Assembly: GCA_016932115.1 (NCBI GenBank)
Contig: JAFGDM010000075.1
Coordinates: forward strand, 1-38,654
Length of the DNA stretch: 38,654 bases
DNA from: Deltaproteobacteria bacterium
GTDB taxonomy: Bacteria; Desulfobacterota; DSM-4660; Desulfatiglandales; HGW-15
Direction of reading: 5' to 3'
Part shown: in pieces, positions 1-38,654 of the stretch
Layout of the letters: each line of letters starts with the position of its first letter
Numbering within the stretch: position 1 is the first letter of the stretch
The notes under the pieces: model-generated
The model's database searches: none
Seen by the model: the letters and a program-made list of their open reading frames with translations, nothing else
What the model was told of the DNA's origin: nothing
Program-made: the position numbers and the translations under genes

Positions 1-77
1 AGGCGGGCGGAGGTCTTCCGGGGTATCGCCGAAAGAGGTCGATCCTCGAAGTTCCCGTGAAGCTTCGCCGCCCGCCT
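1..77. other. Left-edge inverted repeat, possible structured RNA end or gene tail
   Basis: Bases 1-10 (AGGCGGGCGG) are the exact reverse complement of bases 68-77. Inside lie two smaller arms, 47-51 with 63-67 (CGAAG/CTTCG) and 35-38 with 44-47 (GAGG/CCTC), so a branched fold is possible. One forward frame is open from the window edge to a TGA at 58-60, so this could equally be the C-terminus of a gene cut by the edge, followed by its hairpin. I do not recognise a known RNA family. Nothing convincing was found in the remaining stretch 78-402 apart from the surE ribosome binding site. Confidence 0.2.
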
Positions 78-402
78 TTGCTACCCCTGGTTGTTTTAAT
101 GCTCCACCCCGAATACTCTTCGTTTTGCAGTCTTAAGAGGGACCCCCATGCCTGATGCTTGCAATTTTTTAAACAGCTAAATTGTTACGTGAATTCTTCT
201 TTCATCAGACTTGCAGCCCTGATTATGACTGTAAGTTCTTTGCGCTAAAGATCTTTGCGGGCCTCCTCTTTCAATGTTCGAGGTTTATTAATCATACCAT
301 AACGCAAATTGAACATAACCGGCAACGAAATCCGCTTCAGTTAATTCAACGGGGTTTCATGATTTGTCTTTTCCGTGGTATCCTTAAAGCGGAGGTAGAA
401 CG

Positions 403-1173
403 ATGAAACTGCTTTTGACCAACGATGACGGCATTTATGCACCCGGACTGCAAGCGCTTTACGAGGAACTGATGACGGACTTTGAAATCGACGTCATAGC
501 TCCGGACACGGAGATGAGCGCTGTAGGACACGCCATCTCACTTTCTTCGCCTCTCAGGGTGCAGAAGGTCTTCAAGAACGGCGTTTTCTTTGGATACGGC
601 GTCAAAGGGACCCCGGCAGACTGCGTAAAAATAGCCGTGCAGGAACTTCTTGATCAAACACCCGATATTATTCTTTCAGGGATCAACCTGGGCGCCAATG
701 TAGGGGTCAACGTGCTTTACTCAGGCACCGTCTCAGCCGCCACAGAGGGCGCTTTTCTGGGCATCAGGTCGGCGGCCATTTCGCTCAATACCAGGATCAA
801 CCCGGATTTTCGATTTGCCTCCCGATTCAGCCGGGAGATCATCCGTTTCATGCTCCAGCACGGCTTGAGGGACAGGACAGCTCTTAATGTGAATGTGCCG
901 AATCTTCCTTTGTCGGAAATTCGTGGGGTTGCCGTCACCCGCCAGGGTATGAGCAGGTTCAAGGAACGCTTCGAGCGACGCGTGGACCCCAGGGGCAATG
1001 TCTACTACTGGCTTACGGGAGAGACGCCCATAGAAGACCGTGTCCCGGACGCAGATTCAGTGGCCTTGAAAGACAAAAAAATCACCATTACCCCCATCAG
1101 TTACGACCTGACCTGCGAGGAGGAATTCAGTCGATTGCGAACCTGCTCCCTACCCGATCTTACAAGCCTTTAA
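403..1173 (+). CDS. surE: 5'/3'-nucleotidase SurE
   Basis: SurE is a cytoplasmic, divalent-metal-dependent survival-protein phosphatase that removes phosphate from nucleoside 5'- and 3'-monophosphates. The 256-residue protein has the usual family length. It carries the N-terminal TNDDG motif with metal-binding Asp8 and Asp9, Ser39 in the PDTEMSAVGH segment, and Asn95 in the SGINLGANVG segment followed by YSGT, which together form the active site. The ATG at 403 has a good GGAGG at 391-395. No gene partner is apparent: the upstream 300 bases hold no recognisable gene, and the next gene converges from the other strand beyond a large stem-loop. Confidence 0.97.
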   Translation: MKLLLTNDDGIYAPGLQALYEELMTDFEIDVIAPDTEMSAVGHAISLSSPLRVQKVFKNGVFFGYGVKGTPADCVKIAVQELLDQTPDIILSGINLGANVGVNVLYSGTVSAATEGAFLGIRSAAISLNTRINPDFRFASRFSREIIRFMLQHGLRDRTALNVNVPNLPLSEIRGVAVTRQGMSRFKERFERRVDPRGNVYYWLTGETPIEDRVPDADSVALKDKKITITPISYDLTCEEEFSRLRTCSLPDLTSL

Positions 1174-1191
1174 GATTTTACCAAAAACCGC

Positions 1192-1236
1192 GATACCCTC
1201 CTTTCCCTCTTCATGGAGAAAAGGGTGGAGGGTATC
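1192..1236. terminator. Bidirectional stem-loop between surE and the AtoE-type gene
   Basis: GATACCCTCC (1192-1201) pairs perfectly with GGAGGGTATC (1227-1236), and an inner CCCT/AGGG pair (1205-1208 with 1222-1225) extends the stem. It lies 18 bases after the surE stop and just beyond the stop of the opposing gene, the usual place for a shared terminator of convergent genes. A run of T is poor on both sides, so termination strength is uncertain. Confidence 0.6.
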
Positions 1237-1242
1237 TCCTTG

Positions 1243-2637
1243 TTACAAAAGGGGATAGAGCAAAAAGGCCGCAGAGGTAATGATCAGGTAAACAAAGAAC
1301 ACAAGAAGGAGCCATCCCATGATCTCCCTGAATTCCAGTTTTGCCACGGCAAGCATGGCGATAGCCCAAAAGGGCTGAATCATATCTGTCATCATGTCTC
1401 CCCATGCATAGGCCACCACGGTCTTATATGCTTCCACGCCCAATTCTTTCGCTGCAGGTAGGAGATAGGGCGCCGTGACTGCCCACTCCGAACCTCCGGA
1501 GGGAATGAGATAGTTGAGTAGGCCTGCATACCAGTAAGTGACCAAAAGGAATGTGCTGCCGCTGCAAATCGCGACAAAGGCCTTGGTGAAAACGGTGGCA
1601 AGTGCCGTGAACTTAAAGAGGCCGAAAATCCCGGCATAAAAAGGAAACTGGATGACAATGCCCCAAATAGCCTTCCCGGCATCTTCTGCGGCTTTCAAGA
1701 AACCCCAAGGTCTCCAGTGGAAGAGGACACCCAGCATGAGGAAGAACAGGTTGATGTTGTCGAGGTTGATGGCTTTGGCAAAACCGATCTGCTCCACCTT
1801 CCAGCCCAACCAAAAAAATCCTCCTACCGCCACGATGATATTCCAGCCACACCACCAGTTGGCCCAGGCCGAAAATCCTTCCATCTTCGCCGGTTTTGGC
1901 GGAGTTTCGTAGAGCTTCAGCCTGTCCATGAGTTCAGGCTTCACTTTGTAAGTCTTCTCTTCGGAAGGGTGCATCAATGCCATCATGGCCGTTATTACAA
2001 CGACAATGACGAGAGCCAGTATCAGGTTGAAGGGAGAGAAAACGGTCATGCTTGTGCTGATGGTTTCTGTGAGGTACCCCCCCTTGATAAGGAAATTATC
2101 CGGGGTGTTCACCAAAAGAGGGGCGGATGCAGACAGCCCGGCATGCCAGGTGCAGCCAAGGCCCAAATACGCGGAAGCCACCAGAAGGCGATAATCCACT
2201 TTCGGGTTGTTTTTCACGATGTACAGGGCCAGCATGGCGCTGCCGATGAGACTGATTCCCCACTGAAACCATGCGCTAATCATGGAAAAGAGGGCCATGA
2301 TCATGATGGCTTGCCAGGGCTTGTTCTTGTTGGGCCATGTGGAAATGCCGTTGAGGAGCAATTTCACAGGAGGCGAACACGCAAGAATATAGCCGGTCAT
2401 CATAATGAGGCACATCTGCATGGCAAAAGCGAGGAGGGTCCAGAACCCGTTACCCCATGCCTGGACGGCTTTAGATACTCCCACATCCCCCCAGATGAGG
2501 GCCATGATGAACGTGATGATGGTTAGGATCCAAACAATGACGAGGGCGTCGGGAATGTATCTCTCCGTCCAACGGGTGAGACCCGCACCCCAGTCCTTCA
2601 GAAAATCAACACCCGATCGTTGTTCCATCTTAGCCAT
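1243..2637 (-). CDS. atoE: AtoE-family short-chain fatty acid transporter
   Basis: A 464-residue polytopic inner-membrane protein rich in long hydrophobic segments. It resembles the AtoE short-chain fatty acid transporter family over its whole length; recognisable stretches include the N-terminal TRWTERYIPDALV segment, the HAGLSASAPLLVNTP segment and the C-terminal GGSEWAVTAPYL and WGDMMTDMIQPFW segments. The family carries acetoacetate or short fatty acids such as butyrate; direction and substrate here are inferred. The ATG has AAGGAG about 7 bases upstream. The gene stands alone: a rho-independent terminator separates it from lepB upstream, so it must have its own promoter in 2638-2723, where I found no clear consensus. 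It would fit an anaerobe that uses or excretes short fatty acids. Confidence 0.92.
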   Translation of the reverse strand: MAKMEQRSGVDFLKDWGAGLTRWTERYIPDALVIVWILTIITFIMALIWGDVGVSKAVQAWGNGFWTLLAFAMQMCLIMMTGYILACSPPVKLLLNGISTWPNKNKPWQAIMIMALFSMISAWFQWGISLIGSAMLALYIVKNNPKVDYRLLVASAYLGLGCTWHAGLSASAPLLVNTPDNFLIKGGYLTETISTSMTVFSPFNLILALVIVVVITAMMALMHPSEEKTYKVKPELMDRLKLYETPPKPAKMEGFSAWANWWCGWNIIVAVGGFFWLGWKVEQIGFAKAINLDNINLFFLMLGVLFHWRPWGFLKAAEDAGKAIWGIVIQFPFYAGIFGLFKFTALATVFTKAFVAICSGSTFLLVTYWYAGLLNYLIPSGGSEWAVTAPYLLPAAKELGVEAYKTVVAYAWGDMMTDMIQPFWAIAMLAVAKLEFREIMGWLLLVFFVYLIITSAAFLLYPLL

Positions 2638-2723
2638 GATAAGCTCCTTAGTAGCAGGTTAGCGGTTACAGGATCTCTCAAGCCCATACCCTTTTGACAT
2701 CACCTCCTTTCTTTTACATTCAA

Positions 2724-2757
2724 TAAAAAACCCTGAAAAGGCTTGGCCTTATCAGGG
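2724..2757 (-). terminator. Rho-independent terminator downstream of lepB
   Basis: Read on the minus strand, TCAGGG/CCCTGA (2752-2757 with 2731-2736) and AAGGC/GCCTT (2738-2742 with 2746-2750) form a two-part stem with a three-base loop, followed directly by six T (2725-2730 on the plus strand are A). It ends the lepB transcript before the AtoE-type gene. Confidence 0.88.
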
Positions 2758-2888
2758 CTATGAGATTACGGGTTGCGAGCATTCATTCACCTCTTGGGAA
2801 GATCTTGGTGAGCAGAAAACCCTTTATCCCTTGCGATCAAACCGAATCATAGACTTGAATAGCGAAATTTGTCAAGAAGTTAATCCGT

Positions 2889-3503
2889 CTACTTGATGAG
2901 GTGGAGAAATCGCTTCCAGTTCGGCCATGACCAGTAGATGATGAAGGCCTTTCCCTTGATAGACTCCGAGGGCACGAATCCCCAGAAGCGGCTGTCGTAG
3001 CTGTGATCCCGGTTGTCGCCCATGACGAAGTAGTGGCCTTCGGGAACCGTAACAGGGCCGAAGCCATGGGAACTTTCCATCCTGTTGACGCTGCGGGAAG
3101 CGGTGAAAAACCCATAAGGATCCTCAAAGGGCTTGCCGTTGATATAGACCTTATTACCTTGTATCCTTATCGTATCCCCCGGAAGGCCGATAATGCGTTT
3201 GATGAAATCCTTGCTTTTGTCCTCAGGATAGATGAAAACAACGACATCATTACGGTCCGGCTCATTGATTGGAATCAATGTGGTGCGGATAAAAGGGATC
3301 TTGACTCCATAGATAAACTTATTGACGAGAATGTGGTCTCCCACCAGAAGGGTCGGCTCCATGGACCCGGAAGGAATCTTGAAAGCCTGAACCACAAACG
3401 TTCTTATGAACAAGGCAAGCAGAACCGCAATGGCCGCAGCCTCAGCATACTCCCTGAAAGTACTCTTCTTCTTGATTGCCCTGGTATCTTTTGCCTTTTC
3501 CAA
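2889..3503 (-). CDS. lepB: Signal peptidase I
   Basis: LepB is the membrane-bound serine protease that cleaves signal peptides from exported proteins on the periplasmic side. With the start used here the protein has 204 residues: one N-terminal membrane segment (about 21-40), then the catalytic box IPSGSMEPTL with nucleophile Ser47, and the general-base box KRIIGLPGD with Lys102. The later GDNRDHSYDSR box is the conserved region E. The open frame continues upstream to an ATG at 3593, but that ATG lacks a ribosome binding site. A TTG at 3503 has GGAGA 7 bases upstream and gives a normal family N-terminus, so I chose it. It is divergent from the pilus operon; a TATAAT on the minus strand at 3627-3632 may be part of its promoter, although no good -35 was found. 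Confidence 0.95.
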   Translation of the reverse strand: MEKAKDTRAIKKKSTFREYAEAAAIAVLLALFIRTFVVQAFKIPSGSMEPTLLVGDHILVNKFIYGVKIPFIRTTLIPINEPDRNDVVVFIYPEDKSKDFIKRIIGLPGDTIRIQGNKVYINGKPFEDPYGFFTASRSVNRMESSHGFGPVTVPEGHYFVMGDNRDHSYDSRFWGFVPSESIKGKAFIIYWSWPNWKRFLHLIK

Positions 3504-3661
3504 TCTAAACTCTCCATTCCGAGATGAAAGCGGAACTGTAATCCCCTGCAGCGGCCTTTGTAAAGGGATTTCTACGCATACAAGATCTTGCATAATTTTC
3601 TGATATTATGCCCAATAAACATAGAAATTATATCAAATTTACTTAATTTATTAGAATTATC

Positions 3662-3689
3662 TTGACAAATTCGGGCATTTCAATATGAT
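3662..3689 (+). promoter_or_regulatory. Sigma70-type promoter for the HTH-pil operon
   Basis: TTGACA (3662-3667) and TATGAT (3684-3689) are separated by 16 bases, a near-consensus housekeeping promoter. The expected start of transcription is near 3696, so an in-frame ATG at 3685 lies inside the -10 box and cannot be the start codon of the first gene. Confidence 0.8.
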
Positions 3690-3744
3690 ATTAGAGCAGT
3701 CTGGAGGAGGTAGAGAAACCGAATCCCAAAATCTGGAGGGAAAA

Positions 3745-3945
3745 TTGCCGCAAAACATTGTCAGAGAAATCCGCGAGGAGCTCTTGATGAGCAAAGCTGA
3801 GTTGGCTAGAAAGGCCGGCGTCTCCCCTCTGACGATTGATCGCATCGAAAGGGGCAAGAATTGCCGCATGGAAACGAGAAGAAAGATCATCCTTGCCCTT
3901 GGATACAATCTTTCAGACAAAGATAAGATTTTTGAAGAGGATTAA
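3745..3945 (+). CDS. Small Xre/Cro-type helix-turn-helix regulator
   Basis: A 66-residue protein made almost entirely of one HTH_3 (Cro/C1) domain. The recognition region reads SKAELARKAGVSPLTIDRIE, followed by a basic segment and the typical RRKIILALGY helix. It should bind DNA as a dimer. The start is taken as TTG at 3745, with GGAGGG ending 4 bases before it; the longer ATG at 3685 overlaps the promoter -10. It is the first gene of the pilus transcript, 18 bases ahead of pilM, so it may control its own operon. That role is inference. There are no extra domains for ligand sensing. Confidence 0.85.
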   Translation: MPQNIVREIREELLMSKAELARKAGVSPLTIDRIERGKNCRMETRRKIILALGYNLSDKDKIFEED

Positions 3946-3963
3946 CGAGGGTTGAGGTTGACT

Positions 3964-5049
3964 ATGGCAACTCCCAAAAAAAACCAACTTGTCGGCCTGG
4001 ATATTGGTTCTCACTCTGTCAAGCTTGCTGAAATCGAAGATACCAAAAAAGGGAAATTTCTTAAGAATTTCGGAATCATCGGATTGCCACAGGATGCGAT
4101 TGTGGAGGGCGCGATCAAGGAAATGGAAATCGTGTCTTCGGCTATAAAGACCCTTTTCAAACAGTTAAAAATAAAAAACAAGAACGTAGTGACCTCCATC
4201 TCCGGTTATTCGGTCATCGTAAAGAAAATTAGTATGCAAAAAAGAGGAGATGCTGAACTGGAAGCTACGATCCAGGACGAGGCGGAGCAGTATATTCCGT
4301 TTGATATCCACGACGTTCACCTCGATTACGAGATCCTGCCGTCAGATGCCGATAATGAAGAGCAAAAAGGCTCCCAGAAGGATACGGGATTCATGGATGT
4401 AATGCTTGTGGCCGCAAAGAAAGACATCGTCGAAGACTATGTGAGCCTTCTTCATCTGACAGGGCTGAACCCCACGATCCTTGATGTCGATGCTTTTGCT
4501 GTTCAGAATTCCTTTGAGTTGAGTTCACAAAATATTTCAGGATGTTATGCTATCGTAAATATCGGGGCTGAAGAGTTGGGCATCAACGCGATCAAGAACG
4601 GCATTTCCATTTTTACAAGAGATTCTTCGTATGGAGGGTACCAGATCAATGAAGCTATCATGTCCAATTTCGGCATATCCTACGAGGAAGCTGAAAAGAT
4701 CAAGCTTGGAGGAACGAAGCTCGAAAGCAAGGAGAAAAGAGCTCTGGAAGATATCTTTACATCTGTGGTTTCAGGATGGGTGAACGAGATTAAAAGGGCT
4801 CTGGATTTTTTAAGCACCACGTATCCTGATGAAAGTATTGAGAAAATTTATCTTGTCGGAGGTTCCTGCCGGATTCCGGGGTTTAAAAAATATCTCGAAA
4901 TCGAAACGGAAATCCCTGTTCTGGAGCTGAATCCCTTCGCCAATCTCCAGATCAATGACAGGCTTTTTGATCCTAAATATTTGAGCTATATGGCTCCGCA
5001 GGCCGCCGTTGCCGTGGGCCTGGCGTTGAGGAGTATCGGGGACAAATGA
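3964..5049 (+). CDS. pilM: Type IV pilus assembly protein PilM
   Basis: PilM is the cytoplasmic actin-like ATPase that binds the PilN N-terminus and anchors the type IV pilus alignment complex. The 361-residue protein shows the phosphate-1 motif VGLDIGSHSVKLAEI near the N-terminus, the QDEAEQYIPFD segment typical of PilM, and the late adenosine motif IYLVGGSCRIPGF. The ATG at 3964 has GAGG 6 bases upstream and was preferred over TTG codons at 3952 and 3958. The stop overlaps the pilN start (ATGA), which implies translational coupling. Confidence 0.96.
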   Translation: MATPKKNQLVGLDIGSHSVKLAEIEDTKKGKFLKNFGIIGLPQDAIVEGAIKEMEIVSSAIKTLFKQLKIKNKNVVTSISGYSVIVKKISMQKRGDAELEATIQDEAEQYIPFDIHDVHLDYEILPSDADNEEQKGSQKDTGFMDVMLVAAKKDIVEDYVSLLHLTGLNPTILDVDAFAVQNSFELSSQNISGCYAIVNIGAEELGINAIKNGISIFTRDSSYGGYQINEAIMSNFGISYEEAEKIKLGGTKLESKEKRALEDIFTSVVSGWVNEIKRALDFLSTTYPDESIEKIYLVGGSCRIPGFKKYLEIETEIPVLELNPFANLQINDRLFDPKYLSYMAPQAAVAVGLALRSIGDK

Positions 5050-5633
5050 TACGAATCAATTTATTACCCTTCAGGGCGGCAAGGAAAAAAGAGAACATTA
5101 GAAGGCAGGTCAGCATCTATGCTCTCAGCGTAGTCTTTCTGTTGATTATGATGATTTATTTTTTCCTTCAGCTCGGCAGCACACTGAACGACCTCAAAGT
5201 GAAAGAGCAGAAGCTCCAGGCGGAGCTCAAGACTTATGAGGCAACCATCAAGAAAATCGCTGAGCTGGAAAGGAAAATCAAGGAGATCAGAGCCAAGCTG
5301 GATGTGATCAAAGAGCTTGAGAGGAACAAAACAGGGCCCGTCCACCTCCTCGATGAAATCACCATGGCGGTTCCGAAAGACAAATTGTGGCTAACCTCGC
5401 TCAAGGAGTCGGGGGGGACGCTCACTCTCACTGGTACGGCCATGGACAATGAAACCGTAGCCCTTTTCATGACTAATCTGGAGCAATCGGAACATGTTTC
5501 AACCGTAGATTTGCAGAGCTCTCGTTTGAGGAACCTGCCTGAGTACAAGTTAAGTGTTTCTGATTTTGTCTTAGAGTGCAGGACGTATGCCTTTAAGGAA
5601 GCAAAGGCTGAACCACCAAAAGGGAAGAAGTAA
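5046..5633 (+). CDS. pilN: Type IV pilus assembly protein PilN
   Basis: A 195-residue bitopic inner-membrane protein. It opens with MIRINLLPFR, the short cytoplasmic INLLP motif that docks in PilM. A single membrane helix follows at about 24-44, then a coiled coil rich in Lys and Glu (about 50-95), then a periplasmic ferredoxin-like fold containing the VPKDKLWLTSLKE segment. It pairs with PilO in the alignment subcomplex that links the cytoplasmic motor to the secretin. Its start overlaps the pilM stop and pilO begins 15 bases after its end. Confidence 0.95.
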   Translation: MIRINLLPFRAARKKENIRRQVSIYALSVVFLLIMMIYFFLQLGSTLNDLKVKEQKLQAELKTYEATIKKIAELERKIKEIRAKLDVIKELERNKTGPVHLLDEITMAVPKDKLWLTSLKESGGTLTLTGTAMDNETVALFMTNLEQSEHVSTVDLQSSRLRNLPEYKLSVSDFVLECRTYAFKEAKAEPPKGKK

Positions 5634-5648
5634 AGGGACGGTTAAGAC

Positions 5649-6245
5649 ATGGAGACAGGGTCTTTCACAGAAAAAGTTGAAAAGATAAGGATGCCTTACA
5701 GGATTGCGATCCTGGCGGGCACTGTCATTCTTTTGGTCGGGCTTTTTATTTGGTTCATTTACCTGCCTAAGAGCGAGCAGATCGACAAAGCTCGCCAAGA
5801 GATCAAGACGCTTGAGATAAAATTGAACCAGGCCAAAATGAAGGCTAAGGACTTGAAAAAATTCGAACAGGAATTCGCTGAAGTGAATATTCAGTTTGCA
5901 GACGCGCTCAACCTGCTTCCAAACAACAAGGAGATTCCGGCCCTCTTGAAGACCCTTACCCAGTTGGGAACAGATTCGCAACTGGAGTTTCTTTTATTCA
6001 GCCCCCAGCGGGAAAGGCCCAAGGATTTCTATATGGAAATACCGGTGGCGGTTCAGGTTAGCGGCTCATATCACAACGTGGCCGTCTTTTTTGATAAGGT
6101 GGGTCGAATGGACCGCATCGTAAACATCCTCAATGTGGACATGAAGCCGGTCAAGGACAGGTCCACCAGTTTGACCACCAAGTGTGACGCTGTAACTTAT
6201 CGATTCAAAGGTGAAACCGATGCTCCTCAACAAACCAAAAAGTAG
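5649..6245 (+). CDS. pilO: Type IV pilus assembly protein PilO
   Basis: A 198-residue bitopic membrane protein. A short cytoplasmic tail leads to one membrane helix at about 19-40. A coiled coil with alternating Lys and Glu spans about 45-80, followed by a periplasmic ferredoxin-like domain containing the PNNKEIPALLKTLTQLG and VQVSGSYHNVAVFFDKVG segments that are typical of PilO. It forms a heterodimer with PilN and binds PilP. The last 26 bases overlap the start of pilP in another frame. Confidence 0.95.
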   Translation: METGSFTEKVEKIRMPYRIAILAGTVILLVGLFIWFIYLPKSEQIDKARQEIKTLEIKLNQAKMKAKDLKKFEQEFAEVNIQFADALNLLPNNKEIPALLKTLTQLGTDSQLEFLLFSPQRERPKDFYMEIPVAVQVSGSYHNVAVFFDKVGRMDRIVNILNVDMKPVKDRSTSLTTKCDAVTYRFKGETDAPQQTKK

Positions 6246-6744
6246 TTTGTTCCTGGCCCTGGCTTTTGGTCTCTTGGCTTCCTGGGCAGGAGCTTCTTCG
6301 AAGGAAACTGTATACAAGTCGACCCTGCCTCCCAAGCCGACGGGGGGTGAGCTACGGGCGACATTAACGGTGCCCTCGGGAAATGAGCAGAAGACTTACA
6401 CCTATGATCCCACCGGCAAGACGGACCCCTTTAAATCCTTTATTCTGGAACAGGAAGAAACGGTGGAAAAGGTTAAGAGGCAACCCAGAACTTATCTGGA
6501 GACCCTTGAGCTCAGCCAGTTGGAGCTCATTGCCGTCATTACCGGTCCGCAAGGCAATTACGCTATGGTTCGCGATTCAAAAGGGGTGGGACATGTGATT
6601 GTCAAAGGAACGGCTATCGGCACGAACGGCGGCGTGGTGGATAAAATAACCGAGAAAGAGGTAATCATCCGGGAGGAGTACCAGGATTTCAAGGGCGCAA
6701 CAAGATTCAAAGATGTATCTAAAAAACTGCCCTCTCTCATATAA
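6220..6744 (+). CDS. pilP: Type IV pilus assembly protein PilP
   Basis: PilP bridges PilN/PilO and the N-terminal domains of the secretin PilQ in the periplasm. The 174-residue protein has a signal peptide (hydrophobic LFLALAFGLLASWAGA), a disordered linker rich in Pro and Lys, the TDPFKSF motif and a C-terminal beta domain containing LSQLELIAVITG. Unlike classical PilP lipoproteins there is no Cys at the end of the signal peptide; the expected cleavage is after WAGA. The ATG at 6220, inside the end of pilO, has AAAGG upstream; a GTG at 6211 is less likely. A repeat-filled gap of 225 bases follows before pilQ. Confidence 0.92.
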   Translation: MLLNKPKSSLFLALAFGLLASWAGASSKETVYKSTLPPKPTGGELRATLTVPSGNEQKTYTYDPTGKTDPFKSFILEQEETVEKVKRQPRTYLETLELSQLELIAVITGPQGNYAMVRDSKGVGHVIVKGTAIGTNGGVVDKITEKEVIIREEYQDFKGATRFKDVSKKLPSLI

Positions 6745-6809
6745 CCGTTCAAACAATGCTGGTGTAAGGGGCGCGTGAGGTCTTGAAAATTTACAGGCAA
6801 ACCAAATTA

Positions 6810-6941
6810 GATGATCTCGTAAAGGTCGGAAAACGCTCTTTTTTGTCATTCCCGCGCGGGCAGGAATCCAGTCTTTTCAAGTAGTTCTGGACTCCCGCCC
6901 GCGCTGGAGTGACGATTAGGGGGACTTTTTACGAGTTCATC
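6810..6941. repeat. MITE-like palindromic element between pilP and pilQ
   Basis: Two nested inverted repeats form one palindrome of about 130 bases. The outer arms are GATGATCTCGTAAAGGTC (6810-6827) and a matching GACTTTTTACGAGTTCATC (6923-6941). The inner arms start GTCATTCCCGCGCGGG (6845) and end CGCTGGAGTGAC (6913), with GGAATCCAG facing CTGGACTCC around the centre. No reading frame is inside. The GTCATTCCCGC..GGAATCCAG core is a widespread dispersed bacterial repeat type. RNA across it would form a long hairpin inside the pil transcript. Confidence 0.8.
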
Positions 6942-6969
6942 ACACTTAGGTTTTTTAAGGAGAAAATCC

Positions 6970-9384
6970 ATGGGGAAGATACCGAGCCTGCTGAAAAAGG
7001 GATGGTCCTTTCTTGCTTACGGGGCGGCAGCCGGGTTGATTGTGAGCGGGTGCGCCACGCTCCCGGAGAACCAGGTAGCCGAAGAAAAGGCCAAACCGCC
7101 TATTATACAATCCCTTGAGGTACGTCCCTCTTTAGATCAGGTGGTGGTTGAATTCATCACCTCGGAGACGGCGCCCTACACGGCCTTCAGACTTTTGGAT
7201 CCACCAAGGATCGTCCTGGATATTCGAGGAGACCTTGCTGAGTCGCTGCCCCGAGAAAAAAATGTCTACGCGGCAGGAGTGACAAATATTCAGATGGAGG
7301 AAGGCAAAACCCAGCCGATGTCCAGCCGCGCGGTCATCAATGCCTACCAACCGGTGGATTTTAACGTGAAGAGCTCCGATAAAGTCATCACGGTCACTAT
7401 CACTTCCCAAAAAGATGCCCCTCCCCCCTTAGAAACAGTACAAAAAGCTCCCTCCGAAACCGCAGGAAAAGAGCCGGTAACCCCTCATGATCCAAGAATC
7501 TTTTTCAAAGATCGCCCCGGACACCTGACGCAGATCCTGGGCCTTGATTTCACCCTGCTTGATCAGGGAAAATCAAGACTCATAGTCACCACGGATAAAA
7601 AAGCACGGTATGATTTGGACCAGAAAAGCCCGAAGAGGATTGTCCTCAACTTTCCGCAAGCCACCATTCCTCCTCTCATTATGAGGCACATGGATTCCAA
7701 ATACTTTGAGGGCGCGGTTGAACTGGTGAAAGCTTCCGTTTCGCCTGGAGATCAGGGGGTTTCCATTGCCGTCTCGCTTCGGGAAATGGTGCCGTTTCAT
7801 GTTAAGCAATCGGAGACGGAACTCACCATTGATTTCGGTTCCACTTCCATCAGGCCGCAGGAAAAAAGGATTGTTCCTCTTAAACAAGCCCAGGCTCTCG
7901 GTCCCGTTGCCTCAATGCAGATTCAGAAGCAGTCGGTCGCCGGTCCCGGAAAACCCGTTGGCGTTGTTGGAAACATGGCCGTGGTTCCAGACAAACAAGG
8001 ACAGCCTGTCATCGTGAAGCCTATTGAACTTGAGGACCCGAGGGCCCCAAAGGTTTACACCGGAGCACGGATGACCATGGACTTTGTCAATGCGGATGTG
8101 ACAAACGTTTTGAGGCTGATCGGCGAAGTGAGCAATTTGAACATCGTCTGGGGTGCCGATGTGAGAGGGACGGTCTCCATGCGCCTGAAAGATGTTCCAT
8201 GGGACCAAGCTTTGGATCTGGTCCTCGAGAACAACAACCTGGGGAAAAGGCAGAGCGCAAACGTAATGTGGATAGCCCCCAAGAGCGCCATCCAGCAACT
8301 TGAGAAGGCGGAAAAAGATAAAATAGACGAATATAACAAGCGTTTGGAAGCACAGAAAAAGCAGAGAGAAGAAGAAAAGAAGCAGGAGCCCATGGTTACG
8401 GAGTACATCCCCGTGGACTTTGCCAAGGCGGAAGATATTAAGCCCCTTCTGAAAGCAGGGATAGGGTTCCCCCTAGGCCCGGATGAGGTTGAGCTTGATG
8501 AGGAGTCCGGCCGATATCGAAAAATATCGACAGATGCCAGGACCAATACCATCATCCTTACCGACCTTGTATCAAATGTTCAAAAGGCAAAGGATGTGGT
8601 CAAGCAGTTCGATACGCCTGTGAAACAGGTCATGATCGAGGCCAGGATCGTTGACGCCACCGACGATTTCAGCAGGGATCTCGGCTTGAGGTGGGATAAT
8701 TTGCAGATTCAAAAGCGCAACGAAGGAGGGAACTTCACGAGCTGGACACCCACTCCCCCAAGCCCCTCCGACCCAACCGGCTTCGCTTCGGGGGGCCGGC
8801 TTACAAGCCCGGGCTTCACATCCAACTCTCCTTCAGCGTGGGAACCCAACCTGGGGCTGGTCTTTTCCAAGCTAAGCGGATCCGGATTGACAGCGACCGT
8901 TTTGGACGCAAAGCTGGCTCTCTCCGAGGCAGAAGGAAAAACCAAGATCATATCCGCTCCGAAAGTAATAGCCACAAACGGACAGACAGCTATGATCAGC
9001 AGGGGCGATTCCATTATCATTCCGGCGACGGAAAACGTGGCGTCAGAGCAGCTCGATGCCACTCTTTCCCTGGAAGTGACGCCGACCGTTAGCTACAACA
9101 ACTACATTTCTTTAGATGTCAAGGTCACCGATGACAACGCGCCGAGCAATGTGAGGATCCTCAAGAAATCCGTTTCCACGAAACTGATGATCAGGAGCGG
9201 GGACACGGTCGTCATCGGCGGCATTTACACCGAAAACGAGTCATTGAATGAAGATGGGATCCCTGGAGTAAGAAGGCTTCCACTGCTGGGATGGCTTTTC
9301 AAGGCGCGGAGCACAAGCCTGCAGAAGACGGAGCTCCTGATCTTTCTGACGCCCACGGTTCTTCCGACTCTCGCTGCGCGCTAG
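6970..9384 (+). CDS. pilQ: Type IV pilus secretin PilQ
   Basis: PilQ forms the outer-membrane ring through which the pilus fibre passes. The 804-residue protein has a lipoprotein-type signal ending in LIVSGC (Cys28). Two AMIN-like beta domains (about 45-135 and 165-285), which bind peptidoglycan in this family, come next. After a Pro-rich linker there is a secretin/TonB short N-terminal domain (about 363-430, with VNADVTNVLRLIGEVS). A Lys/Glu-rich stretch (about 445-470) precedes the NolW-type N1 domain (about 475-550). The C-terminal secretin gate (about 550-800) contains the VIGGIYTENES and GVRRLPLLGWLFK motifs. AAGGAG lies 7-8 bases before the ATG. It closes the pilMNOPQ order. Confidence 0.96.
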   Translation: MGKIPSLLKKGWSFLAYGAAAGLIVSGCATLPENQVAEEKAKPPIIQSLEVRPSLDQVVVEFITSETAPYTAFRLLDPPRIVLDIRGDLAESLPREKNVYAAGVTNIQMEEGKTQPMSSRAVINAYQPVDFNVKSSDKVITVTITSQKDAPPPLETVQKAPSETAGKEPVTPHDPRIFFKDRPGHLTQILGLDFTLLDQGKSRLIVTTDKKARYDLDQKSPKRIVLNFPQATIPPLIMRHMDSKYFEGAVELVKASVSPGDQGVSIAVSLREMVPFHVKQSETELTIDFGSTSIRPQEKRIVPLKQAQALGPVASMQIQKQSVAGPGKPVGVVGNMAVVPDKQGQPVIVKPIELEDPRAPKVYTGARMTMDFVNADVTNVLRLIGEVSNLNIVWGADVRGTVSMRLKDVPWDQALDLVLENNNLGKRQSANVMWIAPKSAIQQLEKAEKDKIDEYNKRLEAQKKQREEEKKQEPMVTEYIPVDFAKAEDIKPLLKAGIGFPLGPDEVELDEESGRYRKISTDARTNTIILTDLVSNVQKAKDVVKQFDTPVKQVMIEARIVDATDDFSRDLGLRWDNLQIQKRNEGGNFTSWTPTPPSPSDPTGFASGGRLTSPGFTSNSPSAWEPNLGLVFSKLSGSGLTATVLDAKLALSEAEGKTKIISAPKVIATNGQTAMISRGDSIIIPATENVASEQLDATLSLEVTPTVSYNNYISLDVKVTDDNAPSNVRILKKSVSTKLMIRSGDTVVIGGIYTENESLNEDGIPGVRRLPLLGWLFKARSTSLQKTELLIFLTPTVLPTLAAR

Positions 9385-9394
9385 TCCTAGCGCG
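9377..9394. terminator. Palindrome across the pilQ stop codon
   Basis: CGCGCTAG and CTAGCGCG flank a two-base centre, and the pilQ TAG is part of the left arm. No T run follows, so this may only protect the 3' end of the transcript or be a weak terminator. Confidence 0.35.
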
Positions 9395-9455
9395 ACACTT
9401 TGATGCATCCTCTTGAAAACCGGCCCCTCTTCCCAAACTTAAAAGCGAGGGTTTC

Positions 9456-9499
9456 CGGCAAAGCCGTCATTTCGGCATAGGGAAGGGCTTGTTTTGCCG
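9456..9499 (-). terminator. Inverted repeat abutting the DUF5658 gene stop
   Basis: CGGCAAA (9456-9462) and TTTGCCG (9493-9499) enclose a second pair GCCG/CGGC (9463-9466 with 9473-9476). The right arm touches the stop codon of the minus-strand gene. There is no T run, so a terminator role is only suggested by position. Confidence 0.3.
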
Positions 9500-9847
9500 T
9501 TATCCACCGACGTAATAAAGCAAGATCAACTGCCATTTAACGACCAGAGCCAAGGCAAGGATATAAAACACAAGGAGGGTCTTGACTCGGAATTTGCCGC
9601 CAAAAACACGGGTTTTTGTTATGCTGAGGATGATGACGATGGACGCGCAGGTAAGCAAATACTTCACCGTGAAAAACAAGAGCGGGCCCCGATCCAGATA
9701 ATAGGCCATGATGGGATTTAATTCTTTCGCCCCACGATCGACCAGATCGAGGGTCAGGAAAGCATCCATGATAGAAAGGAAGATGATAAGCAGGGTTTCC
9801 GCAAAAACCTTTGGGCCATGTCGGAAGGTAAGGGAGAGTTCTTGCAT
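9500..9847 (-). CDS. DUF5658 family membrane protein
   Basis: A 115-residue protein with three to four hydrophobic helices. The region MDAFLTLDLVDRGAKELNP followed by MAYYLDRGP and a hydrophobic FFTVKYLLT helix matches the layout I know for DUF5658 (an acidic residue in helix 1, then a conserved ELNP-like turn). Function is unknown; the family has been proposed only as small integral membrane proteins. The start ATG has a weak GAG upstream. It converges on pilQ and is not linked in an operon to any neighbour. I am fairly sure it is a real gene because its frame shows a coherent membrane topology and no overlapping gene. Confidence 0.75.
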   Translation of the reverse strand: MQELSLTFRHGPKVFAETLLIIFLSIMDAFLTLDLVDRGAKELNPIMAYYLDRGPLLFFTVKYLLTCASIVIILSITKTRVFGGKFRVKTLLVFYILALALVVKWQLILLYYVGG

Positions 9848-10283
9848 TTCACGCTCATCTATAACTTGTTGGAAAAAGCATGTTCATATAAACTTGAAAA
9901 AAAGAATTTCGGCTGCTTTCAGAAATCCTGGATTTCTAAGGCGCCAATACCCGTGCAGAGGATTGGAGGAATTTTGGACGGTTTTTTCCGTAGCCTTTTG
10001 CCGTCCCTCTTCCATTGACCGCCGCGAACTGCCCCAACAGGATTTAATATCAGCTCAGTGCGAAGGATATGCCAAATGGGAAAGCCTGAATTTTTCCAGG
10101 AATTTCAAATTGATAGAAAGAAGTGAAGCGAGGATCCGTGGTTGTGTGTAAAAAGTTACCGCTTTCCGGGTTTAAAAAGGAGATAACTTTTGGTAAATCT
10201 TTTCACACTTTGCGGCTTCCACTCAAGGTTCCTTTTCTCAGAAATGATCCGGCCTTTCTTTTGGTTCTCTTCACTTTCTATTG
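9848..10283. other. Intergenic stretch without a recognised gene
   Basis: Between the DUF5658 start and the thiD-thiN stop there is no frame on either strand with a plausible ribosome binding site and protein-like composition. The only structure seen is a weak AAAAGTTA...TAACTTTT pair near 10151-10190. It may hold the promoter of the minus-strand DUF5658 gene at its left end, but no consensus was found. Confidence 0.5.
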
Positions 10284-11636
10284 TCAGCTTTTCAGGCGGC
10301 CGGCAGCCTTGGCAATGCGCATGACCTTCTCGACAACCTCCATGGGGTTCAGACCTAGAATTCGAATCATGGGCTCCTTACCCACATCTCCATTGTCATA
10401 GATCAGGTCGGGAACGTCACTCGCCAGATGGAGGGCTTTTTGCGTGCCCCATTCCAGCGTGGATCCTTCTTTTTCCTTCACGTCTTTGGGCTCTTCCGTA
10501 CGGTCAAAAGAAGCCATGAGAAGACCTGCAGCACGACAGGCGTCGAGAATCTCAGTCGAGTACTTGATGTTCATAGCTGAGCGGAAGGCGGGGTTGTGGG
10601 TTATCGCCGCCATGATGACCCGAGCGATGTGTCTTGAAGCACCGAAGGCCGGACACCTGCAAACAATCATCCTGTCGCCCACTTGCGAAATCCTGCCTGG
10701 AACAGCCGCGATCTCTTCGTAGGTCACGGCGCCGGGCAAGGCGTAGCCCAGGTTGGATCGAACCTCGGGAATGAGAAAACCGAGAGGCTTTTCCATGAGC
10801 TTTCTGAGGGCCGCATCGATCGCTTGCAGAACCACCTCTCTTTCTTGGTATAGCCGCACATGGGCATAGGGATTGGTAGGACCATGACCTGAACCGATGC
10901 TTAGACCCTGGCTTATGGCCCTCGTAATAAATGTCTTGGCTTCAGTCACAGCGTCAAGCACGGAAAGCCCCTGAGCGAGAAACGTTGCAAGGGCGGCGGA
11001 GTAAGTGCATCCCGTACCATGGGTGTTCCTGTTTAGAAGCCGGGGGGCCTGAAAGCGCTCGAATCCCCTGCCGTCATAAAGGACATCCACGGGCTCTTTC
11101 TCAAGATGACCACCCTTGATGAGCACAAACTTCGGGCCCAAAGCATGGATGATTTTGGCGGCCTCCTCCATCCCTTCCGTATCCTTTACGCCAAACCCGC
11201 AAAGCACCGAAGCTTCGGGAAGGTTGGGGGTCGCAAGGAATGCCATGGGAAGCAGGATTTCTTTCAGGGTCTCCCTGGCATCCTCGGAAAGAAGCGCGTC
11301 CCCGCTTTTTGCCACCATGACGGGATCCACCACCAGCAGGTCCACCTTGAATCGCTTCAGTTCCTCGGCTACCGCGACCACAATTTCAGGCGTGGCCAGC
11401 ATGCCTGTTTTTGCCGCATCCGCGCCGATGTCGGACAGAACCGCCTCGATCTGCAACCGGATGAAATCCACCGGTACGGGGTGCACGCCGTGCACACCCA
11501 CCGTGTTTTGTGCGGTGAGCGCCGTGATGGCGCTCATGCCGTACCCGCCGAGAATTGTGATAGTCTTGAGGTCCGCCTGAATGCCTGCGCCGCCCCCGGA
11601 ATCGGAACCTGCAATCGTCAGGATTCGTTTCATCAT
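10284..11636 (-). CDS. thiDN: Bifunctional HMP/HMP-P kinase and thiamin-phosphate synthase (ThiD-ThiN fusion)
   Basis: This 450-residue fusion phosphorylates hydroxymethylpyrimidine twice (ThiD) and couples HMP-PP with thiazole phosphate to thiamin phosphate (ThiN, an alternative to ThiE). ThiD spans about 1-262, with AGSDSGGGAGIQAD at the N-terminus, DPVMVAKSG, and the anion-hole motif NTHGTGCT with Cys210. ThiN spans about 268-448, with IPEVRSNLGYALPGA, NIKYS, SFDR and GKEPMIRILG. The preferred start ATG at 11636 has GGAAAGGGG upstream; further in-frame starts exist at 11642 and 11654. It is the last gene of the TPP-riboswitch operon, separated from ecfT by two bases or overlapping it. No ThiM or ThiE lies in the window. 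Confidence 0.95.
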   Translation of the reverse strand: MMKRILTIAGSDSGGGAGIQADLKTITILGGYGMSAITALTAQNTVGVHGVHPVPVDFIRLQIEAVLSDIGADAAKTGMLATPEIVVAVAEELKRFKVDLLVVDPVMVAKSGDALLSEDARETLKEILLPMAFLATPNLPEASVLCGFGVKDTEGMEEAAKIIHALGPKFVLIKGGHLEKEPVDVLYDGRGFERFQAPRLLNRNTHGTGCTYSAALATFLAQGLSVLDAVTEAKTFITRAISQGLSIGSGHGPTNPYAHVRLYQEREVVLQAIDAALRKLMEKPLGFLIPEVRSNLGYALPGAVTYEEIAAVPGRISQVGDRMIVCRCPAFGASRHIARVIMAAITHNPAFRSAMNIKYSTEILDACRAAGLLMASFDRTEEPKDVKEKEGSTLEWGTQKALHLASDVPDLIYDNGDVGKEPMIRILGLNPMEVVEKVMRIAKAAGRLKS

Positions 11637-11638
11637 CT

Positions 11639-12316
11639 TCATCCCCTTTCCCACAAAAAAAACAAAACCAGGAAACCCAGAGATCCAAGCATTATAATGT
11701 ATTCCCCCGGTCTGATCCGATAGATTTTCCGGAAAGACCTTCCCTTCAGGCCGAAGCCTCTTGCTTCCATGGCCATGGCCAGTTCCTCGGCAAGCAGAAA
11801 GGACTGCACCAGGAGGGGCATCAGGAGAGCCATGAAATTGCCGGCGTTCCTGATGCGAGGTCTTAAATCGATTCCCCTGGAGGCCTGAGCCTCCATGACC
11901 AAGCGGATACGCCGCCCGATGAGCGGAACATAACGCATGGCGGTGGAAAGAATAAAGGAGAACCCATAGGGCATGCCCATTTTTCTCAGCCCGTTTCCCA
12001 CCTCTTCCGGCGTCATTGCCCGGAAAAACACGAAAGAGACCGTAAGCAGGTTGAAGAGCCGCAGGGAAAGGACCAGAGCGGTTTGGAGATCAAAGCTGAG
12101 CAGGCTGATTGCAAAGACCAGCGCCACCATAGGCGCCATGAGCCTCAAGCCGCGAACCCAGGGCCCGATCATGCCCATACCCCAAAGACCCAGCGAGAGC
12201 AGACCCGCCTCCACGCCATGAACCATCGGTCTGTGGGTTGAGAGCACCACCGTGATGGCTGCTGCGCCAAGAAAGAGCTTGGTTCTTGGGTCAAGAGAGG
12301 GCGGCATGTATCTCAT
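11639..12316 (-). CDS. ecfT: ECF transporter transmembrane component EcfT
   Basis: EcfT is the membrane scaffold of energy-coupling-factor importers; two cytoplasmic coupling helices transmit ATPase motion to the S component. The 225-residue protein has several hydrophobic helices. It also carries the two Arg-Gly coupling motifs, QASRG (about 144-148) and EARG (184-187), where most EcfT proteins have AxRG. The start lies inside the last codons of ecfA and the stop overlaps the thiD-thiN start region, so it is translated as part of the thiamin operon. Its partner here should be ThiW. Confidence 0.93.
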   Translation of the reverse strand: MRYMPPSLDPRTKLFLGAAAITVVLSTHRPMVHGVEAGLLSLGLWGMGMIGPWVRGLRLMAPMVALVFAISLLSFDLQTALVLSLRLFNLLTVSFVFFRAMTPEEVGNGLRKMGMPYGFSFILSTAMRYVPLIGRRIRLVMEAQASRGIDLRPRIRNAGNFMALLMPLLVQSFLLAEELAMAMEARGFGLKGRSFRKIYRIRPGEYIIMLGSLGFLVLFFLWERG

Positions 12317-13799
12317 TTTCCATCAAACCCCATCCGCTTTTAGCTCCGACGGCTCCTGCGCGCATCAACTCCTCATCAGCCATGATCTCCTCCGCCCTCC
12401 CGTCTCCTACCTTCTTTCCGCCCTGCATGACAATCCACCTATCGGCGACGGCATGAGCGAATTCAAGATCATGGGTGACGACCACGACCGTATGGCCCCG
12501 GTCTCGAAGGGAGCCGATAAGGCCGGCAATCGCTTCGAGAAATTGACCGTCCTGCCCGACGGTGGGCTCGTCGATCACGAGGATTCTCGGATCCATGGCC
12601 ACTACCGAAGCCAGTGCCACTCGCCTTTTCTGACCTTCGCTCAAGCGGTAAGGTGAACGATCCATGAGCTCTTGAAGGTCGAAGAGGTCGCAAATTTCAT
12701 GAAGGGTCCTCTCGCCTTTTCTCAGGGCTTTCAAGCCTGCCGTGAGTTCCTCTGTCACAGTGTTCTTGAAGAACTGGTCATTCGGGTTCTGGAAAGAGAT
12801 GCCCACCAGGGAAGCCAATTGAAGCGGGCTCTTGCCCTTTACGGGCGAGCCCATAAGGAAGACGCTGCCTTTTTTGGGCCTTCGAAGCCCGTTGAAGTGC
12901 CTGATAAGCGTGGTTTTCCCTGAACCGTTCCGCCCTACCAAGGCAACCGCCTCTCCTTCCTTCACCTCCAGGGAAAGGTCCTGCAGAATTCGTCTTCCAT
13001 CTTGTTCACAGGAGAGATTCCTGACGGTCAGCACCGTCTTGGCGTCCTTTGAAGCCTCCTTCGCTTTCTTGGGATAAACGGGCAGAAGATGCCGTCCCTG
13101 AAGCACGGCAATGGATCTTCGCGGCGCTCCGTCAAAGACTATTTTCCCCTGCTCCATGATTACGCAGCGGGAAGCATGAGGGAGCAATGCTCTGACCCGT
13201 TGCTCAATAACCGCCAAAGTCTTACCTCTTTGGTGAAGGCGAATAAGAAGATCTCTGACTTGCCCCATCCCTTGCCAGTCAAGGTGTGCAAAGGGCTCAT
13301 CCAAAACAAGGAGCGGAGGGTCGAGGCAGAGGACAGAGGCGATCGCGACAAGCCGCCTTTCACCGCCGGAAAGGGCCTGGGGAGATCGACTGAGCAGGGC
13401 ATGAATAGAGAGCGTCTCCGCAATCCAGCGGACCCTCCCTGGGATTTCCGCGGCCGGCAGACCCACGCTTTCGAGACCGAAGGCGATCTCGTCTTCCACG
13501 GTGCTGCAGAAGAGATGGGCGTCCGTGTTCTGCAACACCAGCCCCACCTTGGGCAGGAGGCCCGCCACAGACGTTTGCTTCGTATCCAGGCCGTCCACGG
13601 TCACCGAACCTCGGAGGTACCCTCCGAAGAAATGGGGGACCAGGCCGTTGAAGAGATAAGCCAGGGTTGACTTCCCTGATCCACTGCTTCCGCAAATAAG
13701 AACAAACTCCCCCTTTAGGATGGACAGGTTGATTCCTTCAAGAGTCCATCCATCGGCCGCCCCGGGATAGCGATAGAAGATGTCGGAGAGCGCGATCAT
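12291..13799 (-). CDS. ecfA: ECF transporter ATPase, two fused ABC domains
   Basis: A 502-residue protein that fuses both ATPases of an ECF importer. Domain 1 has Walker A GSSGSGKST (37-45), Q-loop Gln90, signature LSGGE (143-147) and Walker B LLVLDEP (163-169). Domain 2 has Walker A GRNGSGKTT (289-297), Q-loop Gln337, signature LSEGQ (386-390), Walker B ILVIDEP and switch His443. In domain 1 the switch position reads VIEQ (Gln200) instead of His, so the halves are asymmetric. The ATG at 13799 overlaps the thiW stop (ATGA). The open frame extends far upstream, but that part is an out-of-frame copy of thiW and lacks ABC features. Confidence 0.94.
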   Translation of the reverse strand: MIALSDIFYRYPGAADGWTLEGINLSILKGEFVLICGSSGSGKSTLAYLFNGLVPHFFGGYLRGSVTVDGLDTKQTSVAGLLPKVGLVLQNTDAHLFCSTVEDEIAFGLESVGLPAAEIPGRVRWIAETLSIHALLSRSPQALSGGERRLVAIASVLCLDPPLLVLDEPFAHLDWQGMGQVRDLLIRLHQRGKTLAVIEQRVRALLPHASRCVIMEQGKIVFDGAPRRSIAVLQGRHLLPVYPKKAKEASKDAKTVLTVRNLSCEQDGRRILQDLSLEVKEGEAVALVGRNGSGKTTLIRHFNGLRRPKKGSVFLMGSPVKGKSPLQLASLVGISFQNPNDQFFKNTVTEELTAGLKALRKGERTLHEICDLFDLQELMDRSPYRLSEGQKRRVALASVVAMDPRILVIDEPTVGQDGQFLEAIAGLIGSLRDRGHTVVVVTHDLEFAHAVADRWIVMQGGKKVGDGRAEEIMADEELMRAGAVGAKSGWGLMENEIHAALS

Positions 13800-14278
13800 G
13801 GTTTCCAGACCCCGGCCTTTCTCAACAACTTCAGAGCGATTAAGCCGATCACCGTTCCCCCGAGCGTGCTCACACTGAAGGCGATGATGAGGGTTGCGAG
13901 AGCCATCGTTTTTTGCATCAGAAGGGGCGCTACAATCCAGACGCTGACAAGAGCGCCGATGAACCCGGTCCCGATGATCTCTCCCAGTCCTGCAAGGTAG
14001 ATATTCCCGGTTCCCAGATAAGCCAGGCCGGCCAGCAGAGCTCCGATCATGCCGCCTGGAAACGCCAGGAGTGTTCCCAGTCCCAAAATGTTGCGGATGA
14101 GCGCTGCAGCGGCTGCGATAACCACAGCATAGATCGGTCCCAACATCACGGCGGCAAGAACATTCACCATGTGCTGAGCAGGGAAGCACTTGGCAATGCC
14201 GACAGGTATAAATATGGGCGACAGGGCCACCGAAATGGCCACCAGAATGACGGCTCGTGCCGTATCTTTTGAATTCAT
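13796..14278 (-). CDS. thiW: ECF transporter S component ThiW (thiazole uptake)
   Basis: ThiW is the substrate-binding membrane component thought to take up hydroxyethylthiazole, the thiazole precursor of thiamin. The 160-residue protein has about five hydrophobic helices and the strongly recognisable segments SPIFIPVGIAKCFPAQHMVN, NILGLGTLLAFPGGM and GEIIGTGFIGA. The start ATG at 14278 overlaps the cytX stop (ATGA); the longer frame upstream is a shadow of cytX. Position between cytX and the ECF ATPase under a TPP riboswitch supports the assignment. Confidence 0.93.
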   Translation of the reverse strand: MNSKDTARAVILVAISVALSPIFIPVGIAKCFPAQHMVNVLAAVMLGPIYAVVIAAAAALIRNILGLGTLLAFPGGMIGALLAGLAYLGTGNIYLAGLGEIIGTGFIGALVSVWIVAPLLMQKTMALATLIIAFSVSTLGGTVIGLIALKLLRKAGVWKP

Positions 14279-15561
14279 GCAGGACTCCTCTGCGCTCCTA
14301 ATTTCAAAAAAGCCATGAGAACCAAGTAGATCAACCCTGCAACCACAAGGCTCGGAATCGAGGACCCAAGTGAGGTCGTCCTCTGCAAAAGGTGATACAG
14401 GCCGAAACCCGCCCCCCACGAAACAAAGGCCCAGGGGTTGAAACCCGCCGAATACCAGTAAAGGTCCCGGCCATGAAACGGCTTTTCAAAATACTTTCCC
14501 TTTCGAAGGACAAAAAAATCCGCGAGAACAACTCCGAAAAGAGGACAGAACACGGAACCGATAAAAAGGAGAAAAGACTCGTAGGCGGTTGCCGGAAACA
14601 CCAGGGCCAGGGCCGTTCCGAGGATTCCGCACAAAATGCTCCCTCGCTTCTCTCCCAACCCGGGTCGGATGTTGAGGGAAGAGACGGCCGTGGAATAAAT
14701 GTCAAGGAAGGTGGTCGTGAAGGTCGAGAACAGTACGATGATGATGGCCGGAAGGGCAAGACCCATGCCGACCATGAGCTCCAGGACCATGCTTTCAGGC
14801 GTGGCGGAACCGGTGGCGAGCGCTGCGCTGAGGCCAAGAGCATACATCCAGGAACTAACAAGGAAATAGCCGATCCAAGTTCCCCAGAAAGCGGCGGAAG
14901 TGCTTTTTCCGAACCGCGTGTAATCGCATACAAGGGGAAGCCAGGATATCGGCATGGCAATCACAAGATCAAGACCCACCATGAAAGGCATAGATGCTTT
15001 GCAGGAAATACTCGTTAGCTGATCCCACCCATATCGGCTGAACAAGACGTAGGTCATTACACAGCATAGAACCAGGAGAGCCGTCACGGCAATCCGTTGA
15101 AGCCACCTCCAGAACCGGTGGCCGAGAACGGCCCAGAGGGTCGTCACGATTCCGGCCACCAGGACCCATCCTCTGAATCCGGCCCCCGGGAAGGGGCTAA
15201 CCATTTGCGCAGCCTGCCCCCCGATCCACAGCATTACCCCTGTCCAGCCCACAAGCTGAACCAGATTGAGAACCGTGGCAAAATAAGACCCCCTGACCCC
15301 GAAAGAGGGCCGCACACAGACCATGGAAGGGAGGCCGGTCTCGGTGCCGATGATTCCTCCAAGGGCAAGAGGGGTGTTGCCGATGAGATGTCCAAGAAGA
15401 ACGGCCAGTACTCCCGCCGCGATCCCTAACGGCACCAGAAGGCCACCGGCCCATATTTCCGCTAGGGAAACAGCCGCCCCTGCCCAGAGCAGCAGAAAAT
15501 CCATCACGCCCAGGTTTCGCTCACCCGGCCCTATGGGCTTGATTCCTTGCCGGCTTTTCAT
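14275..15561 (-). CDS. cytX: Putative hydroxymethylpyrimidine transporter CytX
   Basis: CytX belongs to the NCS1 nucleobase:cation symporter family and is regularly found under TPP riboswitches, where it is predicted to import HMP. The 428-residue protein has about twelve membrane segments. Segments such as WAGAAVSLAEIWAGG, IGTETGLPSMVCVRPSFGVRG and QLVGWTGVMLWIGG match the family. The ATG at 15561 has a perfect GGGAGG 6 bases upstream; an earlier in-frame ATG at 15600 sits on the T run of the leader terminator and was rejected. It is the first gene of the thiamin-salvage operon. Confidence 0.93.
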   Translation of the reverse strand: MKSRQGIKPIGPGERNLGVMDFLLLWAGAAVSLAEIWAGGLLVPLGIAAGVLAVLLGHLIGNTPLALGGIIGTETGLPSMVCVRPSFGVRGSYFATVLNLVQLVGWTGVMLWIGGQAAQMVSPFPGAGFRGWVLVAGIVTTLWAVLGHRFWRWLQRIAVTALLVLCCVMTYVLFSRYGWDQLTSISCKASMPFMVGLDLVIAMPISWLPLVCDYTRFGKSTSAAFWGTWIGYFLVSSWMYALGLSAALATGSATPESMVLELMVGMGLALPAIIIVLFSTFTTTFLDIYSTAVSSLNIRPGLGEKRGSILCGILGTALALVFPATAYESFLLFIGSVFCPLFGVVLADFFVLRKGKYFEKPFHGRDLYWYSAGFNPWAFVSWGAGFGLYHLLQRTTSLGSSIPSLVVAGLIYLVLMAFLKLGAQRSPA

Positions 15562-15600
15562 GACTTCCTCCCATATGAAACCTGCAATAGCCGATTTCAT

Positions 15601-15639
15601 AAAAAAGGGCCGCTTTCCAAGAGGGAAAACGGCCCTTTT
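15601..15639 (-). terminator. Leader terminator of the TPP riboswitch
   Basis: Read on the minus strand, AAAAGGGCCG (15639-15630) pairs with CGGCCCTTTT (15612-15603), with an inner TTTCCC/GGAAA extension, followed by six T. It lies between the riboswitch and the cytX ribosome binding site, which points to transcription termination when TPP is bound. Confidence 0.9.
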
Positions 15640-15670
15640 GCACTGAGAAATGAACCTTCTTTTGTCGCCT

Positions 15671-15758
15671 GTCGCTTCCCTCCGCCGGTATTAACCGGAT
15701 CAGGTTCTAAGGGTTACCCCACCATCGGCGGGGCTCTCAGTGGGCCTCCCCTAGCGAC
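15671..15758 (-). promoter_or_regulatory. TPP riboswitch (THI element)
   Basis: Read on the minus strand, the P1 stem GTCGCT/AGCGAC (ends 15753-15758 and 15671-15676) encloses the conserved GGGG..CTGAGA element, then ACCCTTAGAACCTGATCCGG, the TTAATACCGG turn and the GGAGGGAAG 3' core. These are the diagnostic bases of the thiamin pyrophosphate aptamer. It precedes cytX, thiW, ecfA, ecfT and thiD-thiN. Confidence 0.97.
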
Positions 15759-15764
15759 AACTTG

Positions 15765-15792
15765 AGTTTATCTCGCCTGCGCCGAATGTCAA
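15765..15792 (-). promoter_or_regulatory. Sigma70-type promoter of the thiamin operon
   Basis: On the minus strand TTGACA (15787-15792) and TAAACT (15765-15770) are 16 bases apart. The predicted transcript start near 15758 falls on the first base of the TPP aptamer, which supports the call. The -35 box touches the end of the AOR gene. Confidence 0.65.
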
Positions 15793-15796
15793 GACA

Positions 15797-17572
15797 TTAA
15801 AGCAATCGTTTCGGAACGCCCCCTTCATCCCATCCCCGGAAGCCGTAATACTCTTTCACCATCGTCGCAAGCTCCTTCTCCGTGATTGTGTGGCCCGATG
15901 GAAGCGCCTCTCGGCAGAAACGCCGGGGAAGCCGATCCCGGTCCGGTTTCAAACCCTCCCTCAGGTTGAAGCTCCTCGTCATGTCGGCTATAAAAGCGGC
16001 CTTTTCCCTAAGATCCCGGGTGGACAGGTGTTTGCCGGTCGTCAGGGTTACGATTTTCTCCAGTTCTTCCCATGGGTAAATGTCCCTATAAAAACGACAC
16101 AAAATCAGAGAATCAAAAATGTTCAAGCGGTCTTCATAATCGATCAGCATTTCAGCCTTGCCTTGGATTGCGTCCGGCGCAATCAAGCCGGCCAGTTCCG
16201 CCTTGTAAAAGGTGGTTCGCAAATGACAGGCTCCCCGGTCCGAGGTCGCGTAGGCCAAGCCCATCCCCTTCAATACGCGCGGTTCGTAGCCCGCAGGCTC
16301 CATGCCCTTAACATGAACGGCAAATTCTTCCAGGTCCCAAGCTTTTGCCGCATTAACAATGCCTTCGGCCAGCACATCACCGATGCCTTTTCTTTCCGCG
16401 ATAAGGGTCAGAAGCGTCGCGACGCCACTTGCGTCTCCATATTTGATGGGATAGTCCACTTTCTTTTGCCTTGCCGCTTCAATGGTAAAGGCGCAAAGGT
16501 TGCCGGCAGTGATCGTGTCCATCCCCAGTCGGTCGCACAGGTCGTTGAGAAAGGCGATCTCTCCCATGTCATCGATCATGCACAACCCCCCAAAGGCATA
16601 AATCGTCTCATACTCGGGTCCTTCTATCACCAAGCCTTTATGACGACCGCTCATCAAGGTTGCCTTGCGGCCGCAGGCCATGAAGCACTTGAGGCACGCA
16701 TTGGGCTTGATCTCATGCTCCCGGTGAAATCTTTCCCCGGATATTTTCTCCCAATGCTCGCAGGTGCCCTGAGACCAGTATTTCGCTGGAAACGCCTGCG
16801 CCCGGTTCATGACGGTCACCATCATGGTGGTGCCAAGAGATCTGTAGGCCTTGACCCCGGGGTGCTCCAGGTTCCTTTTGGAAAATGCCTTGGCATAAGC
16901 GGCCGCTTCCTTCGGATCGGCAAGGGATCTTTTTCGGTCCCCTTGAAATACGATGGCCTTGAGTTTCTTGGCGCCCATAACAGTACCAACTCCGGTTCGG
17001 CCGGCGGACCGCCAGAGGTCGTTCTCGATCACCGCAAACCGGACCAGATTTTCTCCTGCCGGTCCGATCACCACGGCGCCGGGCTTTCCAAAGCCTTCCT
17101 TGACCACGGCAAATAGTTTTCTTGCCTCCTCCTCGCTACGATAGGTGTCAGCGCCCCATAGATCGCTTGCATCGAAAAATTCGCACCCTTCCGGGTGAAT
17201 CGAGAGGGCTGTGGGCGCCTTTGCGATCCCTCGGATCACAACCGCATCGAATCCCGCGGAATCGATCGCCTCAGGAACCTTGCCGCCCGAATAAGATTCA
17301 CTGTAACCGCCTGTGAGGGGGGACTTGGTGAACACGCCGTAGCGGCTCCCGCCCCAGAGCGGGCCTTGGCAAACAGGACCTGTCGCAAAGATCAGGTGAT
17401 TCTCTTCGGAGAAAGGCGAAACCTCCGGAGGATTCCTGTCCAGGAGCAAACGGGTTGCCAAGCCCTTGCCACCGATGCATTTCTCCGAAACCTCATCGGA
17501 CAGGGCTTCAATTTCAAAGGACCGATCCTTGACATCGACAACCAAAATTCGTCCGTAAGAGCCGAACATCAT
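15797..17572 (-). CDS. aor: Aldehyde:ferredoxin oxidoreductase (tungsten-type AOR family)
   Basis: AOR-family enzymes oxidise aldehydes to acids with ferredoxin, using a tungsten-bis-pterin cofactor and one [4Fe-4S] cluster in the cytoplasm. At 591 residues it has full family length. Visible features are GGKGLATRLL near the N-terminus, GGSRYGVFTKSPLTGGY (pterin domain), GRTGVGTVMGAKKLKAI, the cluster ligands Cys293, Cys296, Cys300 (NACLKCFMACG) and distal Cys492, plus EGPEYETI and TSDRGACH near the cofactor. GGGGGGTG precedes the ATG by 7 bases. It is co-oriented 137 bases after the first LIV set, so it may be the last gene of that transcript; no terminator was found in the gap. The substrate is unknown. 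Confidence 0.93.
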   Translation of the reverse strand: MMFGSYGRILVVDVKDRSFEIEALSDEVSEKCIGGKGLATRLLLDRNPPEVSPFSEENHLIFATGPVCQGPLWGGSRYGVFTKSPLTGGYSESYSGGKVPEAIDSAGFDAVVIRGIAKAPTALSIHPEGCEFFDASDLWGADTYRSEEEARKLFAVVKEGFGKPGAVVIGPAGENLVRFAVIENDLWRSAGRTGVGTVMGAKKLKAIVFQGDRKRSLADPKEAAAYAKAFSKRNLEHPGVKAYRSLGTTMMVTVMNRAQAFPAKYWSQGTCEHWEKISGERFHREHEIKPNACLKCFMACGRKATLMSGRHKGLVIEGPEYETIYAFGGLCMIDDMGEIAFLNDLCDRLGMDTITAGNLCAFTIEAARQKKVDYPIKYGDASGVATLLTLIAERKGIGDVLAEGIVNAAKAWDLEEFAVHVKGMEPAGYEPRVLKGMGLAYATSDRGACHLRTTFYKAELAGLIAPDAIQGKAEMLIDYEDRLNIFDSLILCRFYRDIYPWEELEKIVTLTTGKHLSTRDLREKAAFIADMTRSFNLREGLKPDRDRLPRRFCREALPSGHTITEKELATMVKEYYGFRGWDEGGVPKRLL

Positions 17573-17709
17573 TAATTCACCCCCCTATTGTCCACGATTC
17601 TCACAGGTCTCCTAGCCGATACCTACAACTCTGCCAAGAACAAAATCAACAACAATGATGGGGCATCACGGCCGGGCGGTGTGAGATAGCCAAGGAAGCA
17701 ATTTGCCCT

Positions 17710-18420
17710 TTAAGCGCCCAAGTATGCAGTCTTAACATGGGAATTTTCCAAAAGCGCTTCCGCAAGGCCCTCTATTTCTATGCGGCCGTTTTCCAAAACG
17801 TAACCTCTATCGCTCAAACTCAGCGAATGCTTTACATCTTGCTCCACGAGAAGGACGGTGGTCCCTTGGTCCGCTATTTTCCGCACGGTTTCAAAGATAT
17901 CCCTGATTAAGATGGGTGCCAGACCCAGAGAGGGTTCATCCAGCATGAGCAGCTTCGGCTTCGCCATAAGTCCTCTTCCGATAGCGACCATCTGTTGCTC
18001 TCCTCCCGAGAGTGTCATGGCAAGCTGGGATTCTCGTTCACGCAGCCGCGGCAGCAAACCGTAAACCTCTTCCATAAGCTGAGCAATGTGCCGATTCGCC
18101 CGGTTGTTGTAACCGCCTACGATCAGGTTATCCCTAACGCTCATCAGTGTGAAAAGCTTTCGACCTTCCGGTATCTGCACGATGCCTAGATTCACGATCT
18201 CCTCGGGCGGAGAGACATGGATTGGCTTCCCTTCAAAGGATATCGATCCTTGCTGGGGATGCAACAGTCCGGAAATCGTTTTCAGGAGCGTCGATTTTCC
18301 GGCCCCGTTGCCGCCGATGATGCTTACCACCTCCCCCTCGTAAACTTTCAGGGAAAGATCGAAAATCACCTGGACATCTCCATAGGAGACATCGATATTG
18401 CTGATCTCAAGAAACGCCAT
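17710..18420 (-). CDS. livF: LIV-type ABC transporter ATPase LivF (set 1)
   Basis: One of two nucleotide-binding subunits of a HAAT-family (branched-chain amino acid-like) importer, bound to the cytoplasmic face. The 236-residue protein has Walker A GGNGAGKST, signature LSGGEQQ, Walker B LLMLDEPSLGLAP and the LVEQD switch region (His replaced by Gln, as is normal for LivF). The C-terminal AYLG motif is typical. The start overlaps the livG stop by 14 bases. It is the last gene of liv set 1. Confidence 0.95.
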   Translation of the reverse strand: MAFLEISNIDVSYGDVQVIFDLSLKVYEGEVVSIIGGNGAGKSTLLKTISGLLHPQQGSISFEGKPIHVSPPEEIVNLGIVQIPEGRKLFTLMSVRDNLIVGGYNNRANRHIAQLMEEVYGLLPRLRERESQLAMTLSGGEQQMVAIGRGLMAKPKLLMLDEPSLGLAPILIRDIFETVRKIADQGTTVLLVEQDVKHSLSLSDRGYVLENGRIEIEGLAEALLENSHVKTAYLGA

Positions 18421-19132
18421 AGTCTTCTCCCAGGTAGGCCTTGATCACCCTTTCATCGTCGGCAACCTCCTTGGGTGTTCCTTCACAAATCTTTTTGCCG
18501 TAATGAATGACAACGATTCGATCGGATAGGGCCATGATTGCGCGCATGATGTGTTCAATGAGAAAGATTGTGATGCCGCTGTCTCGAAGATTCCTTATTA
18601 CGGCCACCATTTCGTCCACCTCCGTTGGGCGCAACCCGGCCATGACCTCATCCAGAAGCAAAAGCCTGGGTTCTGTTGCCAGTGCTCTACCAATTTCAAG
18701 TTTTTTTCGATCTGCTATGGTCAGATTGCCGGAATTCATATCCTTCTTGACATCCAGATGAAGAGATTTGAGAACGGCAAGAGCTTTTTCCTCGGCCTTG
18801 GATCTCTTCTTCGTTCTGGAAAAGCTTCCGACCATGACATTATAAAGCAAGCTTTTGGAGGCAAAGGGCTTCACGATCTGAAACGTACGGGCCAGACCCT
18901 TCCTGCAGAGGTCCCACGGTTTTTGATTATTGGTTTTTTCGCCGCAGAAGTAGACCTCTCCCGAACTCGGTGGATATACCCCTGCGATGCAATTAAATGC
19001 CGTTGATTTACCTGCACCGTTCGGGCCGATGAGGCCGAGGATCTGCCCCTCCTCAATGGCAAGGCTGAGGCCGTCTACCGCCCGGAGACCGCCGAAAGCC
19101 TTGATAAGATTTCTCAGTTCAAGAATCGCCAT
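18407..19132 (-). CDS. livG: LIV-type ABC transporter ATPase LivG (set 1)
   Basis: The second ATPase of LIV set 1, 241 residues. Walker A is GPNGAGKST, Walker B LLLLDEVMAGL, and the switch is LIEHIM with His. The ABC signature reads LTIADRKKLE instead of the textbook LSGGQ, a variant that I recognise from other LivG proteins. The C-terminus VIKAYLGEDYG is family-typical. AAGGA lies 7 bases before the ATG. It follows livM after 13 bases and overlaps livF. Confidence 0.95.
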   Translation of the reverse strand: MAILELRNLIKAFGGLRAVDGLSLAIEEGQILGLIGPNGAGKSTAFNCIAGVYPPSSGEVYFCGEKTNNQKPWDLCRKGLARTFQIVKPFASKSLLYNVMVGSFSRTKKRSKAEEKALAVLKSLHLDVKKDMNSGNLTIADRKKLEIGRALATEPRLLLLDEVMAGLRPTEVDEMVAVIRNLRDSGITIFLIEHIMRAIMALSDRIVVIHYGKKICEGTPKEVADDERVIKAYLGEDYGVS

Positions 19133-19145
19133 CCTCTATTCCTTA

Positions 19146-20144
19146 TTAACGAGACCTTCGATCAAGCCGGTTTAGAAGCCCGTTGTAGGCTTTCGTCAAT
19201 GGTTGTTGGAGACCCCGGGGAAGATAGATCATAACCAGAATGAGCACCATGCCGAAAATGATCAGATGAAGGCCCGGCAGGGTGGCGCCGAAGTATATCC
19301 GGGAGAAATCGCTTACGGGCCGAAGCAGAAGAGCCCCCAGCACCGGACCGACGATGGAGCCCCGTCCGCCTATCAAGGCGATGAAAGCTATTTCAAAGGA
19401 AAGGTCCAGGGAAATAACGCTTTTTGGATGGATGAAAAGTGAAAACTGGGCATAGAAAGAGCCGGCGAGGGCCGTGAGAAAAGAACTCATGGCCATGGCA
19501 ATGAGCTTGCATCGCGCCACATTCACCCCCAAGGACATAGCCGCCTCAGGTTCCTCACCTCCTGCGTTCAGGTAGTAACCCAACCTCGAGCGTGATATGA
19601 AATAAGTCACTGCAAGAACGGCGATCAGCATGACAAGGATGATATAGTAGTAAGGCTCTTTGTTGGTGAACATGAGATTGGCCAGCCCGACGTTCAGCGG
19701 CGGGATCTGAAGCCCCCTTGGGCCGTTAATGTTGAAAGGCCCAAGGTGATCGATATTTTCTACCATGACCCTCATCCCCTCGCCGAAAGCGATGGTGGCC
19801 AACGCAAAATAGGCCCCGCGCATTTTAAAGGTCGGTAAGCCGATCATAACCCCTGTTATCGACGCGAGCACACCCCCCAGGACCATGCCGAACCACGGAC
19901 TCACGCCGTATTGCACATAGAGTACCGTGGAAGTGTAAGCCCCTATGCCGAAAAATGCGGCATGCCCCAGCGGCAGCACGCCTGCGAAGCCACCCACGAG
20001 ATTCCAGCTTGTTGTCAGATACGCATAGAGGTAAAGCAGAACCAGGATGTGGAGATATGTGGGGCTGCGCAAGATCAGCGGCAGCCCGAAGACAATGATC
20101 AGAACAAGGGTTAGAAAAGCTTTTTGCAGGTTTTCCCTGGTCAT
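19146..20144 (-). CDS. livM: LIV-type ABC transporter permease LivM (set 1)
   Basis: A 332-residue inner-membrane permease with about nine to ten hydrophobic helices. The family segment SWNLVGGFAGVLPLGHAAFF lies in the first third, followed by GAYTSTVL and later IALIGGRGSIVGPVLGA, which contacts the ATPases. It forms the pore with LivH. It starts 26 bases after the livH stop and ends just before livG. Confidence 0.95.
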   Translation of the reverse strand: MTRENLQKAFLTLVLIIVFGLPLILRSPTYLHILVLLYLYAYLTTSWNLVGGFAGVLPLGHAAFFGIGAYTSTVLYVQYGVSPWFGMVLGGVLASITGVMIGLPTFKMRGAYFALATIAFGEGMRVMVENIDHLGPFNINGPRGLQIPPLNVGLANLMFTNKEPYYYIILVMLIAVLAVTYFISRSRLGYYLNAGGEEPEAAMSLGVNVARCKLIAMAMSSFLTALAGSFYAQFSLFIHPKSVISLDLSFEIAFIALIGGRGSIVGPVLGALLLRPVSDFSRIYFGATLPGLHLIIFGMVLILVMIYLPRGLQQPLTKAYNGLLNRLDRRSR

Positions 20145-20170
20145 TCTCGCACCCGCTTTAGCGTGGTTTC

Positions 20171-21058
20171 CTACCAGTCATACCTTACCCCGAACAACCC
20201 CGAGGGCTTCACGAACAGGAACAGAAGAAAAAGCCCATACACGATGCCCTCGGCCCACGTGGCCGCCATAAACTGGGGGCCGACGGATTCAATCACTCCG
20301 ATAATCATGCCTCCCAGGATAGCGCCTCCAATGCTTCCCAGTCCACCGAGCACCACAATGATGAATCCTTTAATGTCGAAGAGCACTCCGACGGTAGGGA
20401 AAACATTGTAAAAGGGGACGAGCGTGACCGCGGCAATCCCGGCCGTGGCCGTGCCGATCCCAAAGGCGATGTTATAAATTTTGAATTGCTTAATCCCCAT
20501 CAAGCTTGCTGCCTCCCTGTCAAGGCTCGTTGCCCGTATCGCACGGCCCATGCTCGTCTTCTGCAAGAATAAATACACGGCTGCGGCCGTGAGTACGGCC
20601 GCAGAGAACCCCCACAGTTTGGGTACGGATATCAACATGCCTCCAAGTTCCAGCATCTTGCCGCGCAATGGGTTCTCCTGGATCGTTCTGTAGTGTGGGC
20701 CGAAAATGAGGAGCGTGAGGTTGTCCAGGACGTACCAGACACCCGTTGTGACGATGATAACCGTAATAGGCTCTCGAACCTCGCTTTCAGCTTTGAAAAT
20801 AGGCTTTATGACGATATCCTGAAGGTAGTAGCCGAAAAGGTACATGACGGGTATCACCAGGATCAAGGTCAGGTAGGGGTGCGCGCCTGAAAGGGTCACA
20901 GCCCAATAAGCTACATACATCCCCACCATGAGCAGCGACCCATGGGCGAAATTAATGACCTTGAGTACCCCGAAAATAAGTGTGAGCCCGAGTGCGGTTA
21001 GACCGTAGATGGACCCCATGAGTATCCCGTTGATGGTGTCTTCCAGGATAAATACCAT
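20171..21058 (-). CDS. livH: LIV-type ABC transporter permease LivH (set 1)
   Basis: A 295-residue permease with about eight hydrophobic helices. It shows the LivH N-terminus NGILMGSIYGLTALGLTLIF followed by GVLKVINFAHG, the GRAIRATSLDREAASLMGI coupling segment and a late VVLGGLGSIGGAILGG loop. GGAGG lies 6 bases before the ATG. It is separated from its binding-protein gene by a 12-bp stem-loop that probably lowers expression of the permease genes relative to the binding protein. Confidence 0.95.
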   Translation of the reverse strand: MVFILEDTINGILMGSIYGLTALGLTLIFGVLKVINFAHGSLLMVGMYVAYWAVTLSGAHPYLTLILVIPVMYLFGYYLQDIVIKPIFKAESEVREPITVIIVTTGVWYVLDNLTLLIFGPHYRTIQENPLRGKMLELGGMLISVPKLWGFSAAVLTAAAVYLFLQKTSMGRAIRATSLDREAASLMGIKQFKIYNIAFGIGTATAGIAAVTLVPFYNVFPTVGVLFDIKGFIIVVLGGLGSIGGAILGGMIIGVIESVGPQFMAATWAEGIVYGLFLLFLFVKPSGLFGVRYDW

Positions 21059-21093
21059 AAGAGCCTCCCTTGCTCAGGCTATTCACCTTCTAT

Positions 21094-21124
21094 GGATCAC
21101 GCGGCTGGACGGGCCGCGTGATCC
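21094..21124 (-). terminator. Perfect 12-bp intercistronic stem-loop
   Basis: GGATCACGCGGC (21094-21105) and GCCGCGTGATCC (21113-21124) enclose a seven-base loop, between the binding-protein gene and livH. There is no T run, so it fits a partial terminator or an RNA-protecting hairpin at the 3' end of the highly needed binding-protein message. Confidence 0.75.
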
Positions 21125-21151
21125 TTCCCCGTTGAGGTGAACGAAAGTTGC

Positions 21152-22399
21152 TCAAGGCATGGGGAAAACAGGTTGGTATCCGGCCCTGCGAGCATTCTTG
21201 GGCCACACGGTGATTCGCTCCATCCCTTTCCCTATATCGTTAATCTGCACCATAACAAGAGAAGCGTGCTTGTTCTGCCCTGTCTTATCGAATTCAACAG
21301 CATCGTAGCCCACGATCATTCCTCGACCGCTTCCGAGATTTGTGGTTGCCAGGGCTTCCCGGATCTTGACCGGGTCAAGAGAAGCCGCTCTTTCCATGGC
21401 GTCCGCCAGAACATACATAGCCAGGTAGGCGTCTACGGACTCACCCGCCAAGTTGTAACCGTATCTGGACTTGAATTTTTCGTTGGCCTCCTTGGCACCC
21501 GGCTTGTTTACATCCGTCTCCCACTCCACGATGTCGAAGAGATACTGCGCGTTCTTTCCTGCCGCCTGCAGGAAGGATGGGTCCGCATGGCCGCCACCGC
21601 TGCCGATGATGGCCTTCAACTTGACCCTGTAATCCGCCAGTGTGTTGGTCAACAGGATTGCATCCGCCGCGTTTGAGACAAGCAACAGCACGTCCGGGTT
21701 CGCCCGTTTGATCTTCTGAACGATAGGGCTGAGATCTGTGGCTGTCGAAGGGTAGGGCTCATCGAGAACCACCTTGTAGTCACCCTTCTTGGCCAGTTCT
21801 TTCCACTGTTCGGCAAACCCTTTTCCCCAGTCGCCGTTTTCGTAAACAAAGGCAATCTTTTCAAGCTTGGCATTGAACTCTTTTTCCATATCCCGCAAGA
21901 ATGCGAACTGGTCTCTGGTCCACCAACTGTCCTTTGCGGCGATGCGGAATACGGTCTTGAAGCCCTGCTCCGTGATCTTGTCCGCCACGGAAACAGGGAC
22001 GATAAAGGGGATGCCGTAACGTTCCGCCACCGCGGTCGTTGGATAGGTGACCGCCGAGTTCCAGCACCCTGTCAAAACATGAACCTTCTCGGTGTTGATG
22101 AACCGCTCGGCTTCCGCTACACCCTTTTCCGGTTTTGACTCCGAATCCGTATAGAGCATGACCAGCTTTGCTCCACCGAGCGATTTGATACCGCCGGCCG
22201 CATTGATTTCCTCTACGGCCATTTCACGGGCATTTTTGCCCTGCTGGCCCACTGAAGCAGACGGGCCTGAAAGGGGAATAATATTACCCACTTTGACTAC
22301 CTTGTCCTGTGCGAGACAGACTGAACCTGCACCCAAAGCCATGGTCAGAACCCACAAAACCGCCGAGCACACTCCAATTTCTTTGATAGGCTTTTTCAT
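21152..22399 (-). CDS. LIV-type ABC transporter substrate-binding protein (set 1)
   Basis: A periplasmic type I binding protein of the LivK/HAAT family, 415 residues. A signal peptide (basic MKKPIKE, hydrophobic core, end near CLAQ) precedes the mature VVKVGNIIPLSGPSASVGQQ start. The hinge-domain segments INAAGGI and FVYENGDWGKGFA are family-typical. The ATG at 22399 has GAGGAGG upstream; the frame continues further but with no protein features. It is only distantly similar to the second binding protein in the window, so the two sets probably take different ligands. The ligand cannot be read from sequence; branched-chain amino acids are one option, amides or aromatic acids others. Confidence 0.92.
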   Translation of the reverse strand: MKKPIKEIGVCSAVLWVLTMALGAGSVCLAQDKVVKVGNIIPLSGPSASVGQQGKNAREMAVEEINAAGGIKSLGGAKLVMLYTDSESKPEKGVAEAERFINTEKVHVLTGCWNSAVTYPTTAVAERYGIPFIVPVSVADKITEQGFKTVFRIAAKDSWWTRDQFAFLRDMEKEFNAKLEKIAFVYENGDWGKGFAEQWKELAKKGDYKVVLDEPYPSTATDLSPIVQKIKRANPDVLLLVSNAADAILLTNTLADYRVKLKAIIGSGGGHADPSFLQAAGKNAQYLFDIVEWETDVNKPGAKEANEKFKSRYGYNLAGESVDAYLAMYVLADAMERAASLDPVKIREALATTNLGSGRGMIVGYDAVEFDKTGQNKHASLVMVQINDIGKGMERITVWPKNARRAGYQPVFPMP

Positions 22400-22585
22400 A
22401 CTTTTCCTCCTCTCCTGGTTTGAAATTGATTCTTTTAACGTAAGAAGTCGGCAAATGATTCCGGCGTTTCCCTTCCGGATTAAGTATGAAAGAAACTCAA
22501 AGTTTATCGTAAGCCTTTTTAAATGTAACACCGGCGGCGCCGGACATGGGAACCTCTCTCATCTCGAGGTCAACACAAGCCAGTA

Positions 22586-23293
22586 TCAGTATCCGAGATA
22601 AGCTCTCTGAACATGAGGGTTTGCCGCTAATTTTTCGCCTGTGTCTTCCAGGCGGATTCGACCGTTTTCCAAGACGTAGCCCCGCGCGGCCACCTGAAGC
22701 GCCCATCGAGCGTTTTGTTCTACCAGAAGAATGGTAATATCCTTTTCCTGGTAAATTTGCCGGATAACGGCAAAAATGTTGTCCCTGAGGACGGGGGCCA
22801 GCCCGAGGCTGGGTTCGTCGAGCATCAGCAATTTGGGTTCGGCCAGCAAACCGCGACCTATGGCAAGCATCTGGGCTTCGCCACCTGAAAGGGTTCCCGC
22901 CGACTGGTTGATCCGCTCTTGCAGCCGCGGAAGCAACGCGAAGACAAAATCCATGTCTTTCCGCACAGCGTTCTCGTCCTTGCGGCAAAAAGCGCCCATA
23001 CGAAGGTTTTCTTCAACGGTGAGATCCGGGAACACAGCCCTGCCTTCAGGCACATGGATGATCCCCCGCTGCACAATCTTGTGAGAAGGCAGTTTCTGGA
23101 TTTCCTCTCCGTCGAAAATGGTCCGCCCTTTGATGGGCGGTTTTATTCCGGAAACGCACTTCAACAAGGTGGATTTCCCGGCGCCGTTGGATCCGAGAAG
23201 CGTAACCAATTCGCCGCGTTCCAAGTGAAGAGAAACATCCATCAAGGCTACCGCCTTTCCGTAAGTGACGTTTATTTCTTCAACGCGCAGCAT
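22586..23293 (-). CDS. livF: LIV-type ABC transporter ATPase LivF (set 2)
   Basis: The 235-residue ATPase has Walker A GSNGAGKST, signature LSGGEAQ, Walker B LLMLDEPSLGLAP, LLVEQN at the switch and a C-terminal AYLGY. The ATG at 23293 has GGAGG 8-9 bases upstream and lies inside the end of livG; a TTG at 23308 is the alternative. It ends set 2. After it come 186 bases with a short CCGGC/GCCGG hairpin (22531-22543), then the binding-protein gene of set 1. Confidence 0.95.
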   Translation of the reverse strand: MLRVEEINVTYGKAVALMDVSLHLERGELVTLLGSNGAGKSTLLKCVSGIKPPIKGRTIFDGEEIQKLPSHKIVQRGIIHVPEGRAVFPDLTVEENLRMGAFCRKDENAVRKDMDFVFALLPRLQERINQSAGTLSGGEAQMLAIGRGLLAEPKLLMLDEPSLGLAPVLRDNIFAVIRQIYQEKDITILLVEQNARWALQVAARGYVLENGRIRLEDTGEKLAANPHVQRAYLGY

Positions 23294-24068
23294 GGCTCTC
23301 GCCTCCAAGATAGGCCTCTACCACGTTCGGGTCGGTGTACACGGCTTCGGGTTTTCCATCGGCGATTTTCTTGCCGTAATGAATCACGACCAACCGGTCT
23401 GAGATGTCCATGATTACTTTCATCACATGTTCAATGATGAGAATGGTGATCCCCTGTTTGTTGATTTCGCGAATCAGCGCGATCTGGTCGACCAGCTCAG
23501 CCGGATTGAGCCCCGAACTGGGCTCGTCCAGAAGAAGCAACTTAGGCCGAGTGGCTAGGGCACGCGCAATCTCCAGTCTTTTTGTCAATGCATAGGGCAA
23601 ATTCTCGGCGAGTTCATCACGGTAGCCGCCGATCCCCACAAGCTCCAAAAGCCCCTCGGCAGCCGCGCGATTTTCAGGATTTTGGCTCTGCTTCCCGAAA
23701 CCCCCGACCAAGGAAGCAAACGCCAGGCGCCAAGGCCCTTTTTGCCGCCGATCCACCAGCCCGGCCATGACATTTTCAAGTGCCGTCAGCTTGGAAAAAA
23801 TCCGAACCACCTGAAAGGTCCTTGCAATTCCCCTATTGTTGATGGCATGCGCCTTGTGCCCCGCAATGTCCGTTCCATTAAAAAGGATGCGACCATGGTT
23901 CGGGGGAATGGCTCCGGATATCATGTTCACAAGCGTCGTCTTCCCTGCGCCGTTGGGGCCGATAAGGCCCATGATTACTTTTTCATCGAGGCTGAACGAA
24001 ACACTGTCGACCGCACACAATCCGCCAAAGTATTTGGTGAGATTTTCGATCTTGAGAATTTCAGTCAT
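23280..24068 (-). CDS. livG: LIV-type ABC transporter ATPase LivG (set 2)
   Basis: A 262-residue ATPase with Walker A GPNGAGKTT, Walker B LLLLDEPSSGLNP, switch LIIEHVM and the C-terminal AYLGG. The signature region reads LPYALTKRLE, a LivG variant of LSGGQ. An insertion of about 15 residues after GLVDRR makes it longer than the set 1 copy. The ATG at 24068 overlaps the livM stop; upstream residues belong to the livM frame shadow. Confidence 0.95.
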   Translation of the reverse strand: MTEILKIENLTKYFGGLCAVDSVSFSLDEKVIMGLIGPNGAGKTTLVNMISGAIPPNHGRILFNGTDIAGHKAHAINNRGIARTFQVVRIFSKLTALENVMAGLVDRRQKGPWRLAFASLVGGFGKQSQNPENRAAAEGLLELVGIGGYRDELAENLPYALTKRLEIARALATRPKLLLLDEPSSGLNPAELVDQIALIREINKQGITILIIEHVMKVIMDISDRLVVIHYGKKIADGKPEAVYTDPNVVEAYLGGESHAAR

Positions 24069-25071
24069 GATCGCCACCGGCGTTCCGGCCTTTGCCATAA
24101 CTGCTGAATCCTTCCTTGAGCGCACGAACAACGCCCACTAAACCTTCTCTCATGAAACGGATGGTCAAAATCAGCAGGAATCCGTAAAGCACCAGCCGGA
24201 TGTCCATTCTGAAAAAATCCTCCAAAGTTCTGAGCCACTCGGAAAGAAGACTCAGCAGAACAGCACCCAGAATCGGCCCGGCCGTGGTACCCAACCCGCC
24301 GATCATGGTCATCGTCAATGTGTCGAAGGTCACATGCAAAGACATTGTATCGGGACTGACAAGGCGTGTGAAATGAGCGAAAAGCCCGCCCGCCATACCG
24401 GCGAAAAACGCACTGATGGTAAAAACCGCCAGCTTATACTGGGATGTATGAATCCCGATGCTCTGAGCGCCCTGCTCGTCATCACGAAGAGCCTGCAAGC
24501 TTACACCAAATTCGGAATGAGTGAATCGCAGCATGCAGAAATAGGTGAACACAACCGCCGCCAGGACGACGTAATAATAATCGCGTTCGAAATAGAACTC
24601 CATCCCCCAGCTGCCTAATCTGATTGGAGTGAGCAAGGGAATTCCGGATAGGCCCAGAGACCCCCTGGTCAGATCAACCCAGTTGACGGCTACAAGCCTG
24701 AGAATCTCGGCAAATCCGATGGTGGTAATCGCCAGGTAGGGCCCGGAGAGCCGCAACGCCGGAAACCCTAGCAGGAATCCGAAAAATCCGGCAATGACGC
24801 CGCCGCCAAGCAATCCGAACCATGGTGAAACGCCCAGTTTCATGGCCAAAAGGGCGCTTGAATAGGCGCCGATCCCAAAAAAAGCTGCGTGACCCAGGTT
24901 AAGTTGGCCGCTATATCCGGCCAAGAGGTTCCAGCTCATCGTCATGATCGTATAAATTCCCGCCATAACGACGATATGCAGGAAATAACGTTCCTGTACA
25001 ACCTGAGGCAGGATGAGCAAGGCCGCGACCACCGCGACGGATCTAAGGCGATGTTTCAGTCGCTTGCTCAT
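24061..25071 (-). CDS. livM: LIV-type ABC transporter permease LivM (set 2)
   Basis: A 336-residue polytopic permease with the hallmark SWNLLAGYSGQLNLGHAAFF stretch, GAYSSALL and TMIGGLGTTAGPILGA near the ATPase contact. It has roughly nine hydrophobic helices. Its ATG overlaps the livH stop (ATGA) with GGAGG upstream, and its end overlaps livG. The C-terminal tail is Gly- and charge-rich. Confidence 0.95.
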   Translation of the reverse strand: MSKRLKHRLRSVAVVAALLILPQVVQERYFLHIVVMAGIYTIMTMSWNLLAGYSGQLNLGHAAFFGIGAYSSALLAMKLGVSPWFGLLGGGVIAGFFGFLLGFPALRLSGPYLAITTIGFAEILRLVAVNWVDLTRGSLGLSGIPLLTPIRLGSWGMEFYFERDYYYVVLAAVVFTYFCMLRFTHSEFGVSLQALRDDEQGAQSIGIHTSQYKLAVFTISAFFAGMAGGLFAHFTRLVSPDTMSLHVTFDTLTMTMIGGLGTTAGPILGAVLLSLLSEWLRTLEDFFRMDIRLVLYGFLLILTIRFMREGLVGVVRALKEGFSSYGKGRNAGGDHD

Positions 25072-25949
25072 GTTCCCTCCTTGGCGCCGAAAAGCCCCCG
25101 AGGTCGAAGCAAAAGGACTAAAATGATGATGAAGAAACCTATCGCATGCTGATATTCCATGGCCAGATAATTCCCCCCGAGGGATTCAGCGATACCCAGA
25201 ATAAATCCGCCGAAAATGGCGCCGCGAATGTTGCCCATTCCTCCTAGGATGGTGACCACAAATGCTTTCAAAGTGGGCATCGCACCCATAAGAGGATGAA
25301 CGGCGAAGGTGGTACCATAGAGAACCCCGGCCACTCCGGCCAAGGCTGCTCCAACCCAGAAGGTGAGAGTGTAAATCAGGTTGATGTCGACACCCATGAG
25401 CTGCGCGGCAAAACGGTTCTGACTGGTGGCCCTTATAGCAACTCCCAGTTTACTCCGGTTGAGGAAGATCTGGAGTGCCCCGATTGCGATGCAAGAGAAG
25501 CCGAAGCAGAAGACTCGCAGCACGCTGGTTGAAACACCGCCTATATGAACGGTGGCGCCCTTAAAAGGATCGGAAATCATCTGGGGTGTGGCGCCAAAAA
25601 AGAGCTGGGCCAAGTTCTCCAAAAGAATGAACAGCCCGATGGAGACCATAATGATATCGATGTCGGTCCAGCGTCCGATAAGGGGTCGAAAAATCAAGCG
25701 CTCCGTTACGATACCCAGTATTCCCACAACGGCGGCAGCGGCAATGATGGAACCCACCCAGCCCATCCACCCGGGGACCCAGGCCATTAGGAATACCGCT
25801 GTGTAAGCCCCAACCATGGAATAATCGCCATGAGCGAAATTGCTGATCTTCATGACCCCGAAGATCATGGTCAACCCGATGGCGATTAGGCTGTAAATAC
25901 TTCCTATGATCAGGCCGTTTAGGGTTTGCTGCAAAAACAGCGATTCCAT
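25068..25949 (-). CDS. livH: LIV-type ABC transporter permease LivH (set 2)
   Basis: A 293-residue permease. NGLIIGSIYSLIAIGLTMIF near the N-terminus, then GVMKISNFAHGDYSM, GVAIRATSQNRFAAQLMGV and VTILGGMGNIRGAIFGG identify LivH. About eight membrane helices. It starts 35 bases after its binding-protein gene, with AAAGG upstream; no stem-loop lies in this gap, unlike set 1. Confidence 0.95.
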   Translation of the reverse strand: MESLFLQQTLNGLIIGSIYSLIAIGLTMIFGVMKISNFAHGDYSMVGAYTAVFLMAWVPGWMGWVGSIIAAAAVVGILGIVTERLIFRPLIGRWTDIDIIMVSIGLFILLENLAQLFFGATPQMISDPFKGATVHIGGVSTSVLRVFCFGFSCIAIGALQIFLNRSKLGVAIRATSQNRFAAQLMGVDINLIYTLTFWVGAALAGVAGVLYGTTFAVHPLMGAMPTLKAFVVTILGGMGNIRGAIFGGFILGIAESLGGNYLAMEYQHAIGFFIIILVLLLRPRGLFGAKEGT

Positions 25950-25984
25950 GTCAAAAGCCTTTCAACATTCTTTTCCCGTAACAA

Positions 25985-27211
25985 TTACTTGCACCGGCGC
26001 TGATCCCACGGTTTGGGTGTTTGATATTCGGCTGCAGCCCGTTCCGCCGGATATATGATCTGGGTGTCGGCCTTACAGTTGTTATCAAGTTGCACCTGCA
26101 CCGGAGAAGGGAAGACAGTGTCGACCTGGCCGGTTTTGTCGAATCGGATGAGACCCTGGGAGAGCTTCATATTCGTTGCCGCCAGAGAGTCCCGGATCTT
26201 TTTACGGTCTGCGGCCAAATTTCCCGTCGGCTTGCCGGCGCGCTCGACAGCATCCAGAATCACCTGGAGGTTGTCATACCCCTGACTGGAAAAAATGCCG
26301 GGCCTGCTCCCTGGAAACTTCGCCTGATAGGCATTGACAAAAGCCGCCGTAACCGGGTCTTTCATGGCCTTTGTCGGTTCAAGAGAAGATCCCATGGCGT
26401 ACTCGCTGACCGGACCTGTCATCTCGAAGTAGGCCTGCGTGAACTGTCCCCCGACGCCGATCCACTGGGTGACGAAATTCAGTTCCTTGGCCTGTTTCTG
26501 GATAAGTGCGGCTTCAGTTGTTGAAGCGATGTTGAAAACCACATCCGGAGTTTTGTCTTTAAGTTTTGAGATGGCCGCCGTGAAATCGGTGCTGCCGATC
26601 TCGAAGTAGAGTCGATCCAGCACCTGAGCCCCGATCTTCTCGCACTGGGCCTCCCAAATTTTCTGACCGTCCCTGCCGTAATCCGAATTTTCCATGAAAA
26701 AGGCAACCCTCTTAGGGCGCTTCACTTTCGCAAGCCATTCATTGATTCCCTCCAGAAACTGTGGGCTATTCGGGCTGGTCCGGAAGACAAAATCATAGCC
26801 GCGGTTGGTAATCGTCGGGCTGATGGCAATGGCCACCACGTTGGGGCAGCCTTCGTAGTGACAGAACTCGCTGGTAGCGATGTTGACGCTGGAGGCGTAA
26901 CCTCCGCCCACAACCAGAACGTTGTCCCGAGTGACGAGTTTCTTGACTGCAGCCAGACCCTTGTCAGGCTTGGCTTCGGTGTCACCGAAAATTAATTCGA
27001 TCTGCTGCCCGAAGAGACCGCCTTTGGCGTTCACCTCATCCAGTGCCAACTCCATGCCTTTTTTCATTTCACCGGCGTTGAAGGCAAGCGAACCGGTAAA
27101 TGGGCCAAGAATGCCGATCTTAACCGTAGCCGAGCCTAAAGCCGGCATTACCAAAGCCGAAATCATCGCCAGACAGGCGGCAACCAAAATCAAACGCGTT
27201 CTTGTTTTCAT
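25985..27211 (-). CDS. LIV-type ABC transporter substrate-binding protein (set 2)
   Basis: A 408-residue periplasmic binding protein. The signal peptide (MKTRTRL, hydrophobic core, cleavage near ALGSA) leads into TVKIGILGPFTGSLAFNAGE, the usual start of a HAAT-family receptor. VNAKGGLFGQQIEL and FMENSDYGRDGQK are typical. The ATG at 27211 has GAGGAGGG upstream. Extra Cys pairs (HYEGC region, and CK at the C-terminus) could form disulfides. It lies 74 bases after the M20 deacylase gene, so its ligand may be the substrate of the enzymes encoded upstream. Confidence 0.93.
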   Translation of the reverse strand: MKTRTRLILVAACLAMISALVMPALGSATVKIGILGPFTGSLAFNAGEMKKGMELALDEVNAKGGLFGQQIELIFGDTEAKPDKGLAAVKKLVTRDNVLVVGGGYASSVNIATSEFCHYEGCPNVVAIAISPTITNRGYDFVFRTSPNSPQFLEGINEWLAKVKRPKRVAFFMENSDYGRDGQKIWEAQCEKIGAQVLDRLYFEIGSTDFTAAISKLKDKTPDVVFNIASTTEAALIQKQAKELNFVTQWIGVGGQFTQAYFEMTGPVSEYAMGSSLEPTKAMKDPVTAAFVNAYQAKFPGSRPGIFSSQGYDNLQVILDAVERAGKPTGNLAADRKKIRDSLAATNMKLSQGLIRFDKTGQVDTVFPSPVQVQLDNNCKADTQIIYPAERAAAEYQTPKPWDQRRCK

Positions 27212-27285
27212 CCTATTACCCTCCTCAAGGTTAAAGTTGATTTCAAAAAACCTGAAAACTCCGCCACAGCCGACTTGATGGCATT

Positions 27286-28551
27286 TCATTCAAATGACTT
27301 ACACCAGCGCAAGAGAAAAAGAGCATAAACCTTGGCCGTATGAACAATGCTGTCAATATTCACACATTCGTTTTCAGCGTGGATCCTTTTCGCTACCGGA
27401 CCAAAACAGGTAGCTTGCCCTTGACCAAAATGAACAAAGGTTCTTAAGTCTGTTGTTGCCGTAGAAACGAAATCCTCAGGTAACCTTCCGCTCAAATCGT
27501 GCTGACAACTTCCAAGCACCTTCAGTGCGGGCAGATCCCGACTGATAGAGTGCCCTTCGGATCGAAATCCGTAAAAATCGATGCGAGGTGGATTCTTGGA
27601 GAGCCATGCATCGGCGGAGGAGGCCTCGGCAATGGTCTTCTCCAACATGTTACGTATTTCGGGATAAGCTATGTCGGGCGTAAAGCCAAGCCGGCAGTGA
27701 AACTCCGCAAAGGCCGGTACCGTTGAAGGCCAGTCGCCTCCCTTGATAATCCCGATGTTGAGATTGGCCGGATGACGTGAGCCGGAAAATGCGGGATGTA
27801 CTTTCCGGTTCAGATTTTCCTCGAGATTTCGGAGAGCTTTGAATAGAGGAAAGCACTTTTCAATTGCATTGACCCCGCCCTGCGCGTCCAGAACATGCAT
27901 GGGCACTCCGTTCAGGGTCACCTTAAACCACACGACCCCGACCTGGGCGGTGAGAATTGTGGGGCCGAAAGGTTCCGGTATCAGGACCGCGTCCGCGTCG
28001 ACCCCGGCATTGAGGCATGCCAGTGCTCCATTGCCCGAACATTCTTCCTCGATCACGGTTTCCAGAAAGACGGCCGCTCTAAGTCCAAACCCGGCTGCAT
28101 CTACGGCTTTAAGCGCGTAGGTCATGGCGGCAACACCGGACTTCATGTCCCCGGAGCCCCTCCCGAAAAGCCATCCTTCACTTTCAAAAGGTTCAAAAGG
28201 GTCCCGATCCCAGCGCTCGAGCGGCTCGGGACTCACCACGTCCAGGTGGCCGTTGAAAAGGGCGCTTTTCCCGCCTTCCCGGTCGGCCGGTCGATGGGCC
28301 ACGATGTTGTATCGTCCTTCGTATCCCCATGGCACGGGCCCGAAACCAGGGTGTTCACGTAGAAGCTCCGGGTCGATGAAAATACGGCGGTGGGTGAACC
28401 CAAGCTTGGTCAGTTCTGCTTCCATGACCTCTAGAGCGGATGCCTCGTTTCCAAGCGTGCTCGGCTGTGCAACCAAGCGCTTTGTCAGATCCACGATTTC
28501 CGGAACCAAGGATTCGACGGATCCTATGAGCTTCTCTTCCTGGCTATTCAT
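27286..28551 (-). CDS. M20-family metallo-deacylase (ArgE/DapE type)
   Basis: A cytoplasmic zinc amidohydrolase of about 421 residues, of the family that holds acetylornithine deacetylase, succinyl-diaminopimelate desuccinylase and N-carbamoyl amino acid hydrolases. The first ligand motif FNGHLDVVSP, the GRGSGDMKSG Asp, the catalytic EEECSGNGAL and a late HAENECVNID with the last His are visible. The dimerisation lid lies between. The start is uncertain: ATG at 28551 gives a normal N-terminus but has no clear ribosome binding site; a TTG at 28662 would add 37 residues that do not look conserved. It is co-oriented between the carbamoyltransferase and LIV set 2. The exact acyl group is unknown. 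Confidence 0.88.
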   Translation of the reverse strand: MNSQEEKLIGSVESLVPEIVDLTKRLVAQPSTLGNEASALEVMEAELTKLGFTHRRIFIDPELLREHPGFGPVPWGYEGRYNIVAHRPADREGGKSALFNGHLDVVSPEPLERWDRDPFEPFESEGWLFGRGSGDMKSGVAAMTYALKAVDAAGFGLRAAVFLETVIEEECSGNGALACLNAGVDADAVLIPEPFGPTILTAQVGVVWFKVTLNGVPMHVLDAQGGVNAIEKCFPLFKALRNLEENLNRKVHPAFSGSRHPANLNIGIIKGGDWPSTVPAFAEFHCRLGFTPDIAYPEIRNMLEKTIAEASSADAWLSKNPPRIDFYGFRSEGHSISRDLPALKVLGSCQHDLSGRLPEDFVSTATTDLRTFVHFGQGQATCFGPVAKRIHAENECVNIDSIVHTAKVYALFLLRWCKSFE

Positions 28552-28728
28552 TTGTTTGGACGGATCAAAACATTCTTTATGGTTTCTATCTGTTGGATCA
28601 CTTCTCTTCCCGATTTCCCGGGCGGAGAATAGCGTCTTCTCCTCGAATGCTTCAACTGTCAAGTTTTCTCATGACCGCCTGCCTGAATTCCTAACACCGA
28701 TGGAACAAGGCCGGGCTATGAGTAGAAG

Positions 28729-29673
28729 TTATGAACAGAACAAAGCCAGTACTGCCTTCTCAGTGTGCATACGGTTCTCCGCTTCATCGTAATAGGCTGA
28801 ATTGGGCCCTTCGAAAATCGCCTCGGTGGCCTCGATTCCCGGGTACCCCGGGCCGCAGTGCATGAAAACATAGTCGGGCTTGGCCTCCTTTACCGCGTTT
28901 TCGTTGATCTGGTAAGGAGCAAAATCCTTTTTGCGCTTCTCCTTTTCTGCATCGTGAGCCATGCTAAAAAACACGTTGGCCACCACTACGTCTGCGCCGT
29001 CCATCGCCTCCGCAAGATTTCGGGTCAAAATCATTTTGCTCCCCCCTGCCGCCGCGTGCTCTTTGGCAAACTTGAGAATATCCGGGTGAGGGTCATAGCC
29101 CTCCGGAAATGCCATGTACATATCCATGCCCATGATGCTGCATCCAACCATAAGCGAATGGCAAACATTCCAGGGGTCTCCGGACCAGGCGACCTTTAGG
29201 TTGTCGAGTCTCCCTTTTTTCTCCCAGATGGTAAGCAAGTCGGCCAAGCCCTGGCACGGGTGCGTGAAATCGGAACAGGCGTTGATCACGGGATGTTTCA
29301 TGTACTCCGCAAAGAGGTTCAAGGTTTTTTGGCCTGTGCCCGAAGCAGGTCGAATAAACAACCCGTCGTAATAGCGGTCCAACACCCGGGCAGTATCCCT
29401 AAGGGATTCGCCCCTGGAAAGCTGCAGTTCATCGGGCCTCATGTAAATAGCTTGGGCGCCCAGATGAGCGGCCGCCACCTGGAAGGAATTCCTGGTGCGT
29501 GTCGAGGGCTTTTCAAAAAGAGCCCCAAAGGTTTTTCCCTTCAGGAATTCATGGGGCTCTTTCATGGCCAGTTTCATCTTCAAGTCGTAAGAAACTCGGA
29601 TCATGTCCCGGATGTCTTCCCGGGTAAAATCCATAAGGGTCAGGAAGTCCTTTCCACGAAATCTGTCAATCAT
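28729..29673 (-). CDS. Divergent ornithine/aspartate-type carbamoyltransferase
   Basis: A 314-residue carbamoyltransferase. The carbamoyl-phosphate loop FEKPSTRTRNSF (Ser57-Thr60), HPCQ (138-141) and the C-terminal DEAENRMHTEKA match the OTC family. The amino-acid side differs: the OTC loop DxxxSMG reads NVFFSMAHD (Asn233 in place of the ornithine-binding Asp), and the HCLP motif reads HCGPGYPG (272-279, Leu replaced by Gly). The second substrate is therefore probably not plain ornithine, or the enzyme works in another direction. GGAG lies 7 bases before the ATG. It follows the aminotransferase by 171 bases on the same strand. Confidence 0.9.
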   Translation of the reverse strand: MIDRFRGKDFLTLMDFTREDIRDMIRVSYDLKMKLAMKEPHEFLKGKTFGALFEKPSTRTRNSFQVAAAHLGAQAIYMRPDELQLSRGESLRDTARVLDRYYDGLFIRPASGTGQKTLNLFAEYMKHPVINACSDFTHPCQGLADLLTIWEKKGRLDNLKVAWSGDPWNVCHSLMVGCSIMGMDMYMAFPEGYDPHPDILKFAKEHAAAGGSKMILTRNLAEAMDGADVVVANVFFSMAHDAEKEKRKKDFAPYQINENAVKEAKPDYVFMHCGPGYPGIEATEAIFEGPNSAYYDEAENRMHTEKAVLALFCS

Positions 29674-29844
29674 ATTAATCTCCTTCCACTGAACCTGCGT
29701 TCGCTTAATAAGATTGTGCGAAAAAAACTCTTTCTTTGCCTCAATTCTTTAACACGTGCGCGTGAGACGGTTCCAGAATAAAGAACGCCCTCCGATCCTG
29801 GAAGACTTAACGCGCACCTGCGGGCGGGGCGGTGAGGCTATCTA

Positions 29845-31155
29845 TTAAAGTTTTAGCGATGCCAAGCCTTCTTCCAAAATGCTCAATCCAGTTTCTAACT
29901 GATCATCGGTAATGACAAGCGGCATTAGGATTCGGACCACGTTGCTTAAATTACCACACACCAGAATGAGAAGCCCTCGCTCCACGCAAAATTTTGCCAC
30001 TTCCTTGGCTTGGTCCGGAGCAGGATCTTTTCGCTCCCTGTCCTTTACCAGCTCCATCGCCAGCATGGGTCCCAGCCCGCGGACATCGCCGACAATTTCA
30101 TATTTTTCCTTGAAAGCGTCCAAACGCGATTTTACCTTCCGGCCGAGGGCTTCAGCTCTTTCAAGAAGGTTCTCCTCCTCGAAAATCTCCAGCACCGCCA
30201 GGGCCGCTCTGCAGGACACCGGGTTCCCTCCGTAGGTTCCCCCGATGCCGAAAGGGTGGATGCTGTCCATCAGCTCTTTTCTTCCCACTACCCCGCTCAG
30301 GGGCATTCCGGCAGCCAGACTCTTGGCAACCACGGTGAAATCGGCCTCCACGTCGTAGTGCTCCATGGCAAACATTTTGCCGGTCCTCCCCATACCTGTT
30401 TGAACCTCATCACTGATAAACAGGATATCGTTCTCCCTGCAAATCGCGAAGAGTTTCTTAAAATATTCCGGCGGAGGGGCGATAAATCCGCCTTCGCCCT
30501 GAACGGGTTCAGCGATCACCGCTGCCACCATTTCCGGCGCAACATGATTGACGAAAAACGTTTTGAGGTGATCGGCGCATGCCACCTGACAAGAGGGGTA
30601 TTCCAGGCAGAAGGGACACCGGTAGCAATAAGCAAACGGCATGCGATAAACTTCCGGCGCAAACGGGCCGAATCCGAATTTGTAAGGCTTGACTTTGCTC
30701 GTCAAGGTCATGGTCAGCAACGTCCGGCCGTGATAGGCATTCTCAAAGGCGATGATGCCCGCTTTCTTGCTTGCATACCGGGCGATCTTCACGGCGTTTT
30801 CGACGGCCTCGGCTCCGCTGTTGACAAAGAGAACAGATTTAGCAAACTTGCCCGGAACGAGGTTGCACAACTTTTCCGCCAACTCAACGGGTGCCGCATA
30901 GGGGGCAACCATAAAGCAGGTGTGGGTGAATTTTTCGGCCTGGTCCTTGATGGCCGCCACCACCTTGGGGTGGCTATGGCCTACGTTCATTACGGCGATA
31001 CCCCCTGTGAAATCGATGTAATTTTTACCTTCCACATCGGTGATGACCGCCCCCCTGGCCGAGGCTACATAAACGGCATTCCCGCTGCCATGCCCCGCCG
31101 GAATAGCGTTCTCACGACGCTTTTGAAGATCGGCATTGCTCAACGTTTTTTTCAT
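29845..31155 (-). CDS. Class III PLP aminotransferase (4-aminobutyrate transaminase-like)
   Basis: A 436-residue fold-type I PLP enzyme that moves the amino group of an omega-amino acid to an oxo acid. It shows NSGAEAVE (phosphate contact, 112-119), the FENAYHGRT segment, EPVQGEGG, SDEVQTGMGRTG with Asp249 contacting the pyridine nitrogen, and the Schiff-base Lys278 in VVAKSLAAGMPLSG. A Cys-rich stretch (Cys177, 180, 183, 189, 193) marks the subgroup that holds bacterial and archaeal GabT-like and omega-amino acid enzymes. ACGGAG lies 8 bases before the ATG. It is the first gene after the sigma54 promoter. GABA, 5-aminovalerate, ornithine or lysine are possible donors. Confidence 0.9.
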   Translation of the reverse strand: MKKTLSNADLQKRRENAIPAGHGSGNAVYVASARGAVITDVEGKNYIDFTGGIAVMNVGHSHPKVVAAIKDQAEKFTHTCFMVAPYAAPVELAEKLCNLVPGKFAKSVLFVNSGAEAVENAVKIARYASKKAGIIAFENAYHGRTLLTMTLTSKVKPYKFGFGPFAPEVYRMPFAYCYRCPFCLEYPSCQVACADHLKTFFVNHVAPEMVAAVIAEPVQGEGGFIAPPPEYFKKLFAICRENDILFISDEVQTGMGRTGKMFAMEHYDVEADFTVVAKSLAAGMPLSGVVGRKELMDSIHPFGIGGTYGGNPVSCRAALAVLEIFEEENLLERAEALGRKVKSRLDAFKEKYEIVGDVRGLGPMLAMELVKDRERKDPAPDQAKEVAKFCVERGLLILVCGNLSNVVRILMPLVITDDQLETGLSILEEGLASLKL

Positions 31156-31295
31156 GATGGATCTCCGTAATCTATGGCAATGGGTTTCGGAATTCTCGAC
31201 ACAAGACTATCGAGTCATCTAAAGGAGTTACCTGTCTAAAGGTTAAAAAGGGATGGGTTCTGTGACGGTTTCTGCTTCTGCCTTGTTTTTCACAC

Positions 31296-31311
31296 GGCAA
31301 GGTCCGTGCCA
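31296..31311 (-). promoter_or_regulatory. Sigma54 (RpoN) -24/-12 promoter
   Basis: Read on the minus strand the bases are TGGCACGGACCTTGCC, which matches the sigma54 consensus TGGCACG-N4-TTGC with GG and GC exactly 12 bases apart. It lies about 140 bases before the aminotransferase ATG on the same strand, with start of transcription near 31285. An enhancer-binding regulator would be required; none is encoded in the window. Confidence 0.82.
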
Positions 31312-31365
31312 CCTTCTCGTGGACAGGGATTTCTATAAATATTGCGAGATTGAAAGAAAATGACA

Positions 31366-31464
31366 CTTTTTATCAGACCTTTTTTGATTCAGTTATGTAT
31401 CACATGCGAGACTTATTTACCTATAAAAATTGACGGATCCGTAATCGGCAGCTTTTTATCTGTC
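31366..31464. promoter_or_regulatory. Paired repeats upstream of the sigma54 promoter (candidate activator sites)
   Basis: CTTTTTATCAGAC (31366-31378) and CTTTTTATCTGTC (31452-31464) differ at two positions and lie roughly 55 and 140 bases upstream of the -24 element, where enhancer-binding proteins usually bind. A 10-base palindrome ACGGATCCGT (31433-31442) lies between them, and TGCGAGA occurs twice (31343-31349, 31405-31411). The role is inferred from position. This fills most of the 330-base gap between the aminotransferase and tsaC genes. Confidence 0.35.
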
Positions 31465-31485
31465 ATTTCGCCCGCTGGGAGAAAT

Positions 31486-32115
31486 CTAAAGTAATGGTGC
31501 CAGGGCTTTTCGAGTGACCATACCCTCTCGCAGAATAACAGGTGGCGTAACGGCCACGTCAAGAACAGTAGAGCCTTTCCCTCCCGAGGTCTTACCGCCG
31601 TCGAGGATAAGATCTATTTGAGCGCCTAAGGCCTTGAGCACTTCTTCGGAGTTCGTGCACGGAGGCTCTCCGGTTATATTTGCCGACGTCCCTGTGATCG
31701 CCACGCCTGCAACTCTCGCAAGTTCCGTTGGGACGGGGTGGCTTGAAAGGCGAACGCCGATCTCGCCCGTTCCTCCGGTCAGCAAGCTTGGAAGAATGGG
31801 CCCGGCTTCGAAAACCATGGTAAGCCCCCCGGGCCAGAAAGTCTCCATTAGTTTACGGGCAACAGGAGGAATCCGCTTCACATAACGGCTGAGAGCCTCG
31901 CTTGAGGGGATCAAGATCAGGATGGGATGATCTTCCCGGCGTTTCTTGATCTGAAGGAGCCGCTCGATCGCTTCAACATTGAGAGCGTTGACGGCCAGGC
32001 CGTAAAAGGATTCGGTGGGCATGGCAACCACGCCGCCCGAAAGGACCACCTTACCTGCCTTCTTGATTACCTTTTCAAAATTCTTTTCATCGATCTTGAG
32101 CAAACGACAAGACAT
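31486..32115 (-). CDS. tsaC: Threonylcarbamoyl-AMP synthase (TsaC/Sua5/YrdC)
   Basis: TsaC makes threonylcarbamoyl-AMP from Thr, bicarbonate and ATP for the t6A37 modification of ANN-decoding tRNAs. The 209-residue protein consists of one YrdC domain: PTESFYGLAVNA (nucleotide-binding start), KKRREDHP (the KxR motif), WPGGLTMVF, IGVRLSSHP and TGTSANITGEPP (SxN motif). It lacks the extra C-terminal Sua5 domain. I chose the ATG at 32115; in-frame ATGs at 32139 and 32187 would add residues of no family character. It is followed by the aminotransferase operon's regulatory region. Confidence 0.95.
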   Translation of the reverse strand: MSCRLLKIDEKNFEKVIKKAGKVVLSGGVVAMPTESFYGLAVNALNVEAIERLLQIKKRREDHPILILIPSSEALSRYVKRIPPVARKLMETFWPGGLTMVFEAGPILPSLLTGGTGEIGVRLSSHPVPTELARVAGVAITGTSANITGEPPCTNSEEVLKALGAQIDLILDGGKTSGGKGSTVLDVAVTPPVILREGMVTRKALAPLL

Positions 32116-32163
32116 GAGGTAAACTCGAAAGTCAACCATAAAAAAAGACAAACCCTCTATCGC

Positions 32164-32218
32164 GAAAGCACGAAAATACAATGGCACGAAAAGAACACGA
32201 TTAGGCTTTCGTGCTTTC
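32164..32218. repeat. Inverted and direct repeats of a CACGAAA / TTTCGTG motif
   Basis: GAAAGCACGAAA (32164-32175) and TTTCGTGCTTTC (32207-32218) are perfect inverted copies. Further CACGAAAAG (32185) and TTTCGTGTTTTCGTG (32224-32238) copies make a cluster of the same heptamer in both orientations between tsaC and purE. It may fold as a long hairpin. No gene fits here. Confidence 0.65.
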
Positions 32219-32268
32219 CTCCTTTCGTGTTTTCGTGTTTCAAAAGTGACGAAGTCGTAAAAAGTGGG

Positions 32269-32766
32269 TCAGACTATTGTGTGTGCCGCTTCCAGCGCTT
32301 TCTTGGTCAATCCTTTCCTGTAAGCTTCCAGCCTATCCGCAATATCGGGGAATTTGAGTGCAAGGATCTCCGCAGCAAGCACAGATGCATTGGTCGCTCC
32401 TCCTTTGCCGATGGAGACGGTGGCCACCGGGATCCCCGGCGGCATTTGAACCGTGGCAAGAAGAGCATCCATCCCCTTCAGAGGCGAGGAATCAATCGGT
32501 ACGCCGATGACCGGCAGGGTCGTGTGGGCCGCCATGAACCCGGCCAGGTGAGCGGCCCACCCGGCGCCTGCGATGATCACATGAAGCCCCCTTTCAACTG
32601 CGCTCATCGCATATTCCTGCGCCTGTTTGGGTGTGCGGTGGGCTGAAATCACAGCCGCTTCATAAGGGATCTTTAGTCCCTTGAGCATTTCCGTGGCGCC
32701 TTTCATCACGTCGGCGTCCGACGTGCTTCCCATGACGACGCCGACAAGCGGTTTTTCATACTTCAT
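32269..32766 (-). CDS. purE: N5-carboxyaminoimidazole ribonucleotide mutase PurE
   Basis: PurE (class I) moves the carboxyl group of N5-CAIR to form CAIR in de novo purine synthesis. The 165-residue protein shows VGVVMGSTSDADVM (phosphate site), the SAHRTP motif with the catalytic His, GAGWAAHLAGFMA, IGVPIDSSPLKGMDALL and QMPPGIPVATVSIG. AAGGAG lies 7 bases before the ATG at 32766. No purK is adjacent. The run of tsaC, purE and the DUF3786 gene is co-oriented but loosely spaced. Confidence 0.97.
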   Translation of the reverse strand: MKYEKPLVGVVMGSTSDADVMKGATEMLKGLKIPYEAAVISAHRTPKQAQEYAMSAVERGLHVIIAGAGWAAHLAGFMAAHTTLPVIGVPIDSSPLKGMDALLATVQMPPGIPVATVSIGKGGATNASVLAAEILALKFPDIADRLEAYRKGLTKKALEAAHTIV

Positions 32767-32787
32767 ACGTTTCTCCTTACACAACCT

Positions 32788-32819
32788 CCCTCCCCTTTAT
32801 CCCCACCAACAGGGGAGGG
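32788..32819 (-). terminator. Stem-loop between the DUF3786 gene and purE
   Basis: CCCTCCCC (32788-32795) pairs with GGGGAGGG (32812-32819). It lies 20 bases before purE on the minus strand. No T run follows on that strand, so it may be a weak terminator or leader hairpin. Next to it TTGCAGAGG..GCCGG occurs twice (32864-32879, 32883-32899). Confidence 0.45.
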
Positions 32820-32926
32820 AAATTTGGTTTATCCTTTTCCAGCAGGAAAAAGGAAGCCGCTTCTTGCAGAGGGAGCCGGATTTTGCAGAGGAAAGCCGGC
32901 AGCCTTCAATAATCAATGTACAATGT

Positions 32927-33571
32927 TCAATGCCCCTGTTTTGCCATTCCTATCAACGGATACACCACCGTCCCCGCCAGCCAAGCAATGTCCTCCGCAG
33001 AAAGAATCCGGATGATGGTTTGATCAAAAAGGATATTCCCTTCAGGAGGAAACTCCTCATCGCCCTTCCACAGGATCAGCACTACGGGGACCATTGGCAG
33101 CGGCCGGAGGAGCACGGATGCATCCCCCTGGTCGAAGGTTTGGGCTCCGTAAGCCTGCTCGGCCAGCGTTACCATGAGCTCCACCTTCTCGCCGAAGGTC
33201 TGAACCAGCGGGTTTTTGGCCCTTCGTTGAAAAGCATCCAGGTAAAATCTCCCATCGGGCACTTCCTGAAAAGATATCCATTCACCCGTCGGTTCGGCTC
33301 CGCTTGAAACCCATGCTCCCTGAAGGTAGTGAAGAACCAACACCTGCTGCTGAATGGGGATCTCCTCTCCCGTCTTTTCAAAAAACACCTCCAAATTCGG
33401 CCACGTGATGCGCAACGCCTGATTTAAGAAAGAGAGTGTAAGAGAGATCGCGCCTGCTTTATTTCTGGTGATGTCCGACCCTGAGAATCGCGCCATCAAG
33501 TCCGGGTTCTTCTCGGAGAGCGTTTCCCTCGCCAAGGCTGCCGCCTGATTGTAGTCGTCTATTCTAGGCAT
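32927..33571 (-). CDS. DUF3786 domain protein
   Basis: A 214-residue soluble protein of unknown function. It has the DUF3786 layout: a helical N-terminus, ITWPNLEVFF, the QQQVLVLHYLQGA segment, then TGEWISFQEVPDGRFYLDAFQRRA and a C-terminal half with PMVPVVLILWKGDEEFPPEG. The family occurs mainly in anaerobes and is often found near corrinoid or one-carbon genes, but no such neighbour is present here. The ATG at 33571 has GGAG 6 bases upstream; a longer frame up to 33700 is unlikely to be translated. It is divergent from the Smr gene. Confidence 0.85.
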   Translation of the reverse strand: MPRIDDYNQAAALARETLSEKNPDLMARFSGSDITRNKAGAISLTLSFLNQALRITWPNLEVFFEKTGEEIPIQQQVLVLHYLQGAWVSSGAEPTGEWISFQEVPDGRFYLDAFQRRAKNPLVQTFGEKVELMVTLAEQAYGAQTFDQGDASVLLRPLPMVPVVLILWKGDEEFPPEGNILFDQTIIRILSAEDIAWLAGTVVYPLIGMAKQGH

Positions 33572-33756
33572 AAGAACTCCACAAAGAAGGGTGCACGGTG
33601 CACAGCGCACGGCCCGGGCCGCAAGAGCGACTTTCGGAAGCTTTTCCGGCCGGAAACCGTGTGGTTCGCCCCCCCTAGAACGTTTGATTCTCAACGCCAT
33701 GGCTCGGTACCCTTATCATCTCCGCTAAATCCAGGGTCTCCAGATTCTCTTGAACC

Positions 33757-33765
33757 TGTTATAAT
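33757..33765 (+). promoter_or_regulatory. Extended -10 promoter of the Smr gene
   Basis: TGTTATAAT is a perfect TGnTATAAT extended -10 element, which needs no strong -35; none is present. Transcription should start near 33772, about 30 bases before the Smr ATG. The 230-base gap also holds two tandem GGTGCAC heptamers (33590-33603) of no clear role. Confidence 0.65.
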
Positions 33766-33803
33766 AGAACAGTCAAGGGATATTCAAGGGGGAAACGCCT
33801 CCC

Positions 33804-34466
33804 ATGAAAAAGAAAAAGAAAGACCCTTTCAATCCCGCATTCGAGGCTCTGAAGGATAAGATAAAGCATGTGCGGGAGCTGCCGGAGCCGCCCCTGAAGC
33901 AAGAGCTGCGAAGAAAAGAACCCGATGACGAAATAGGTTTTTTCCTCAACGCTATGTCGGGTGTTGACCCGATTCAACAGGTTAAGGAAAAGGCGGTTCG
34001 ATCGTCTGCAGCCCGTGCCAAACCCGCCCATCCCCCTCCGGATGAGAGAAGAAGGGCTATGGAACATCTTCAGGGATTGGTGCACGGCTCCATTGATCTG
34101 GATATCACGTTCAGCGATGAGTATATCGAAGGGGCTGTCAAAGGCCTTAGCCGAAAACTCATGAAAAAGCTTAAAAGAGGAGAATTGCCGGTACGGGACT
34201 TTATTGATCTTCACGGACTCACCAGGCAGCAGGCTGAAGGGGCAGTCGCCGATTTCGTCCATCAAAGCTATAAAACAGGGCTCAGGTGCATCCTGATCGT
34301 TCACGGCCGCGGTCTCAACTCGCCTGACAGTTTCCCTGTTTTAAAAGAGGGCTTGCCCACATGGCTGGGGCGGGGGAAAACCGGAAAGCTCGTTCTTGCC
34401 TTTTCCACAGCGCGGCCTTACGACGGAGGGACGGGGGCAACGTATGTGCTTCTCCGTAAGCGCTAG
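33804..34466 (+). CDS. Smr-domain protein
   Basis: A 220-residue protein with a basic, disordered N-terminal half (MKKKKKDPF...) and a C-terminal Smr domain at about 131-218. The Smr motifs IDLHGLTRQQA (DLHG at 135-138), IVHGRGLNS (HGRG at 167-170) and PVLKEGLPTWL are all present, and GGTGATYVLLRK closes the domain. Stand-alone Smr proteins are nucleic-acid nucleases, several acting on stalled ribosomes or on structured DNA; the exact role here is not known. A GGGGG lies 11 bases before the ATG. Confidence 0.93.
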   Translation: MKKKKKDPFNPAFEALKDKIKHVRELPEPPLKQELRRKEPDDEIGFFLNAMSGVDPIQQVKEKAVRSSAARAKPAHPPPDERRRAMEHLQGLVHGSIDLDITFSDEYIEGAVKGLSRKLMKKLKRGELPVRDFIDLHGLTRQQAEGAVADFVHQSYKTGLRCILIVHGRGLNSPDSFPVLKEGLPTWLGRGKTGKLVLAFSTARPYDGGTGATYVLLRKR

Positions 34467-34470
34467 CCCG

Positions 34471-34547
34471 GGCTTCTGAAAAAGGCCCATCTGCGGCGTA
34501 TATAAACAGAGGTGCACGGCTACTCAGGCTGCTGAAAAACGCCCATC
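34471..34547. repeat. Two copies of a GGCTnCTGAAAAAnGCCCATC repeat
   Basis: The 21-base unit occurs at 34471-34491 and 34527-34547 with two mismatches. The first copy continues with TGCGGCG. The second runs into the stop codon of the next minus-strand gene. I recognise the CTGAAAAACGCCCATC core as a dispersed intergenic repeat type in related genomes. It fills the gap between two convergent genes; no T-run terminator was seen. Confidence 0.6.
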
Positions 34548-35739
34548 ACTCGGAAAGGCCCTGCCGGGTTTCCTGCTTCAATTCCTCCAGTTTCTCCTGA
34601 ATTTCTTTCGCCTTACCAATGTAGTATTCAACCCTTTTGTAGTGAGGGTCCAAGCTTCGCACCGTTTCCCAGGCCTTGATCGCCTCACTCAGTTGTTCTT
34701 TGCCGTAGTGCTCTATCCCCTTCTTGTAGTACATCTCCTTGCAAAGCTCTTCCGTCTCTTCTAAGAAAGCGCGGCTTTGCCGGCAATCGCTTCGATGGCG
34801 AAGGGAGGCTGTAAAATACTCTCTGGCTGCCTGGTAATCCTGTTTTTGAAACGACGACAATCCCAGCTCAAAAAAAGCGGTGCAAGCATAGTCCAAAGCC
34901 GGTTGATCATCAGGGTAGACAGACAAAACCTTGTTGAATTCAAAAAGAGCTTCTTGATACCGACCCTCTCTTAGAAGCTCTGCACCCAGTTCACGGTAGC
35001 CGGCGATTTGATACGCCTCTTCCGCCTTGTCCATCTTGGTCAGCACATGCCTCTCCTCATGTTCCCTATCGGTCAACGCCCAATCCCGGTAGCCCACCGG
35101 GATATCCTTTTCCTCCTCTTCCACTTCCACCTTTTTCTGAGCAGGTCTTTCCGTAATCCGACCACCAGGAGAGGGAACCTTAACCTCCTGCCCAATTCTC
35201 ACGAAGTCGGCATCCTGGATTTGATTGTACCCGGCTATGACGGGAAACTTAGCAGGATCGCCGTAATATATCATCGCAAGCTTTGAAAGGCTCTCCCCGG
35301 GCTGAATTTTGTGGATGAGATACGCCTCCTGGACAGGTTGCCGTTTTCTTGAGGTAAGCCTCTCCAGGGCGCCCTTATGGTCCGGCCACAGCCTCAAGGC
35401 CTTAAGAAAATGACGACGAGCGGTTGAAAATTCTCCCTCCTTTTCGAAACTTCGGCCCATAGTGTATTGCTCTTCAGCAAGGCCCCTGAGCTTCTCCTCG
35501 GTTCGGCGTAACCCCTCAACGGCTTCCCTCTTGTCAGGACAAACGGTCAAAGCAATTTGATATCCTCTAAGAGCTTCGACCCATTCATCCGTCTCCTCAT
35601 TGCCGGCGGCCTCTTGGAGTGAACTCATGAGGAATGCCTCCTCGGGCCTTTCCCTAATTGGTTCTTCGGCGAGGTGAACACAACCGGCCGAACATCCAAT
35701 ACAAAGAAAAAACAAGAAGATTACATGTCGGGAATTCAT
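34546..35739 (-). CDS. LysM and TPR lipoprotein
   Basis: A 397-residue exported protein. The signal peptide ends in a double Cys region (Cys16 or Cys20, SAGC), so it is probably a lipoprotein. TPR-like helical repeats lie at about 50-125. One LysM domain (about 140-192, with IHKIQPGESLSKLAMIYYGD) binds peptidoglycan sugars in this family. An acidic linker follows, then three more TPR units (about 245-385, with LLREGRYQEALFEFNKVLSV). The C-terminus is a charged coiled coil. It starts 7 bases after the NodB gene stop, so they are one operon. It may be an envelope scaffold; no enzyme domain is seen. Confidence 0.88.
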   Translation of the reverse strand: MNSRHVIFLFFLCIGCSAGCVHLAEEPIRERPEEAFLMSSLQEAAGNEETDEWVEALRGYQIALTVCPDKREAVEGLRRTEEKLRGLAEEQYTMGRSFEKEGEFSTARRHFLKALRLWPDHKGALERLTSRKRQPVQEAYLIHKIQPGESLSKLAMIYYGDPAKFPVIAGYNQIQDADFVRIGQEVKVPSPGGRITERPAQKKVEVEEEEKDIPVGYRDWALTDREHEERHVLTKMDKAEEAYQIAGYRELGAELLREGRYQEALFEFNKVLSVYPDDQPALDYACTAFFELGLSSFQKQDYQAAREYFTASLRHRSDCRQSRAFLEETEELCKEMYYKKGIEHYGKEQLSEAIKAWETVRSLDPHYKRVEYYIGKAKEIQEKLEELKQETRQGLSE

Positions 35740-35746
35740 GAGCAGA

Positions 35747-36787
35747 CTACCTTAGGGATAGATCAAAGAACGTGTTGAGGGTATCTATGAAACTCTCCAT
35801 GTCTTTTCTTAATATTTGATCTCGTCTCAGCGCCAATGGATCTGAAAAAAACGGGTTCCCCCCTCTATTCACCGAAAGGGCCGTCTTATAACCCGCCTCC
35901 TCGCAAAGACTCAAGACCAGTTGGTTGTAATCACCATAGGGAAAGGCAAAGTAGGTCGTATCCTGATTGAGCTTCCTATCGATTATCTCTTTGGACCGGA
36001 TGAGTTCTTCCCTGATCCTTTTTATGTAGCGGTGGTCATCTTCCCCTTGCTTTTTTTTGGTAAGGTCGCAATGGCTGAGAGAATGGGACCCCACTTCGAA
36101 ACCGTCCTCCTTCATTTCCCGAAGCTGTTCCCAGGTTAGGGAATTGGACGATGCCCCGATAAAATCCGTGTAAATGAAAAGGCAGGCCTTATAATTATAC
36201 TTCTTGAGAATAGGATAGGCGATCTCGTAAGCCGACCTGTAGCCGTCATCCAGGTTAATCACCACGGCCTTCCTCGGGATCCTTCTGCGATAGGCAAGAA
36301 AATCCTGAAGCTCCACCATGGATATAACCCGGTAGTCGTTTTCTTTGAGATAGCGCATCTGCTCTTCAAAGAGAAGCTTCGTCATGCATAGAGCTGATTC
36401 GCAGCGCTCTGCAAGGCGATGATAACAAAGAATAGGAACCGTCTGATACCCCTCCGGCGCCAGCCCTCCCGTGCGCTTCTCCGTCAGGGGAATGACAATG
36501 AAATTACCCTCTTCAAAGGGGACTCCCTCGTTTTCCTCCTCGATGATCCAAGCCCTACTTTTGTCTTTTAGAAACCTCTCGGCCAGGCCTTCGGCTGTTT
36601 CGCCCGCCCGCACCCTATAGACAACGAGGTCCTCGGACTGGAAGACAAGAGGTCGCACATCAGGGATATCCTCTTGAGTCTCAAAAAAGCCGGACAGGCT
36701 CGCACATGCCGACAGTAAAAGACCACACCCGACAAAGAACAAAACACGGAGGCTAGCTCTGACAAACGCCGCCTTTACCCAGTTCAT
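35747..36787 (-). CDS. LysM-containing polysaccharide deacetylase (NodB) lipoprotein
   Basis: A 346-residue lipoprotein (LLLSAC, Cys28). A degenerate LysM domain (about 55-101, YRVRAGETAEGLAERFL) precedes a NodB/CE4 deacetylase domain (about 115-310) with VPILCYHRL, the metal and base motif INLDDGYRS (Asp180, Asp181), the His pair GSHSLSHCDL (His235, His239) and FAFPYGDYN. CE4 enzymes remove N- or O-acetyl groups from peptidoglycan or exported polysaccharide. The ATG at 36787 has GAGGAG 7 bases upstream; an ATG at 36793 is too close to it. The start overlaps the cyclase gene by 35 bases, so translation is coupled. Confidence 0.92.
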   Translation of the reverse strand: MNWVKAAFVRASLRVLFFVGCGLLLSACASLSGFFETQEDIPDVRPLVFQSEDLVVYRVRAGETAEGLAERFLKDKSRAWIIEEENEGVPFEEGNFIVIPLTEKRTGGLAPEGYQTVPILCYHRLAERCESALCMTKLLFEEQMRYLKENDYRVISMVELQDFLAYRRRIPRKAVVINLDDGYRSAYEIAYPILKKYNYKACLFIYTDFIGASSNSLTWEQLREMKEDGFEVGSHSLSHCDLTKKKQGEDDHRYIKRIREELIRSKEIIDRKLNQDTTYFAFPYGDYNQLVLSLCEEAGYKTALSVNRGGNPFFSDPLALRRDQILRKDMESFIDTLNTFFDLSLR

Positions 36788-38372
36788 GAGCATTCTCCTC
36801 GAACCCCATAACGCAATAAACAGTAATCCCTTTTTTCCTGCCTTTTAGCGGAGCCATGCCCCTTTCCTCCACCCTTAGAGCTTTCTTATTTTGAACCGCA
36901 TCATAGGTTCTTTGAGTCACTAGAATCTCTCCGCCCTTGGCAATCGATGTCAGTCTGGCGGCCACGTTGACATTGTCTCCGATAACCGTGTACTCCATTC
37001 TTCTGGACGAGCCTAGGTTCCCCGCAACCACTTCTCCTGAATTCATTCCGATGCCTACTCCCAGTTTGAAGTATGCCTTACCCCTCTGCTCATTCAGCGC
37101 GGCAACACTCCTCTGAATTTCCAAAGCAGCTTTCACGGCGGCTTCCGCATGTTTTGGTTCCGCCAAGGGAGCCCCGAAAACAGCCATAGCTTCGTCCCCG
37201 AGAAATTTATTGAGGTGGCCCCCATGTTTAATAACCGCATCCGTCACCCTGGTCAGGTAATTGTTGAGAAGATCCAGAACGGCCTCAGGATCTTTGTTTT
37301 CAGAAATACTCGTGAATCCTCTGATGTCCGCAAAAAGGACGGTTGCCTGCACCTTGGAGCCCTTCATCCATTCATCGTTCGGATTCGCAAGGATCATGTT
37401 TACAATTTCAGGCGTAACATAGCGACCAAAAGAATCCTTGATCTTTTCATTAAGTTCCAGGTCTTCCGCCATCCTGTTAAACGCATAGGCTAGGTCTCCC
37501 AGCTCATCATTGCGAAAAGTCTTTACGCGGTAATTGAATCTTCCCATGCCGAGGGCATTGGCCGACTCGCGAAGCTGTCTAATCGGCCCTGAGAAATACA
37601 TGCTCAACCCAAGGCTTAAAAGGATACCGAGGGCAGTCATGAGCAAGGTCAGAACCAGGATGAAAAATTTTGCTTCCCCAAGGTTCTCGGCAATTTTTTT
37701 CCGGGAAATAGCCAGGTGAACCCCGCCGACTTTAAGTTTTTGATAGAATACGGGCATTTCGAAATAAAGGAGATCTTCGTCCCCGTACCGTATCATACCG
37801 GCGCTTACCTCACTTCCAACATCAATCAACTTGACCTCCTTGGGACGATGATAGGGTTTCCCCACCATTTCCATGCGATTGTGGGCTTTGATGATGCCTT
37901 TGCGATCCGTGATAAGAGCAAACACAACCTGCTCGTTTTCTGCAATGTTCTTGACAAGCTGAAACATGGCGAGATCTTCATCGCCAAGGATTTTGTCAGG
38001 AGCGCTGTTTGCCGCAGTCCGGATCAGACTTACTCCTAGGTCCTTAAGATGTTTGGTGAATTGGTCTTTTTGCCGGCCTAGTATGGTGACACTGATTGTG
38101 AAAATGACTACGCAGACGAGAAGGGTGGACATCACGGCCAGTTTGAGAAAAATAGGTATTCTCACCTTCCGGCTTCTTCTTTCCTCTTTTCGGCGATCTG
38201 TGCCGTTTCTCTTTTCCGGACCTACAAAAGGCTCCAGGCTCTTTCTCCTGTCCTCACCTCCGCGCCTCTCCCTCCCGCTTCTTCTTTCCAGCGGATAGGT
38301 GGAAAGGGACCGATCGGTGCCCTCCGGTCCGCTCTTTTCTGTTTTCGGCGGGTCAAGGAGGTTGGAGTTCAT
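36753..38372 (-). CDS. Membrane-bound class III adenylate cyclase with HAMP domain
   Basis: A 539-residue sensor cyclase. The N-terminal 70 residues are highly charged with repeated RRxGxxRR and DRRK motifs. Two membrane helices (about 72-98, 235-260) flank an extracytoplasmic sensor of about 130 residues. HAMP follows (about 258-312), then a class III cyclase domain (about 340-520). Metal ligands Asp349 (FADIRGFT) and Asp393 (FLGDEAMAVFG) are present. Lys389 and Asp466 indicate ATP rather than GTP, and Asn469 and Arg473 (NVAARL) complete the site, so it looks active. ATG 38372 was chosen; a GTG at 38408 is possible, and neither has a good ribosome binding site. Confidence 0.93.
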   Translation of the reverse strand: MNSNLLDPPKTEKSGPEGTDRSLSTYPLERRSGRERRGGEDRRKSLEPFVGPEKRNGTDRRKEERRSRKVRIPIFLKLAVMSTLLVCVVIFTISVTILGRQKDQFTKHLKDLGVSLIRTAANSAPDKILGDEDLAMFQLVKNIAENEQVVFALITDRKGIIKAHNRMEMVGKPYHRPKEVKLIDVGSEVSAGMIRYGDEDLLYFEMPVFYQKLKVGGVHLAISRKKIAENLGEAKFFILVLTLLMTALGILLSLGLSMYFSGPIRQLRESANALGMGRFNYRVKTFRNDELGDLAYAFNRMAEDLELNEKIKDSFGRYVTPEIVNMILANPNDEWMKGSKVQATVLFADIRGFTSISENKDPEAVLDLLNNYLTRVTDAVIKHGGHLNKFLGDEAMAVFGAPLAEPKHAEAAVKAALEIQRSVAALNEQRGKAYFKLGVGIGMNSGEVVAGNLGSSRRMEYTVIGDNVNVAARLTSIAKGGEILVTQRTYDAVQNKKALRVEERGMAPLKGRKKGITVYCVMGFEENAHELGKGGVCQS

Positions 38373-38488
38373 AAATTCGGGGCGTCTTCTCAATTCAGTG
38401 TGCCGCACAGGCCAAGCTTTGGATAAGTCCTGTCAGTTTTCAGATCTTGCTTCCCATTGCGGCGAAGCCTTTAAGTTCAATTATTCTA

Positions 38489-38517
38489 TATTGTATTTTA
38501 TTAAACCAAAGCTGTCA
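38489..38517 (-). promoter_or_regulatory. Sigma70-type promoter of the cyclase operon
   Basis: On the minus strand TTGACA (38512-38517) and TACAAT (38489-38494) are 17 bases apart, close to perfect. The transcript should start near 38482, about 110 bases before the cyclase ATG. Confidence 0.82.
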
Positions 38518-38569
38518 ATCTCGTTGACGCTTGCTTTCTATAATTCGCCCTTTTTGGGCACCGCTACAT

Positions 38570-38598
38570 TTGACATCCCTGATTTTGTGGCGTATCTG
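38570..38598 (+). promoter_or_regulatory. Divergent sigma70-type promoter at the right edge
   Basis: TTGACA (38570-38575) and TATCTG (38593-38598) are 17 bases apart on the plus strand, reading out of the window toward an AGGAGG and ATG. Confidence 0.55.
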
Positions 38599-38627
38599 AA
38601 AAATTGTCGCACAGGAGGCCGGGCTGA

Positions 38628-38654
38628 ATGCTTTTATCCCGGAAATCACCTATC
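38628..38654 (+). CDS. Start of an unidentified gene cut by the window edge
   Basis: ATG follows AGGAGG (38613-38618) by 9 bases and a promoter-like sequence by about 30. Nine codons (MLLSRKSPI) are open to the edge. Too short to assign a function. Confidence 0.4.

Follow-up and report, generated by a model that had tools for sequence, protein, structure and literature searches.

An ornithine transcarbamylase-derived subfamily with an altered amino acid site, a candidate for phosphorolysis of omega-ureido acids

The residues of the carbamoyltransferase family that bind carbamoyl phosphate (CP), together with the DxxxSMG loop that binds ornithine in ornithine transcarbamylase (OTC), have been defined in a family review, according to which the HxLP side chains make no direct contact with the substrate (PMC4581275), and HP[LG]P is found in true ATCases (PMC4016543). 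A catabolic precedent is provided by YgeW, which removes a ureido group by phosphorolysis when urate is degraded anaerobically and, jointly with the M20 enzyme YgeY, strips the ureido groups from a urate-derived intermediate (PMC12507026). The DNA analyzed here (the window) is the whole 38,654-nucleotide stretch of contig JAFGDM010000075.1 from a Deltaproteobacteria bacterium (GCA_016932115.1), and a variant carbamoyltransferase of 314 amino acids is encoded at 29673..28729 (-). Judged from its sequence, this protein belongs to a distinct, OTC-derived subfamily of a known enzyme kind.

The open reading frame was intact over 314 codons and contained both Pfam carbamoyltransferase domains. The CP side was held to be intact in the original prediction, and indeed S57-T58-R59-T60, H138-P-C-Q141 and the remaining ligands R108, C273, R301 and Q84 were all present. 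The reading frame, coordinates, strand and motifs given for the other side of the site were likewise exact: Asn233, within VANVFFSMAHD, replaces the ornithine-binding Asp of the DxxxSMG loop (E. coli Asp231), SMG is SMA, and HCLP is HCGP within H272-C-G-P-G-Y-P-G279. The accompanying claim that these positions contact the amino acid stood for the Asp site but not for the HxLP side chains. Since HxLP lacks such contact and true ATCases may carry HP[LG]P, the Leu-to-Gly replacement in HCLP was regarded as the weaker sign, and HCGP was dropped as a mark of new specificity, as the relatives described below carry HCLP and some ATCases HPGP. HCGP, SMA and a three-residue insert after the CP-binding Arg108 (FIRPASGTGQ) were features of the window copy only, being absent from its relatives G140 and G279. 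Additional changes were found in the 80s loop (RPDE, within RPDELQ) and in the aromatic residue preceding N169 (GDPWN). The ornithine-contacting Asn of GDxxN (N169, corresponding to E. coli N167) and the Cys of HCxP (equivalent to E. coli Cys273) were retained.

The motif tests for OTC thus found SxRT and HPxQ in the window protein, with NVFFSMA in place of DxxxSMG and HCGP in place of HCLP. With the NCBI equivalog model for OTC, TIGR00658, the protein scored 352.7 bits against a cut-off of 280.85. Because this model accepts it and the Enterococcus mundtii relative has been annotated as argF, the clade is probably misannotated as OTC/argF. An ordinary OTC was encoded elsewhere in the same genome, adjoining a gene that reads as argG. 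Assignment to other described carbamoyltransferases was rejected in each case. Putrescine carbamoyltransferase (PTC) was dismissed on score (TIGR04384, 253.6 versus 500 bits) and on GDPWN and FFSMAHD instead of GDxTQ and YGLYEA, and YgeW on score (TIGR03316/PRK07200, 79–85 bits versus 500/453) and on length (314 amino acids versus models of 391–396 positions). By the definitions in PMC4016543, ATCase was rejected on HCGP rather than HP[LG]P and a 240s loop without RxQ, and UGTCase on HCGP rather than H[ST]LP; the Dap/Dab carbamoyltransferases were rejected on HCGP rather than HDLP. A structure model, envisaged in the original prediction as a check, bore out an OTC-like fold (AlphaFold, pLDDT 84; TM 0.93 to P. 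furiosus OTC) and gave no sign of a new one, but as it cannot show a ligand it was uninformative on the substrate.

An alignment of 59 rows was built from the organism's own OTC and ATCase, OTCs of several phyla, OTCs of arginine deiminase (ADI) operons, three PTCs and four OTCs from the PDB. In this alignment, Asp occupied the position of Asn233 in 53 of 53 OTC and PTC rows, and the only proteins with another residue were the window protein and three relatives (N, N, N and M). Two of the relatives, from genomes G140 and G279 of the same phylum, were 64% identical to the window protein and carry Asn; the third, from an E. mundtii plasmid, carries Met and was 54% identical to the G140 protein. 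The 80s loop reads RPDE[LM]Q in all four members, and the aromatic residue of GDx[WFY]N is found in the clade members, the E. mundtii protein having GN. In the maximum-likelihood tree the four formed a clade (support 100/98; 100/100 once the active-site columns were removed) on a stem of 0.67 changes per site, with an end branch of 0.48 for the window protein. As the original prediction had implied, this clade stood apart from the PTCs and from all OTC groups, proven OTCs included, with the order among the deeper OTC groups left unsettled by the tree.

A clade member was found in three of 395 genomes of the phylum sample and in one of 85 in the window's class. Since members are so rare in the phylum, yet the G140 and G279 proteins are 86% identical despite their hosts belonging to different families, these distributions suggest that the gene has moved by horizontal transfer. 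No additional clade members emerged from searches of the class, order and family surrounding the organism's own genome, G140, G279 and G057, and most hits of the window protein in a contig scan of genomes were ordinary OTCs of Paenibacillus and Alicyclobacillus. Several phage-labelled INPHARED records (L075-L080) appear to be host contigs, with OTC and PTC genes of the host type.

In the window, the gene order was a sigma-54-type promoter, a GABA-type transaminase, the carbamoyltransferase, an M20 hydrolase and a branched-chain-type ABC transporter. The promoter-like element (TGGCACG-N4-TTGC, 31311..31297 (-)) was an exact match lying some 140 bases upstream of where the aminotransferase gene starts, with 0.02 such −24/−12 elements expected in the window by chance. 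Among 93 loci, TGGCACN5TTGC occurred only at the window and G279 sites, besides overlapping copies of those two. No sigma-54 activator gene adjoined the window element, unlike in G140 and G279. The class III aminotransferase upstream of the carbamoyltransferase (29845..31155 (-)) scored best as a GABA-transaminase (TIGR00700, 553 bits; cut-off 506.65), and was 58% identical to the transaminase adjoining the G140 carbamoyltransferase, which also exceeds that cut-off. The ArgE/DapE-type M20 metallo-hydrolase (27286..28551 (-)) has its likely start at ATG 28551, within a longest open reading frame from 28662. It is followed by the ABC substrate-binding protein of branched-chain-amino-acid type (25985..27211 (-), likely start 27211) and by two permeases and two ATPases of the same transporter (22586..25949 (-); frames 25949-25068, 25071-24061, 24131-23280 and 23308-22586), assigned by reading the sequences. 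A second transporter of this type, again with a binding protein, two permeases and two ATPases (17710..22531 (-)), is linked to the enzyme by proximity only. Its gene run ends in an aldehyde:ferredoxin oxidoreductase (15797..17572 (-)), which may possibly oxidise the semialdehyde product of the transaminase. Neither a guanidine riboswitch nor any other was found near the carbamoyltransferase gene; the one riboswitch seen, an unrelated TPP switch (15660-15762 (-)), precedes what is probably a cluster for ThiD and the transport of thiamine precursors (15600-10284).

The relatives lie in neighbourhoods with a deiminase. In G140, the order was a sigma-54 activator, GABA-type transaminase, carbamoyltransferase, carbamate kinase, ATCase-like carbamoyltransferase and DDAH/ADI-type deiminase; in E. 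mundtii, a PucR-type regulator, carbamoyltransferase, YfcC transporter and deiminase; and in G279, a sigma-54 activator, sigma-54-type site, carbamoyltransferase and ABC transporter, with the deiminase approximately 18 kb away. The second carbamoyltransferase of G140 (L036:6470-7474 (+); SIRT, HPTQ, HPFP, no RxQ), which overlaps the end of the carbamate kinase gene, is possibly another catabolic transcarbamylase. Also in G279 (L064:3432-7222 (-)), genes for an M24 protein (creatinase/prolidase-type), a deiminase and an M20 protein are consecutive beside a polyamine-type ABC transporter, a possible further guanidino-compound cluster.

Aligned to Pseudomonas DDAH (PaDDAH), the deiminases of G140, E. 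mundtii and G279 retain the catalytic E114/H162/C249, the guanidinium-binding D66, and R85 and R132, but have Tyr, Val or Lys at the position of D60. The human enzyme holds the alpha-amino group through Asp73, the guanidine through Asp79 and the carboxylate through Arg145 (PMC10958460); D60 was matched to Asp73 because each lies six residues from the Asp that binds the guanidinium. As position 60 also varies (Met, Phe, Glu) in family members that have no carbamoyltransferase close by, the loss of D60 is not specific to these clusters. Both deiminase and transferase thus lack the acidic alpha-amino ligand, with the carboxylate arginines kept in the former and the CP site in the latter. Because the alpha-amino Asp is missing from both enzymes, which are expected to act consecutively, these changes point to a guanidino acid lacking an alpha-amino group as the pathway substrate. 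Neither a guanidinobutyrate deiminase route, nor ureidobutyrate phosphorolysis, nor a similar transcarbamylase was found in the literature searched; rhizobial 4-guanidinobutanoate is instead cleaved by a ureohydrolase. The Sinorhizobium meliloti plasmid pMl1 (L067) carries a deiminase homologue accompanied by an amidase, a class III transaminase, a BKACE enzyme of 3,5-dioxohexanoate-cleavage type and an ABC transporter of arginine type, a set that could form a hydrolytic counterpart, a guanidino-acid pathway.

We therefore consider it close to an even chance that the window protein is a phosphorolytic transcarbamylase for an omega-ureido acid with a carboxylate and no alpha-amino group, most likely 4-ureidobutyrate, in a guanidino-acid version of the ADI pathway; the substrate class, the reaction direction and the chain length are what we infer here. 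Under this scheme, the deiminase of the relatives would convert a guanidino acid and water to a ureido acid and ammonia, the carbamoyltransferase would convert the ureido acid and phosphate to an omega-amino acid and CP, the carbamate kinase of the relatives would recover ATP from CP, and the transaminase would turn the omega-amino acid into a semialdehyde. Because a GABA-type transaminase adjoins the gene in two genomes, the likeliest chain would run from 4-guanidinobutyrate through 4-ureidobutyrate (N-carbamoyl-GABA) to GABA, shorter and longer analogues being possible. The enzyme would then probably recover energy from compounds like guanidinobutyrate, rather than make or use citrulline. 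Weighed against this explanation were the small number of known clade members (n = 4), the GABA-type transaminase not adjoining the G279 gene, and the gaps of approximately 170–180 bases between the window genes, which leave co-transcription undecided.

In the window genome, a 95%-complete draft in 323 contigs in which absence is not final, no match was found to a carbamate kinase or to a DDAH/ADI-type deiminase, and the organism's own use of the enzyme, with its M20 hydrolase and ABC transporter, is hence less certain. The organism might take up the ureido compound from outside or obtain it through the M20 enzyme, on the model of YgeW/YgeY, and the CP might go into the synthesis of pyrimidines or arginine; alternatively, the reaction may proceed towards carbamoylation. 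The earlier suggestion of a ureido compound yielding CP for ATP accordingly fits G140, which has both carbamate kinase and deiminase, but its ATP part is not supported in the window genome, where neither partner was found. That of a second substrate other than ornithine gained support from the phylogeny, the coordinated motif changes, the separate OTC by argG and the deiminase-linked relatives.

The chain length might differ within the same chemistry and family: the residue changes are uninformative on it, and class III GABA-type transaminases can use beta-alanine or 5-aminovalerate. Hence the substrate might instead be 3-ureidopropionate, which would yield beta-alanine as the reductive breakdown of uracil does, or 5-ureidovalerate (des-amino citrulline). 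We regard this as unlikely, given that the window transaminase scores best as a GABA-transaminase and that the window showed neither a dihydropyrimidinase gene nor any other gene of the uracil pathway. The M20 gene directly downstream and the YgeY/YgeW precedent for ureido removal by such a pair would fit a substrate with two ureido groups, or an acyl and a ureido group, handled much as in urate degradation. However, the window M20 belongs to another subfamily (444 bits to PRK06837, 92–115 to the YgeY models), the window showed no gene for a hydantoinase, SsnA or YgeX, and no M20 gene adjoins the G140 or E. mundtii genes, which makes this reading quite improbable.

Passing the OTC cut-off, retaining the equivalents of E. 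coli N167 and Cys273 and superposing on P. furiosus OTC are what would be expected if the protein were still a transcarbamylase of ornithine, or of a modified ornithine, that tolerates Asn or Met at the Asp position. We hold this, too, to be quite improbable in view of the invariant Asp in the OTC/PTC rows, the separate clade on its long stem and the other OTC beside argG in the same genome. Very improbable is a window copy that is decaying or of little activity, with HCGP, SMA and the insert as signs of degeneration. Their absence from the two closest relatives and the missing carbamate kinase and deiminase would be in keeping with decay, but the frame is intact, every CP ligand is kept, 64% identity is maintained with no frameshift, a neighbour gene is conserved, the model is confident, and the end branch is long without being extreme.

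The ureido-acid phosphorolysis preferred here, if true, would add a new substrate class to a family that textbooks have long used to illustrate specificity, account for a group of genes that automatic annotation names argF, and give anaerobes a route from guanidino acids to ATP; further members could be sought by RPDE[LM]Q, Gxx[WFY]N and no Asp before SM. More tentatively, and with some doubt, the clusters may add to the energy-conserving dihydrolase pathways of arginine and agmatine a third, in which both enzymes lack the alpha-amino Asp and which occurs, misannotated as argF, in mobile or horizontally moved clusters of at least two phyla.

Compared with OTC (ArgF/ArcB; Pyrococcus furiosus OTC, PDB 1a1s/1pvv), the window protein shares the fold, length, CP site, approximately 46% identity and an unknotted chain, whereas it differs in the Asn for the DxxxSMG Asp, SMA, HCGP, the RPDE 80s loop and the aromatic residue before the pocket Asn, and its gene lies outside any arginine operon. 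PTC of the agmatine deiminase pathway sets a precedent, being derived from OTC and working in a deiminase pathway of its own, but there the Asp is retained to bind the distal amine, and the motifs are GDATQ and YGLYEA. With YgeW/YgeY, the window shares an M20 neighbour and the catabolic phosphorolysis of a ureido compound proposed here, although YgeW is a knotted, longer enzyme. Like the ADI pathway (ArcA-ArcB-ArcC), G140 has a deiminase, an OTC-like carbamoyltransferase and a carbamate kinase, and the YfcC transporter of the E. mundtii cluster is found also in a true ADI operon (R. antarcticum); the deiminase of the relatives differs in being of the short DDAH-like type and, as is the carbamoyltransferase, in lacking the alpha-amino Asp.
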